DNA of 64,000 nucleotides, taken from the NCBI RefSeq assembly GCF_964031085.1, contig NZ_OZ035001.1:930001-994000 (forward strand). Reading direction: 5' to 3'. Source of the DNA: Spiroplasma endosymbiont of Asaphidion curtum (GTDB taxonomy: Bacteria > Bacillota_I > Bacilli_A > Mycoplasmatales > Nriv7). The notes beneath the pieces are model-generated. The model worked only from the letters and a program-made list of their open reading frames with translations. It did not search any database and was not told the origin of the DNA. This document shows, one piece after another, positions 1 through 64,000 of the stretch (positions are counted from its first letter, which is position 1; every line of letters begins with the position of its first letter). The translations under genes were made by a program, and so were the position numbers.

Positions 1-1433
1 GAATACTTCTTTCAATATCTCATAAATAATTCTTTTCTAATTGCTTATTAGCATCACCATAAAGAATAACAATAGTTTGATGATCGTGATAAAGACTACG
101 AAAATCTAAATTAGTTGATCCAATAATGACCAAATTATCATCAATTAATGCTGTTTTTGAATGATTAAAAATCTTACTCATTTCATAAATTTTTATCCCT
201 GAATTAAATAATTCATCATAATATGAACGACTAATATCAAGAATAAAAAATTTATCAGTTTTTCCTGGCATTAATAATCGGACATCAACACCTGACTTAG
301 CAGCATTTTTTAATGCCGTCACAATATCATCAGTCGGAATAAAATAAGGTGTTGACAACCAAACACGACTTTTAGCACTAGAAATAACTTTAACATAAAT
401 ATCCTTTTGAATCGTTTCATAAGTATTGGGACCATCATCAATAACCTGAACAATATTACTAGTTTTACCATCATATGGTTCATTTTTTAACAATTTCTTA
501 TCAAACACTAACGATTCTCCAGTTGTAAAATATCAATCCTGTAAAAATATTAACTCTAAACTACGAACAGCACTACCTTGTAAACGAACTTGACTATCGC
601 GTCAAAATCCATATTTAGAACTTAAATGACAATAAGCATCACCAACATTAATGCCTCCCGTATAACCAATCTTACCATCAATAATAACATCTTTACGGTG
701 ATTACGATAGTTATTACGACCACTAATAAAAGGTAAATTTATCGGTGAAAATCTTTTTAAATGAACGCCAGCTCGCTTCATTTTCTGAATTGTATCATGA
801 TAAACTGTAAAAAAACTTCCAGCATGATCATAAATTAAGCGAATATTAACACCTTGATAAGCTTTTTTAATTAATAACTGTGTCAAATATTTTAAAACTT
901 CACCATCATCTAAAATGAAATAATTAATATGAATGTAATTTTCAGCACTTTCTAAGTCTTTAAATAACAACGAAAACTTTTCAATTCCATTAGTTATTAA
1001 ATCAACTTTCGTATGATCATACAATGGTCTTTGCGATATATTAGTAGTCAAATGTAAAATACTTCGTTCTTCTTTAATTTCATTTTTTAAAAAGTTATTC
1101 GTATAATTAAAATCTTCTTTAGCATAAAAATCTTGATATTTTTTTAAATAAAACTTTTGTGCTTTAGTATAACGATAAGTTCGCCCAAAAATAATAAAAA
1201 TTATAATACCAACAATTGGTAACGCATACACAGCAATAATTCAAGAAATTTTTGTTCGTGCTGGTCGGTTAGAAACAAAAATAATTAATGCTGTTAAAGT
1301 TCCAAATGAAATCGTTACGACACCAATAATTCATAATCAATCAATATATTTAGCAATAATAAAAATACAAGTCACCAATAAAAGTACTAGAAGCACAAAA
1401 GTAATTGCTAAACGCATTTTTTTATTTAACATT
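1..1433 (-). CDS. cls: Cardiolipin synthase (phospholipase D family), 3' end outside window
   Basis: Membrane enzyme that joins phosphatidylglycerol units into cardiolipin. Read with UGA as Trp, one frame runs from ATG at 1433 to the window edge, giving about 477 visible residues. The N-terminus has two hydrophobic helices, as in bacterial Cls. Two HKD (PLD) motifs are visible: HRKDVIID near residue 247 and HSKTALID near residue 426, the latter followed by GSTNLDFRS. The apparent breaks near 510-600 and 1232-1430 are UGA Trp codons, not stops. The start is the first ATG after a short AT-rich leader. The gene is transcribed away from tRNA-Ser. Family assignment is firm; only the C-terminal end is unseen. 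Confidence 0.93.
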
Positions 1434-1503
1434 AATTTGAGTCCACCTTATAAATAAAATATTGTTTTTTAAATATATTAATTTTATCTTAATATCACAA
1501 AAA

Positions 1504-1530
1504 AACAACTTTACTTACTGTAAAGTTGTT
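1504..1530 (-). terminator. Rho-independent terminator after tRNA-Ser
   Basis: An 11-bp perfect stem (AACAACTTTAC / GTAAAGTTGTT) with a 5-nt loop. On the minus strand it is followed by a run of seven T. It lies just downstream of tRNA-Ser and upstream of cls. Confidence 0.8.
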
Positions 1531-1559
1531 AACAACAATCTCAAATTATTTAAAATTAA

Positions 1560-1649
1560 TGGCGGAGCAGACGAGATTCGAACTCGTGCGCCAATTGCTT
1601 GACCTAACTCCTTAGCAGGGAGCCCTCTTAACCACTTGAGTACTGCTCC
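1560..1649 (-). tRNA. tRNA-Ser (anticodon GCU)
   Basis: Minus-strand cloverleaf with acceptor GGAGCAG / CTGCTCC, discriminator G and encoded CCA at 1560-1562. The anticodon stem-loop is GCTCC-CTGCTAA-GGAGT, giving anticodon GCU. A long variable arm and GTTCGAATC T-loop fit a class II serine tRNA. Confidence 0.95.
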
Positions 1650-1717
1650 GTAGTGATTAACACACACAAATAATTATATCTAAAATTTAAAAAAATAACA
1701 TCCAAAAATTTTTATTT

Positions 1718-2305
1718 TTATTCATAATGCTTTTTAAGTTGTAACTCCTTTAAATATAATGGTTCTAAATCATCAACATTAGTTACTTTTTTACATAAAT
1801 GTTTAATTTGTAAAAAATTTTCTACTAAATCAACGCGATGATAATCTTCAATTAACTTAAATTTTTTTCATTCTTTTTTCAATAAAAATAAATTATTTCT
1901 TGTAACTACTTGTTCTAAAACAATCGGATGGAAATTATCATAAACCGCAACAAAAAATTGATCAGTTTTAGCATTAATAACACTAATCGCCTGCTTATTA
2001 CCAACTTGCAATAATAAACTATTCGTAACAAAAACTTGCAACGCCTCATTAACTGCTTTCATTGTTTTCGCAATTGTAATCCCCACTCGAATTCCAGTAT
2101 AACTTCCCGGACCAACAGTTAAATACAAACTATCAATATCAAATCAACTTAATTTATTATTAGTTAACATTTCATCAATTAAAACTGTTGCCTTCTCAGT
2201 ATGTTTTTGATGATTCCAAATTTGTAAACTATCTAATAAACCACAATTATCTTGTAAAATAATTACTAAATATCCATTTGTCGTATCTAAAAATAATGTT
2301 TTCAT
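1718..2305 (-). CDS. tsaB: tRNA threonylcarbamoyladenosine biosynthesis protein TsaB
   Basis: 195 aa. TsaB is the inactive Kae1-like partner that helps TsaD and TsaE make t6A37 on ANN-decoding tRNAs. The N-terminus MKTLFLDTTNGY and the later segment LTVGPGSYTGIRVGI are the hallmark TsaB motifs. UGA encodes Trp at two points, so the gene appears broken under the standard code. The start ATG at 2305 overlaps the coaX stop by one base (TAATG), indicating translational coupling. tsaE lies in the same operon three genes upstream, which supports the assignment. The C-terminal tail is shorter than in E. coli TsaB, as is common in mollicutes. Confidence 0.92.
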
Positions 2306-2831
2306 TATTCTTCACCTTCATTTAATATTCATAAAATATTTAAACCAGTAAAAATTAAATCATCAATAAATTGATAATCTTGCAAAATATTTTTAACAAA
2401 AAAATAATTACCACCCAATATTATTACTAATGAATCTTTTAATTGTTTTTGATAAGTTTCAACAATACCTTTAATCGCCATTGCATGTCCATAAATAATA
2501 CCAACACTTAAACAATCTTTAGTATTCTTAGCAATCATTTCTTGCGGCAAAAATCAAGAATCTTTTTTTAACAAAGCTGCTTTTTCAATTAAAGCTTCAC
2601 CACTTGTTAGTAATCCTGGCAATATTGCACCACCAATAAACGAATTATCTTTAATACACGAAACCGTTGTTGCTGTCCCCATATCAATAATAATTATATC
2701 ACGATTTGGATAAACACTAACAGCGCCTACCGCTGCTGCTATTAAATCAGCACCCAAAGTAATAATATCATCTAAAACAAATTTAAAATTTGTTTTTAAC
2801 GCACTATCAATAAGTAAATAATTCCAACAAT

Positions 2832-3437
2832 AGACTTCTTGCATTACTTATTTATTAAACAAAATTCCTATAAAATATATTTAAAATAGAAATTATAAGG
2901 AATTTAAGATTATGAAATTTGATAAATTTAATTTTATTAATGATAAAGAATTATTACGATTAACTGGAATAAAGCAAAGTACTTTTAATAAAATGTTAAA
3001 TATTTTAAAAGAAGCTGAGTTAAAAAAGTTTAAAAGAGGTGGTAAAAATAATAAATTATCATTAGAAAATAGATTATTGATGACTTTATCATATTGACGA
3101 GAATATCGTACTTATTTTCATCTTGGTAAAAGTTTTGATATTAGTGAAGCTAGTTGTTATCGAAATATCAAGTGAATTGAAGATATTTTAATCAAACATC
3201 CTGATTTTCAACAACTTGCTGGTAAAAAAGCATTAATAAATGATTATTTTAATGATAAAACAATTATTATTGATGCTACAGAAACACCCATTCAACGCCC
3301 AAAAAAAGACAAAAACAATCTTATTCAGGAAAAAAGAAAAAAAACACTATTAAAACACAAGTAATTATTGAAAAAGAAAGCAAAATAATTATTGCAACAA
3401 ATTTTTCTCTCGGTAAAAAGCATGATTTTTGTTTATT
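2832..3437 (+). mobile_element. ISa copy, 3' truncated
   Basis: Begins with the ISa left end AGACTTCTTGCATTAC. It carries the orfA start (ATG at 2912, MKFDKFNFINDK) through the A7 slip site near 3301 and stops inside orfB at the point where another ISa end begins. The HTH and first catalytic Asp (IIIDATETP) are present; the rest of the DDE domain is missing. Confidence 0.9.
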
Positions 3438-3601
3438 AGACTTCTTGCATTACTTATTAAAATAATTACAAATTATTTGTAAATAAAAAATACTATATAG
3501 TAATTTCTAACTTTTATTAGGTTAATACTTATGGATTTTATTAAATGTGTAAATTTTGACACAACAAAAAATTATTTTATTATTTAAATTTAATTTTAAA
3601 T
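3438..3601 (-). mobile_element. ISa right-end fragment, inverted
   Basis: 164 bp matching the reverse complement of the ISa 3' end, starting exactly at AGACTTC. It is non-coding. The IS30 copy cuts it off at TTTTAAAT, where the native ISa sequence would continue AAATATTTTATG. Confidence 0.85.
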
Positions 3602-4683
3602 GCCAAATTGTAAAGTTAAGTGCAACTAAATTATTTTTCTAACCAAATATTCGATTGGTGAAAGATAATTTAGTATTTTTCTTGGTCTTTGGTTTAAAGA
3701 CAATATAAATTTATGAACTGCATTTTTAGTAGTATTTGAAAAATTAAATTTTTTAGGAAATTTTTCTCTAATTAAACCATTAGTATTTTCATTAGTACCT
3801 CTTTGTCAAGGCGAATACGCATTAGCAAAATAAATTTTCACATTTAAATTTTTTTCAAGTTGTTGTCAATTAGAAAATTCTTTACCCCTATCAAATGTTA
3901 TAGTCTTAACAAGATTATTTGGAAGAATTGATAAATAATGGCTAATGTTTTCGTTAACAACTTTAGTAGTTCTATTTTCAACTAACATTGCTAAAGTAAA
4001 TCTTGATGTTCTTTCAACTAAAGTTATTAAACATGATTTACTTTTACCTCGTGATGATACTACAGTATCACCTTCTCAATGACCAACAGTTATACGATTA
4101 TTAACATTAATATTTCGTTCTTTAATTGATTTACCATTAAATTTACCGCGATTTTCTTGAGATTTTCGTTTCTTACCTTTTCTTCTTAAATTTTTATTAG
4201 TAACTTTTTCAAGTAATCCAGAATAAATTCAATTGTAAATTGTTTTAAAACTAATAATTCATTCTTTATGAAAATTTTTAATTCTGCCATAAATTTGTTC
4301 AGGCGATCAACCTAATAGTAATTTTTGTTGTACATATTTTACTAATTCTCTATTTTTAAACTTATGAAAATAAACATGTGATTGTTTTCTGTTTTCTGCT
4401 TTATTTTGTGCAATTAATGAAAAATAATGATTACTATCTTTATTTCTATTGACTTCTCGAATAATAGTACTAATACTTCGATTAAGATTTTTAGCTATTT
4501 CACTAATTTTTACTTTAAACTTCAATTGATTCTCAATATAAATTCTTTCATATATGCCAAGATGTTTGTAACCCATATAAAAACTCCTTGCTTTGTTTTT
4601 TCTAAAATAAACTTAGCATCATGAAATTTTTATATGAGATTTTTTGCAATTTTATTTACTTGCACTTACAAGTATAATTCAGC
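3602..4683 (-). mobile_element. IS30-type element, complete (copy 1)
   Basis: Full 1082-bp element. Right end GCCAAATTGTAAAGTT and left end AATTCAGC form 24-bp imperfect inverted repeats matching at 17 positions. The left neighbour is ISa and the right neighbour is coaX, and no 4-bp duplication matches, so one side was probably deleted or recombined after insertion. Confidence 0.93.
3626..4576 (-). CDS. IS30 family transposase
   Basis: 316 aa, intact when UGA is read as Trp (about six TGA codons, including the conserved GHWEGD). An N-terminal HTH (KISEIAKNLNRSISTIIREV, residues 22-41) is followed by the catalytic triad D170 (HWEGDT), D229 (TFDRGKEF) and E263 (GTNENTNG). The D229-E263 spacing is 33 residues, the IS30 DD(33)E signature. 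Start ATG follows AAGGAG. This is the reference copy; the others in the window are nearly identical. Confidence 0.95.
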
Positions 4684-4921
4684 ATTTTTCAACTAATAAT
4701 TCAATTGCCGAATTAAATTTAGGTTTAACACTACTAACAACACATTGTTGAATTTTTAACAAAAATGGTTCAAGAACTTCTTCCATACAAGATAATAATT
4801 TATCAACATTAATATTACTAGACAATTGCTCATAAAATACTTTTTGATTTTCTTGATAAACACCTAAATGAATTAAACTATTACCAATATCAACTAATAA
4901 CTTCATAAATATCCTCCTTTA

Positions 4922-5497
4922 CTAACCTATTTTATTAATAACGTTAACAATTGGTAAAATAATTAAAGTTGTAATCATAAACTCTGGTAAATAATTTGTT
5001 GCTAATGCTAATCAACTAATATATTGAAGCACATTAAGGTCAGGAAAAAACACATCTCCTAAAAAATAAATCATTGCTAAAGTTGTAAAAGAATTAGTAC
5101 TAATGACCAAAAATGATAAAATTATAATTGTTAATCAATAACGAAATTCAGAATGCAATACTAGAAATTGCAATACAATCCCAGAAACAATACCAACTAA
5201 TAATCTTGGTACAATACTAAATAATGGATTTTGAAAAACCATTGTCAAAGGACCACCCATAACAAATGAAGCTAAAAAGGAACTTAATCCTAATAACAAT
5301 CCTGAGATAATACCAACAATAAATGGTTGCCACTTTAAAATTTTAATTCAAATAATACTAATAATCATTACTACACAAGGAACTAATGTAATACTAATAA
5401 CACTAATTTGAATATAACCCAAAAATGGTGTAAAAGTAAATAACAATAGTAAGGCAACACTAAGAGCTAAATAACTAATTGCCTTAACATTTAGCAT
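4922..5497 (-). CDS. ECF transporter substrate-binding (S) component, probably for pantothenate
   Basis: 191 aa, almost entirely hydrophobic with about six membrane segments. The N-terminus (ALLLLFTFTPFLGYI, then ISITLVPCVVMI) and the internal GLSSFLASFVMGGP pattern fit ECF S components of the folate/pantothenate type, which capture a vitamin and dock to a shared EcfAA'T module. The next gene, coaX, phosphorylates pantothenate, so pantothenate is the best guess for substrate; this is inference from context. The start ATG at 5497 lies 14 bp inside the end of tsaE, indicating tight operon coupling. No EcfA or EcfT genes are in the window. Confidence 0.75.
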
Positions 5498-5969
5498 TTA
5501 AAACATTGTCCTGTAAAAATTTAATTACTTGTGTTGCAAGAAGACCCCTACCACTTAAATTGATTACTCGTGTAGTATCATCAATTATCTTCCATTGTAA
5601 GATTAAAGCATTATTAAAATCAATAATTTGTAAAACATTTTCATATCATTCAATAATATTTAAATTATTATTAAATGCCTCTTCATACATCTCTAAATCT
5701 TCATCATTATTTAAACGATAAGCATCCATATGAATTAATTTAAATGATTGTTTTGGAATTACATACTCATTCATAATAACAAATGTTGGCGAATTAACTA
5801 TCTCTGAAATTTGCAAAGCATTTGCTAAATATCTTGTAAATGTTGTTTTACCAGTTCCCAATGCTCCTTGTAACAAAATAAAACCCGGACGACCAACATA
5901 CTTAGCAATAACAGCTCCCAAAGCTTCTGTTTGTGCCTCATTATGAGTTATAAACTGCAAATTTACCAC
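5484..5969 (-). CDS. tsaE: tRNA threonylcarbamoyladenosine biosynthesis ATPase TsaE
   Basis: 161 aa. Walker A GALGTGKTTFTR near residue 35, then the TsaE motif NSPTFVIMNEY and HMDAYRL. TsaE hydrolyses ATP to reset the TsaBD complex that makes t6A. Two UGA Trp codons occur in the last third. A GTG start at 5969 directly follows the nrnA stop (TAAGTG), with an AGGAG sequence about 14 nt upstream. Co-transcribed with tsaB further down. Length matches the family. Confidence 0.93.
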
Positions 5970-6911
5970 TTATTTTGGTTCTCCTCTACTAATCACTTCA
6001 TCTAAATCACTAATAATATTTTTAACATCATTAAAATCATTAATCCGCGCTCCCGCAGCAAAATTATGACCACCACCATTATATTTGCTAGCAACAGTAT
6101 TAACAAAAAATTTATTTGATCGTAGTTCAACACGAATATTATTATTTTTATCTTCACAAAAAAATGCTCAAATTGGCTTATCTTTAACATTAGCTAATAA
6201 ATTGACTTTACTAGCAGCAGTATTATGATTAATGCCTAACTTCTCTAATGTTTTGTTATCAAATACTAAATATAAAACTCCCTTTGTTGAAGTTTGATAA
6301 TTTTCATAAACAAAACTCATAAATTTTAAATCTTCTTCACTAACTTGATACATTTCACGATATAATTGATTTAAATCAAACCCTTTTATTAATAAAAAAC
6401 TCGCAAGACTAAATGTTCTCGCATTAGTTTTTGAATAAAGAAAACGACCACTATCAGTTACCATTCCATGATAAATAATTCTTGCTGCTAACGGCGTAAC
6501 TTTTAAATTACATTCCTTAACTCATAAAGCAATCATTTCACTAGCTGAACCAAATTGTTCATCAACTCAAATAATATCACCATAAGGTTCAATATTTGGA
6601 TGATGGTCAATCTTAATAATAGTTTTTGCTAATTTATATCGGTCATCATCAACTCGTGCTAAATTACCACAATCACCAATAATAACTAAACTATCTTTAA
6701 AATCATCATCACAAACTGTATCCATAGTCCCAATAAAGTTTAAATAATCACTATTTGTTCCCGCTGCTAGAACAATCTTATCAGGTCAATTAGATTTAAT
6801 TATTTCTTTTAAACCTAACTGCACACCATAAGCATCACCATCAGGAATAATATGACGAAGCAATATAATTCGGTTATGTTCCTTAATTAACTGCAAAATC
6901 TTATCTCTCAT
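5970..6911 (-). CDS. nrnA: DHH/DHHA1 phosphoesterase, NrnA-like (nanoRNase / pAp phosphatase)
   Basis: 313 aa. DHH family motifs: RHIIPDGDAYG near residue 20, GDCGNLARVDD, the defining KIDHHPN near residue 107, and VTDSGRFLYS. The C-terminal DHHA1 motif GGGHNFAAGAR is present. The enzyme degrades 2-5 nt RNAs and/or dephosphorylates pAp. First gene of the operon that continues into tsaE, the ECF S component, coaX and tsaB; start ATG at 6911 follows a GGAAGG-type SD. Members of this family in mollicutes are often called MgpA. Exact substrate cannot be told from sequence. Confidence 0.9.
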
Positions 6912-7037
6912 ATTTTTACCTTCCTAAAATAACTTATTAAGGTAATTTTATAACAAATTCTCTTAATTTTAAAATAATAAATAATTTTAACATAATTTAA
7001 TAAAATAATTGACTACTTAATTATTATATTCCATAAT

Positions 7038-7181
7038 AGACTTGGTACATAACTATAACATTTTGCACCTACCAAACTATAAAATTCACTTTCATCTTTA
7101 TATTTGTCTAACATTTGTGCTTCATCTAGAAAATAATATTATCAAAATAGTAGATAAAATTAAAGGTTATGTACCAAGTCT
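7038..7181 (-). mobile_element. ISb-derived MITE (copy 1)
   Basis: 144 bp with AGACTTGGTACATAAC terminal inverted repeats and flanking duplication AAT / AAT. The interior matches the first 100 bp or so of ISb (start of orfA) and then jumps to the other ISb end, so it has no transposase. It lies between nrnA and the truncated lipoprotein gene. Confidence 0.9.
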
Positions 7182-7235
7182 AATGTAATTATTAAAAATT
7201 TAAAAATAATTCCATATTCATAGTGAGGTGTAAAA

Positions 7236-7486
7236 ATGTATAAACCATTACAAATAGCAATAATGTTCTTATTTTCTTTTTCAACACCGTTATTACTTGC
7301 TAGTTGTAGTAGCAATAACATTAATAATAAAATTGATCAAGAAACTGATAATCCAAATAAAAATGATTTAATTAGTAAAATTAAAGATAACATTAATAAT
7401 AAATTTCAAGATTTTAATGACAAAAATAATAATGTTTTTATTGCTAAAAAATTACATATCAACGACACAAATATTCAAAAAATAAT
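7236..7486 (+). pseudogene. Lipoprotein gene, N-terminal part only
   Basis: About 83 residues remain. The start ATG at 7236 follows GAGGTG. A lipoprotein signal peptide ends in LLLASC, with Cys as the lipidation site near residue 23. An Asn/Asp/Lys-rich spacer follows. The frame runs into ISb at 7487 and stops within it, so the mature domain is lost. Typical of a Spiroplasma surface lipoprotein; no function can be assigned from the remaining part. Confidence 0.8.
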
Positions 7487-8390
7487 AGACTTGGCACATA
7501 ACTATAACTAGCTTAATTCAAAATTATATATTCCTGAAATTAAGTTAAATCGTAATCCAAATCTTCTAATCTTATTGCGATAACGATAAACTAGTATTTT
7601 AAATCTTTTTAAATCTAACAAAAACATGTTCAATGGCAATTCTAACTTTACTTAAAAAGCTATTATATTCCTTTTTATCTGGATTTAAAGGATTATTTTT
7701 ACTCTTTTTAATTGGCAATAATGTATTTTTATGAACATTTTGCAAACCTTGATATCCTGAATCAGCAATTAATTCTAATTTTGGATTTATAAGTGTATTT
7801 GATTTTAAAAATAACTTATAATCATGAATACTGCCATAACAAAAATCTACTGAAATAATTTTATTGTTAAATAAATCAATAATTATTTGCGATTTTAATG
7901 AATGTTACCTTTTCTTACCAGAAAATAATAATTTTAGTTTTTTTTAATTCTTTCAATTGGAATTTCTGTAGCATCAATTGCTAATAAATTATTATTAGTA
8001 CCCTTATTTTCCAATAATATCTTTTTGCCAGGTATATGAAAGTGACTATTTTTTATTAGAGTATTTTCAACTCAAAAGATATTACGAATACAACTAACAT
8101 GACTAATATTATATTTTTTTGCAATAATACGATATGTACTATATTCTTTTCAGTATTCTAAAGTCATAAGTAATCTTTGCTCTATTGATAATTTATTTGG
8201 TCTACCACCAATTTGTTTTTGTTTAGCTTCAACTTCTTTTAAAATTTCTACCATTTTCATGAAAGTTTTATATTTTATGCCTATTAGACTATAAAATTCA
8301 TTTTCGTCTTTGTATTTAACTAACATTTGTACTTCACCTAGGAAATAATATTATCAAAATAGTAGATAAAATTAAAGGTGTACCAAGTCT
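7487..8390 (-). mobile_element. ISb copy (degenerate)
   Basis: About 904 bp bounded by AGACTTGGCACATAAC and GTGTACCAAGTCT; the second end has lost a few bases of the repeat. It interrupts the lipoprotein gene. Flanking bases (AAT left, TAT right) do not match. Confidence 0.88.
7508..8326 (-). pseudogene. ISb transposase (IS5-like), frameshifted
   Basis: Start ATG at 8326 (MLVKYKDENEFYS). The product shows the IS5-type layout: N-terminal HTH region, first catalytic Asp (LAIDATEIP), second Asp (ELIADSGYQG) and C-terminal IAIEHVFARLKRFK. The two halves are in different frames around a run of T near 7930-7940, as in ISa, so a -1 shift is probably native. A further insertion near 7600 (TTTTTAAATCT versus TTTTTAATCT in other copies) breaks the C-terminus. 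Confidence 0.8.
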
Positions 8391-8528
8391 TATATTACAA
8401 TTATAGCTATTTTGACTTTTTATACCTCCACCATCAGTCTGACCTTTAGTTCCACAAATGTTGCTATACCCACCATAATTTGAACCACGAACATCTCTGG
8501 AAAGTAAGTATCCGCTTTTTTATTAAAT
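8391..8528 (-). pseudogene. Unidentified coding remnant between two IS elements
   Basis: 138 bp between ISb and ISa. One minus-strand frame is open and unusually rich in Gly, Cys and Tyr (SRDVRGSNYGGY, then ICGTKGQTDGGG). It has no start or stop of its own. I do not recognise the protein. It may belong to the same lost gene as the flanking lipoprotein or to a different secreted protein. Confidence 0.4.
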
Positions 8529-9612
8529 AGACTTCTTGCATTACTTATTTATTAAACAAAATTCCTATAAAATATATTTAAAATAGAAATTATAAGGAAT
8601 TTAAGATTATGAAATTTGATAAATTTAATTTTATTAATGATAAAGAATTATTACGATTAACTGGAATAAAGCAAAGTACTTTTAATAAAATGTTAAATAT
8701 TTTAAAAGAAGCTGAGTTAAAAAAGTTTAAAAGAGGTGGTAAAAATAATAAATTATCATTAGAAAATAGATTATTGATGACTTTATCATATTGACGAGAA
8801 TATCGTACTTATTTTCATCTTGGTAAAAGTTTTGATATTAGTGAAGTTAGTTGTTATCGAAATATCAAGTGAATTGAAGATATTTTAATCAAACATCCTG
8901 ATTTTCAACAACTTGCTGGTAAAAAAGCATTAATAAATGATTATTTTAATGATAAAACAATTATTATTGATGCTAGAGAAACACCCATTCAACGCCCAAA
9001 AAAAGACAAAAACAATCTTATTCAGGAAAAAAGAAAAAACACACTATTAAAACACAAGTAATTATTGAAAAAGAAAGCAAAATAATTATTGCAACAAATT
9101 TTTCTCTCGGTAAAAAGCATGATTTTTGTTTATTTAAAGAATCAAAAATCCCAATTTTAAAAAATACTAAATTAATAGTTGATAATGATTATCAAGGAAT
9201 ACAAAAAATTCATAGTAATGTTCTAATACCTAAGAAAAAAACAAAGAAAAACCCTTTAAATAAAGAACAAAAACATAATAATAAATTAATTTCAAAAATG
9301 AGAATTATTATTGAAAATATTTTTGCTATTCTTAAAAAATTTAAAATTATTACTGAAAAATATCGTAATCGTAGAAAACGATTTAGTTTAAGATTTAATT
9401 TAATTGCTTCAATTTATAATTTGCAATTATAGATAACATAAAATATTTATTTAAAATTAAATTTAAATAATAAAATAATTTTTTGTTGTGTCAAAATTTA
9501 CACATTTAATAAAATCCATAAGTATTAACCTAATAAAAGTTAGAAATTACTATATAGTATTTTTTATTTACAAATAATTTGTAATTATTTTAATAAGTAA
9601 TGCAAGAAGTCT
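8529..9612 (+). mobile_element. ISa, full length, with AAT target duplication
   Basis: 1084 bp, ends AGACTTCTTGC and GCAAGAAGTCT, flanked on both sides by AAT. This is the cleanest simple ISa insertion in the window; it truncates the exported-protein gene on its right. Confidence 0.95.
8609..9432 (+). CDS. ISa transposase (IS5-like), orfA/orfB joined by -1 frameshift, mutated copy
   Basis: orfA (8609-9061) has an N-terminal HTH-type region (LLRLTGIKQSTFNKMLNIL); orfB supplies the rest of the DDE domain. The frames join at the A7 run 8998-9004: slipping back one base continues P-K-K into RQKQSYSGKKKKHT. Catalytic Asp (IIIDA), second Asp and ENIFAILKK are visible. This copy differs from the consensus at active-site neighbours (DARETP for DATETP, DNDYQG for DNGYQG), so it may be inactive. 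Confidence 0.8.
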
Positions 9613-9796
9613 AATCAATTAAATTGACAAAATTATATTGATTTCTTTTAACTCTATTTAATTTTTCCAAATTATCTGTTTGTAAATAATTAATTTTATT
9701 TTTTGCTGGAGCCGGGGCGTTTCCAACAATTCCTGATATTCCGCTTCCCGCTATTGTTATAGTTCCTAAGATTCCTAGTAATTTTTTCATTGACAT
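9611..9796 (-). pseudogene. Exported protein gene, N-terminal part only
   Basis: MSMKKLLGILGTITIAGSGI is a typical Spiroplasma signal peptide; the mature part begins VGNAPAPAKNK. The gene is cut by ISa at 9612, leaving about 60 residues, the last few and the stop codon being IS sequence. Start placed at ATG 9796 because AAAGGAA lies 5 nt upstream; ATG 9790 is possible. No Cys follows the signal, so this is not a lipoprotein. Function unknown. Confidence 0.75.
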
Positions 9797-9823
9797 CAAA
9801 TTCCTTTCGTGAATTTTTACTAA

Positions 9824-9964
9824 AGACTTGGTACACCTTTAATTTTATCTACTATTTTGATAATATTATTTCCTAGGTGAAGTACAAATGTTAGTTAAAT
9901 ACAAAGACGAAAATGAATTTTATAGTTTGGTAGGTGCAAAATGTTATAGTTATGTACCAAGTCT
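9824..9964 (+). mobile_element. ISb-derived MITE (copy 2)
   Basis: 141 bp, AGACTTGGTACACC ... GTTATGTACCAAGTCT, flanked by TAA on both sides. The left repeat lacks a few bases, the same deletion seen at the 8390 end of the nearby ISb, so the two share a sub-lineage. Confidence 0.88.
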
Positions 9965-10076
9965 TAATTAATAAAATTTTCCAAATAACCAACAACCTCT
10001 CTCCAAGAAATTAATCTATAATTTTTTTACTTTGGAATTTTATTGTAAACTATTTTTAGAATATTTCTGCTGAATT

Positions 10077-11158
10077 GTCAAATTGTAAAGTTAAGTGCAA
10101 CTAAATTATTTTTCTAACCAAATATTCGATTGGTGAAAGATAATTTAGTATTTTTCTTGATCTTTGGTTTAAAGACAATATAAATTTATGAACTGCATTT
10201 TTAGTAGTATTTGAAAAATTAAATTTTTTAGGAAATTTTTCTCTAATTAAACCATTAGTATTTTCATTAGTACCTCTTTGTCAAGGCGAATACGCATTAG
10301 CAAAATAAATTTTCACATTTAAATTTTTTTCAAGTTGTTGTCAATTAGAAAATTCTTTACCCCTATCAAATGTTATAGTCTTAACAAGATTATTTGGAAG
10401 AATTGATAAATAATGGCTAATGTTTTCGTTAACAACTTTAGTAGTTCTATTTTCAACTAACATTGCTAAAGTAAATCTTGATGTTCTTTCAACTAAAGTT
10501 ATTAAACATGATTTACTTTTACCTCGTGATGATACTACAGTATCACCTTCTCAATGACCAACAGTTATACGATTATTAACATTAATATTTCGTTCTTTAA
10601 TTGATTTACCATTAAATTTACCGCGATTTTCTTGAGATTTTCGTTTCTTACCTTTTCTTCTTAAATTTTTATTAGTAACTTTTTCAAGTAATCCAGAATA
10701 AATTCAATTGTAAATTGTTTTAAAACTAATAATTCATTCTTTATGAAAATTTTTAATTCTGCCATAAATTTGTTCAGGCGATCAACCTAATAGTAATTTT
10801 TGTTGTACATATTTTACTAATTCTCTATTTTTAAACTTATGAAAATAAACATGTGATTGTTTTTTGTTTTCTGTTTTATTTTGTGCAATTAATGAAAAAT
10901 AATGATTACTATCTTTATTTCTATTGACTTCTCGAATAATAGTACTAATACTTCGATTAAGATTTTTAGCTATTTCACTAATTTTTACTTTAAACTTCAA
11001 TTGATTCTCAATATAAATTCTTTCATATATGCCAAGATGTTTGTAACCCATATAAAAACTCCTTGCTTTGTTTTTTCTAAAATAAACTTAGCATCATGAA
11101 ATTTTTATATGAGATTTTTTGCAATTTTATTTACTTGCACTTACAAGTATAATTCAGC
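10077..11158 (-). mobile_element. IS30-type element (copy 2), complete, part of a nested structure
   Basis: 1082 bp. The right end is GTCAAATTG, one base different from the usual GCC. The left flank is AATT (10073-10076); the matching AATT lies at 12245-12248 beyond two further IS30 pieces, so the whole 10077-12244 block derives from one original insertion that later took a second copy. Confidence 0.9.
10101..11051 (-). CDS. IS30 family transposase
   Basis: 316 aa, same architecture as the 3626-4576 copy (HTH, D170, D229, E263). It differs at a few positions, for example NKTENKK for NKAENRK. Open throughout with UGA as Trp. Confidence 0.93.
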
Positions 11159-11922
11159 TTAAGTTTAAAAATAGAGAATTAGTAAAATATGTACAACAAA
11201 AATTACTATTAGGTTGATCGCCTGAACAAATTTATGGCAGAATTAAAAATTTTCATAAAGAATGAATTATTAGTTTTAAAACAATTTACAATTGAATTTA
11301 TTCTGGATTACTTGAAAAAGTTACTAATAAAAATTTAAGAAGAAAAGGTAAGAAACGAAAATCTCAAGAAAATCGCGGTAAATTTAATGGTAAATCAATT
11401 AAAGAACGAAATATTAATGTTAATAATCGTATAACTGTTGGTCATTGAGAAGGTGATACTGTAGTATCATCACGAGGTAAAAGTAAATCATGTTTAATAA
11501 CTTTAGTTGAAAGAACATCAAGATTTACTTTAGCAATGTTAGTTGAAAATAGAACTACTAAAGTTGTTAACGAAAACATTAGCCATTATTTATCAATTCT
11601 TCCAAATAATCTTGTTAAGACTATAACATTTGATAGGGGTAAAGAATTTTCTAATTGACAACAACTTGAAAAAAATTTAAATGTGAAAATTTATTTTGCT
11701 AATGCGTATTCGCCTTGACAAAGAGGTACTAATGAAAATACTAATGGTTTAATTAGAGAAAAATTTCCTAAAAAATTTAATTTTTCAAATACTACTAAAA
11801 ATGCAGTTCATAAATTTATATTGTCTTTAAACCAAAGACCAAGAAAAATACTAAATTATCTTTCACCAATCGAATATTTGGTTAGAAAAATAATTTAGTT
11901 GCACTTAACTTTACAATTTGGC
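11159..11922 (+). mobile_element. IS30 3' part, inverted
   Basis: 764 bp: plus-strand IS30 sequence from inside the transposase (TAAGTTTAAAAATAG, after residue 72) to the right end TTTGGC. It carries all three catalytic residues but no start. It adjoins the left end of copy 2 directly. Confidence 0.9.
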
Positions 11923-12244
11923 TTATGAAAATAAACATGTGATTGTTTTCTGTTTTCTGCTTTATTTTGTGCAATTAATGAAAAATAATGATTACTATCT
12001 TTATTTCTATTGACTTCTCGAATAATAGTACTAATACTTCGATTAAGATTTTTAGCTATTTCACTAATTTTTACTTTAAACTTCAATTGATTCTCAATAT
12101 AAATTCTTTCATATATGCCAAGATGTTTGTAACCCATATAAAAACTCCTTGCTTTGTTTTTTCTAAAATAAACTTAGCATCATGAAATTTTTATATGAGA
12201 TTTTTTGCAATTTTATTTACTTGCACTTACAAGTATAATTCAGC
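11923..12244 (-). mobile_element. IS30 5' part
   Basis: 322 bp: minus-strand IS30 left part (start ATG 12137, HTH region) ending at the left terminus AATTCAGC. Together with the inverted piece it contains one complete set of IS30 sequence in the wrong orientation. Followed by the AATT target duplication. Confidence 0.9.
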
Positions 12245-12333
12245 AATTTTAATTATTTATAAAAATTTTAAATAAAAATTAAATTCGTCTCTTTTTAAAA
12301 AACTTCTTGTGTCTGTCATAAGTCTGTGGTATA

Positions 12334-13473
12334 TTACAATTTTTTGTTTAATAAGTGTTGATAATAGGCATTACCAATAAGTCCTGACCAAATTTCATCA
12401 TTAGCACCAATAATATTAGAATTATAAAACCGTAATGATGATAAATTACTATTTTTATTAATATAATTAACAAAACCAGCAATCTTCATTACTTCACCCA
12501 AAAACACAATTGGTAAATTTCTGGTTTTTAAAATATGTGCCAAATGCTCCTTAATTTTAATTAAAACTGCCTCTACACGACTAATAACAATATTTTTTAA
12601 TGTTTGATGACTATACTCCAAATATTTCTTTTTCTCATAATCATATTTAGAGTAAATAATCTTATTATCCAAAAAATTATTATCAATATTAATAATTTTA
12701 TGTAAATAGTCTTCAGCAATATCTCACCGACATTGCAAAGCATACTGCAAATCAGCAATGAGATTTTTAAATCCATAATCAATAATATTTAAATCATATA
12801 GCGTTTCTTTAACAAAAATACTTACTTGCGTATTATCATAATTTCAATCAATAATAATTGCTCCATCTTGTAATTCTTTCCGAGAAACTGTTGCTCAAGC
12901 ATGACAAAAAGGCATTAAAACTAAAGATAACAACTCTAACTTACTATAATTTATCGCTTCTAAATGAGAATTATAAATTTCCTTTTTAATTGTGTATACT
13001 AACGAATTAACCGCAACACTTGTTGCTAACTCATTAATTGGCGGATATGGTAACTTTTTCTGCCCATTAACAATAAATTTATATGGTCGTGTCAAACAAA
13101 TAACCTCATCATTAGCAAGAGAAATATTTTTACTCATCACAATCAAATTCCTAATATCTTCATTAGTAACCCGATGTTGCTTCTTATTAATTTCAATTAT
13201 TGCTTGCCCTTGACGAATAGTTAAACAATTACTTACTAAATTCAAAGCTACGCGTTTAATTTGAATTGCTAATTGCAGATTAGCCTTTTTAACTATCATA
13301 TTAATAAATTTACCAACAACTTTAGGTTCTAATACAACACCATTCTCACAAAAATTACCATTTTGAATATGATTAAACAAAACATTAAGCTGTGATTTAT
13401 GATAACTAAAAACCATAAATTTAATTCGTTTAGTATCTATTTCGATAACTGCATAAAGCTCTTGATTAATCAC
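12334..13473 (-). CDS. ftsA: Cell division protein FtsA (actin-like)
   Basis: 379 aa. FtsA is the actin-fold protein that tethers FtsZ filaments to the membrane. The N-terminus VIEIDTKRIKFMVF and the SHS2-like region are weakly conserved; the C-terminal VFLGEVMKIAGF and AYYQHLLNKK fit the FtsA phosphate-2 and adenosine region. Assignment rests mainly on position directly after mraZ-rsmH. Start GTG 13473 is chosen because AAAGG lies 9 nt upstream; TTG 13479 is too close to that SD. It begins 15 nt after rsmH. No ftsZ follows; an IS30 cluster lies 90 nt beyond the stop. Confidence 0.8.
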
Positions 13474-13488
13474 TAACAATAACCTTTC

Positions 13489-14418
13489 TTAAAATTTTCT
13501 GATTGCTCTTAATTTAGCACTACGAGCACGAGAATTTTCTTGAATTTCTTGTTCACAAGGAGAAACAACTTTTTTAGTTAATAATTCAAAACTAGGTTCT
13601 CATTTGATTGACATTGGTAATTTAGATAATAATGGGTCAAATTTAGGAACTACTTGTTCTTTAAACAATGTTTTAACAATCCGATCTTCCAAAGAATGAA
13701 AACTAATAACCACAAGCACCCCTTCTGATTTTAATAGTTGCAAAGATTGCTTTAACGATACTCGCAAACTATCTAATTCATCATTAACGGCAATTCTTAA
13801 TGCTTGAAATGTCCTTCTGGCTGGATGTTTAGCCTTTTTTAAAATTTTCATTGGTAAGGCACTCTTAACAATATCAACAAGTTGTAATGTTGTTATAATT
13901 TTACTATTTTCACGATATTTTACAATAGCACGAGCTATTGTTTTTGCAAACTTTTCTTCACCATAAATTCATAAAATATTAACAATATCTTCAAAACTTC
14001 AATTATTAACAATAACTTCTGCCAATAGCGGTTGTTTTTGATCCATTCGCATATCTAAAGGACCATCTTGATGATAACTAAATCCTCGCTCTGCTTCATC
14101 TAATTGTGGTGATGATACTCCTAAATCATAAATAATACCATCAACTTGTAAAATATTTCTTAATTGTAATTCTTTCTTTAAATAACGAAAATTAGTGGCA
14201 ATAATTTCATAATTATGAAATTTATTTAATATTACTTTAGCATCAATAATTGCTTGTTTATCTTGTTCTAAACAATATAATTTTCCAGTTGTTAACTTTT
14301 CTAAAATTTTCTCACTATGTCCTGCCCTTCCTAAAGTACAATCCACATAAATACCATCAGATTTAATATTTAATAACTCTAATGTTTCTGACAATAAAAC
14401 TGGTTTATGTTTTAACAT
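13489..14418 (-). CDS. rsmH: 16S rRNA (cytosine-1402-N4)-methyltransferase RsmH (MraW)
   Basis: 309 aa. SAM-dependent methylase acting on C1402 of 16S rRNA. N-terminal [14 protein letters not shown], the SAM loop [31 protein letters not shown] and DGPLDMRMD are diagnostic; the C-terminal [12 protein letters not shown] is the other family signature. Three UGA Trp codons split it under the standard code. ATG 14418 overlaps the mraZ stop by one base (TAATG). Confidence 0.96.
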
Positions 14419-14858
14419 TAATTTTTCTCCTCAATATTCATTATTAAATTTTGAGCAGATTGTTCTAAATTATTTTCATCATTTACTAAATAATTTTCTC
14501 ACACTTTAATATCTCAAATTTCTATTTTATTAGAAAGTCCAATAATCATAACTTCCTTCTTAATATTAGCTAATATTAATAAACTTGACGGAATATTAAT
14601 TCTTCCTACCTTATCAATATTAAGTTCTAAAGAATTAGCAAAAATTTGTCGTTGTAAGATGCGACTATCCTTTAAACCTTCTGAACTTAATAAAATTTGC
14701 TCTTGTCATTTAATAAACACATCATATGCTCTTAATACTAAACAACCATCGAATCCCTTAGAAATGACTACTTGTTCACCTAGTTTGGTACGAAAACGTG
14801 TCGGAACTATAATTCTGCCTTTATCATCAAGACTATGTTTAAATTGTCCTAACAACAT
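14418..14858 (-). CDS. mraZ: Transcriptional regulator MraZ
   Basis: 146 aa, two AbrB-like repeats each with a DxxGR loop: HSLDDKGRIIVP near residue 9 and LNIDKVGRINIPSSL near residue 81. MraZ forms a ring that binds spaced repeats upstream of its own operon and controls the division genes. The matching operator is seen just upstream. First gene of mraZ-rsmH-ftsA. Confidence 0.95.
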
Positions 14859-14863
14859 ATTAT

Positions 14864-14882
14864 AACCCACTTTCTCCCACTA
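14864..14882 (-). promoter_or_regulatory. MraZ operator boxes
   Basis: On the minus strand two direct repeats AGTGGG occur exactly 10 bp apart (AGTGGGAGAA AGTGGG), between the predicted transcription start and the mraZ ATG. MraZ boxes in mollicutes are tandem GTGG-type repeats with about 10-bp spacing. Position overlapping the initial transcribed region suggests autorepression or tuning. Confidence 0.7.
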
Positions 14883-14890
14883 GTAAACAC

Positions 14891-14919
14891 ATTATATTCC
14901 TAATTAACAAATTTTTCAA
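14891..14919 (-). promoter_or_regulatory. mraZ operon promoter
   Basis: TTGAAA (-35, 14914-14919) and TATAAT (-10, 14891-14896) with a 17-bp spacer on the minus strand. The start of transcription would fall just upstream of the MraZ boxes. Confidence 0.75.
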
Positions 14920-14957
14920 TAAAATTTAACACAATTTATTAAAAATTTTAAAAAAAA

Positions 14958-14977
14958 CACTGCTATTATAAGCAATG
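14958..14977 (-). terminator. Terminator after rpmF
   Basis: A 7-bp stem (CACTGCT / AGCAATG, one mismatch) followed on the minus strand by eight T. It separates the rpmF operon from the mraZ promoter; a T-run on the plus side makes it potentially bidirectional. Confidence 0.65.
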
Positions 14978-15010
14978 CTCTTTTTTTATCATTTGAAATT
15001 AAATACAAAT

Positions 15011-15190
15011 TTACTGAACAATTTTAACTACTTCTTTACCTTTGTAATAACCACATTCTTTGCAAACACGATGGGGCTTAATATTTGCACCACAATTAGT
15101 ACAATTAACTAATGTTGGATGTCATAACTTAAAATGTGTTCTTCTTTTCGCTTTTCTTGTTTTTGATGTACGTCGAAACGGAACTGCCAT
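15011..15190 (-). CDS. rpmF: 50S ribosomal protein L32
   Basis: 59 aa, starting [17 protein letters not shown] as is typical for L32. A zinc ribbon is visible as CTNC ... CKEC. One UGA Trp. It overlaps the stop of the YceD-like gene by one base; the yceD-rpmF pairing is conserved in many bacteria. Confidence 0.96.
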
Positions 15191-15726
15191 TATTTATCCT
15201 CGTTAATACTTTCTAATTTCAATTTTTTTAAGGGCATTCAATGACTATCTTGTTCTAAAGAATTATAAACTTCTTTTTCAGTAATAAATTGTCATTTTTT
15301 ACCTTTCTTAGATATTTTAACATCTTTTACTGTTAAATTGATAGGAGTTATTGCAAATATTTCATCTCATAAATACTTATCTAAATAAAATATTTTTTCA
15401 TTAATATAGTTTAAATTACAATTAAAATAATCAAAACCATATTCATCCTTTCAATTTCATTCATTAGTTCAACTAAAAGATTGTAAACTTAAAGCACATA
15501 ACAATGTTATCGTTGCTGTCACTTGCACATCAATAATTAATGAATTAACTTGTGAATTATAAATTATTGTCCCTTTAAGATGAGAATAATTAACTTCTTT
15601 AATATGACAATTACTAGCTCTTATTATTTCTGGATTAATCGTAATAACATTATCCAAATTAATAATCCGATTATTTTTTAAATAATTTTGTGAATATTCT
15701 ACTACTCTTCCTCACTTTTTTTGCAC
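15190..15726 (-). CDS. YceD-like protein (DUF177), rRNA accumulation factor
   Basis: About 178 aa. The region ..HLKGTIIYNSQVNSLIIDVQVTAT and the C-terminal acidic tail, together with placement immediately before rpmF, fit the YceD/DUF177 family, which affects 23S rRNA accumulation or processing. The usual Cys pair is reduced (LLCALSLQSF). The start is uncertain: GTG 15726 gives the expected N-terminal strand-helix but overlaps the upstream MATE gene by 56 bp; TTG 15657 avoids the overlap but lacks a clear SD. Confidence 0.7.
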
Positions 15727-17260
15727 TATCTAATTTTAAATAAGAACGATATTTTTTTCAAGTCATAATTAATATTGGAATTGTTATCAAAGCTGAAATT
15801 GGTGCTACCAAACCTAAAAATAAAAAATAATAATGAGCATTTTTAGTTACTAAAGCAACAAAATAACCAATAATAATACAAGGTATAAAAACAATTATTG
15901 AACGAAGTGCTGAAAAAAATAATGACATCTTAGGGCGACTAATTGATTGATAAAAAATAATCCCAATATATGGCACAACAACTGTTGGATAAACTAAATA
16001 ACTTAACAAGAAATATCAACGATAAGTCATATCAACATTAGAAATAAATAGAGTTAACATTTCATTACCAAAAATAGCAATAATTAATTCAGTAATTATT
16101 AATATTAAAAATTGCACTAAAATTATCCTTTTAAGAATATCTCAAATCCTTTGATAATCTTTAGCACCATAAGAATAAGATAATAATGCCCTTCCTCCTT
16201 GACTAACACCAATTAAAGGGGAATCAGTTAACCCAATTCACGGAGCAATCCCAGCAAATAATTGCACAACTCACGGAACAGTAAAACCCGGCCGAGGTAA
16301 TTCAATACTTAACTTTGAAACAAAAAAATTAGATAACGCTGATGTCACAGCAACTGAAATATTAATAAATAATGGCGTCATCCCAATAGCAATAATATTA
16401 TATAAAATTGTTTTTTCAATTTTCAAATCTTCTCAATAAATTTTTAACTTTGATTTCGGTTCTAAATAGATAACTAATAATGCAAAAATAATATTTCAAA
16501 ACCACGAAATAACTGTCGCAATTGCAGCTCCTTCTAATCCTAATTTACCATAAACCATTAATACAATATCTAAAACAACATTAACAATTACTGAAGTAAA
16601 AATAATAATTGTTGCTCAAAAACCTTGACCTTCAGACCTTAATAAATTAATTAAAAAATTACTTAATAATATAAAAAATAAAAAGAAAATAAACCACTTA
16701 GTATAACCAACTGCCAACTGCAAAGCAATTTTATATACTTCGGGATTTGTCATTTGCGAATTTTTTGATTGCAAAGCAATTAGCGGTTCATTAGTAAATA
16801 CTAAAATTGGTGTTAAAACAATAGCAACAATAATCATTAAAGAAATTCCATTACCAATAGTTCGTGATATTAATGGATTATTTCTTTCCCCATAAGCAAT
16901 ACCAAACCTTGTTGATGTCCCAATAGCAATAAATAAACTAAAAGCTGTCAATAAACCAATTGTTGATGAAGAATATTGGGTTGCGACATTAATAATATCT
17001 CGAGCTAACATTTGTAAATTATTTTGTTCAATTAAAGAATTATTTTCTAAAAATGTACTAATAACATAACTATCAGCAAATTGTAACGCTAAAAACTTAT
17101 CAACCAAATTATATGTTGACATAATAATCATAATTATAACCGTTGGCAAACACATAAAAAATATTGCTTTTCAAGGATTATAGTTACGAATTACGGTTTC
17201 TCTTTTTGTCAATTGTGATTCATCGTCATTTTTAAAATTATCATTAATTGTTGTTTTCAT
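15671..17260 (-). CDS. MATE family efflux transporter
   Basis: 529 aa with about 12 predicted membrane helices. Repeated MATE features: VIIMIIMSTYNLVDKF in helix 1 (the usual V-D pair), a central INLLRSEGQGF segment (compare MATE Q-A-x-G) and its second-half counterpart after residue 300. These exporters move cationic drugs or metabolites out using Na+ or H+. SD AGAAAGG precedes ATG 17260. It lies 30 bp after pheT and is probably in the same transcript. Substrate unknown. Confidence 0.88.
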
Positions 17261-17290
17261 TTTTATACCTTTCTAGTTAATAAATAACGA

Positions 17291-19702
17291 TTAACGCACT
17301 ATAACTTTTAAATCTTTCATTGTTTTCAAAAATAAATTATATTGCTCTTTTAAATCTTCATCAGTAAATTGTTTTTTTGAATCATTAAAAAATAATCGTA
17401 AAGTTCAAGATTTTTTATCTTGACCAAGTTTATCAACATTTTCATACTCATTAATAAGTTGCAAATCAACTAACTTATTACTAATATTTAATAATGGCTT
17501 AATAATATTATCATAACTTGTATCTTTATTAACTAAAATTGACAAATCAAATCAAGAAAACATATTTCTAATAATTGGCTGATATTTAATATCGCATTTA
17601 AAAAGCTCATTAATTAATGTCATATTTAATGAAATAATAAAATTATCATCTTTAAAATTTAATTCTTGTTGAATTTTTGGGTGCACTTTACCAATTGTTG
17701 CAATTTGCTGATTTTTTATTAAAACATTAGCTTGTAAATGAGGATGCAAATCATTGTATGTGGAAGGAACATACTGAATATCTTGATCATTAAAGTTTAA
17801 CTTCCGCAATATTCCTTGCAATAATCCCTTAGTATTAATAAAATCAACAGCAATTGCTTGTGGTAAATAAGGAATACTCATTCATTCACCTTGCAATAAA
17901 ATTGATAATTGTTGATGATGAAATTTTAAATCATCATAAATATCTTCATAACTATAAATTTTAATACCATTAATTTTTCGTAAATTATTATATTGGGCTA
18001 CCGTTAATAACGAATTTACTAAATTAGTTCTTAAGTACTGATGATTTGACGACATTGGTTGTAATACCTTAACAGGTTTTGTAACATTAAAAAAATTAAA
18101 ACGATTTAAATTAATACTTGATTCTAAATTATAAGTTTTTGTTTCAAAAATATTTTGATTTAATAAATAACTAATAACCGTTTCTAAAATATATTTACTT
18201 CAATTTTTTTCATTAGTTAATGGCATAAATAATGGCATTATATTAGGAATATTGTTATAACCATATCTGCGAGCAATTTCTTCACTAATATCAGCTTCAT
18301 TAATAATATCAAGGCGATATTTAGGGACAGTAATTATTAAATCATCATTAACAGCAGATTCCAAAATTAAAAACCCTAACGGTTTTAAAAATTCAATAAT
18401 ATCTTTTTTTGTTAAATCACTAATTCCTAAAATACTTTTCTGGATTTTTAATGTTGTTTTTATCGTTACATTTTCTATCACTAATACTTTATTATTAATT
18501 ATTGGTGACACTTGTTTAATAGTTATAATTGATGTTAACAACTCTAAAAATCTTTGGATAGCAATTTCTAAATTATGCCCATTTGATGGTTTTGACCATC
18601 GTAATAAATTATTAGTATTAACCAATGATAAATATCTTTTTTGTTGCTCATACATCTGCTTCTCATTTAGATGTAATGCTAAAACAACAAATTGTTTAGT
18701 CTCATTAATAATTTCATATTTTTTGTTAGTCATAACACCTAACACTTCAATAATATCATCACTAGCAATTACAAAATCTTGTAAAGTTATCTCTTGTTCA
18801 TTAACTTTCGTTTCTGCCATCGCTTTTTGAATTGATATTTCACTATTAATTTTTGAAAAATCATACCCTACTAATGGTTGTCCTGTTTCTCAGGAAACAT
18901 AATTTAGTAAATCTTGGATTAAATTATTTGGACGAATATTAGCATAACAAAGTCTTGAAAATAATCACTTTGGCGTAACAACACTACTATCAATTAACAC
19001 CATAACATTTTTCATTGCCTTAACAAGATTATTATCAATTTTAATATCTAATGATAACTTATCATTAACTAAATTTCCTAAATGAGAAAAATCATCAGTT
19101 ATTAACGATTTTAAAGGCAATTTAAAGAATGCTGCTATCTCACGAGCTAATTCATAAGCACTTAAACAATCACTACGATTATAGGTCAAATTAATAGTAA
19201 AAGCAGTATCATTTTCAAAAATATAACTTAAAGAATTAGTATTACCTAAAGGATAATTAACATCCTCAGGAAATAAATAAACACCGACAGCATCTTGATT
19301 AACTAAAACTTCCTTAGGAATTCCTAATTCTTGTAACGAGCAAATCATTCCTAAGGAAAGCTTATTAGCAATCATTCTTTCTTCAATAATCATGCCATTG
19401 GCTAAATGAGCACCAATTTTAGCAAAAATAACAAAACGATTTTCTTCAACATTATTAGCACCACAAACAACAGGAATCGGTAACTCTTCATTAATATCAA
19501 CCATACAATACGATAACTTATCAAAATTGGCAAGTTTAACTTTTGATAATACTTTCCCAATAACAATATTAGTATTTAAAGTATCAAAACTAAAAACTCT
19601 TTCAACTTCAAAACCACTATCATTTAATGCTTGTTCAATGTCTTCATTGCTAATATTTTTTAAATCAACATATTCATTTAAAAATTTACGGGTAATAATC
19701 AT
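17291..19702 (-). CDS. pheT: Phenylalanine-tRNA ligase beta subunit
   Basis: 803 aa, full length for the family. The N-terminus MIITRKFLNEYVDLKN and the EMAP/OB tRNA-binding domain (VIGKVLSKVKLANFDKLSYCMVD, then VCGANNV) are followed by the B3/B4 editing domain, the B5 domain (DIINEADISEEIARRYGYNNIP) and a C-terminal ferredoxin-fold anticodon-binding domain (KSWTLRLFFND). Forms an alpha2-beta2 enzyme with PheS, 18 bp upstream. Several UGA Trp codons. Confidence 0.96.
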
Positions 19703-19720
19703 ATATACACTCCTATTATT

Positions 19721-20758
19721 CTAAAAATTCTTAAATTGCTTTAAAAAGCGATAATCATTATTATAAAAATGACGAATATCTTCAATACCATATTTTAACA
19801 TTGCAATCCGCTCAATACCAATACCAAAAGCAAAACCTTGTAAAGAAGCAGCAAGGTTATTTTTAATAAAAACATTCGGACTAATCATTCCAGCACCTAA
19901 AATTTCTAATCACCCTGTATGTTTACAAATATTACATCCAACACCAGCACACTTAGTGCAACTTACATCCACTTCAACCGATGGTTCCGTAAAAGGAAAA
20001 TAACTGGGGCGCAAGCGCATTTTACTTTCTTCTTTAAATAACCGTTTAATTAAATAATTTAAAGTTCATTTCAAATTAGTAAAGGAAATATTTGGAGCAA
20101 CTAAAAAACCATCAATTTGCATAAACTGATGACTATGAGTAGCATCGTCATCATCACGACGATAAACATTACCAGTAGAAACAATAGCTAACGGCAAAGA
20201 AGAATCTTTATATTTTTCTAAATAACGAGCCGTAACATTAGTACAATGTGTTCTTAATAAATAATTACTATCTAAATAAAATGAATCTTGCATCTCTTGG
20301 GCTGGATGATTTTTAGCTAAATTTAACCTTTCAAAGTTGTATTCATCAGTGTCTACTTCCTGTCCTTGCACAATTTCATATCCTAATTGTTGAAAAATTT
20401 CACTAATTTCACAAATAATTAAATTTAAAGGATGACGATTAGCAATCAAAAAACTATTTACTGGTAAACTAACATCAATTGTTTCCAATTTTAATTCTAA
20501 TGACAAATTTTCTTGCTTTAATAAAGTTTCTTGAGTTTCTAATAAACTAATTATTTCCTTCTTAAAAACATTAACAATTATTCCTAAAGCAATTCTTTCT
20601 TCATTTTTTAAATTACGCATTGTTCCTAACAAACTATCTAATTGCGATTTTTTACCTAAATATTTTATTTTTAAAGTTTGTAGAAGGTCTAAATCTTGAC
20701 ATTCATTAACTTCTTTTTTTGCTTGCACTAATAATTCCTGTAATTGTTGTTCTGTCAT
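19721..20758 (-). CDS. pheS: Phenylalanine-tRNA ligase alpha subunit
   Basis: 345 aa. N-terminal coiled coil (residues 1-100), then class II synthetase motifs: [20 protein letters not shown], motif 2 [20 protein letters not shown] and motif 3 [18 protein letters not shown] Cys cluster [17 protein letters not shown] sits between them, as in related PheS proteins. Carries the catalytic site; pairs with the downstream pheT. Confidence 0.97.
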
Positions 20759-20827
20759 TTACTTCACCCTACTATCATATAATAACTTGTTTAATTATAA
20801 CAAATTCTATGTAAACCCTAATAAAAA

Positions 20828-20858
20828 AAAGAAATTATATTTAAAATATAATTTCTTT
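20828..20858 (-). terminator. Terminator after glpT
   Basis: A 14-bp perfect AT-rich stem (AAAGAAATTATATT / AATATAATTTCTTT, 3-nt loop) with T-runs on both sides, so it can act in both directions. It lies between the transporter gene and the pheS promoter region. Confidence 0.75.
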
Positions 20859-20914
20859 TTTATCTTTCTTTTATCACAAGTAAATATTAAATCTAATTAT
20901 AATAACTATAAATT

Positions 20915-22339
20915 CTATTCATTTTCATTATCATGATACGATTTATTTCATACTAATGATAATAATATACAGGCACTTACACCACAAACTATTAAAAATA
21001 TAAAGGTTGCATCTCAACGATTATTTAAACTTTGTAATCCAGAACCAATAACAACTTTAGATATTACAGCATCACCAAAATAACCAAATATACCAGTAAA
21101 ACCAGCAGCTGTTGCTACAACTCTTTTATTTGATAAATCCATCGCTTGCATCCCAATAAACGCAACCGGACCATAAATACAAAAACCAGCAATTCCCATA
21201 AAGAGAGCAATTTGTCAAATACTTTGATATTGAGCTTGTCATAAACCAACAATTGATAATGTCGTAATGGCAATAGCTGCAATCATAATTGGTGTTAATC
21301 TTCCTTTAAATAATGTTTTAGCAGTAAATCCCATTAATATCGTTCCTGGAACCGCCATTCATTCAAAAATACTTCATAATCATTTACCTTGATTTTTAAC
21401 ATCAAAACTATGTTGTTCTTTAAAAAAGGTTAAAGTTCAATCAGAAACACCATTTCTTAATACATATATAAATAAATTAGCAAAAGCAATAATTCACAAA
21501 TTTTTATTTAATAAAACATATTTTTTAAAATAATAAAATCAAGTTTTTTCAACAACCTTATTTTTACTATCATTAACACCAACAAATTTTTTAACTTCAA
21601 TATCTAATTTTTCAGGATAATACTTTTTATAATGTTCTTCAACTGATAACAAACCTAAACTTTCTGGTCGATCTTTCATAAATATACAAATTAATATTCC
21701 CCCAACTAAACCAATAGCACTAGGCAAAATAAAGTAACCCGCAATACCAATATATTCTTCTAATAATGAATGCGATATCATAATTATTATCGCAATTATT
21801 GCTGTTCCAAAATTATGCGATGTATTCCAAAAAGTCATCCGCATTTGTTTTTCTTTCGGTATAAACCAATTAGTCATACTTCTAGCACTAGCAGGTCATC
21901 CCATTCCTTGAAATCAACCAATCAAAGCCATTAAACTCATCATTAATACAATATTAGTAATATTAATGCCAACCATTCATCCCATTATAAAATTCATTAA
22001 TGACGACAAAATTAAACCGATTCCTAAAAATCAACGAGCATTACTACGATCACCAACAGAACCCATTACAAATTTAGAAACCCCATAACTAAGTCCCATT
22101 GCCATACCAACTAACGAATAAATATCTTTTGTCATTAAACCATTATTAATTAAATCACTTCCAGCAACACTTCATTGCCTTCTAATAAAATAATATAATA
22201 TATATGATATTATTGCTATTCAAAATACTCGCTCTTGATGAGATTTAAAATATTTTTTAATTAAAAAATCTTCAGTTAATTGTCCTTTTGCTTTTGCTGG
22301 TTTCATAAACGCAAACATTTTTGCAAATCAAATTTTCAT
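20915..22339 (-). CDS. glpT: MFS transporter, GlpT/UhpT (organophosphate:phosphate antiporter) type
   Basis: 474 aa with 12 membrane helices and a central loop. The first helix reads YFIRRQWSVAGSDLI, matching the Y-x-x-R core of the GlpT/UhpT family where Arg binds phosphate; GWFQGMGWPASARSMTNWF in helix 4-5 is another family signature. Import of glycerol-3-phosphate is likely because the neighbouring gene is a GlpO-like oxidase. Start ATG 22339 is preferred over 22354 because the SD AAGGATGG would overlap the latter. A MITE now lies between it and glpO, so read-through from glpO may be altered. Confidence 0.85.
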
Positions 22340-22365
22340 ATTTTTTATTACCATCCTTAATCATT

Positions 22366-22509
22366 AGACTTGGTACATAACCCTCAATTTTATCTACTAT
22401 TTTGATAATATTATTTTCTAGATGAAGTACAAATGTTAGATAAATACAAAGACGAAAATGAATTTTATAGTTTGGTAGGTGCAAAATGTTATAGTTATGT
22501 ACCAAGTCT
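22366..22509 (+). mobile_element. ISb-derived MITE (copy 3)
   Basis: 144 bp, perfect AGACTTGGTACATAAC ends, flanked by ATT on both sides. It lies exactly between the glpO stop (22514) and the glpT leader. Confidence 0.92.
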
Positions 22510-22513
22510 ATTA

Positions 22514-23593
22514 TTAATTTTTATTTTTTAATTCTTTTTCTTGTATCATATTAACAACATATTTAGCGATCGCTGGACTTGCACTTAAACCAGGACTAGA
22601 TATACCAACAACATTAATTCATTTATCAGAACCTCATTCAATATGAAAATCATTTTTTGCTTCAATTGATCTTGAACCAGCAAACATACTCGTAATTCTA
22701 AAATTTAAATCAGGTTTTATTTTTTTCCCTGTTGCAATTAATTTCTGAATAGTTTCTGCTTTTAAATCAATTGTATTGTGATTATGATAATCATTATGAT
22801 TTTCTGCTGTTGGACCAATAATTATTTTATTATCAAAATTTGGAGCAACCAATATTCCCTTACCTAAACTAGTTGGTGGCAAAAAATATATCATATCAAT
22901 ATTTTCTTCATTTTCACAAACTAAATACTGACCTTTTCTTAATGACAAACTAAAGTTTTTTGTTTCTTCAATATTAAACTGAGCACCATGACCAGCACAA
23001 TTAATAATTAAATCAAAATCAGATGGGATAATATCCTTATGACCATCAAAAAATAATTTAGTTGTTAATGACACAAAATCACAATTTTTAATAATTTTAA
23101 TGCGATCATTATTTTCTCATTGTTTAAGTAATAGTGTTACATATTTCTTAACATTTAAAATATAAGAATCAACGCCTAATAAATATTTACTAACATTTTT
23201 ATTACTAGATAAATTTGCATTTAATGTTAACAAATTACTATTAATACCATTAACAATTCCTTGCTTTAAAAGTTGATCTAATACTTGAGCATCATCTTCA
23301 TTAAAACTCAATACTTGTGTAGGAACATATTTTATAATTTCATTATTAGCTTTTTTATTCTCAAGATATCTTTTTTTTCAAATATTATGACCTTGAATTC
23401 CCAAAACTGCCTTTAAAGTTCCTGGCGTTGCATCAAAACCCATATGAATAATATTTGAATTTAATATTGATGTTTCTGAACAAACATCTTGATTTTTTTC
23501 AATAATTGTTATTTTATTATTAGATTGTGCTAATAATTCCTTTGCAAGTTCAAGACCAATAATTCCCGAACCAATAATTAATATTTTTTTCAC
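22514..23593 (-). CDS. glpO: FAD-dependent glycerol-3-phosphate oxidase-like protein
   Basis: 359 aa. N-terminal FAD Rossmann motif KKILIIGSGIIGLELAKEL with the acidic end IIEKN; a later INCAGHGA and C-terminal NVVGISSPGLSASPAIAKYV complete a DAO-fold oxidase. In mollicutes the type with this length oxidises glycerol-3-phosphate with O2 and releases H2O2, a known cytotoxic factor. The adjacent GlpT-like importer supports this. An L-2-hydroxyglutarate-type oxidase is the alternative, because the two share the fold. Start GTG 23593 lies 8 nt after AAAGGA. Confidence 0.78.
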
Positions 23594-23851
23594 CTTAACA
23601 TTCCTTCTTTCATCATTATAAATTAATTTAATATATCTTAAAAACAATTTTATTTTAATACACTTTAACATGAAAAATTCTTCTTTTTTCTTACCATTTT
23701 TTCAAAATAAAATTTAATCATTATTAATTTATCTTTTTAAGATTTTTAATTTTTTAATTAAGCATTTGATTTATATATCGTGGTAGCAATAATAATGTTC
23801 TATATTCTTAACAATTTTTATTTAATAAATTTCTCTCTAAGACATAAAAAA

Positions 23852-23870
23852 TGCAACTAAAAAAGTTACA
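23852..23870 (-). terminator. Terminator after the SpoU methylase
   Basis: 7-bp stem TGTAACT / AGTTGCA on the minus strand with one G-T pair, followed by six T. It begins directly after the methylase stop. The 250 bp between it and glpO holds no other gene I can see. Confidence 0.65.
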
Positions 23871-24620
23871 TTAATTTTGATTCATTATTTCATAAAGACT
23901 AATAGTTAAAGCATTAGCAACATTCAAAGATTCTACCCCGTTTGATGTTGGAATATAAAAATTATCATCAATCAATGGTCATAAATGAGAATTTATTCCT
24001 TTACCCTCATTGCCAAATAATAATGCTACTTGATTATTAAAATTCACATCGCGCAAACGATTATTAGCTTCTTTAAATACTGTACCATAAACTTTAAAAC
24101 CTTTATCTTTTATACTAGCAATAACAAGTTCCAAATTAGTTTTAATAATATTTAGATGAAATATCGCCCCCATTGAAGTCCGAATTACTTTATCATTATA
24201 AATATCAACACTATCATTACTAATATATAATGTTTGCACATTAAAGGCAACACAACTACGAATGATATTTCCCAAATTAGTTGGATCTTGAATTTTATCT
24301 AACATGACAACTAAATTTTTATCAACTTCATAACTATAATCTAAAAAACTACAAACACCAATAATTGGTTGGGGATTAACAGTTGCAGATATTTTCTTAA
24401 TAATTTGCTCATTAACAATAATTATATTACTAAAATCTTCAATTTTATTAGCAATATCTTGTGTTATTAAAATCATTAATAACTTATTTTGTTTCTTAGC
24501 CTCTTCAATTAAGTGAAACCCTTCAATAAGAAACTGTTCCTTTTCTTTACGATACTTGCTCTCTTTTAACTTGACTAAATCCTTAATTAAGGAATTATCT
24601 ATTGAATTAATTATTTTCAT
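23871..24620 (-). CDS. SpoU/TrmH family RNA 2'-O-methyltransferase
   Basis: 249 aa. N-terminal substrate-binding part (FLIEGFHLIEEAKK), then SPOUT knot motifs: VVMLDKIQDPTNLGNIIRSC (motif 1), ALLFGNEGKGI (motif 2) and IPTSNGVESLNVANALTISLYE (motif 3). Acts on rRNA or tRNA ribose; RlmB-like or TsnR-like, which the sequence alone does not separate. Followed by a terminator and preceded by tRNA-Leu. Confidence 0.92.
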
Positions 24621-24644
24621 ATCAAAAATGCTTTCTAAAATTAA

Positions 24645-24727
24645 TGGTGCCCAAGATCGGACTCGAACCGATACGGATCAACCGATGGTTTTTGAGACCA
24701 TTGTGTCTACCATTCCACCACTTGGGC
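24645..24727 (-). tRNA. tRNA-Leu (anticodon CAA)
   Basis: Acceptor GCCCAAG / CTTGGGC, discriminator A and encoded CCA (24645-24647). Anticodon arm ATGGT-CTCAAAA-ACCAT gives CAA. Long variable arm and GGTTCGAGTCC T-arm fit leucine. Confidence 0.95.
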
Positions 24728-24741
24728 CTTATTTTTTAATT

Positions 24742-24885
24742 AGACTTGGTACATAACTATAACATTTTGCGCCTACCAAACTATAAAATTCATTTTCGTC
24801 TTTGTATTTATCTAACATTTGTACTTCATCTAGAAAATAATATTATCAAAATAGTAGATAAAATTGAGGGTTATGCACCAAGTCT
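24742..24885 (-). mobile_element. ISb-derived MITE (copy 4)
   Basis: 144 bp, near-identical to the 22366 copy but in the other orientation, flanked by ATT on both sides. It is 14 bp from the 5' end of tRNA-Leu and so lies in its promoter region. Confidence 0.92.
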
Positions 24886-24930
24886 ATTATATAGTATTTT
24901 AGTAAAAAATCAAATATTTTTCAGAAGAAA

Positions 24931-25045
24931 CGGTCGCGTTTAGTTTTCTTAGGTATTGCTTTGAAGAAGTAAAACAATCAGCTAATTATATTATTTAATT
25001 ACTAAACTAACCCTACCTTTCTTGTTATTGTCATTTTTATTCATT
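24931..25045 (-). repeat. Repeat R1, copy 1
   Basis: About 115 bp sharing long stretches with 47609-47715 and, in the other orientation, 62697-62848. The shared block on the minus strand reads GAATAAAAATGACAATAAC..., continues through a conserved AT-rich middle and ends near AAACGCGACC. It is cut at 25045 by ISa. Confidence 0.75.
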
Positions 25046-25125
25046 AGACTTCTTGCATTACTTATTTATTAAACAAAATTCCTATAAAATATATTTAAAA
25101 TAGAAATTATAAGGAATTTAAGATT

Positions 25126-25949
25126 ATGAAATTTGATAAATTTAATTTTATTAATGATAAAGAATTATTACGATTAACTGGAATAAAGCAAAGTACTTTT
25201 AATAAAATGTTAAATATTTTAAAAGAAGCTGAGTTAAAAAAGTTTAAAAGAGGTGGTAAAAATAATAAATTATCATTAGAAAATAGATTATTGATGACTT
25301 TATCATATTGACGAGAATATCGTACTTATTTTCATCTTGGTAAAAGTTTTGATATTAGTGAAGCTAGTTGTTATCGAAATATCAAGTGAATTGAAGATAT
25401 TTTAATCAAACATCCTGATTTTCAACAACTTGCTGGTAAAAAAGCATTAATAAATGATTATTTTAATGATAAAACAATTATTATTGATGCTACAGAAACA
25501 CCCATTTAACGCCCAAAAAAGACAAAAACAATCTTATTCAGGAAAAAAGAAAAAACACACTATTAAAACACAAGTAATTATTAAAAAAGAAAGCAAAATA
25601 ATTATTGCAACAAATTTTTCTCTTGGTAAAAAGCATGATTTTTGTTTATTTAAAGAATCAAAAATCCCAATTTTAAAAAATACTAAATTAATAGTTGATA
25701 ATGGTTATCAAGGAATACAAAAAATTCATAGTAATGTTTCTAATACCTAAGAAAAAAACAAAGAAAAACCCTTTAAATAAAGAACAAAAACATAATAATA
25801 AATTAATTTCAAAAATGAGAATTATTATTGAAAATATTTTTGCTATTCTTAAAAAATTTAAAATTATTACTGAAAAATATCGTAATCGTAGAAAACGATT
25901 TAGTTTAAGATTTAATTTAATTGCTTCAATTTATAATTTGCAATTATAG
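25126..25949 (+). pseudogene. ISa transposase, inactivated
   Basis: Same orfA/orfB plan as the other ISa copies. Here CAACGC has become TAACGC (stop) just before the slip site, the A run is 6 instead of 7, and an extra T near 25738 shifts orfB again. Cannot give a full transposase. Confidence 0.88.
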
Positions 25950-25974
25950 ATAACATAAAATATTTATTTAAAAT

Positions 25975-27056
25975 GCCAAATTGTAAAGTTAAGTGCAACT
26001 AAATTATTTTTCTAACCAAATATTCGATTGGTGAAAGATAATTTAGTATTTTTCTTGGTCTTTGGTTTAAAGACAATATAAATTTATGAACTGCATTTTT
26101 AGTAGTATTTGAAAAATTAAATTTTTTAGGAAATTTTTCTCTAATTAAACCATTAGTATTTTCATTAGTACCTCTTTGTCAAGGCGAATACGCATTAGCA
26201 AAATAAATTTTCACATTTAAATTTTTTTCAAGTTGTTGTCAATTAGAAAATTCTTTACCCCTATCAAATGTTATAGTCTTAACAAGATTATTTGGAAGAA
26301 TTGATAAATAATGGCTAATGTTTTCGTTAATAACTTTAGTAGTTCTATTTTCAACTAACATTGCTAAAGTAAATCTTGATGTTCTTTCAACTAAAGTTAT
26401 TAAACATGATTTACTTTTACCTCGTGATGATACTACAGTATCACCTTCTCAATGACCAACAGTTATACGATTATTAACATTAATATTTCGTTCTTTAATT
26501 GATTTACCATTAAATTTACCGCAATTTTCTTGAGATTTTCGTTTCTTACCTTTTCTTCTTAAATTTTTATTAGTAACTTTTTCAAGTAATCCAGAATAAA
26601 TTCAATTGTAAATTGTTTTAAAACTAATAATTCATTCTTTATGAAAATTTTTAATTCTGCCATAAATTTGTTCAGGCGATCAACCTAATAGTAATTTTTG
26701 TTGTACATATTTTACTAATTCTCTATTTTTAAACTTATGAAAATAAACATGTGATTGTTTTCTGTTTTCTGCTTTATTTTGTGCAATTAATGAAAAATAA
26801 TGATTACTATCTTTATTTCTATTGACTTCTCGAATAATAGTACTAATACTTCGATTAAGATTTTTAGCTATTTCACTAATTTTTACTTTAAACTTCAATT
26901 GATTCTCAATATAAATTCTTTCATATATGCCAAGATGTTTGTAACCCATATAAAAACTCCTTGCTTTGTTTTTTCTAAAATAAACTTAGCATCATGAAAT
27001 TTTTATATGAGATTTTTTGCAATTTTATTTACTTGCACTTACAAGTATAATTCAGC
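25975..27056 (-). mobile_element. IS30-type element (copy 3) with AAAT target duplication
   Basis: 1082 bp, GCCAAATTG to AATTCAGC, flanked by AAAT on both sides inside ISa. A clean nested insertion that fixes both element ends and the 4-bp duplication. Confidence 0.96.
25999..26949 (-). CDS. IS30 family transposase
   Basis: 316 aa, intact, near-identical to the 3626-4576 copy. One substitution near the middle is visible at the DNA level (CCGCAATTTT for CCGCGATTTT, Arg to Cys in ENRGKF). Confidence 0.94.
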
Positions 27057-27215
27057 AAATTAAATTTAAATAATAAAATAATTTTTTGTTGTGTCAAAAT
27101 TTACACATTTAATAAAATCCATAAGTATTAACCTAATAAAAGTTAGAAATTACTATATAGTATTTTTTATTTACAAATAATTTGTAATTATTTTAATAAG
27201 TAATGCAAGAAGTCT

Positions 27216-27359
27216 AATAAAATAATTTTTTGTTGTGTCAAAATTTACACATTTAATAAAATCCATAAGTATTAACCTAATAAAAGTTAGAAATTACTAT
27301 ATAGTATTTTTTATTTACAAATAATTTGTAATTATTTTAATAAGTAATGCAAGAAGTCT
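27216..27359 (+). mobile_element. Extra ISa right end in tandem
   Basis: 144 bp repeating the ISa 3' tail and inverted repeat immediately after a complete ISa. Best explained by an ISa that inserted into an older ISa at AAT, after which the duplicated 5' parts recombined. Confidence 0.8.
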
Positions 27360-28076
27360 ATTAATGTTTTACCAATTAATATCCCAATTGGGACTCAATA
27401 TTCCCATGCAACCGGAATTGCGTTTGCTGAAAAGTTTAAACAAGGTGATGGTATTGTTATTACTACTATTGGTGATGGGGGAACGAGTGAAGGCGAAGTT
27501 TATGAAGCAATGAACTTTGCTACGATTCATAAATTACCAGTAATTTTTATGGTGGAAAATAATCAGTGGTCCTTAACAACACCGAGAAAAAAAGCATCAG
27601 CAACGGCATCTTTAGCAATTAGAGGTGTGGGTGTTTTTGGGATTGCTAGTGCTCAAGTTGATGGTAATGATTTTTTTACAGTTTATGCAATGGTTGAAAA
27701 AGCAATTGTTCGTGCAAAAGCTGGTGAAGGTCCAACCTTTATTGAAACAATTACTTATCGGCGTTTTGCTCATTCAGCATCGGATATTAAAAAAGATTAT
27801 TATGATCCACAATTAGAAGCTGAATGATTAAAAAAAGATCCGCTTGATCGGTTAAGAAATTATTTAATTGCGAATAAAAAATGAGATGAAACCAAACAAA
27901 AACAATTAGATGTTGAAAATGAAGTATTAATTCGTAATGAAATTAATAGTGCAATGAATAAAAAAGATACAAAATTGGCAGATATTTTTCAATATACATA
28001 TGCAAAAATGACACCGCAATTAGAAGAACAATTAGCAGAAGCACAAGCATATTTTGCAAAGGAAGGTAATAACTAA
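27360..28076 (+). pseudogene. pdhA: Pyruvate dehydrogenase E1 alpha, N-terminus removed by ISa
   Basis: 238 C-terminal residues remain of about 370. The thiamine-diphosphate motif GDGGTSEGEVYEAMNFAT ... ENNQWS is present, followed by the phosphorylation-loop-like TYRRFAHSASD. UGA encodes Trp (EAEWLKKDP). There is no start codon; sequence begins at the ISa boundary with INVLPINIPIGTQ. First gene of the former pdhABCD operon; its stop overlaps the pdhB ATG (TAATG). Without the N-terminal third it cannot form a normal E1. Confidence 0.92.
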
Positions 28077-29081
28077 TGGCACTATATAGTAATATTCAAA
28101 CATTAACTAATGCACTAGACATTGCAATGGAACGCGATAAGACAATAGTTACTTATGGTGAAGATGTTGGTTTTTGCTGGTGGCATGTTTCGTGCAACTA
28201 GAGGTTTACAAAAGAAACATGGTGAAAATCGTTGTTTTGATGCGCCAATTGCTGAAGCTAGTTTAGTAGGAATTGCTGCTGGAATGGCTTTTAATGGACT
28301 TCGCCCGATTGGGGAATTACAGTTTCAAGGGTTTTGCTTATTCGGCGTTTCAACAATTATTTTGTCATATAGTTCGGTTTCGTAATCGCACAAGAGGAAG
28401 ATTTACTTGTCCAATGGTTATTCGGATGCCAGTTAATTTGTGAGGTTTAAAAGGTTTAGAACATCATTCTGAAGCTATTGAAGCAATGTTTGCGCATGTT
28501 CTCCTGGTTTTAAAGTTGTTATTCCGGCTAAACCTACTGATGTTAAAGGATTAATGTTAGCAGCAGCGGAATGTGATGATCCGGTAATGTTTTTAGAACC
28601 GTTAAGAAATTATTATACGCCCAAAGAAGAAGTTGCTGCTGGTCATTATACCATTGAAATTGATAAGGCAAAACAAATTACTAAATGAGAAGCTAGTGAT
28701 AATCCTGATTTAACAATTGTTACTTATGGGCCATTAGTTTATGATTGTGAAGCTGCTGTTGCTAAATTGCAACAAGAAGGAATGAAAATTGAATTAATTG
28801 ATTTAATGACAATTCATCCGTGAGATGAGGCAATAGTTGTTGTTTTCGTTAAAAAGACAAGAAGAATATTAGTAGTGCATGAAGCAGTTAAATCTTTTTC
28901 AGTATCTTCAGAAATTATTACGACAATTAATGAAAAATGTTTTGAATATTTACAATGTCCGCCAGCGAGATTAACAGGTTATGATGTGACTGTTCCTTTA
29001 TATCAAGGTGAACATTGATTTAAGATTACTGAAAAAAGAATTATTGATAAAGTAAAAACAATGATGACATATTTAGCTTAA
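28076..29081 (+). pseudogene. pdhB: Pyruvate dehydrogenase E1 beta, three frameshifts
   Basis: Begins MALYSNIQTLTNALDIAM and covers the full E1 beta length, but the frame changes three times: an extra T in the T5 run at 28171-28175 (DVGF-AGGMFRATRG), an extra G near 28330 (ELQFQGF-YSAFQQLF) and a 2-bp insertion near 28498-28503 (AMFAH-PGFKVVIPAKPTD). The net +1 agrees with the total length. The downstream part reads cleanly to TMMTYLA. The homopolymer changes could be sequencing errors, but the neighbours are damaged too. Confidence 0.88.
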
Positions 29082-29100
29082 GTGAGAAAGGAGTAGAGAT

Positions 29101-30419
29101 ATGATAGAATTTAAATTTTTAGGTCTTGATGGTGATATTAATGAAGGTCAAATAACACAAATTTATGTTAAGATTGGCGATGATATTAAAAAAGGTCAAG
29201 ATTTATTTGAGTTAGAAGCAGATAAACTTTCTCAAGCAATAGTTGCTGAATTTGATGGTAAAATTGGTCAAATTAATTTTGAAGTTGGCGATATTTATTA
29301 AGACCGGTGATGTCTTTGCTAGTAGTAATCTTAGTAATAATGTTACTTCATCTAAATCTAATAAGTCAGAAGAAAGTATTAATAAACAAGTTTCATCAAA
29401 TATGATGGAAACTAATCCTGAAAAATCAAATAATAAAGTATTAGCAACCCCATTAGCTCGAAGGATGGCTCGTGAATTAGGAATCGATATTACAACTATT
29501 AAGGGGACAGGACCTAATGGCAGAGTATTAAAACAAGATTTAGTCGGTGGACATCCTTTGTCTAGTGAAGTAAAATCATCGAAATTAGTAACAGAAAAAC
29601 CATTAGCGGTTGCCCCGCCAATGCAATCTTGTGTTGATGATATTTCTTTAAAAATGGTATCGCAAGCAGAACAGCGTGTAAAAATGACGCCAACCAGAAA
29701 AGCAATTTTTAAAGCAATGAGTAATTCAGTTTTTACAATTCCGCATACTAGTTTAATGACGCAAGTAAATGTTACTGCTTTAGTACAATTAAGAGCACAA
29801 TTAAAAATGACAGTTATTAAACCTGATTTTAAATTAACTTATATGCCATTTTTTATTAGGGCAGTTACGATGGCTTTAAAAGAATTTCCAATAATTAATG
29901 CACGATTAGATGAAGTAACAGAAGAAATTGTTTATCATAATTATTATAATATTGGCATTGCTGCTGATAAGATGTTAGCTCATGTGGCATCAGCGCAAAG
30001 AATTGTTGCTGTGGAAAATATTTTAGGTAAGAATAGTAAAATGGATATGGATTATATTGCTAGTTGTATTTATTCGTTTCCAAAAATTGCTAGTGTTGGT
30101 TTAACAGAGCAACAATGTCAAGATAAACAATTACCGTTTAGTAGTTTTAAGTTTCCTTTATTGGGTAATGGTAAAGCATTAGCTGATGGTGAAATAACGG
30201 GATTTGTTAAACTTTTAGCCAATAAACGAACTGGTGAGATTTATGGGGCTCATATTATTTCGGGAACAGCAACGGATATGATTATGGGAGTGACAACAAC
30301 AATGGTTAGTGAAGGAACAATTTATGAGTTGGCAAAAAACAATTCATCCTCATCCAACTTTATCAGAAGTTGTGATGGAAGCTGTGCATGGAATTATTGG
30401 TAAACCAATTCATGGTTAA
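29101..30419 (+). pseudogene. Chimera of pyruvate dehydrogenase E2 (N-terminal half) and dihydrolipoamide dehydrogenase (C-terminal end)
   Basis: The start is E2: a lipoyl domain with lipoyl Lys42 (ELEADKLSQ), a frameshift (extra T near 29294), a linker, the peripheral-subunit-binding domain (ATPLARRMARELGID, TGPNGRVLKQDL) and the first part of the catalytic domain up to YYNIGIAADK. From about 29970 the sequence is the E3 C-terminus: MLAHVASAQRIVAVENIL, SFPKIASVGLTEQQ, GEIYGAHIISG and, after an extra A near 30336, IHPHPTLSEVVMEAVHG. The E2 active-site HxxxDG and the E3 FAD, NAD and CxxxxC regions are missing. Deletion joined pdhC to pdhD in frame. SD GAAAGGAG precedes ATG 29101. Confidence 0.9.
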
Positions 30420-30449
30420 TTTAAAATTTTAATGAAAAGGAGAATTATC

Positions 30450-31184
30450 ATGGCAGGACATTCAAAATGAGCAAATATTAAGCATCGTAAAGCGGCCCAA
30501 GATAAAATTCGTGGTAAAATTTTTCAAAAAATTTTGCGACAATTAAATACTGCGGTAAGAAACGGTGGGATTAATATTGAAACTAACAATCAATTGCGAT
30601 TGCTAATTGAAAAAGCAAAAACAGTTAATATGCCCAAAGAAAATATTGACCGTGCTTTAAAGAAATTTAGTCAAGATAATAGTAATCTTAATTATGAAGA
30701 AATTATTTATGAAGGATTTGTTGCGGGACATATTGCTGTTATGGTTGAATGTTTAACTGATAATCGTAATCGTACAGCGACTAATGTTCGTAGTATTTTT
30801 AATAAAGCTAAAGGAACATTAGGGGTTACTGGCAGTGTTCGTTATCTTTTTACTCGTGTGGGACTATTAGTTTTTACTAATAAGACCGTTAGTGTGGATA
30901 AAGTTTTTGAATGAGCTTTAGAAATTGCGGCTATTGATGTTAATAACGATGAAGGAACATTTATTATTACGACAACTGTTGATAGGTTTTGAATAACCAA
31001 AACCTTTTTAGAATCTAAGGGTGTTACTGCCTTTGATGTTAGTGAAATTATTTTTCAACCGAACAAAACAGTATCCTTAAAAAATAAAATTGCCATTGAA
31101 CAATTTTGACAGTTAATTAATTCCTTAGAAGATGATGACGATGTGCAAAATATTTATTATAACTTTGTGGAAGATGATAATTAA
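30450..31184 (+). CDS. yebC: YebC/PmpR family DNA-binding regulator / translation factor
   Basis: 244 aa. The diagnostic N-terminus MAGHSKWANIKHRKAAQD is present with UGA as Trp, followed by the three YebC domains and an acidic C-terminus. The family includes transcription regulators and factors that help ribosomes through proline stretches. SD AAAAGGAG lies 6 nt before ATG 30450. It begins 30 bp after the broken pdh operon and may share its promoter. Confidence 0.95.
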
Positions 31185-31249
31185 TTAAAAAGGAAATTAT
31201 ATTGCTAAAAACTAATAAATTATTAGTAAAGTTAAAAAGGAGATTGTTG

Positions 31250-31336
31250 ATGAATCAAGAGTATATTTTAGCTATTGACCCAGCCGGAATTGGCGTTACA
31301 GGAGTAGTTATTTGTGATCTGCAAGATTTATCTATT
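31250..31336 (+). pseudogene. N-terminal stub of a RuvC-fold-like gene cut by ISb
   Basis: About 29 residues: MNQEYILAIDPAGIGVTGVV. The Asp followed by a Gly-rich turn and TG resembles the first strand of RuvC/RNase H-fold nucleases (DxxxxxTG). A strong SD (AAAAAGGAGA) precedes the ATG. ISb at 31337 removes the rest. Identification is tentative because so little remains. Confidence 0.5.
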
Positions 31337-31690
31337 AGACTTGGTACATAACCTTTAATTTTATCTACTATTTTGATAATATTATTTCCTAGGTGAAGTA
31401 CAAATATTAGATAAATATAAAGATGAAAGTGAATTTTATAGTCTAATAGGCATAAAATATAAAACTTTCATGAAAATGGTAGAAATTTTAAAAGAAGCTG
31501 AAGCTAAACAAAAACAAATTGGTGGTAGACCAAATAAATTATCAATAGAGCAAAGATTACTTATGACTTTAGAATACTGAAAAGAATATAGTACATATCG
31601 TATTATTGCAAAAAGATATTATTGGAAAATAAGGGTACTAATAATAATTTATTAGCAATTGATGCTACAGAAATTCCAATTGAAAGAATT
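31337..31690 (+). mobile_element. ISb fragment with internal deletion
   Basis: Left end AGACTTGGTACATAACC, then orfA whose start is mutated (ATA for ATG). About 130 bp between the HTH region and KILLENKGTNNN are missing, and it stops at an IS30 insertion after ATEIPIERI. Non-functional. Confidence 0.85.
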
Positions 31691-32672
31691 GCTGAATTAT
31701 ACTTGTAAGTGCAAGTAAATAAAATTGCAAAAAATCTCATATAAAAATTTCATGATGCTAAGTTTATTTTAGAAAAAACAAAGCAAGGAGTTTTTATATG
31801 GGTTACAAACATCTTGGCATATATGAAAGAATTTATATTGAGAATCAATTGAAATTTAAAGTAAAAATTAGTGAAATAGCTAAAAATCTTAATCGAAGTA
31901 TTAGTACTATTATTCGAGAAGTCAATAGAAATAAAGATAGTAATCATTATTTTTCATTAATTGCACAAAATAAAGCAGAAAACAGAAAACAATCACATGT
32001 TTATTTTCATAAGTTTAAAAATAGAGAATTAGTAAAATATGTACAACAAAAATTACTATTAGGTTGATCGCCTGAACAAATTTATGGCAGAATTAAAAAT
32101 TTTCATAAAGAATGAATTATTAGTTTTAAAACAATTTACAATTGAATTTATTCTGGATTACTTGAAAAAGTTACTAATAAAAATTTAAGAAGAAAAGGTA
32201 AGAAACGAAAATCTCAAGAAAATCGCGGTAAATTTAATGGTAAATCAATTAAAGAACGAAATATTAATGTTAATAATCGTATAACTGTTGGTCATTGAGA
32301 AGGTGATACTGTAGTATCATCACGAGGTAAAAGTAAATCATGTTTAATAACTTTAGTTGAAAGAACATCAAGATTTACTTTAGCAATGTTAGTTGAAAAT
32401 AGAACTACTAAAGTTGTTAACGAAAACATTAGCCATTATTTATCAATTCTTCCAAATAATCTTGTTAAGACTATAACATTTGATAGGGGTAAAGAATTTT
32501 CTAATTGACAACAACTTGAAAAAAATTTAAATGTGAAAATTTATTTTGCTAATGCGTATTCGCCTTGACAAAGAGGTACTAATGAAAATACTAATGGTTT
32601 AATTAGAGAAAAATTTCCTAAAAAATTTAATTTTTCAAATACTACTAAAAATGCAGTTCATAAATTTATATT
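31691..32672 (+). mobile_element. IS30-type element (copy 4), right end removed
   Basis: Starts GCTGAATTATACTTG and runs for 982 bp; the last 100 bp and the right inverted repeat are replaced by an ISa end. It cannot move as a unit. Confidence 0.93.
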
Positions 32673-32700
32673 AGACTTCTTGCATTACTTATTAAAATAA
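31798..32700 (+). CDS. IS30 family transposase, altered C-terminus
   Basis: 300 aa. All catalytic residues (D170, D229, E263) are kept, but after KFIL the natural ending (SLNQRPRKILNYLSPIEYLV) is replaced by residues read from the inverted ISa end (DFLHYLLK). It could in principle still act in trans. Confidence 0.85.
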
Positions 32701-32781
32701 TTACAAATTATTTGTAAATAAAAAATACTATATAGTAATTTCTAACTTTTATTAGGTTAATACTTATGGATTTTATTAAAT
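32673..32781 (-). mobile_element. ISa right-end fragment
   Basis: 109 bp of ISa 3' tail in inverse orientation, from AGACTTC to GATTTTATTAAA. It abuts another ISa left end directly, giving a head-to-tail boundary of IS debris. Confidence 0.85.
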
Positions 32782-33013
32782 AGACTTCTTGCATTACTTA
32801 TTTATTAAACAAAATTCCTATAAAATATATTTAAAATAGAAATTATAAGGAATTTAAGATTATGAAATTTGATAAATTTAATTTTATTAATGATAAAGAA
32901 TTATTACGATTAACTGGAATAAAGCAAAGTACTTTTAATAAAATGTTAAATATTTTAAAAGAAGCTGAGTTAAAAAAGTTTAAAAGAGGTGGTAAAAATA
33001 ATAAATTATCATT
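32782..33013 (+). mobile_element. ISa left-end fragment
   Basis: 232 bp: left end plus the first 50 codons of orfA (ATG 32862), interrupted at KLSL by the next ISa at target ATT. Confidence 0.9.
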
Positions 33014-34097
33014 AGACTTCTTGCATTACTTATTTATTAAACAAAATTCCTATAAAATATATTTAAAATAGAAATTATAAGGAATTTAAGATTATGAAAT
33101 TTGATAAATTTAATTTTATTAATGATAAAGAATTATTACGATTAACTGGAATAAAGCAAAGTACTTTTAATAAAATGTTAAATATTTTAAAAGAAGCTGA
33201 GTTAAAAAAGTTTAAAAGAGGTGGTAAAAATAATAAATTATCATTAGAAAATAGATTATTGATGACTTTATCATATTGACGAGAATATCGTACTTATTTT
33301 CATCTTGGTAAAAGTTTTGATATTAGTGAAGCTAGTTGTTATCGAAATATCAAGTGAATTGAAGATATTTTAATCAAACATCCTGATTTTCAACAACTTG
33401 CTGGTAAAAAAGCATTAATAAATGATTATTTTAATGATAAAACAATTATTATTGATGCTACAGAAACACCCATTCAACGCCCAAAAAAAGACAAAAACAA
33501 TCTTATTCAGGAAAAAAGAAAAAATACACTATTAAAACACAAGTAATTATTGAAAAAGAAAGCAAAATAATTATTGCAACAAATTTTTCTCTCGGTAAAA
33601 AGCATGATTTTTGTTTATTTAAAGAATCAAAAATCCCAATTTTAAAAAATACTAAATTAATAGTTGATAATGGTTATCAAGGAATACAAAAAATTCATAG
33701 TAATGTTCTAATACCTAAGAAAAAAACAAAGAAAAACCCTTTAAATAAAGAACAAAAACATAATAATAAATTAATTTCAAAAATGAGAATTATTATTGAA
33801 AATATTTTTGCTATTCTTAAAAAATTTAAAATTATTACTGAAAAATATCGTAATCGTAGAAAACGATTTAGTTTAAGATTTAATTTAATTGCTTCAATTT
33901 ATAATTTGCAATTATAGATAACATAAAATATTTATTTAAAATTAAATTTAAATAATAAAATAATTTTTTGTTGTGTCAAAATTTACACATTTAATAAAAT
34001 CCATAAGTATTAACCTAATAAAAGTTAGAAATTACTATATAGTATTTTTTATTTACAAATTATTTGTAATTATTTTAATAAGTAATGCAAGAAGTCT
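33014..34097 (+). mobile_element. ISa, full length
   Basis: 1084 bp, complete ends. ATT lies on both sides, but the left flank is ISa sequence and the right flank is recO, so the two sides do not represent one simple insertion. Its right end supplies the recO stop codon. Confidence 0.93.
33094..33917 (+). CDS. ISa transposase, orfA/orfB by -1 frameshift
   Basis: 274 aa if the ribosome slips -1 on the A7 run near 33483. N-terminal HTH region, IIIDATETP (first Asp), LIVDNGYQG (second Asp) and RIIIENIFAILKKFK (Glu). Consensus residues are kept and there are no extra stops, so this is one of the likely functional copies. Confidence 0.87.
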
Positions 34098-34758
34098 ATT
34101 CATAATAAAATGGAATTAGAACATATAAATCATCTTGATTAATCTTTCATTGTTCAAATTCTGGTTCATGATTTAATTCATATAGTGCTTGTAAAAGTGA
34201 AATTGGAAATATTTGTTGTTCGTTTTTAAAACAACCACAACAAATAAACCCACCAGCTGATCAATTTATTGTTTTAATATTCTTATTACTTTTACAAATA
34301 CTACAATGGTTCAGTTGCAATTGTAATCCTAAAAGTTTTAACACTTTAAAAGTTAAAAAACTTTTCTGTTTTTTAACTTCATTTTTATCATTATTAATAT
34401 TTTGTAAAATAACTAATAATTCATTAAAAATAATATTAGTATCCTCAGCAAGTTCACTACAAAGTTTAACTAAATAATTAGTTACCATTAAGCGTTCATA
34501 GTTACTATGAATATTAGGGAATGTTTCAAGAATAACTCCGGTTTTTAACCGATGCATTTTATTTTTACTATAAGCAAAAAATAATTCAAATTCACAATAA
34601 TTAAATAATTGTAAAAATGCTTGATTTTTAGAAGTGATTTTTCGCACCCCAGGACAATAAATAGCAATAATGCCATTAATAGTATAAATATTAACAATGA
34701 CATCAACCAATCGATAATCTTGTTTATTAACAATTATTCCCGAAATTTTTGTTGTCAA
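34096..34758 (-). CDS. recO: DNA repair protein RecO, C-terminus truncated by ISa
   Basis: 220 aa. RecO loads RecA during gap repair. The N-terminal OB-fold (SGIIVNKQDYRLVDVIVNIYT, then IAIYCPGVRK) and the C-terminal zinc-finger remnant CSICK ... GGFICCGC are visible. The reading frame ends at TAG formed by the ISa terminal bases (34096-34098), so the natural last residues, probably 20-30, are missing. The start appears to be TTG 34758, 15 bp after era. Function may survive because the core domains are present. Confidence 0.88.
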
Positions 34759-34773
34759 TTCACTTTATTTCCT

Positions 34774-35673
34774 TTATTTTTTACCATAACCTAATTTTGC
34801 TAACATATTAGGACTATCTCTTCATTTTTTTATTACTTTAACGAATAATTCTAAATAAAATTGGGTTGCAAAAATTTCTTCTAATTCAATTCTTGCTTGG
34901 GAACCAATATTTTTAATCATTTTACCACCATTACCAATTAAAATTCCTTTTTGCGAATCTCTTTCAACAACAATAGTAGCGATTACACGAATAATTTTTT
35001 TTGTTCTTTCTTTTTTAAATTCCTCAATTAAAATCGCAACACCGTGTGGTACTTCTTGATGAGTTAATAAGAGAATTTTCTCACGAATAATTTCTTTAAC
35101 AAAAAAATCTTCTTGTTGATCTTGAAACATATTTTTAGGAAAATACTGCGGTCCAAGCGGTAATATTATCATCAACTTATTTAATAAAAAACTAATATTA
35201 ATATTTTTTAAACAACTAATACCAATAATTTCTTGAACATTAAATCGTTCATTTCATAATTTAATTTTTTGCTCTAATTGCTCAGAAGTAATTAAATCAA
35301 TTTTTGTCAATCCTAAAAAAATTGGTACTTCTCGTTCCTGCAAAGACTTATATATATATTGATGTGTTAATGAAATTTCTTCATAACTATTAACTAATCA
35401 TAAGATACCTTCAACACCTTTAGTACTTTGCATCGCCGCCCGATTTAAACTTTTTCCTAATTCATTAGTAGATTTATGAATTCCTGGACTATCAATAAAA
35501 ATTATTTGATAATCATCGGTAGTCAAAATTCCTTGAATTCGATTTCTTGTTGTTTGCGGTTTATTACTAACAATAGCAATTTTTTTTAACATTAAAGTAT
35601 TTAATAAAGTAGATTTGCCAACATTTGGTTCACCAATAATGGCAATAAAACCAGAACGAAAATTATTATTCAT
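34774..35673 (-). CDS. era: GTPase Era
   Basis: 299 aa. GTP motifs: G1 GEPNVGKS, switch RNRIQGI, G3 DSPG, G4 TKID; C-terminal KH domain [15 protein letters not shown] binds the 3' end of 16S rRNA. Acts in 30S maturation. Start ATG 35673 overlaps the end of the ABC permease gene by 8 bp. Followed by recO, a conserved gene order. Confidence 0.97.
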
Positions 35674-36464
35674 ATCATTTTCACCATTTAATCGCAATGC
35701 CAATAAATACTAAGGGAAAGGTACTAGAAACTAAAATATTAATAATAAAATTTGTGTTGGATAAGATACTATTGTTAGCAATATTATTGATTAATAAACT
35801 ACTCGGATATTTAAAAATTGATAAATAACTAAAAATCTTAAAAATTAAATTCTTATCAAAATTTAAATTTGATAAAAATACGCCACTAAAAAGCATCATT
35901 GGTAAAAATAAAGCATTAGAAATTAACATATGTTGTTTTTGAGTTTTAAAAAATGTTGCTAATAAAACTCCAAAACTAATACTAATAATAATAGAAAATA
36001 TTAAATAACCAATAACTGGTAAATTAATAAAACTTAAAAGTTCACTAATATTAAATTGACGTCCAAAAATAATGATAGTTCAAAATAATGTTATTAAAAT
36101 TGTAAACAAACTTAAAATACAACCAAATAAAATAACAGTTAAGAAAAAAGTTCTGGGTTTCATATTAATTGTTCCAAAATGTTTAATAATTATTGAATTA
36201 CGAAATTCAACAATTGTTCCTGAAATAATTTGAAACCCAATAATCATTACTTGAATCATTAATGCCCCCACAATCATATTTTTTATTTTGCTTAATAAAA
36301 ATTCATCATCAACATTAGGTAATTCACTGGAAAAAATAACGAAATCAATTATTAATATCATTAAAGGAAAAAAAATTAAATAACTAATGGCCATATATCC
36401 GCGAGAATAATAACGAATTAAAAGTTTAAAAAAACTTTTAAATAATCTTTTTTCTGTCAGCAAA

Positions 36465-36475
<11 letters not shown>
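35666..36475 (-). CDS. ABC-2 type transporter permease
   Basis: 269 aa with six hydrophobic segments, ending in IAIKWWKWYE (two Trp as UGA). The N-terminal cytoplasmic helix, first pair of membrane segments ([18 protein letters not shown]) and [12 protein letters not shown] loop fit ABC-2 permeases. It overlaps the ATPase gene by 11 bp, forming an exporter pair; substrate unknown. Start ATG 36475 has a well-placed GGA 9 nt upstream. Confidence 0.85.
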
Positions 36476-37253
<778 letters not shown>

Positions 37254-37292
37254 AAAATTATGCTCCATTACTATAGTTTATCCTAATGTTAT

Positions 37293-37679
37293 TTAGTTAA
37301 TTGATTTAAAACGATTAGGTAATAATTGTTCATTTTTAAATGTATTAACTATTTCTGCTTCATTATAAATATAAACCTGACAATTTGCCGTTAATAATTC
37401 GCTCATTACTTGTCGACAACTACCGCAAGGAGTTATTCCTGTTTTTGTATAAAGATGAATAGCAATTAAATCTTCTTTTGTAAAACCTTGCGTATAGGCT
37501 TGCATCAAGGCTACTCTTTCAGCACAAATAGTTTCACCATAAGCAATATTTTCAACATTAACGCCTTTAATTATTATATCATTCTTTATTTGTAATATTG
37601 CTGCTACTTGAAACTTTGAATATGGACTATAAGAATTATTACTTAACTCTTTTAATATTTTTAAATAATCTTTTTCCAT
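37293..37679 (-). CDS. cdd: Cytidine deaminase
   Basis: 128 aa, standard length for the tetrameric type. N-terminal SNNSYSPYSKFQVAA, zinc and catalytic residues TICAERVAL and TPCGSCRQVM. Converts cytidine and deoxycytidine to the uridines in pyrimidine salvage. Between ybeY and the ABC exporter on the same strand. Confidence 0.97.
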   Translation of the reverse strand: MEKDYLKILKELSNNSYSPYSKFQVAAILQIKNDIIIKGVNVENIAYGETICAERVALMQAYTQGFTKEDLIAIHLYTKTGITPCGSCRQVMSELLTANCQVYIYNEAEIVNTFKNEQLLPNRFKSIN

Positions 37680-37689
37680 AATTTCTCCT

Positions 37690-38157
37690 CTATTTATTTC
37701 TAGTAATTTTTAACTTTGTTAATACTTCATCTTGTAAAGCAAACATGATATCTTCTTCTGATTTAGTTTGATGATCATATCCCAATAAATGTAACAAAGC
37801 GTGTAAAAATAAGAACGATAATTCTCGCAATAAACTATGTTCATATTTATCGGCTTGTTCTTGTGCTAATTCAAAACAAATAAAAATATCACCTAAAATT
37901 CGCATATTAATCATCGCATAAAGCTTTTGATTATCTGGTTCAACGGGAAAAGATAGCACATCAGCAACATAATTTTTTTGCCGATAAGTTTGATTTAATT
38001 TTAAACTCATTTCTTTACTAATAATGTTTAACGATAATTCTAAAGCATCATCAATATTTAACATATCAGTTATTGTATTTAAAATTTTATGTCACGAGTC
38101 AGTATAAAATATGACATCAAATTCAGTATTATTAATGATATCAAAATTATTTTTCAT
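37690..38157 (-). CDS. ybeY: Endoribonuclease YbeY
   Basis: 155 aa. Zinc motif HALLHLLGYDH; the family consensus is HGxLHLxGYDH, so the Gly is replaced by Ala. Also VADVLSFPVE and LGDIFICFE, both family hallmarks. Takes part in rRNA maturation and ribosome quality control. One UGA Trp in the N-terminal extension; ATG 38157 begins the conserved frame. Same strand and order as ybeY-cdd-era in other Firmicutes and mollicutes. Confidence 0.95.
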
Positions 38158-38494
38158 ATCTTACCTCACTAATTAAATTATATCAAATTAATTCAGTTTT
38201 AAAATATTAGACTTGGTACATAACCCTCAATTTTATCTACTATTTTGATAATATTATTTCCTAGGTGAAGTACAAATGTTAGATAAATACAAAGACGAAA
38301 ATGAATTTTATAGTCTAATAGGCATAAAATATAAAACTTTCATGAAAATGGTAGAAATTTTAAAAGAAGCTGAAGCTAAACAAAAACAAATTAGTGGTAG
38401 ACCAAATAAATTATCAATAGAGCAAAGATTACTTATGACTTTAGAATACTGAAAAGAATATAGTACATATCGTATTATTGCAAAAAAATATAAT

Positions 38495-39574
38495 AGACTT
38501 CTTGCATTACTTATTTATTAAACAAAATTCCTATAAAATATATTTAAAATAGAAATTATAAGGAATTTAAGATTATGAAATTTGATAAATTTAATTTTAT
38601 TAATGATAAAGAATTATTACGATTAACTGGAATAAAGCAAAGTACTTTTAATAAAATGTTAAATATTTTAAAAGAAGCTGAGTTAAAAAAGTTTAAAAGA
38701 GGTGGTAAAAATAATAAATTATCATTAGAAAATAGATTATTGATGACTTTATCATATTGACGAGAATATCGTACTTATTTTCATCTTGGTAAAAGTTTTG
38801 ATATTAGTGAAGCTAGTTGTTATCGAAATATCAAGTGAATTGAAGATATTTTAATCAAACATCCTGATTTTCAACAACTTGCTGGTAAAAAAGCATTAAT
38901 AAATGATTATTTTAATGATAAAACAATTATTATTGATGCTACAGAAACACCCATTCAACGCCCAAAAAAAGACAAAAACAATCTTATTCAGGAAAAAAGA
39001 AAAAACACACTATTAAAACACAAGTAATTATTGAAAAAGAAAGCAAAATAATTATTGCAACAAATTTTTCTCTCGGTAAAAAGCATGATTTTTGTTTATT
39101 TAAAGAATCAAAAATCCCAATTTTAAAAAATACTAAATTAATAGTTGATAATGGTTATCAAGGAATACAAAAAATTCATAGTAATGTTCTAATACCTAAG
39201 AAAAAAACAAAGAAAAACCCTTTAAATAAAGAACAAAAACATAATAATAAATTAATTTCAAAAATGAGAATTATTATTGAAAATATTTTTGCTATTCTTA
39301 AAAAATTTAAAATTATTACTGAAAAATATCGTAATCGTAGAAAACGATTTAGTTTAAGATTTAATTTAATTGCTTCAATTTATAATTTGCAATTATAGAT
39401 AACATAAAATATTTATTTAAAATTAAATTTAAATAAATAATTTTTTGTTGTGTCAAAATTTACACATTTAATAAAATCCATAAGTATTAACCTAATAAAA
39501 GTTAGAAATTACTATATAGTATTTTTTATTTACAAATAATTTGTAATTATTTTAATAAGTAATGCAAGAAGTCT
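38495..39574 (+). mobile_element. ISa, full length, in ISb
   Basis: 1080 bp (a 4-bp deletion in the 3' tail, AAATAAATAA). AAT on both sides. Inserted in the ISb orfA at YNIS. Confidence 0.95.
38575..39398 (+). CDS. ISa transposase, orfA/orfB by -1 frameshift
   Basis: 274 aa after slippage on the A7 run near 38963. Consensus residues throughout (DATETP, DNGYQG, ENIFAILKK), no extra stops. Likely functional. Confidence 0.87.
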
Positions 39575-39821
39575 AATATTAGTCATGTTAGTTGTATTCG
39601 TAATATCTTTTGAGTTGAAAATACTCTAATAAAAAATAGTCACTTTCATATACCTGGCAAAAAGATATTATTGGAAAATAAGGGTACTAATAATAATTTA
39701 TTAGCAATTGATGCTACAGAAATTCCAATTGAAAGAATTAAAAAAACTAAAATTATTATTTTCTAGTAAGAAAAGGCAACATTCATTAAAATCGCAAATA
39801 ATTATTGATTTATTTAACAAT

Positions 39822-40904
39822 AGACTTCTTGCATTACTTATTTATTAAACAAAATTCCTATAAAATATATTTAAAATAGAAATTATAAGGAATTTAAGAT
39901 TATGAAATTTGATAAATTTAATTTTATTAATGATAAAGAATTATTACGATTAACTGGAATAAAGCAAAGTACTTTTAATAAAATGTTAAATATTTTAAAA
40001 GAAGCTGAGTTAAAAAAGTTTAAAAGAGGTGGTAAAAATAATAAATTATCATTAGAAAATAGATTATTGATGACTTTATCATATTGACGAGAATATCGTA
40101 CTTATTTTCATCTTGGTAAAAGTTTTGATATTAGTGAAGCTAGTTGTTATCGAAATATCAAGTGAATTGAAGATATTTTAATCAAACATCCTGATTTTCA
40201 ACAACTTGCTGGTAAAAAAGCATTAATAAATGATTATTTTAATGATAAAACAATTATTATTGATGCTACAGAAACACCCATTCAACGCCCAAAAAAGACA
40301 AAAACAATCTTATTCAGGAAAAAAGAAAAAACACACTATTAAAACACAAGTAATTATTGAAAAAGAAAGCAAAATAATTATTGCAACAAATTTTTCTCTC
40401 GGTAAAAAGCATGATTTTTGTTTATTTAAAGAATCAAAAATCCCAATTTTAAAAAATACTAAATTAATAGTTGATAATGGTTATCAAGGAATACAAAAAA
40501 TTCATAGTAATGTTCTAATACCTAAGAAAAAAACAAAGAAAAACCCTTTAAATAAAGAACAAAAACATAATAATAAATTAATTTCAAAAATGAGAATTAT
40601 TATTGAAAATATTTTTGCTATTCTTAAAAAATTTAAAATTATTACTGAAAAATATCGTAATCGTAGAAAACGATTTAGTTTAAGATTTAATTTAATTGCT
40701 TCAATTTATAATTTGCAATTATAGATAACATAAAATATTTATTTAAAATTAAATTTAAATAATAAAATAATTTTTTGTTGTGTCAAAATTTACACATTTA
40801 ATAAAATCCATAAGTATTAACCTAATAAAAGTTAGAAATTACTATATAGTATTTTTTATTTACAAATAATTTGTAATTATTTTAATAAGTAATGCAAGAA
40901 GTCT
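39822..40904 (+). mobile_element. ISa, full length, in ISb
   Basis: 1083 bp, AAT on both sides, inserted in the second half of the ISb transposase gene. Confidence 0.95.
39902..40724 (+). pseudogene. ISa transposase with 6-A slip site
   Basis: Same as the intact copies except that the A run at the junction is 6 instead of 7. A -1 slip would no longer bring orfA into the orfB frame, so this copy should not make the fused transposase. Confidence 0.75.
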
Positions 40905-41371
40905 AATAAAATTATTTCAGTAGATTTTTGTTATGGCAGTATTCATGATTATAAGTTATTTTTAAAATCAAATACACTTATAAATCCAAAATTAGAATTA
41001 ATTGCTGATTCAGGATATCAAGGTTTGCAAAATGTTCATAAAAATACATTATTGCCAATTAAAAAGAGTAAAAATAATCCTTTAAATCCAGATAAAAAGG
41101 AATATAATAGCTTTTTAAATAAAGTTAGAATTGCCATTGAACATGTTTTTGCTAGATTAAAAAGATTTAAAATACTAGTTTATCGTTATCGCAATAAGAT
41201 TAGAAGATTTGGATTACGATTTAACTTAATTTCAGGAATATATAATTTTGAATTAAGCTAGTTATAGTTATGTACCAAGTCTATTGTAATAACTTTTATT
41301 ATTATAACAAATGTTTTATTAATAAGCATTGCTATTTCTTAAATTAACAAGAAATCATAGGAATAAACAAA

Positions 41372-41401
41372 AATACTAAGAATTTTGAAATTCTTAGTAT
41401 T
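41372..41401. terminator. Bidirectional terminator hairpin
   Basis: 14-bp perfect stem AATACTAAGAATTT / AAATTCTTAGTATT with a 2-nt loop, A-rich before and T-rich after on both strands. It lies just after the stop of the 41422-41670 minus-strand fragment. Confidence 0.75.
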
Positions 41402-41421
41402 TTCTAAATTAATTAACTAAA

Positions 41422-41670
41422 TTAACTTTTAATAATTTTTGGTAACTCTAACATAAAATATTGATTTAATATTTCTCATCCATAAGTTCGTAAATGCTTT
41501 GGAGTTAACATTCAATAGGCAAAAGCCTCACCAAATCACTCTTCAATTCAAGTAGACTCTAACGGATGGAAAATATGATAATTACTGGGAACTAAAATTC
41601 ACGAAAATAACATTTGCGATAAATAATTATTAAAATTTATTTTTTTATTTAATCATTCTCAAAGGTGAAT
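41422..41670 (-). pseudogene. C-terminal remnant of an unidentified protein
   Basis: About 80 residues ending ...LNQYFMLELPKIIKS, with six UGA Trp codons. It contains WIEEWFGEAFAYWML, which resembles the E-x-x-x-E-x-F helix seen after zinc sites in some secreted metallopeptidases, but no HExxH is present in what remains. The 5' part is lost at about 41670, where plus-strand sequence of another gene begins. Followed by a terminator, so this is the true 3' end. Confidence 0.5.
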
Positions 41671-41713
41671 GCGGATGCATAAAGTTTTCTTAGGTGGGAA
41701 AAGGTTTGAATAA
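41671..41713 (+). pseudogene. C-terminal tail of a repeat protein
   Basis: 14 codons, ADAHKVFLGGKRFE then stop, matching the last residues of the repeat-protein pseudogene at 59939-60351 (GAHKVLLGRKMFK). Everything upstream is gone. Confidence 0.5.
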
Positions 41714-41721
41714 GTATTAAG

Positions 41722-41741
41722 GACAGTCAGCAATGATTGTC
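41722..41741 (+). terminator. Terminator hairpin
   Basis: GACA-G-TCA / TGA-T-TGTC stem with loop GCAA, followed by TTTTTATTTTAT. Downstream of the repeat-protein tail; the next 180 bp before the virus remnant shows no gene. Confidence 0.6.
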
Positions 41742-41922
41742 TTTTTATTTTATAAGGTGTTAAAATTTGTTCTTTGAAAATTAAATACAAGTGAATTAAT
41801 AATGTTGGTATGTATTAAAGCACGATAAATTGTGGGTGGTCGCCATAACCGAAAGAAACTTTACCAGTTAATAGATAACACCCTATTAGCTATAGCAATT
41901 TGTTTCGTTTTGCAATAAAAAA

Positions 41923-43080
41923 ATGAATGGGTGGATTTCCTAAAAATATACACGCTATTAAATTAGTTCCAAGGGCAACGATAATGTCCTTAAAATTAAG
42001 GCATTTAATAAAACCCTAATTGCTGGAAATAACTATTTACAATTATTACACGGTGAAAATGAAATATGAAAATATGACACCACAAAAGCTAACAATTATT
42101 ACCTAATTAAGTACCTTTTTGGAACCTTAAATTACCTCAATGTTAAATTTAGTTTTCTACGATATGACCCCGATTTACGAAATGATATTTACCTATATTT
42201 TAAAAACAACATCCCTAATATTAACAATAACAATTATAAAAATATTTTTGAGGAAATCTATGAAATACTTGGTAACTTCTTTGCCAGTTTATTTTATGCT
42301 ACTTTTGACATGGACGAAAAAACTCATACCGAAATTGATTTTAAGGGTGTGGATAATTACAACAAAGATTATTTTATTCAAATCGGTTTCTTTTATCGCT
42401 CATTAATTACCTTTTATCCTAAAAAATATTTAATCAATGTTACTGGTAATTCAGAATTATTACTAAGAAGTTATTTCTTTACTTTTGACAAAAAATGCAC
42501 CAAGAAAATTACAATGCTATTAACAACACCAATAACATTTATCAAATTGATTTTAATGTTCTTAAATCTTACGACAATAAACTGATTAAATTGTCAGCAA
42601 GTAACACTGCTAATAGTATTAATTAATTATCTTAACACCGACATTGATATTCGATATGGTATTAATATTTTTACCTTAACTTTTCCACTTTATCATAATG
42701 GAAACAACTCTAACTACAATTTTAAAATCTATGACTTTAATGTATTAAATTCCACTGCCTTTATTCCTAACGGTTCAATAAATTCAGAATGAGACGACCT
42801 AATTCCACCAGCAAATTGTAAATATTCCGGACGATGAATACCTACTTTTAACGATATTGGCTGTGCCATTCAAAATGCTGGTATTAAAATGCTAAACTGA
42901 ATGTTGACAGCCTCACAAATTATTACCATTTTACGACCATTAGCAATTATTGCAAAAGCAACAGTTAACTTTTCAACCGCCATTTTTCCGGTTTTTAAAA
43001 CAGTACCTGCCTTTTATTACACCTTTCAATTTTTAATCGGTTTTGCCATTTTCCTAATAATTTTAAGGATTTTCATGTAA
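41923..43080 (+). pseudogene. Plectrovirus large virion (attachment-type) protein, several frameshifts
   Basis: About 380 residues readable in several frames. Segments: FPKNIHAIKLVPRA, LIAGNNYLQLLHGENEIWKY, GTLNYLNVKFSFLRYDPDLR, TDIDIRYGINIFTLTFPLYH, WDDLIPPANCKYSGRW and a C-terminal hydrophobic anchor (FQFLIGFAIFLIILRIFM). I recognise this as the large protein of SpV1/SVTS2-like filamentous Spiroplasma viruses; a C-terminal anchor is expected for an M13 pIII-like minor coat protein. Codon use is richer in C-ending codons than neighbouring genes. At least three frameshifts (near 41985, 42500 and 42630) show it is dead. The assignment is from memory of the family. Confidence 0.7.
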
Positions 43081-43091
43081 AATGCTATAAT

Positions 43092-43515
43092 AGACTTCTT
43101 GCATTACTTATTTATTAAACAAAATTCCTATAAAATATATTTAAAATAGAAATTATAAGGAATTTAAGATTATGAAATTTGATAAATTTAATTTTATTAA
43201 TGATAAAGAATTATTACGATTAACTGGAATAAAGCAAAGTACTTTTAATAAAATGTTAAATATTTTAAAAGAAGCTGAGTTAAAAAAGTTTAAAAGAGGT
43301 GGTAAAAATAATAAATTATCATTAGAAAATAGATTATTGATGACTTTATCATATTGACGAGAATATCGTACTTATTTTCATCTTGGTAAAAGTTTTGATA
43401 TTAGTGAAGCTAGTTGTTATCGAAATATCAAGTGAATTGAAGATATTTTAATCAAACATCCTGATTTTCAACAACTTGCTGGTAAAAAAGCATTAATAAA
43501 TGATTATTTTAATGA
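43092..43515 (+). mobile_element. ISa left part, truncated
   Basis: 424 bp: left end and most of orfA (ATG 43172), interrupted at NDYFN by IS30. The rest of ISa does not reappear on the far side of the IS30. Confidence 0.92.
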
Positions 43516-44597
43516 GCTGAATTATACTTGTAAGTGCAAGTAAATAAAATTGCAAAAAATCTCATATAAAAATTTCATGATGCTAAGTTTATTTTAGAAA
43601 AAACAAAGCAAGGAGTTTTTATATGGGTTACAAACATCTTGGCATATATGAAAGAATTTATATTGAGAATCAATTGAAGTTTAAAGTAAAAATTAGTGAA
43701 ATAGCTAAAAATCTTAATCGAAGTATTAGTACTATTATTCGAGAAGTCAATAGAAATAAAGATAGTAATCATTATTTTTCATTAATTGCACAAAATAAAG
43801 CAGAAAACAGAAAACAATCACATGTTTATTTTCATAAGTTTAAAAATAGAGAATTAGTAAAATATGTACAACAAAAATTACTATTAGGTTGATCGCCTGA
43901 ACAAATTTATGGCAGAATTAAAAATTTTCATAAAGAATGAATTATTAGTTTTAAAACAATTTACAATTGAATTTATTCTGGATTACTTGAAAAAGTTACT
44001 AATAAAAATTTAAGAAGAAAAGGTAAGAAACGAAAATCTCAAGAAAATCGCGGTAAATTTAATGGTAAATCAATTAAAGAACGAAATATTAATGTTAATA
44101 ATCGTATAACTGTTGGTCATTGAGAAGGTGATACTGTAGTATCATCACGAGGTAAAAGTAAATCATGTTTAATAACTTTAGTTGAAAGAACATCAAGATT
44201 TACTTTAGCAATGTTAGTTGAAAATAGAACTACTAAAGTTATTAACGAAAACATTAGCCATTATTTATCAATTCTTCCAAATAATCTTGTTAAGACTATA
44301 ACATTTGATAGGGGTAAAGAATTTTCTAATTGACAACAACTTGAAAAAAATTTAAATGTGAAAATTTATTTTGCTAATGCGTATTCGCCTTGACAAAGAG
44401 GTACTAATGAAAATACTAATGGTTTAATTAGAGAAAAATTTCCTAAAAAATTTAATTTTTCAAATACTACTAAAAATGCAGTTCATAAATTTATATTGTC
44501 TTTAAACCAAAGACCAAGAAAAATACTAAATTATCTTTCACCAATCGAATATTTGGTTAGAAAAATAATTTAGTTGCACTTAACTTTACAATTTGGC
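43516..44597 (+). mobile_element. IS30-type element (copy 5), complete
   Basis: 1082 bp, GCTGAATT to TTTGGC. Left flank ISa (ATGA), right flank ATTT of the rpsD upstream region; no matching duplication, so an adjacent deletion is likely. Confidence 0.95.
43623..44573 (+). CDS. IS30 family transposase
   Basis: 316 aa, intact, with HTH and DD(33)E. Start ATG after AAGGAG. One visible difference from copy 1: VINENIS for VVNENIS. Confidence 0.94.
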
Positions 44598-44691
44598 ATT
44601 TTAATAATACAAAATATGGTATGATGAAATCAATTAAGAGAAGCATAGTCTAATAACTGTGTGTGATTTACAACCCCTTAAATAAGTTGTA

Positions 44692-44720
44692 TTGACATTT
44701 AAAGAAGTAATTTATATAAT
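44692..44720 (+). promoter_or_regulatory. rpsD promoter
   Basis: TTGACA (44692-44697), 17-bp spacer, TATAAT (44715-44720). Matches the sigma-70 consensus at every position. Transcription would start near 44727, giving a leader of about 170 nt. Confidence 0.85.
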
Positions 44721-44724
44721 AAGT

Positions 44725-44894
44725 AAAGGCAATTAAATCACAGCCTTTAAACATAATTAAGTTGCAAATAGATTGCTTAATCTTTTACTTTAAGTAGCCT
44801 TTGCTGCGATGGCGAATAGTAATCTATCTTAATTAGAGTTTAATTTAAACTCACTGATTTTATAATGTCAAATATTGATAAGGAAGTTTTTATT
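44725..44894 (+). promoter_or_regulatory. rpsD 5' leader, possible S4 autoregulatory RNA
   Basis: Long untranslated leader with several inverted repeats: AAAGGC / GCCTTT (44725-44748) and GAGTTT / AAACTC (44836-44852), the latter about 30 nt before the SD. S4 represses its own mRNA through a leader structure in several bacterial groups. A structural match to a known S4 leader class cannot be shown by eye. Confidence 0.5.
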
Positions 44895-45509
44895 ATGTCA
44901 AGATATACAGGCGCTATTTTTAGAATTGCAAGAAGAGTTGGGTTTTCAATTTTAGAAACTGGAAAAGAGTTTTCTAAAGGAAAAAAAAGAACAACTGCTC
45001 CAGGACAACATGGAGCAAGGAGAAGAAAATTATCTAACTATGGTTTACAACAACAAGAAAAACAAAAAGTAAGATATATGTATGGTTTAAATGAAAAACA
45101 ATTTCGAAATACATTTTTAAAAGCTAAAAAAATGAGTGGTGTTACAGGAACTAACTTTTTAATTTTATTAGAATCTCGTTTAGATAACATTGTTTATCGT
45201 TTAGGTTTAGCAACAACAAGAAGTGCGGCCCGCCAATTAGTTAATCATAGTCATATATTAGTAAATAATAAGAAAGTTAATATCCCTTCTTATCATGTAT
45301 CAGTTAATGATAAGATTACAATTAAAGAACATTCTAAGAAACATCCAAAAGTGTTAGAAGCAGTTGAATTAAATGCTGGAACATTAGAATTTGTTAGTTT
45401 TGATCGCAAAAACATTGTTGGAACTTACCTTCGTTATCCTGAAAGAAATGAATTAAGTTCTGAAATTAATGAATCTTTAATTGTTGAATGATATAACCGT
45501 ATTATTTAA
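44895..45509 (+). CDS. rpsD: 30S ribosomal protein S4
   Basis: 204 aa. N-terminus [19 protein letters not shown], then the S4 signature [22 protein letters not shown] and the S4 RNA-binding domain [33 protein letters not shown]-type segment. Primary 16S binding protein. ATG 44895 is chosen over ATG 44865 because AAGGAAG lies 9 nt upstream and the protein then begins like other S4. Single-gene unit between a promoter and a terminator. Confidence 0.97.
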
Positions 45510-45540
45510 TATTAAATTAAGTATAATTATTAAAGATAAG

Positions 45541-45580
45541 TAAAAAGACTTAGAGGATTATCACTCTAAGTCTTTTTACT
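45541..45580. terminator. Bidirectional terminator between rpsD and the ankyrin gene
   Basis: 15-bp or longer stem AGTAAAAAGACTTAGAG / CTCTAAGTCTTTTTACT with an 8-nt loop; the A/T ends give U-runs on both strands. Serves the convergent rpsD and ankyrin genes. Confidence 0.88.
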
Positions 45581-45588
45581 ATTTAAAA

Positions 45589-46524
45589 CTATAAAGGATT
45601 TTCTTTTTCTCTTTGCTTTTGTTCTGACATTTCTTCACTTTTAAAAGTATATTCTGATAAATTTGGTAAAGCATAACCCACTTCTTGTTTTGTTTTTATT
45701 TCAGTATTAGTATTCATCATAACCCCTGATGTTCCTGCCTCGTCTCAATCTCTTTGTGAAATTTCACTAACTTTAAATTTTTTAGGATTTTTATTATCTG
45801 CTACAAATTCTATTTTTTGTTTGTGATCTCTTTTATGATTAAATAAAACTTTTTGTTGTTGCTGAATATTTTTTTCTATTGAACATATATTAGAATCATT
45901 TTTATTAATATTCCTATTAATTTGTTCTCACATTAAATTTCTTATTTCAAAATTATTAAAATATTCTCCAAGTTCAAATGATGTTGCCCCATTTAACCCT
46001 CTAATATTAATATTAGCATTTGCTTCTAAGAGAATAGTAGTTGTTATGACATCACTATTATAAACTGCTCAGTGTAACGGCGTATCAAGATTATTATTTC
46101 TAATATCAACATCAGTCCGATTTCTTAATAAAAAAATTGCTGTTGTAATCGCACCAGTAATTATTGTAATATGCAATGGAGCTCCAATATTATTAATAAC
46201 ATTGGCATTAGCTCCTTCACTAATTAATAATTGCATTGCTGAAATATTATTTACAAATGTCGCTTCATGAATTGGCATACTACCCATCATATTAGCAGTA
46301 TTTACATTAACACCTTTTTGAATTAACACTTGCATAAATGTTAATCCTGCAAAATTGCGACTTGCAATATGTAAAGGCGTATCAAGATTATTAAATAAAA
46401 TATCTGGATTTGCACCTCTTTCAATAAATAATTGTGCTAATCCAAAGTCATTTTCATTTAATGCTAAATGTAGGGGGGTATCACCACTAGAAGTAGAACA
46501 ATTAACATCAGCACCAAACTCAAT
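45589..46524 (-). pseudogene. Ankyrin-repeat protein, N-terminus removed by ISa
   Basis: About 311 residues remain. At least five ankyrin repeats are visible by the TPLHxA core: GDTPLHLALNENDF, LDTPLHIASRNFAG, GSMPIHEATFVNN, GAPLHITIITGAI, LDTPLHWAVYNSD. They are followed by a charged, non-repeat C-terminal tail of about 110 residues rich in Lys, Asn and Glu. Ankyrin proteins in host-associated bacteria often bind host proteins, but no secretion signal can be checked because the start is lost at ISa. Confidence 0.88.
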
Positions 46525-47608
46525 AGACTTCTTGCATTACTTATTAAAATAATTACAAATTATTTGTAAATAAAAAATACTATATAGTAATTTCTAACTT
46601 TTATTAGGTTAATACTTATGGATTTTATTAAATGTGTAAATTTTGACACAACAAAAAATTATTTTATTATTTAAATTTAATTTTAAATAAATATTTTATG
46701 TTATCTATAATTGCAAATTATAAATTGAAGCAATTAAATTAAATCTTAAACTAAATCGTTTTCTACGATTACGATATTTTTCAGTAATAATTTTAAATTT
46801 TTTAAAAATAGCAAAAATATTTTCAATAATAATTCTCATTTTTGAAATTAATTTATTATTATGTTTTTGTTCTTTATTTAAAGGGTTTTTCTTTGTTTTT
46901 TTCTTAGGTATTAGAACATTACTATGAATTTTTTGTATTCCTTGATAACCATTATCAACTATTAATTTAGTATTTTTTAAAATTGGGATTTTTGATTCTT
47001 TAAATAAACAAAAATCATGCTTTTTACCGAGAGAAAAATTTGTTGCAATAATTATTTTGCTTTCTTTTTCAATAATTACTTGTGTTTTAATAGTGTGTTT
47101 TTTCTTTTTTCCTGAATAAGATTGTTTTTGTCTTTTTTTGGGCGTTGAATGGGTGTTTCTGTAGCATCAATAATAATTGTTTTATCATTAAAATAATCAT
47201 TTATTAATGCTTTTTTACCAGCAAGTTGTTGAAAATCAGGATGTTTGATTAAAATATCTTCAATTCACTTGATATTTCGATAACAACTAGCTTCACTAAT
47301 ATCAAAACTTTTACCAAGATGAAAATAAGTACGATATTCTCGTCAATATGATAAAGTCATCAATAATCTATTTTCTAATGATAATTTATTATTTTTACCA
47401 CCTCTTTTAAACTTTTTTAACTCAGCTTCTTTTAAAATATTTAACATTTTATTAAAAGTACTTTGCTTTATTCCAGTTAATCGTAATAATTCTTTATCAT
47501 TAATAAAATTAAATTTATCAAATTTCATAATCTTAAATTCCTTATAATTTCTATTTTAAATATATTTTATAGGAATTTTGTTTAATAAATAAGTAATGCA
47601 AGAAGTCT
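46525..47608 (-). mobile_element. ISa, full length
   Basis: 1084 bp with complete ends. Flanks AAT (left) and ATT (right) do not match and the ankyrin gene does not continue on the other side, so one flank was exchanged or deleted. Confidence 0.93.
46705..47528 (-). CDS. ISa transposase, orfA/orfB by -1 frameshift
   Basis: 274 aa after slippage on the 7-nt run near 47141-47147. Consensus catalytic residues, no additional stops. Likely functional. Confidence 0.87.
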
Positions 47609-47720
47609 ATTGCTTTGAAGAAGTAAAACAATCAGTTAATTATATTATTTAATTACTAAACTAACCCGACCTTTCTTGTTATTGTCATTTTTATTCACCA
47701 CTATTTTATCATATTAATTG
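47609..47720 (-). repeat. Repeat R1, copy 2
   Basis: Matches 24960-25045 and 62697-62800. On the minus strand it includes TTGTGTAAAAATTCAA and GATAAAAT (possible -35 and -10), then GAATAAAAATGACAATAACAAG. Cut by ISa at 47608. Confidence 0.75.
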
Positions 47721-47792
47721 AATTTTTACACAATAAAAAATTATTAATTATTATTAAATTTTCACTAATATATATTAATTTTATATTTTTAC

Positions 47793-48077
47793 TTACTTAA
47801 ATCTATTATATTTATTTGTTACAGCATTACCTTTATAATTAATTCAACTATCATCATTTTTATTATTATATTTATTTCATAATGAACTTTTATATATTTC
47901 TTTTCTGATTTCTATTTCTGAATTAATATTTTCATTAATGTAATGTAATACATTTAATTTGTTTAAATTTGCCATTCTTAAATGTAATAAGTTATTTAAA
48001 TTCTTATGATTATATATTTTTGCCCCATATCCTAATTGTTGTTTTATTAAATGTGATACATCACTTTCGATGCTACA
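47793..48077 (-). pseudogene. C-terminal remnant of an unidentified protein
   Basis: About 95 residues: DVSHLIKQQLGYGAKIYNHK, then LNNLLHLRMANLNKLNVLHY and a charged tail ending KGNAVTNKYNRFK. Start removed by an ISa end fragment at 48078. Not recognised. Lies next to an ankyrin fragment but on the far side of ISa. Confidence 0.5.
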
Positions 48078-48078
48078 T

Positions 48079-48117
48079 TGCATTACTTATTAAAATAATT
48101 ACAAATTATTTGTAAAT
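48079..48117 (-). mobile_element. ISa right-end scrap
   Basis: 39 bp of the ISa 3' end (TGCATTACTTATTAAAATAA...) lacking the terminal AGACTTCT. Confidence 0.7.
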
Positions 48118-49199
48118 GCTGAATTATACTTGTAAGTGCAAGTAAATAAAATTGCAAAAAATCTCATATAAAAATTTCATGATGCTAAGTTTATTTTAGA
48201 AAAAACAAAGCAAGGAGTTTTTATATGGGTTACAAACATCTTGGCATATATGAAAGAATTTATATTGAGAATCAATTGAAGTTTAAAGTAAAAATTAGTG
48301 AAATAGCTAAAAATCTTAATCGAAGTATTAGTACTATTATTCGAGAAGTCAATAGAAATAAAGATAGTAATCATTATTTTTCATTAATTGCACAAAATAA
48401 AGCAGAAAACAGAAAACAATCACATGTTTATTTTCATAAGTTTAAAAATAGAGAATTAGTAAAATATGTACAACAAAAATTACTATTAGGTTGATCGCCT
48501 GAACAAATTTATGGCAGAATTAAAAATTTTCATAAAGAATGAATTATTAGTTTTAAAACAATTTACAATTGAATTTATTCTGGATTACTTGAAAAAGTTA
48601 CTAATAAAAATTTAAGAAGAAAAGATAAGAAACGAAAATCTCAAGAAAATCGCGGTAAATTTAATGGTAAATCAATTAAAGAACGAAATATTAATGTTAA
48701 TAATCGTATAACTGTTGGTCATTGAGAAGGTGATACTGTAGTATCATCACGAGGTAAAAGTAAATCATGTTTAATAACTTTAGTTGAAAGAACATCAAGA
48801 TTTACTTTAGCAATGTTAGTTGAAAATAGAACTACTAAAGTTGTTAACGAAAACATTAGCCATTATTTATCAATTCTTCCAAATAATCTTGTTAAGACTA
48901 TAACATTTGATAGGGGTAAAGAATTTTCTAATTGACAACAACTTGAAAAAAATTTAAATGTGAAAATTTATTTTGCTAATGCGTATTCGCCTTGACAAAG
49001 AGGTACTAATGAAAATACTAATGGTTTAATTAGAGAAAAATTTCCTAAAAAATTTAATTTTTCAAATACTACTAAAAATGCAGTTCATAAATTTATATTG
49101 TCTTTAAACCAAAGACCAAGAAAAATACTAAATTATCTTTCACCAATCGAATATTTGGTTAGAAAAATAATTTAGTTGCACTTAACTTTACAATTTGGC
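48118..49199 (+). mobile_element. IS30-type element (copy 6), complete
   Basis: 1082 bp with intact ends, set inside ISa debris. Flanks AAAT and AAAC come from different parts of ISa, so ISa sequence between them has been lost. Confidence 0.94.
48225..49175 (+). CDS. IS30 family transposase
   Basis: 316 aa, open and near-identical to the others; RRKDKKRK replaces RRKGKKRK in the linker before the catalytic domain. Confidence 0.93.
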
Positions 49200-49802
49200 A
49201 AACAAAAATCATGCTTTTTACCGAGAGAAAAATTTGTTGCAATAATTATTTTGCTTTCTTTTTCAATAATTACTTGTGTTTTAATAGTGTGTTTTTTCTT
49301 TTTTCCTGAATAAGATTGTTTTTGTCTTTTTTTGGGCGTTGAATGGGTGTTTCTGTAGCATCAATAATAATTGTTTTATCATTAAAATAATCATTTATTA
49401 ATGCTTTTTTACCAGCAAGTTGTTGAAAATCAGGATGTTTGATTAAAATATCTTTAATTCACTTGATATTTCGATAACAACTAGCTTCACTAATATCAAA
49501 ACTTTTACCAAGATGAAAATAAGTACGATATTCTCGTCAATATGATAAAGTCATCAATAATCTATTTTCTAATGATAATTTATTATTTTTACCACCTCTT
49601 TTAAACTTTTTTAACTCAGCTTCTTTTAAAATATTTAACATTTTATTAAAAGTACTTTGCTTTATTCCAGTTAATCGTAATAATTCTTTATCATTAATAA
49701 AATTAAATTTATCAAATTTCATAATCTTAAATTCCTTATAATTTCTATTTTAAATATATTTTATAGGAATTTTGTTTAATAAATAAGTAATGCAAGAAGT
49801 CT
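49200..49802 (-). mobile_element. ISa left part, truncated
   Basis: 603 bp from inside orfB to the left terminus (orfA start ATG 49722, A7-type run near 49327). The downstream part of orfB is missing. It removes the start of the symporter gene that follows. Confidence 0.92.
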
Positions 49803-50507
49803 ATTGATTTATTTATTAGTTTAGTGTGGCATACATTAACGATATTATTTTTTGGGATTAATCCAGTACAGTGATGAAAATTTGCTTGGAAACCGGTTAT
49901 TCAAGGTTTTGCAACGAAATCCTTTCAAGCAACAATTCCTATATCAATAGATGCCTTAAAAGATGATATGAAAATTAAAGAAGAAGCCGTAAACTTAGTA
50001 TTACCGTTATCCTCAACGATGGGATTAACTGGATGTGCTGGTGTTTGTTCAAGCTGGTGTCGTTTTAATGTTTGTTTATAACGGCGCTAGTAGTATTAAT
50101 AGTCAATATTCAGTATGGATTTGATTTTTAATGGGATTAATTGTTACCGTTATTACTTCATTAGGAATTGCTGGTGTTCCTGGTACAGCACCATTAGTTA
50201 CTGCTGGTGTTTTATCGGGGTTGGGATTTCCTGCTATGATACTATATATACTTATTTGGGAGCATTAGATGGTATTCTTGATATGGGAAGGACGGTGGTT
50301 AATGTTGCTGGTGGTTTACAAGCAACAACAATTGTGGCTTGTATGCAAAATAAAATTGCTGAACCGCAACTAATTCTTTTTAATTATCGTAAAAAAATCG
50401 TCAAAAAAATAAAAATAAAATTCACTAAACGATATTTTTTTCTCAAAACACACCTAACGGTGTGTTTTTATTTACCACTTATATTAATTATAGGCGGTTT
50501 TAATTAA
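49803..50507 (+). pseudogene. Dicarboxylate/amino acid:cation symporter (DAACS), truncated and frameshifted
   Basis: C-terminal half of a GltP/DctA-type carrier: FATKSFQATIPISIDALK (the HP1 serine-rich region equivalent), NLVLPLSSTMGLTGCAG, LGIAGVPGTAPLVTAGVLSGLG and LGALDGILDMGRTVVNVAGGLQAT, which matches the conserved last helix (DRxLDMxRTxxNVxGD). Frameshifts occur near 50047 and 50237 and probably near 50400. N-terminus lost to ISa. Would import a dicarboxylate or acidic/neutral amino acid if intact. Confidence 0.85.
50445..50469 (+). terminator. Terminator after the symporter pseudogene
   Basis: AAAACACACC-TAAC-GGTGTGTTTTT, a 10-bp stem with U-run. The symporter frame running through it supports a late frameshift in that gene. 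Confidence 0.8.
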
Positions 50508-50668
50508 GAAAAAGAAAATAAAAGATAGTTTAGCAATTAATAATTGAATGCGTTTTCATATTGTGAAAAGTGAAGGCAATTCAGCAATATTTATAATGTA
50601 ATTGCTATTATTTCTTATAAGGAAATGGTTAATTTCTAATAATATTATTTGAGGGGGGAAAAAAGCAA

Positions 50669-50694
50669 GTGGAAATTAATAAAATTATTTCACA
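50669..50694 (+). pseudogene. Start of a gene cut by an ISb end
   Basis: A strong SD (GAGGGGGGAAAAAA) precedes GTG at 50669 and eight or nine codons (MEINKIISQ), after which ISb terminal sequence begins. The rest of the gene is not adjacent. Confidence 0.4.
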
Positions 50695-50718
50695 AATTAA
50701 AGGTTATGTACCAAGTCT
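50695..50718 (-). mobile_element. Solo ISb/MITE terminal scrap
   Basis: 24 bp, AATTAAAGGTTATGTACC then AAGTCT, identical to an ISb or MITE left end. No partner end nearby. Confidence 0.7.
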
Positions 50719-50727
50719 AAAGAAAAA

Positions 50728-50968
50728 ATGCAAAAAAATATTACAACAGATAACTTTTTTATAAAAAAGTTATAACTATTTCAAATGAGTATGTAACTAC
50801 TCAAAATAAGCACAGCATTAGTAGAGCTCATGGACAGTCTAAAATAAAATTTAGTAATATAGAGTTTGATGAGATTTTTGGTTCGCAAAGTAAAGGCAAT
50901 ATCTTGTTTTCTAAGAATAATATGATAAATTTTCTAAAAAATTTAAAAATGCGTTGAAAATATATATT
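50728..50968 (+). pseudogene. Unidentified coding remnant
   Basis: Two overlapping frames, MQKNITTDNFFIKK and, after a shift near 50768, VITISNEYVTTQNKHSISRA ... FDEIFGSQSKGNILFSKNN. Reading stops at ISb (50969). I do not recognise it. A single frameshift would restore about 80 residues. Confidence 0.4.
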
Positions 50969-51348
50969 AGACTTGGTACATAACTATAACTAGCTTAATT
51001 CAAAATTATATATTCTTGAAATTAAGTTAAATCGTAATCCAAATCTTCTAATTCTTATTGCGATAACGATAAACTAGTATTTTAAATCTTTTTAATCTAG
51101 CAAAAACATGTTCAATGGCAATTCTAACTTTACTTAAAAAGCTATTATATTCCTTTTTATCTGGATTTAAAGGATTATTTTTACTCTTTTTAATTGGCAA
51201 TAATGTATTTTTATGAACATTTTGCAAACCTTGATATCCTGAATCAGCAATTAATTCTAATTTTGGATTTATAAGTGTATTTGATTTTAAAAATAACTTA
51301 TAATCATGAATACTGCCATAACAAAAATCTACTGAAATAATTTTATTG

Positions 51349-52430
51349 GCCAAATTGTAAAGTTAAGTGCAACTAAATTATTTTTCTAACCAAATATTCG
51401 ATTGGTGAAAGATAATTTAGTATTTTTCTTGGTCTTTGGTTTAAAGACAATATAAATTTATGAACTGCATTTTTAGTAGTATTTGAAAAATTAAATTTTT
51501 TAGGAAATTTTTCTCTAATTAAACCATTAGTATTTTCATTAGTACCTCTTTGTCAAGGCGAATACGCATTAGCAAAATAAATTTTCACATTTAAATTTTT
51601 TTCAAGTTGTTGTCAATTAGAAAATTCTTTACCCCTATCAAATGTTATAGTCTTAACAAGATTATTTGGAAGAATTGATAAATAATGGCTAATGTTTTCG
51701 TTAACAACTTTAGTAGTTCTATTTTCAACTAACATTGCTAAAGTAAATCTTGATGTTCTTTCAACTAAAGTTATTAAACATGATTTACTTTTACCTCGTG
51801 ATGATACTACAGTATCACCTTCTCAATGACCAACAGTTATACGATTATTAACATTAATATTTCGTTCTTTAATTGATTTACCATTAAATTTACCGCGATT
51901 TTCTTGAGATTTTCGTTTCTTACCTTTTCTTCTTAAATTTTTATTAGTAACTTTTTCAAGTAATCCAGAATAAATTCAATTGTAAATTGTTTTAAAACTA
52001 ATAATTCATTCTTTATGAAAATTTTTAATTCTGCCATAAATTTGTTCAGGCGATCAACCTAATAGTAATTTTTGTTGTACATATTTTACTAATTCTCTAT
52101 TTTTAAACTTATGAAAATAAACATGTGATTGTTTTCTGTTTTCTGCTTTATTTTGTGCAATTAATGAAAAATAATGATTACTATCTTTATTTCTATTGAC
52201 TTCTCGAATAATAGTACTAATACTTCGATTAAGATTTTTAGCTATTTCACTAATTTTTACTTTAAACTTCAATTGATTCTCAATATAAATTCTTTCATAT
52301 ATGCCAAGATGTTTGTAACCCATATAAAAACTCCTTGCTTTGTTTTTTCTAAAATAAACTTAGCATCATGAAATTTTTATATGAGATTTTTTGCAATTTT
52401 ATTTACTTGCACTTACAAGTATAATTCAGC
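51349..52430 (-). mobile_element. IS30-type element (copy 7) with ATTG target duplication
   Basis: 1082 bp, flanked by ATTG at 51345-51348 and 52431-52434. Removing it restores the ISb sequence TTTTATTGTTAAATAAATC, as in the 7487 and 59310 copies. Confidence 0.97.
51373..52323 (-). CDS. IS30 family transposase
   Basis: 316 aa, intact, DD(33)E. Same sequence type as copy 1. Confidence 0.95.
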
Positions 52431-52794
52431 ATTGTTAAATAAATCAATAATTATTTGTGATTTTAATGAATGTTGCCTTTTCTTACCAGAAAATAATAAT
52501 TTTAGTTTTTTTAATTCTTTCAATTGGAATTTCTGAAGCATCAATTGCTAATAAATTATTATTATTATTAGTACCCTTATTTTCCAATAATATCTTTTTA
52601 ATAATACGATATGTACTATATTCTTTTCAGTATTCTAAAGTCATAAGTAATTTTTGCTCTATTGATAATTTATTTGGTCTACCACCAATTTGTTTTTGTT
52701 TAGCTTCAGCTTCTTTTAAAATTTCTACCATTTTCATGAAAGTGAATTTTATAGTTTGGTAGGTGCAAAATGTTATAGTTATGTACCAAGTCTA

Positions 52795-52902
52795 ATGTAT
52801 TTTAAGGACAATCTTGAATTATTAAAATTTATTTATGAAAAAACTGGTATATGAAACACCACCGAATTTGAAAAAATAAAATTAAAGCATAAATTATCTT
52901 AG
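52795..52902 (+). pseudogene. Short unidentified ORF remnant
   Basis: 35 codons from ATG 52795 (MYFKDNLELLKFIYEKTGIW, then NTTEFEKIKLKHKLS) with one UGA Trp, starting directly at the ISb boundary. No SD, so probably the 3' end of a longer gene. Not recognised. Confidence 0.35.
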
Positions 52903-53000
52903 ACTGAAAAATATAAACACAAAAAGCGAGCAATAATTTATCATTGATATAAGTTATTTTTCATCTAACTATTCTGCATAAGGAGAAAGGAGAGAATAAA

Positions 53001-53093
53001 ATGAACAAGTGTAAGGACTGCAAATGTTCTTGTTCTGAGAGACATAACTGCAAAGATTGTAAGAAAGACAGTACTAGTAAACATAGTTGCTAA
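53001..53093 (+). CDS. Small cysteine-rich peptide, metallothionein-like
   Basis: 30 aa with 7 Cys: a CxxCxCxC cluster at residues 4-11, CxxC at 17-20 and a final Cys at 30; also 2 His and many Lys. A very strong SD (AAGGAGAAAGGAG) lies about 10 nt before the ATG, and a strong terminator follows 25 bp after the stop, so it looks like a real, separately expressed unit. The spacing fits Zn(II) or Cu(I) binding. No membership in a named family is claimed. No Trp/UGA. Confidence 0.65.
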   Translation: MNKCKDCKCSCSERHNCKDCKKDSTSKHSC

Positions 53094-53116
53094 CAAATTA
53101 AGACAATAAATAAATA

Positions 53117-53160
53117 AAAAATAGGTCTCTAACAAAGGAATTTTGTTAGAGACCTATTTT
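53117..53160. terminator. Strong bidirectional terminator
   Basis: 19-bp stem AAAATAGGTCTCTAACAAA / TTTGTTAGAGACCTATTTT with a short loop. Serves the Cys-rich peptide gene on one strand and rsh on the other. Confidence 0.9.
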
Positions 53161-53169
53161 GCTATATAT

Positions 53170-55395
53170 CTAGTTTTCCATTACAATGACATCATACACA
53201 TGGGGTATTTGTTGTAATGATGACAGTAATTGTTGAAGAAGAACTTTGTTAGCAATTTTAATAACAAGATTAATACTGTATTTATTATCCGAACTTGTTT
53301 CAATATGAATTTGTTGAATCGAAGCATTTAAATTAGCAAGAATATGTGTAATATTAGCCATTAAACCATCACGGTCATAACAAATTACTTTAATATTACT
53401 ATAATATTGATCGCGCTTAACGATATTTTCATTCCACCACACTTCCAGAAGTCGCCCTTGTCGTTCTTCTGGAAGAATATTGTGGCATTTAACTCGATGC
53501 ACGCGAATCCCACCAAGTTTACTAACATATCCCGTAATTGGTTCTAACGGCACTGGCATACAACAATGAGCTAAAGTTGCTTTAATATTATCAGCACCTT
53601 TAACAATAATGTCGTCTTTTAAGTTAATTTTTTCAACTTTTTTTTCTTGAAGATGATTTAAATAAGTATTAGGACTAGTTTCATTACTTGCTAATAAAAG
53701 ATTAATCGCATCATCAAGTTGATATTTCTTATTGGCAACATCTAAATAAAAATCTTCTAAAGTATGATATTTTAATTGCTTTAAGCGATGCATTAGTTCT
53801 TTTTGGGAAACTAACTTTCATTTTAATTTCCGCTGCGTTAAAGCATCATCAATCGCTTTTTTAATATTTTTAATTTTTTTAAGATTTTTAGATTCATTAT
53901 CCTTATGAGTTTCATCAAATTCTTGCTCTTGTTTTTTTAAAAATCTTTTAATTTTATGCAATGCATAACTAGTTTTAGCAATAACTAGTCAGTCACGGGA
54001 TGGTCGCATATTTTTACTAGTTTTAATTTCCACAACATCACCAGATTTTAAAACAGTACTAATAGAAACATAGTTACCATTAATTTTACCACCAGTAGTT
54101 TTCTCGCCAATATCAGTATGAACTTTATATGCAAAATCTAAAATTGTTGACCCAAAAGGCAAAGTAATAACTTTACCATTAGGAGTTAAAACATAAATTA
54201 AAGAAGTAAAAATATCACTCTTAACTGCTAACTCCATATTTGATTTTTCATTACTTTCTAATTCTTCATTATTAATATTTTCTAAATCTAAAATCCGATT
54301 AAAAATATCTAATCGCTCATCAATATCAGCTTGGCGTTTTTTAGTATTATAGATTTCGCCCTCTTTATACTTTCAATGCGACGCCGCCCCATAAGTTGCC
54401 TTTTCATCCATATCAACAGTTCGAATTTGAATCTCATAAATTATTGAATCTTGAATAACTGTTGTATGTAATGACTGATATAAATTATATTTAGGCGTTG
54501 CAATATAGTCCTTAAATCTTCCTGGTAAAGGCGGAAATTGTTGATGTAAATAACCTAAAATCGTATAACATTCATCAATCGTATTAGTAATAATTCTTAT
54601 CGCTAATAAATCATGAATATCTTCAAATTTACGCCCAAAATAATACATCTTACGATAAATTGAATAAATACTTTTGCTACGACCAGAAATTGTTGCTTTA
54701 ATATTCTTACTACTTAATAATGACTTAATATTGTTCATCATTACTGCCATTAATGATTCTAAATGTTCTTTTTCCAAATCAACATTGCGAGAAATTCTTT
54801 TATACTCAACAGGATTTAAAATTGCAAAAGACAAGTCTTCTAAAAGACTTTTTACTTGTCGCATCCCTAACCGGTGCGCAATTGAAGAATAAACTTCTAA
54901 AGTTTCTTTCGCAATAACTTTTTGTTTTTCTAGTTCCAAATATTCAATTGTTTGGATATTATGCAAACGATCTGCTAACTTAATAACAATAACACGAATA
55001 TCATGGGCCATACTTAAATATAACTTTCGCAAATAATTAGATTTAATTTCACTACGATTCATTTTAGCAAAATAAGATACTTTCGTGACCGCTTCAACTA
55101 AAGTTGATATCTCAATATCAAACTCTTTATTCAAGTCTTCAAAAGTTGTCGGTGTGTCTTCTAACACATCATGTAATAAACCAGAAATTAATGTCGCTAA
55201 ATCCATATGCCATGTTGCCAAATAATAAGTTGTTCATAAAGGATGATTAATATAAGGTTCACCACTTTTTCTTAACTGCTGATCATGTTTATTATAAGCA
55301 TAGGCATATGCTCGTTTTATTTCCTCAATATCTTTTTCGTTACTAATATAAGTTTTAACTTTATCTAAAACTTGTTTAAATGTTATCGATTTCAT
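53170..55395 (-). CDS. rsh: Bifunctional (p)ppGpp synthetase/hydrolase (RSH, RelA/SpoT)
   Basis: 741 aa, complete long RSH. HD hydrolase domain (YINHPL, HDVLEDT near residue 75, LADRLHNIQT), synthetase domain (GRSKSIYSIYRKM, FEDIHDLLAIRII, YNLYQSLHTTV), TGS domain (VLTPNGKVITLPFGSTILDFAYKVH), zinc-finger/CC region (ATLAHCCMPVP) and C-terminal ACT domain. Both catalytic halves look intact. Makes and removes the alarmone in response to starvation. apt lies just upstream on the same strand, a common mollicute order. Confidence 0.97.
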
Positions 55396-55414
55396 AATAT
55401 CAAACTCACTTATT

Positions 55415-55927
55415 TTAATATTGAATTAAACTTTCAATTTTTAAATTAGGAAATTGCTCACGGGCTTTAAAACTAGTCAATTCAATAACAAATACCGCGG
55501 CAATAACTTCGCCCTGTAATTCTTCAATTAAATTAATAATGGCATCAATCGTACCACCACTGGCTAGCAAATCATCAACAATAACAACTTTCATTCCGGG
55601 AACAATTGCATCCTTATGAATTGCTAAAGTACTTTTATTATATTCTAATTCATAACTTTTATGAATAACTGCTCGTGGTAATTTATCTGACTTGCGAATG
55701 GGAATAAATCCCAATCCCAATTCACTAGCAACCGGAGTTGCAAAAATAAATCCTCGGGCTTCGGGTGCCACAATAACATCGGGTTTAAATGATTTAACAA
55801 TTTCCTCTAATTGCTTAACGACTTGTTTAAATGCTGCACCATTAGCCAATAATGGTGTTATATCCTTAAATTGAATTCCTGCTTTTGGAAAATTAGGAAC
55901 ATCAATTATTAATTTTTTTAAATCCAT
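55415..55927 (-). CDS. apt: Adenine phosphoribosyltransferase
   Basis: 170 aa, normal length. N-terminal VPNFPKAGIQFKDITPLL, APEARGFIFATPVASEL and PRPP loop VVIVDDLLASGGT. Salvages adenine to AMP using PRPP. Sits 19 bp upstream of rsh and 25 bp after secDF, probably one transcript. Confidence 0.97.
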   Translation of the reverse strand: MDLKKLIIDVPNFPKAGIQFKDITPLLANGAAFKQVVKQLEEIVKSFKPDVIVAPEARGFIFATPVASELGLGFIPIRKSDKLPRAVIHKSYELEYNKSTLAIHKDAIVPGMKVVIVDDLLASGGTIDAIINLIEELQGEVIAAVFVIELTSFKAREQFPNLKIESLIQY

Positions 55928-55952
55928 TAATTAACTCATCTTTCCAACATTA

Positions 55953-58784
55953 TTAATCATTAACACCGACGACAATTTGTTCATCAGGTCCAGTTAATGA
56001 TTTATAAATTTTTTGCTTTTTATTTCGTAAAAGTTGCCCTTTAATGTTAGCAAAATATACTCATAATCATCGTAATAAAATTGTTGAAGAATAAATACCA
56101 ATAACACTACCTAATAAAAGAGCAAATGCTGCACCGATATTTTGACCAATAACAAATAATGTCATTGACAATAATAAGACTAACGATAAAACAATTAAAC
56201 TACTTTTTAAAGTCATTGTAAATCCAGTATTTACCAAATCCGATAAATTACTCTTATTCATTTTAGTACTATCCAAACCAATTTTATTTTCCCGAACACG
56301 GTCAAAGATAATTATTTTATGAATAATAGCAAAGATAACTACTGCTAAAATAGCTGTAACAACTTCAATCGTTACTTCAAAACGACAAATAATTATCAAA
56401 GAACAAGTTAATAAAACATCATGAATAATTGTCAATATTAATGGTAGAATAAAACTTCAATCAAAACGAATAATTAAATAAATTAGAACAATCGCCATAA
56501 TAACTGCTAACACAATAACCCCATCAATGACAACATCACCACTAGTTTCATTTCATAAAGAACCATAACTAACATCATTAATTCTAATCTCAGATTGGAA
56601 ATTATTTTCTGATAACCAAGTTTGTAAGGAGTTAACATGTTTATTATCAATTAAGGATGTTTTAATAACAATATTATATCCGCCATCTTCAATGCGGTTA
56701 AACACTGATAGGGAATAACTATCTGCTGAATAATCGGTTTTAAATTTACTAATAATTTCATTTTTAGTTTCTGCAATCACTTTTAGAAACGCCTCATCAT
56801 CAGCACCATCATCACTCGTAATACTATGTCCAGAAGTTTGCACTTGAAAAATTGTTCCCCGCGTAAATTCTAAACTAGTACCCGGGCCCGCCGTTGTAAC
56901 AACAATAACACCACACGAAATAATAATCGTAGAAAGTAAAATTAATCATTTAAAACTTTTTTGATAACTAAATTTCTTAGAAAAATGCGTTATCTTATTA
57001 AAACCAATCTTTTTAATAACATGATGAATTTTTTGTTTTATAACTACAAAATTAGTCATTACTAAATCTTGACGATTATTAATCCAGTTTAACGATAATA
57101 GCGAATAATAAATCCCTCGGATTAAAACAATACCAAAAATAAAAGCTCCTAAAATACTAATAATTAGCATAATCGCAAACGATTTAATAATACCGGTTCC
57201 AAATCAATAAATAAAGAAACTAATTGTCAATGTCAAAACCGTCATATCAAAAACTGTTGATATTGATTTTCGATTAGCATCTAAAAAAGATTGAATTAAA
57301 GATTTACCCCCATTAAACTCGGTTTTCATTCGTTCTAATAAAATAATACTACTACTTAAAGCAACCATTATACCTATTAGCATGGCAATAAACACTTCTC
57401 AGCCATAAATACCTAATAAAACATTAAACACAACCATTGTAACAATAACCATTGTTGCTAAAATAAGACCCAAAATAAGACCCAAAACACGATAAAATAC
57501 TGCCAAAATAACTAATATTATTAATAAAATAACACTAACAGTAATAATCATTATAACCTTTGTGGCATCACTAATTATGGTATCGGATACTGAATATGAC
57601 TCAACTTGATAGGCAATTCCTTTAATGCCGGCACTAAAAATCTTAGCTAAACCAGCGGCCGCCTCTTCACCACTAATCTCAATAAAAGCAATATCATTTA
57701 CTTTATCACTATTATTAGGTTTAAGTTGTAATGACGAAGATGTGATTAAATACTTATTTTTATATTTGTTATTCATAACATCTTTAAATTCAGTATTAAC
57801 AAGTTCTACTAAAAAAGGACGAAACGGATTTAAATATTGTTGTTTATCATAAGTATCATCTTCATTATTAATATCAATTGTTAAATCACTATTTGGCGAA
57901 TTCTTATTATAACTAAGAACCTCATTAAAAGTAACATCATCGTTTTGAAAATAGTTATAAATATCAGAATCAGTATTAACACCTTGATCAGCTAAATTTA
58001 CCTCTTTAACATCACCATTTTTACGATTACGAACACTAGCCGTTAAGAGACTTCGCAGAGCATTTCTTAAATCTTCAGCTTCAACACCTTGTAATGCTAC
58101 CGCTTTAGCATTAATAAATTTTCTAAATTTTATTAAATCGCTATAATTGCTGCGCATCTCATCTAACATTTGTCCAAAATCTTGTCAAACATAAACTGCC
58201 TTCTTATCTTGATATTTTAAAATTGCATTATATAACTCTAAATTTTTAATTTTGAATTCAATTGATGGTTTATTTATTCCCGAAATTAAAGAATTCTTTA
58301 TTGAACTACTATCAATAAAATCTTTTAAAACGATTCTTTTACCATTCTTCTTTGCTGGCTTGTAACTTTCACCAGTTCCTGTACCAACAAGTAAATCATC
58401 GCCTTTATCATCCAAAAAGAAAATTGATCCGCTGCGTTCAACATCGCGTAAAAAATCAGCAATATTACCATAATTGGCTTGTGGAACCATAACATTTAAA
58501 CGATTCCCACCAATATTACTAGTAAAACGACTAATATCCATCCTTTTTTTTCTTAAAGGATCAATTTTATCTTGCAAAGTATTAACAGCCTCATGACGAT
58601 TTTTCGCATTTTCATAACTAACAATTGTTTGATATGTCCCACCAGCTAACATTCCTGAACGAAAATTACTATTAACAAAAAAACTACCCGTAAGCAAACC
58701 AGCAATGGTACTTAAAATTAAAATAATAAATAAACCGAATTGAATCCAAAGGTTTCGTTGTGTTCCTTTAATATTATTTTCCAT
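55953..58784 (-). CDS. secDF: Protein translocase subunit SecDF (single polypeptide)
   Basis: 943 aa. SecD half: first helix (residues 13-35), a long extracellular domain and then five helices with the motif YQVESYSVSDT near residue 400. SecF half from about residue 580: SLEFTRGTIF matches the SecF D/E-x-x-GG-like entry, then YGSLWNETSGDVVIDGVIVL and HDVLLTCSLIIICRFEV, the usual SecF helix 4-5 motif. Uses ion flow to pull preproteins out. Several UGA Trp codons. The periplasmic part is longer than in B. subtilis SecDF. Confidence 0.94.
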
Positions 58785-58796
58785 ATCTATACCTCA

Positions 58797-59078
58797 TTAT
58801 TTCTTTTCAAACATTTCTTTAAAATCATCTAACGATATTGTTTTATCAGTAATTAATTTATTATTAATATGTTCAATAACAATATTTAGTTTAATATTAA
58901 ATATATCATATGTTGCTTGTTGCAAACTAGTAACTTGCCGTTTATGCAAAATCACTTCCAGATAATAATAATAAGTTGCCACATCAACGATTGACAACGA
59001 AGAAATTTCTAATTTCAATTCCATAGTTTTTAATTCTAATAATTTAAGAACATAACTATACAAATAAGACTTTTCCAT
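58797..59078 (-). CDS. Small conserved protein, ComN-like (post-transcriptional regulator family)
   Basis: 93 aa. Helical, with a tyrosine-rich segment (DVATYYYYLEVILHKRQVTS) followed by a conserved-looking helix (LQQATYDIFNIKLNIVIEHI). The size, helix pattern and location directly before secDF match ComN (YrzD), which lies next to secDF in Bacillus. The match is by context and general pattern. Start ATG 59078 is preferred over TTG 59102 because GGAAAAAG lies about 8 nt upstream. Confidence 0.55.
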   Translation of the reverse strand: MEKSYLYSYVLKLLELKTMELKLEISSLSIVDVATYYYYLEVILHKRQVTSLQQATYDIFNIKLNIVIEHINNKLITDKTISLDDFKEMFEKK

Positions 59079-59160
59079 TACTTTTTCCAACCTTATTGTC
59101 AAATCATTTATAATTATACAATATAATTTTTAAAAGTGAAAAAATAATTGTCGCTAACAA

Positions 59161-59309
59161 CTATCGGCATTGTTTCTCCTTAGCAAAAAAATATTGAATG
59201 TGTTTTCAAGCATCTTGTTCATCATTATTTAAACGAATAATACCTTCATAAGTAAATCTTTTTTTACAATTTGGTTTTTGTAAAATTGGTTTTTGTCATT
59301 TAAAATAAT
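59161..59309 (-). pseudogene. C-terminal remnant of an unidentified gene cut by ISb
   Basis: About 48 residues: FKWQKPILQKPNCKKRFTY, then EGIIRLNNDEQDAWKHIQYF and stop. In-frame UGA Trp twice. Upstream part lost at ISb. Same strand as the secDF operon, so it was probably its upstream neighbour. Not recognised. Confidence 0.5.
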
Positions 59310-59772
59310 AGACTTGGTACATAACTATAACTAGCTTAATTCAAAATTATATATTCCTGAAATTAAGTTAAATCGTAATCCAAATCTTCTAATCTTATTG
59401 CGATAACGATAAACTAGTATTTTAAATCTTTTTAATCTAGCAAAAACATGTTCAATGGCAATTCTGACTTTACTTAAAAAGCTATTATATTCCTTTTTAT
59501 CTGGATTTAAAGGCTTATTTTTACTCTTTTTTAATTGGCAATAATGTATTTTTATGAACATTTTGCAAACCTTGATATCCTGAATCAGCAATTAATTCTA
59601 ATTTTGGATTTATAAGTGTATTTGATTTTAAAAATAACTTATAATCATGAATACTGCCATAACAAAAATCTACTGAAATAATTTTATTGTTAAATAAATC
59701 AATAATTATTTGCGATTTTAATGAATGTTGCCTTTTCTTACCAGAAAATAATAATTTTAGTTTTTTTTAATT
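59310..59772 (-). mobile_element. ISb 3' half
   Basis: 463 bp: AGACTTGGTACATAAC end and the orfB half of the transposase, with an extra T near 59530. It stops at an IS30 end after the T8 slip-type run. Confidence 0.9.
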
Positions 59773-59875
59773 GCCAAATTGTAAAGTTAAGTGCAACTAA
59801 ATTATTTTTCTAACCAAATATTCGATTGGTGAAAGATAATTTAGTATTTTTCTTGGTCTTTGGTTTAAAGACAAT
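59773..59875 (-). mobile_element. IS30 right-end fragment
   Basis: 103 bp from GCCAAATTG to TTTAAAGACAAT, the last 26 codons of the transposase plus the end. Cut by ISa. Confidence 0.9.
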
Positions 59876-59938
59876 AGACTTCTTGCATTACTTATTTATT
59901 AAACAAAATTCCTATAAAATATATTTAAAATAGAAATT
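59876..59938 (+). mobile_element. ISa left-end fragment
   Basis: 63 bp of the ISa left end up to TAGAAATTA; orfA is absent. Confidence 0.88.
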
Positions 59939-60351
59939 AATAACATTGTTTTAAAAGGAACAATTTTTTCGTTTGCTATTTATAATAAATTGCTTTATAT
60001 TGGAACAACAGAAAAAAATGATGGATCGGGTAGTCTTTATAGTGTTGATCTTGAAAACAATAATAAAGTAACAGAAATTACTGGCATAAAAGGAGAAGTC
60101 TATAGATTAATTACCCAAAAAATAAACTTTATGTCGGAACAAGAACCGGAGATTACGAAAATTACCAAGGAAAACTTTACAGTGTTGATCTTGAAAACAA
60201 TAATAAAGTAACAGAAATTGATAATATTTCAAATTTTAATGTTTATGGATTGGCAGCTATTGATGACTATATTTATATTGGAATGTCAAGTCTTGATAGT
60301 AATATTTTAGGGGCGCATAAAGTTTTGTTAGGTAGGAAAATGTTTAAATAA
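59939..60351 (+). pseudogene. Repeat protein (propeller-like blades), truncated and frameshifted
   Basis: C-terminal part of a protein with repeated units of about 50 residues: LLYIGTTEKNDGSGSLYSVD + LENNNKVTEI, then KLYVGTRTGDYENYQGKLYS + VDLENNNKVTEI, then DYIYIGMSSLDSN and the tail AHKVLLGRKMFK. The L-Y-x-G-T ... G-x-L-Y-S-V-D pattern resembles beta-propeller blades. The two LYSVDLENNNKVTEI blocks are also identical over more than 40 nt of DNA. A frameshift lies near 60118 (A6 run). N-terminus removed by ISa. Probably a surface protein by analogy; no signal is visible. Confidence 0.6.
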
Positions 60352-60467
60352 TTTTGAAAGAAAAGCAATTAAAAATTTATTACCTTTTTACTTGAAAAAT
60401 AAGTAATAAAACAAAATATTTAATATTAACAAACATATTCTTAATAAAAGGTTATAAAAACAACATT

Positions 60468-61321
60468 AGACTTCTTGCATTACTTATTAAAATAATTACA
60501 AATTATTTGTAAATAAAAAATACTATATAGTAATTTCTAACTTTTATTAGGTTAATACTTATGGATTTTATTAAATGTGTAAATTTTGACACAACAAAAA
60601 ATTATTTTATTATTTAAATTTAATTTTAAATAAATATTTTATGTTATCTATAATTGCAAATTATAAATTGAAGCAATTAAATTAAATCTTAAACTAAATC
60701 GTTTTCTACGATTACGATATTTTTCAGTAATAATTTTAAATTTTTTAAGAATAGCAAAAATATTTTCAATAATAATTCTCATTTTTGAAATTAATTTATT
60801 ATTATGTTTTTGTTCTTTATTTAAAGGGTTTTTCTTTGTTTTTTTCTTAGGTATTAGAACATTACTATGAATTTTTTGTATTCCTTGATAACCATTATCA
60901 ACTATTAATTTAGTATTTTTTAAAATTGGGATTTTTGATTCTTTAAATAAACAAAAATCATGCTTTTTACCGAGAGAAAAATTTGTTGCAATAATTATTT
61001 TGCTTTCTTTTTCAATAATTACTTGTGTTTTAATAGTGTGTTTTTTCTTTTTTCCTGAATAAGATTGTTTTTGTCTTTTTTGGGCGTTGAATGGGTGTTT
61101 CTGTAGCATCAATAATAATTGTTTTATCATTAAAATAATCATTTATTAATGCTTTTTTACCAGCAAGTTGTTGAAAATCAGGATGTTTGATTAAAATATC
61201 TTCAATTCACTTGATATTTCGATAACAACTAGCTTCACTAATATCAAAACTTTTACCAAGATGAAAATAAGTACGATATTCTCGTCAATATGATAAAGTC
61301 ATCAATAATCTATTTTCTAAT
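60468..61321 (-). mobile_element. ISa, 5' part lost
   Basis: 854 bp from the right end to orfA codon ENRLL, where a second ISa is inserted at AAT. The A run at the slip site is 6 (61077-61082), so it was inactive before the second insertion. Confidence 0.9.
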
Positions 61322-62406
61322 AGACTTCTTGCATTACTTATTAAAATAATTACAAATTATTTGTAAATAAAAAATACTATATAGTAATTTCTAACTTTTA
61401 TTAGGTTAATACTTATGGATTTTATTAAATGTGTAAATTTTGACACAACAAAAAATTATTTTATTATTTAAATTTAATTTTAAATAAATATTTTATGTTA
61501 TCTATAATTGCAAATTATAAATTGAAGCAATTAAATTAAATCTTAAACTAAATCGTTTTCTACGATTACGATATTTTTCAGTAATAATTTTAAATTTTTT
61601 AAGAATAGCAAAAATATTTTCAATAATAATTCTCATTTTTGAAATTAATTTATTATTATGTTTTTGTTCTTTATTTAAAGGGTTTTTCTTTGTTTTTTTC
61701 TTAGGTATTAGAACATTACTATGAATTTTTTGTATTCCTTGATAACCATTATCAACTATTAATTTAGTATTTTTTAAAATTGGGATTTTTGATTCTTTAA
61801 ATAAACAAAAATCATGCTTTTTACCGAGAGAAAAATTTGTTGCAATAATTATTTTGCTTTCTTTTTCAATAATTACTTGTGTTTTAATAGTGTGTTTTTT
61901 CTTTTTTTCCTGAATAAGATTGTTTTTGTCTTTTTTTGGGCGTTGAATGGGTGTTTCTGTAGCATCAATAATAATTGTTTTATCATTAAAATAATCATTT
62001 ATTAATGCTTTTTTACCAGCAAGTTGTTGAAAATCAGGATGTTTGATTAAAATATCTTCAATTCACTTGATATTTCGATAACAACTAGCTTCACTAATAT
62101 CAAAACTTTTACCAAGATGAAAATAAGTACGATATTCTCGTCAATATGATAAAGTCATCAATAATCTATTTTCTAATGATAATTTATTATTTTTACCACC
62201 TCTTTTAAACTTTTTTAACTCAGCTTCTTTTAAAATATTTAACATTTTATTAAAAGTACTTTGCTTTATTCCAGTTAATCGTAATAATTCTTTATCATTA
62301 ATAAAATTAAATTTATCAAATTTCATAATCTTAAATTCCTTATAATTTCTATTTTAAATATATTTTATAGGAATTTTGTTTAATAAATAAGTAATGCAAG
62401 AAGTCT
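61322..62406 (-). mobile_element. ISa, full length, with a mutated transposase
   Basis: 1085 bp, complete ends. The transposase frame (61502-62326) has the 7-nt slip run but also one extra T near 61910, which shifts orfB right after the junction. Left flank AAT is ISa; right flank ATT is an ISb scrap. Confidence 0.92.
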
Positions 62407-62407
62407 A

Positions 62408-62450
62408 TTATCAAAATAGTAGATAAAATTGAGGGTTATGTACCAAGTCT
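62408..62450 (-). mobile_element. ISb/MITE left-end scrap
   Basis: About 43 bp, ATTATCAAAATAGTAG ... GTTATGTACCAAGTCT, the terminal part of ISb or a MITE with no second end. Confidence 0.75.
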
Positions 62451-62454
62451 TTTA

Positions 62455-62696
62455 CAGTTTTCTTTTAATGTTAATGAGAATTATGAAAATAAAGGGTGTT
62501 GGGCAATAGTACCAGATATTGGTACAGTTGATTTAACAATTCCCAATGATGGCACAGCATATTCATTTTCATCAAAAAATAAGAAACCATGGAAGGTTCT
62601 TATTCCTCAAAAATGTTTTTTTGAAAATAAAATGAATAAAATTTATTATTCGCTGAATTATACTTGCACTTACAAGTATAATTCAGCTTATTAATA
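62455..62696 (+). pseudogene. Unidentified coding remnant ending in an IS30-derived hairpin
   Basis: About 66 residues open: FNVNENYENKGCWAIVPDIG, then TVDLTIPNDGTAYSFSSKNK and KPWKVLIPQKCFF. It continues through the IS30 palindrome (LNYTCTYKYNSAY) to a stop. Uses TGG for Trp twice, unlike neighbouring genes that use TGA, which may point to recent transfer. Not recognised. Confidence 0.4.
62652..62687. repeat. 36-bp palindrome made of two IS30 left ends
   Basis: GCTGAATTATACTTG + CACT + TACAAGTATAATTCAGC. Each arm equals the IS30 left terminus; the inner bases also continue the terminus on one side. No internal IS30 sequence remains. It would fold as a perfect 15-bp (or longer) hairpin in RNA. 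Confidence 0.85.
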
Positions 62697-62848
62697 ATTT
62701 TTATTGTGTAAAAATTCAATAATATGATAGAATGATGATGAATAAAAATGACAATAACAAGAAAGGTGTGTAGTTTAGTAATTAAATAATATAATTAGCT
62801 GATTGTTTTACTTCTTCAAAACAATACCTAAGAAAACTAAACGCGACC
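62697..62848 (+). repeat. Repeat R1, copy 3 (most complete)
   Basis: About 150 bp. Contains TTGTGTAAAAATTCAA and GATAGAAT, then GAATAAAAATGACAATAACAAG and the AT-rich core shared with 24931-25045 and 47609-47720, ending AAACTAAACGCGACC. No ORF of useful length. Confidence 0.75.
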
Positions 62849-62863
62849 AATGTAAACAATTAG

Positions 62864-62892
62864 TTAATATCAATGGATTTTTATGTTATAAT
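62864..62892 (+). promoter_or_regulatory. Possible promoter of the CNNM gene
   Basis: TTAATA (62864-62869), 17-bp spacer, TATAAT (62887-62892). The -10 is perfect, the -35 weak. Confidence 0.4.
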
Positions 62893-62940
62893 TATAATCC
62901 ATATTTAAAGAAACTAACTTTTAGGAGGAATTAATAACTA

Positions 62941-64000
62941 GTGGAAATTGATGATTGGCTCATTTTTAATATAAGTTGACAAATTACATTATCTTGGTTA
63001 GCACCAACAATATTTATTTTATTATTTTTAAGTGCTTTTTTTTCAGCAATGGAAACAGCATTGACTTCAATTAATATTATTAGAATTAAAAATTTAGCAA
63101 AAACTAATAAAAAGCATACAAAAAAAACTAAAAGAGTATATCTTTTAGTTAAAGATTATAGTATTACGATTACAACGCTTTTAATTGCTAATAATTTAGT
63201 TAACATTGCTTTAGCGACATTTGTTACTTTCTTTTTTGATAATCAATTGGGTTTACCAACACATTGATCTTTAATAATATCAACAATGTTTTCTTTAGTA
63301 ATTGTATTGTTATTTGGAGAAATTATTCCTAAAAATATTGCACGCTGAATTCCCGAAAAGTTAGCTATTAGTTGTTCTTGAGTGATTGTTGTGGTAAGAT
63401 GATTTTTTTATCCATTAGCTTATATGTTTTCAAAAATTAAATTAAAATCAGAGCATCCTTCAACAACAGAAAGAGAACTATTAGAACTTGTAAAAACTAT
63501 TGAAAATGAAGGCGTTTTGGAAAAACAAGAGCGTCATTTAATTACTTCAGCAATTATGTTTGATGAAAAAACTGTTAAAACGGCGATGCAGCCAAGAGAT
63601 AAAACATTAACAATTAATTACAATAGTTCTATTAGTGATATTAAGACTTTATATCGGCAAAAGAAGTTTACTAGAGTACCAGTAATAAATCCTAATACTA
63701 AAGTTGTTAAGGGAATTCTTAATGTTAAAGATATTATTATTAATACCCTTGATGATGAATCATTAACGATACCATCGCTTTTATTAAAACCGTTATTTTT
63801 GTCTAAAAATACCAAATTAAGTGTTGCCTTAGAAAAAATGCAAAAGAATAAGATGCATTTAGCAATTGTAACAAGTAGTAAAACTAAAAAAGATTTTATT
63901 GGTATTATTACAATGGAGGATTTAATTGAGGAATTAGTTGGCGAAATTTATGATGAGCATGATACAACAGGAAAAATTTATGAAATTGGGCATCATAAAT
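62941..64000 (+). CDS. CNNM/CBS domain membrane protein (HlyC/CorC type), 3' end outside window
   Basis: 353 residues visible. An N-terminal DUF21/CNNM domain of four membrane segments carries the motif LSAFFSAMETALTSIN near residue 31 and LFGEIIPKNIAR near residue 126. Two CBS modules follow (KTAMQPRDKTLTINYN; FIGIITMEDLIEELVGEIYD). Family members are linked to Mg2+ or Co2+ export and regulation; the hemolysin name is historical. GTG 62941 lies 10 nt after TTAGGAGGAA. UGA Trp occurs several times. Confidence 0.93.

Follow-up and report, generated by a model that had tools for sequence, protein, structure and literature searches.

The window analysed here, a stretch of 64,000 bases from a Spiroplasma genome (bases 930001-994000 of the single contig, C1, of 1,313,897 bases or 1.31 Mb; the genome is called G000 below), very probably carries what is left of a once normal nox-lplA-pdhABCD operon that died recently and was lost together with the branch leading from pyruvate through acetyl-CoA to acetyl-phosphate. 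As far as can be read from the sequence, each of the four pdh genes is a pseudogene. The open reading frames of the window read well under genetic code 4. The strain is probably a heritable insect symbiont, its host association being judged from a relative, the symbiont of Nebria riversi, which is counted among the heritable strains, clade unplaced, in a passage of PMC10232968. The locus of this Nebria riversi endosymbiont (NZ_CP065193.1, the closest named genome found in one scan; locus L002) was used as the reference, and its operon is intact in the order nox-lplA-pdhA-pdhB-pdhC-pdhD-yebC, with pdhA, pdhB, pdhC and pdhD encoding proteins of 362, 333, 419 and 458 aa and Pfam matches obtained for lplA and pdhA-D. 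In blastn the window gave two matches to L002, 27359-29969 (94.1%) and 29960-31208 (93.0%), and intact orthologues of the pdh operon share 93-95% identity with it (L002, 93-94% DNA). The features of this part of the window are the following.

25999..26949, minus strand: transposase with HTH_38 and rve domains, left of the pdhA remnant, which we take to belong to the IS30 family (ORF, Pfam; further copies in the window)
27071..27364, no strand assigned: two tandem copies of an IS-end fragment, about 144 bp apart, abutting pdhA (self-blast of the window, 150 bp at 99.3%)
27359..28076, plus strand: pdhA (E1-alpha) pseudogene, codons about 125-362 (blastn to L002; Pfam E1_dh from profile position 96)
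28076..29081, plus strand: pdhB (E1-beta) pseudogene with frameshifts of +1, +1 and +2 (alignment to L002)
29101..29969, plus strand: pdhC (E2) pseudogene, with lipoyl and E3-binding domains and positions 2-103 of the 232 of the catalytic domain (blastn, Pfam)
29960..29969, plus strand: 10-bp microhomology at the E2-E3 junction, Ala-Ala-Asp in both parents (overlap of the alignment blocks)
29960..30419, plus strand: pdhD (E3) pseudogene, C-terminal residues, about 150, with the dimerisation domain (blastn, Pfam)
30432..31184, plus strand: intact gene of the yebC/TACO1 family (ORF, Pfam; the same downstream neighbour in intact relatives)

The lesions of the two E1 genes could be read directly from the alignment to L002. 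The alignment of pdhA begins at L002 4864, and codons 1-124 and most of codon 125 (of 362) are missing, with IS sequence immediately preceding the remnant; an in-frame insertion of 3 bp is also present. The first-pass annotation had claimed that E1-alpha lost its N-terminal third beside an IS, that E1-beta carries three separate frameshifts and that their net effect is +1, and all of this holds: pdhB has gained one base in each of two T runs, 28171-28175 and 28332-28335, and two bases at about 28499-28505. A 28-bp match ending at the pdhA start (G002:C1:500639, in another genome of the genus) was considered as a lesion common to both genomes and rejected, as it is merely the leader of a gene that is presumably tpiA-like.

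The end of the operon is more unusual. The window aligns to pdhC and pdhD in two blocks of L002 that overlap by exactly 10 bp, and this repeat occurs in L002 at 7451-7460 (pdhC) and 8788-8797 (pdhD), with the 1,337 bp between the two copies deleted in G000. This deletion removed the HRxxDG active site of E2 and the FAD/NAD domains of E3, in agreement with the claim that both were gone. The fusion is in frame, also as claimed, because the 10-bp repeat codes for Ala-Ala-Asp in the same frame in both genes, and the deletion length keeps the two in one frame. The E2 part was said to be joined near 29970 to the last 140 residues of E3; the fusion and its site stand, while about 150 residues of E3 remain, from residue ~307 of 458. 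The junction is flanked by further insertions: pdhC has gained one base in its T run 29294-29296, besides an in-frame insertion of 6 bp, and pdhD one base in its A run 30334-30339. The two single-base insertions add up to the net +2 proposed for the chimera. The open chimeric frame, 29243-30403, has 386 aa and matches E3_binding, 2-oxoacid_dh (2-103/232) and Pyr_redox_dim (1-94/110) in Pfam. Breakpoint pairs drawn at random in the operon shared at least 10 bp with a probability of 8.7e-5 (2,000,000 draws), and the operon holds 123 pairs of 10-mer repeats no more than 2.5 kb apart, i.e., substrates for such deletions are not rare. Judged by the alignment, a deletion between short repeats accounts for the E2-E3 chimera, and, judged by its domain content, which includes neither the acyltransferase active site nor the FAD/NAD domain, it presumably does not work as a PDH enzyme.

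The front half of the operon was found elsewhere in the genome. The nox gene is intact (470 aa, minus strand, G000:C1 1007748-1009160), and lplA adjoins it, about 50 kb from the pdh remnant, with its ends alone surviving:

L024:3606-3740 (G000:C1 ~1007605-1007739), no strand assigned: lplA stub of 35 codons, with intact nox on one side and an IS on the other

The stub results from an in-frame deletion of 879 bp (L002 3536 to 4415) between two copies of an 8-bp repeat; a 12-bp repeat considered at this place was rejected, as the overlap holds a mismatch and the exact shared repeat is 8 bp. After the stub come the pdhA start codon and then the IS. Full-length LplA, the lipoate ligase that the PDH lipoyl domain requires, had no match in G000 in a protein search run without a positive control of its own, and this requirement is left without an intact lplA. 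The IS30-like copy at 25999..26949 has a partner at G000:C1 1006630-1007580 on the plus strand, the two copies bordering the operon halves lie inverted to each other, and flipping the ~50 kb between them would restore nox-lplA in front of pdhA. From the gene order, an inversion between the two IS copies apparently split nox-lplA from pdhA-D, and the copy at 25999..26949 is its probable left end. A second rearrangement lies on the other side, where window 52793-59182 (compared with G003) or 52967-59174 (compared with G001) matches the post-yebC stretch in reverse. Synteny breaks after yebC at 31208, and relA-apt-secDF, the genes that come next to yebC in G001 and G003, lie 22-28 kb away, reversed, with IS copies between. 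A 33-codon frame (MNQEYILAIDPAGIGVTG...) follows yebC at window 31250-31351 (plus strand) and by eye seems cut by IS-like sequence, and an ankyrin-repeat ORF of 248 aa is found at window 45589-46335 (minus strand).

Homopolymer errors and a collapsed junction could together make an intact operon look broken, and it agrees with such an artefact that all five frameshifts are insertions and that three of them (T4 to T5, T3 to T4 and A5 to A6) extend short homopolymers. On the other hand, the 3,033 bp of pdh held all five, as against none over about 9,000 bp (9,015) in six control genes, nox, yebC, ackA, relA, apt and secDF (binomial p = 0.001), a set that had been chosen among genes already seen open with orthologues at hand and that left out the broken pta and E2-like gene of G000. 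Sequencing error is unlikely because the frameshifts cluster in pdh and because homopolymer errors would produce neither the IS truncation nor the 1.3-kb deletion. The truncation and the loss of 879 bp from lplA are large lesions in their own right, an assembly fault at the 10-bp repeat would leave the other lesions unexplained, and pta and the E2-like gene are broken in G000 too. We therefore consider an artefact very improbable. Set against an intact close orthologue, the operon carries disabling lesions, and its neighbouring genes carry none.

Real decay of the operon appears to be young. The dN/dS values between G000 and G001 were 0.07 for pdhA, 0.17 for pdhB, 0.26 for pdhC and 0.34 for pdhD, as compared to 0.14 for nox and 0.18 for yebC as controls, and no nonsense substitution was found in the codons compared between the two genomes. 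The loss looks recent from these codon comparisons, because dN/dS is low, far below 1, despite the many lesions. Over three genomes, the nonsynonymous to synonymous changes in pdh were 54:57 on the G000 branch against 16:34 on the G001 and G003 branches together (Fisher p = 0.06), with branch dN/dS of 0.26 for G000, 0.09 for G001 and 0.33 for G003, the last on 11 changes only; nox and yebC showed no shift in the same branch test (G000, G001, G003; p = 0.83). Relaxed selection was not accepted as independent proof of decay, since the p of 0.06 is merely suggestive and the ratio of G003 is higher still. The low values in the pdhA and pdhB remnants might instead speak for a residual role, in which the operon is dead as PDH and its lipoyl ORF or the chimera is translated as a lipoyl carrier or scaffold. 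A free lipoyl-domain ORF at 29101-29301 has, by eye, an upstream AAAGGAG and an EADK lysine motif, and the 386-aa chimeric frame is otherwise open. But the lipoate ligase is down to 35 codons, frameshifts stand on either side of the E2-E3 junction, the two genes that make up the chimera have the highest dN/dS (0.26, 0.34), and low values are expected anyway after a recent loss. Such a role would be hardly credible on this reading of the frames, and we return to the recently dead operon as the preferred explanation.

A functional PDH complex requires open E1-alpha, E1-beta, E2 and E3 genes, and all four are broken here; the E2 active-site motif and the E3 FAD/NAD domains, likewise required, are gone. 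The first-pass annotation had proposed searching the rest of the genome for a second pdh set, and the search of G000 found no other E1-alpha, PDH E2 or E3. E1_dh and full PdhA each match once, in the window. No second E1-beta was found in G000, where an ORF of 674 aa that reads as transketolase accounts for the other Transket_pyr match, and no second PDH E2, where the other E2-domain match is a separate decayed E2-like gene. No close second E3 was found in G000 either: a search with PdhD gave the two window pieces and three further matches, of 27-28% identity, two of which are nox and an ORF that is presumably an NADH-oxidase-like flavoprotein, and the third of which lies at G000:C1 1078227-1079102 (28%). 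The other two Pyr_redox_dim matches in G000 are again the NADH-oxidase-like ORF and nox. A second PDH set elsewhere in G000 was therefore rejected, the other matches that were looked into being transketolase-like, NADH-oxidase-like, nox and decayed E2-like.

The state of the operon was compared over five genomes of the genus, G000 to G004, this one included. PDH is intact in two (G001, G003), decaying in G000 and not found in two (G002, G004). A full-length E1_dh occurs in G001, where its length equals that in the Nebria riversi record, and in G003; the match in G000 is truncated, G002 and G004 gave none, and the E2 domain is distributed in the same way. At the DNA level, the stretch between nox and yebC, both included, is whole in G001 and G003, fragmented in G000, and matched by no more than 38 bases in G002 and G004. 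In this DNA comparison nox and yebC also had no long match in G002 and G004, and the whole nox-yebC segment seems gone there.

Only the two genomes with full-length E1-alpha, G001 and G003, have an open phosphotransacetylase gene, pta (322 aa). Its remnant in G000 is the following.

G000:C1 367200-368500 (L065), no strand assigned: broken pta

The pta lesions differ between genomes, i.e., the 5' part has been replaced by an IS in G000, the 5' end is lost and several indels are present in G002, and indels are scattered in G004. The acetate kinase gene ackA, directly downstream of pta, is open in four of the five genomes, and in G002 it is divided between frames. In mollicutes this enzyme can act as a nucleotide kinase, and this role could explain its retention. 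Unrooted trees of ackA and of ackA with the 3' part of pta separated G000 and G002 from G001, G003 and G004 with 100% support (200 bootstraps), and grouped G001 with G003 with 74-82% support. A root on the long middle branch needs at least two losses, and a root on the short G001-G003 branch could allow a single ancestral loss; three losses are suggested because the pta lesions differ. With n = 5 genomes the association of PDH with Pta has little statistical weight, and the losses were probably repeated within one young clade.

Two further genes with a bearing on this pathway were observed. The type III pantothenate kinase gene coaX (window 2305-2844, minus strand) ends at an IS copy near 2830 and, as had been noted, is broken, Pan_kinase positions 82-204 of 205 remaining. 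A second E2-like protein of 670-692 aa is open in G001 and G003 (L080:3710-5722, plus strand, and L081:4336-6414, minus strand), decayed in G000 (remnant C1 314307-314972, in L021:6290-7449) and unmatched in G002 and G004. Gln stands in place of its catalytic His (DHRxID to DQRAID), its lipoyl-like domain seems by eye to be without Lys, and no Pfam match to an E3-binding domain was obtained. Between G001 and G003 its dN/dS is 0.10 in the catalytic domain (11 changes), which seems to be under constraint, and 0.68 in the middle part, where constraint is far weaker. Judged by these features, the protein is a possible non-catalytic subunit of the PDH core. It is a speculative and rather doubtful extension that the clade dismantles the pyruvate-to-acetate branch again and again in one fixed order, with PDH and lipoate ligase going first, Pta next and AckA last, a host-bound lifestyle making the branch useless or costly, and that the E2 paralogue is a structural subunit dedicated to PDH like the eukaryotic protein X.

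For G000 itself, we infer an order of lesion events and a metabolic consequence as follows. An IS would have entered at the 5' end of pdhA, with about 370 bp of pdhA lost beside it, and recombination between the two inverted IS30-like copies most likely inverted the ~50 kb and carried off nox-lplA, as the gene order indicates. Short-repeat deletions account for the 1,337 bp lost between E2 and E3 (10-bp repeat) and the 879 bp lost inside lplA (8-bp repeat), and small insertions for the shifted frames of pdhB, pdhC and pdhD. The in-frame chimera would be a by-product of this 10-bp repeat, which specifies identical residues, three in number, in pdhC and pdhD. The loss of PDH would be part of abandoning the branch from pyruvate to acetyl-CoA and acetyl-phosphate, with pta broken and ackA open. 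This operon has been caught early in decay, and its intact close orthologues let each lesion and its likely mechanism be read. What G000 adds is the decay of lplA and pta alongside pdh and, probably, the repeated loss in one young clade; repeated loss makes it testable what replaces the branch as a source of ATP and of whatever acetyl-CoA is still needed.

PDH decay in G000 is not new in kind, as it has been published for another heritable Spiroplasma clade (PMC12453411). A passage of that source describes the Drosophila-associated strains sAld-Tx, sHy2 and sMoj of the Citri clade, in which pdhA is pseudogenised, pdhB and pdhD are absent and pdhC is complete. Like these strains, G000 is an insect-associated Spiroplasma with an incomplete pyruvate-oxidation operon, and two of the five genomes compared here keep theirs intact. 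Unlike them, it belongs to another clade, has all four genes broken and carries an in-frame E2-E3 chimera; lplA and pta are broken as well, and on both of these the passage is silent. The PDH genes are also reported missing in Spiroplasma EntAcro1 of attine ants (passage of PMC6245734), another insect Spiroplasma that lost PDH, whereas in G000 remnants and lesions are still visible. Among the papers listed, the titles and abstract openings, together with the passages cited here, held no report of PDH or Pta loss in the clade of G000, and the passages of PMC8208695 and PMC13375240, which treat mobile elements and pseudogenes, hold nothing on pyruvate. The gene neighbourhood itself is known, as S. 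mirum has the lipoate ligase SMM0324 and PDH subunits SMM0326-0328 (passage of PMC9666726), in agreement with the same arrangement, and pdhA, pdhB and pdhC are named in a passage of PMC3563533. The operon of the Nebria riversi endosymbiont (NZ_CP065193.1) is orthologous to that of G000, with 93-94% DNA identity and the same gene order, but its genes are all open, whereas those of G000 are split, truncated, frameshifted and fused. The genomes compared suggest that the acetyl-CoA/acetate branch is given up on more than one occasion among insect-associated Spiroplasma.

What the first reader, a model, noticed from the sequence alone, without database searches (positions are those of the whole stretch)
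53001..53093. 30-aa cysteine-rich peptide with strong expression signals
Seven Cys in 30 residues in a CxxCxCxC...CxxC...C arrangement, a near-ideal SD and a strong terminator right after the stop. This is too short for most gene callers. It could be a minimal metal-binding peptide (metallothionein-like) in an organism with a reduced genome.
Basis: partly seen in the sequence, partly recalled or inferred. Interest (0 to 1): 0.6.

Follow-up and report, generated by a model that had tools for sequence, protein, structure and literature searches.

The report
Spiroplasma mini metallothionein-like peptide family
The 30-residue cysteine-rich peptide is a real gene, and it belongs to a previously unnamed family of tiny free-standing proteins found across much of Spiroplasma that keep the same six cysteines and one histidine, most likely to bind metal ions.

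Summary
A 30-aa ORF (53001-53093 +) has seven Cys and a very strong ribosome-binding site matching the genome's own 16S tail. One correction: the 'terminator right after the stop' starts about 25 nt downstream, is bidirectional, and fits the convergent relA/spoT gene better.

The peptide is not an orphan. Iterated profile searches recovered 27 intact and 3 decaying members in four Spiroplasma lineages, including a 51-aa, 8-Cys paralogue 40 kb away in the same genome. No confident homologue appeared outside these lineages in class- and phylum-wide samples, and there is no Pfam, NCBIfam, PHROGs, PADLOC or PDB match. Cys codons changed only synonymously within a clade; pN/pS is 0.04-0.17 in the window's genus. 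Motif: (Cx3)CxxCxCxC-x(5-14)-CxxC(xxC)-..-H. Neighbours differ between clades, and most copies have their own strong SD and terminator, so there is no fixed partner.

Best explanation: a metallothionein-like metal (Zn/Cu(I)) thiolate-binding protein, the window copy being a shortened derivative. Homology, coding and selection are shown; metal binding is inferred (about 0.55). A Zn-structured mini-protein is the main rival. The family is new; the kind of function is probably known.

The parts
53001..53093 (+). 30-aa cysteine-rich mini-protein gene (7 Cys, His15, His28), short member of a Spiroplasma CxxCxCxC-CxxC-H family
   Evidence: translation; tblastn in relatives; profile searches; pN/pS; family alignments
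52984..52992 (+). extended Shine-Dalgarno AGAAAGGAG, complementary to the 16S tail CTCCTTTCT
   Evidence: sequence; 16S tail found once in own genome; duplex -13.5 kcal/mol and random-ATG control
53118..53160 (.). 19-bp bidirectional hairpin between the peptide and convergent relA/spoT; consensus terminator on the - strand, weaker T-tail on the + strand
53170..55395 (-). convergent relA/spoT (HD, RelA_SpoT, TGS, ACT domains); a neighbour, not a partner: other clades have different neighbours
   Evidence: Pfam; synteny comparison

Best explanation
The ORF encodes a real mini-protein under purifying selection, probably cytosolic, the short member of a Spiroplasma family of free-standing one-gene units. 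Shown: homology across four lineages, the conserved Cys/His set, strong translation signals, and a paralogue in the same genome. Inferred: the chain is largely unstructured without metal and folds around metal, the CxxCxCxC block and the CxxC(xxC)...H block wrapping thiolate-bound soft metal ions (about two Zn2+-type sites or a small Cu(I) cluster). It would work as a metallothionein-like buffer that stores or detoxifies Zn, Cu(I) or Cd in a wall-less cell living in arthropod hosts. The window copy would have shrunk from an 8-Cys ancestor by losing the first Cys and replacing the eighth with one at the C-terminus.
For: Frame and all Cys kept in the three other intact same-genus copies; pN/pS 0.04-0.17. 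Profile members in g13, g39 and g15; six Cys and one His invariant in the 19-sequence alignment. In 25 intact members five Cys columns are invariant, and the Cys17 column and the His are kept in 24 of 25 (the exception is a second copy in G217); within nine g13 members, pairwise Cys-codon changes sum to 48 synonymous and 0 nonsynonymous. 51-aa 8-Cys paralogue in the own genome. 15-24% Cys with CxC and CxxC motifs and few aromatics, typical of metallothioneins. No neighbours conserved between clades, mostly own SD and terminator, fitting a stand-alone metal buffer. The AlphaFold model is mostly coil (pLDDT 62.7), compatible with metal-dependent folding but weak evidence.
Against: No direct evidence of metal binding, metal-induced expression, or a linked metal regulator or transporter. 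No sequence match to any metallothionein family. The strict conservation of spacing and of the C-terminal His is more than a pure metal sponge needs and would also suit a structured Zn mini-protein. The gene is dispensable: absent, lost or decaying in several Spiroplasma genomes.
Confidence: 0.55

Rival explanations
1. A structural zinc mini-protein: the Cys/His set forms one or two fixed Zn sites that shape a tiny fold which acts by binding RNA, the ribosome or a protein, rather than by buffering metal.
For: Spacing of CxxCxCxC and CxxC and the terminal His are strictly kept over very divergent members while the loop varies from 5 to 14 residues; one very weak zf-CXXC hit, E=0.6.
Against: No significant zinc-finger family or PDB match; almost no hydrophobic residues to build a core; no partner gene conserved between clades; the Cys set itself changes (7 vs 8 Cys, last Cys shifted) in the window's lineage.
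Confidence: 0.22
2. A thiol redox or sulfur/Fe-S carrier peptide: the Cys pairs cycle between thiol, disulfide or persulfide, or hold an Fe-S cluster.
For: Many CxxC pairs; a gene that looks like a MarR-type regulator follows the paralogue and one that looks HxlR-like follows the G218 copy, both families that often sense redox (own recognition).
Against: Neighbours are not conserved between clades; no suf/isc or thioredoxin linkage seen; CxCxC arrays are more typical of metal clusters.
Confidence: 0.12
3. A secreted or modified peptide (RiPP precursor, bacteriocin or toxin-like).
For: Small and Cys-rich; Spiroplasma are known to make toxins.
Against: No signal sequence or leader region by inspection; no modification, protease or export genes conserved next to it; hydrophilic throughout.
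Confidence: 0.05
4. A cysteine-sensing leader peptide that controls a downstream operon by attenuation.
For: Cys-rich, strong SD, hairpin after the stop.
Against: In the window the next gene is convergent (relA/spoT), so there is no operon to control; downstream genes differ between clades; amino-acid conservation extends to the terminal His and to Cys spacing.
Confidence: 0.03
5. A chance ORF.
For: Very short.
Against: Conserved frame, low pN/pS, family-wide Cys/His conservation, profile E-values down to 1e-14.
Confidence: 0.01

Closest known systems
Bacterial metallothioneins: SmtA type (Synechococcus) and mycobacterial MymT
   Same: Small and Cys-rich; MymT was likewise found as a non-annotated small ORF (PMC7558416).
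   Different: 30-51 aa here, different Cys spacing; no profile hit in Pfam, NCBIfam or PDB for the peptide or its relatives; no sign of the zinc-finger-like part of SmtA.
Fungal copper metallothioneins such as Neurospora crassa Cu-MT (from memory: about 25 aa, 7 Cys, 6 Cu(I))
   Same: Comparable size and Cys number; nearly no aromatic residues.
   Different: Cys spacing differs (CxxCxCxC...CxxC), a conserved His is present, no detectable homology; resemblance only.
Small zinc mini-proteins such as ribosomal protein L36 (from memory: Cys3His site)
   Same: Around 40 residues with Cys/His ligands.
   Different: L36 has one Zn site; here there are 6-8 Cys and almost no hydrophobic residues; no family match.

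Membership tests
Spiroplasma CxxCxCxC-CxxC-H mini-protein family (defined here) | CxxCxCxC followed by a 5-14 residue loop and CxxC, then a C-terminal His | tested here: met
   Cys 4, 7, 9, 11, 17, 20 and His28 of the window peptide align with the conserved columns
Spiroplasma CxxCxCxC-CxxC-H mini-protein family (defined here) | Two further Cys of the common form (one before the block, one after CxxC); common but not defining | tested here: not met
   First Cys absent; position of the last Cys is Asp23, with a new Cys30 at the C-terminus; the 51-aa paralogue in the same genome has both
Known bacterial metallothionein families (SmtA / Pfam prokaryotic metallothionein) | Sequence match to a family profile or solved member | tested here: not met
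   No Pfam, NCBIfam or PDB match for the peptide or relatives
Metallothionein in the broad functional sense | Small, Cys-rich, CxC/CxxC motifs, few aromatics | tested here: met
   30-47 aa, 15-24% Cys, 0-3 aromatics in 25 intact members; the paralogue is 51 aa with 8 Cys
Metallothionein in the broad functional sense | Binds several metal ions through thiolate clusters; metal-responsive expression | not testable with these tools
   Needs ICP-MS, mass spectrometry and expression data

The most novel reading that the evidence does not exclude
A Spiroplasma-restricted class of the smallest known bacterial metallothioneins, possibly two paralogues with different metal preference per cell, evolved in wall-less reduced genomes and helping these symbionts survive host metal withholding or metal overload.
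Probability: 0.35. Interest if true: 0.7.

Novelty: new variant of a known kind. Interest (0 to 1): 0.55.

Why it matters
Bacterial metallothioneins are called rare (PMC7558416), and two searches of the held literature turned up no report of one in Spiroplasma or other mollicutes. A family missed because its members fall below gene-calling length would add a metal-handling component to Spiroplasma, whose iron economy in the insect host is already an active topic (PMC10117857, PMC12453411). At 30 aa the window copy would be among the smallest natural metal-cluster proteins. It also gives a clean, testable case of a small protein shrinking in a reduced genome, with the long form still present beside it.

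Tried and rejected
Cys-attenuator leader: rejected because the next gene is convergent and neighbours differ between clades. Chance ORF: rejected by conservation and pN/pS. RNA element: no Rfam match at gathering threshold in the region; the sub-threshold hits lie mostly on the terminator hairpin. Phage or plasmid origin: no family member in viral contigs, PHROGs or plasmids. DNA-pattern hits in other bacteria were unrelated reading frames, except the Nebria riversi Spiroplasma, a true member. The related-loci scan of genome contigs found nothing under its own tblastn cut-off. Weak profile hits in other mollicutes (L056, L057, L059-L064, L077, L078, L080-L082, L112, L113) were discarded as frames inside other genes or lacking the motif. 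AlphaFold with a two-row alignment gave a low-confidence coil, so no fold search was run.

Full report
Observation. The 30-codon ORF at 53001-53093 (+) reads MNKCKDCKCSCSERHNCKDCKKDSTSKHSC (it holds no TGA, so codes 4 and 11 agree). It has the highest Cys fraction of all 625 short ORFs in the window; 2 of 100 simulated windows reach that value. The leader AGAAAGGAG is complementary to the genome's own 16S tail CTCCTTTCT, with a duplex energy of -13.5 kcal/mol that 0.07% of random ATGs in these genomes reach. The hairpin downstream (53118-53160) is real but bidirectional, and fits the terminator consensus on the relA/spoT strand.

Conservation near. The window lies in a 1.31 Mb genome whose genus group (g1) includes the Spiroplasma of Nebria riversi (contig length 1,414,935, equal to G002), a lineage called 'Unplaced' in PMC10232968. 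The frame is intact in three other g1 genomes (90-97% identity) and 5'-truncated in G004, where sequence that looks like the end of an IS3/IS150-type element (own reading) replaces the start. pN/pS among the g1 copies is 0.04-0.17 where defined; one pair has 4 nonsynonymous and 0 synonymous differences, so the numbers are small.

Family. Profile searches with a profile rebuilt in steps (A1 to A4) found members in f6/g13 (10 genomes with the main form; a variant in G222; a second copy in G217; G221 decayed), f6/g39 (G192, G194, G196, G198, G199, G202; G195 decayed by a stop codon) and f5/g15 (G026, G031, G035). None was found in f5/g5, nor outside these lineages at E<=0.001 in 395 genomes of the class and 392 of the phylum, both samples drawn evenly and including the order. 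In the 19-sequence alignment six Cys and one His are invariant. Over 25 intact members these Cys columns hold in 24-25 and the His in 24. Among nine g13 members, pairwise differences at Cys codons sum to 48 synonymous and 0 nonsynonymous (pairs are not independent). The common form is C-x3-C-x2-C-x-C-x-C-loop-C-x2-C-x2-C-...-H; the window peptide lacks the first Cys, has Asp at the eighth position, and ends in a new Cys.

Paralogue. The same genome has a 51-aa, 8-Cys member at G000:C1 889426-889581 (L141:5427-5582), MTDNCKLRCVACQCTCRAPGAEHQSNNINNCSDCPTCKPEDNHERKPPRKF, also in G002, with a strong SD (-12.9 kcal/mol) and its own terminator. It resembles the long g39 forms (G194, G202), which suggests that the long and short types are old (inference).

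Gene organisation. Neighbours are relA/spoT in g1; nadD-like and mtnN-like genes upstream in most g13, often with a HAD hydrolase downstream; trmFO-like, lepA-like, uvrA-like/pfkB-like, smpB-like and other genes elsewhere (names without a Pfam search are my recognition). Of 25 intact members, 17 have a terminator-like hairpin (score 8 or more) within 90 nt of the stop, against 32 of 600 random positions (the 17 counted by me from the table). So the unit is a stand-alone gene without a fixed partner, which argues against an attenuator, a RiPP cluster or a two-gene toxin-antitoxin pair.

Mechanism. Composition and motifs fit thiolate metal binding; the strong SDs fit high expression. The most likely function is a metallothionein-like buffer. 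Which metal is unknown. No match exists in Pfam, NCBIfam, PHROGs, PADLOC or PDB (two Pfam hits at E 0.18 and 0.6 are not significant). The structure prediction is low confidence. The functional claim therefore rests on composition and analogy and is given 0.55; the claim of a real conserved family is given about 0.97.

Noticed in passing
48225-49175 (+) and 51373-52323 (-): Two nearly identical 316-aa IS30-like transposase genes (HTH_38 + rve) in opposite orientation; further copies lie beside the paralogue (L141). The region upstream of the peptide is IS-rich.
   Followed up: partly
49824-50268 (+): Frame-broken pieces of a sodium:dicarboxylate symporter (SDF, PF00375) between the two IS copies: a pseudogene.
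   Followed up: partly
L141:5427-5582 and 5716-6174: 51-aa 8-Cys paralogue of the peptide 40 kb upstream of the window, followed by a gene that looks like a MarR-type regulator.
   Followed up: partly
L134 (G195) against L135 (G198): The G195 copy has a stop codon where G198 has Lys, and a degraded SD: a recent-looking pseudogene beside an intact close relative.
   Followed up: no
52756-52902 (+): Fragment ORF (MVGAKCYSYVPSL...) upstream of the peptide; a related fragment lies downstream of the truncated copy in G004, so it is a mobile or repeated piece of unknown kind.
   Followed up: no
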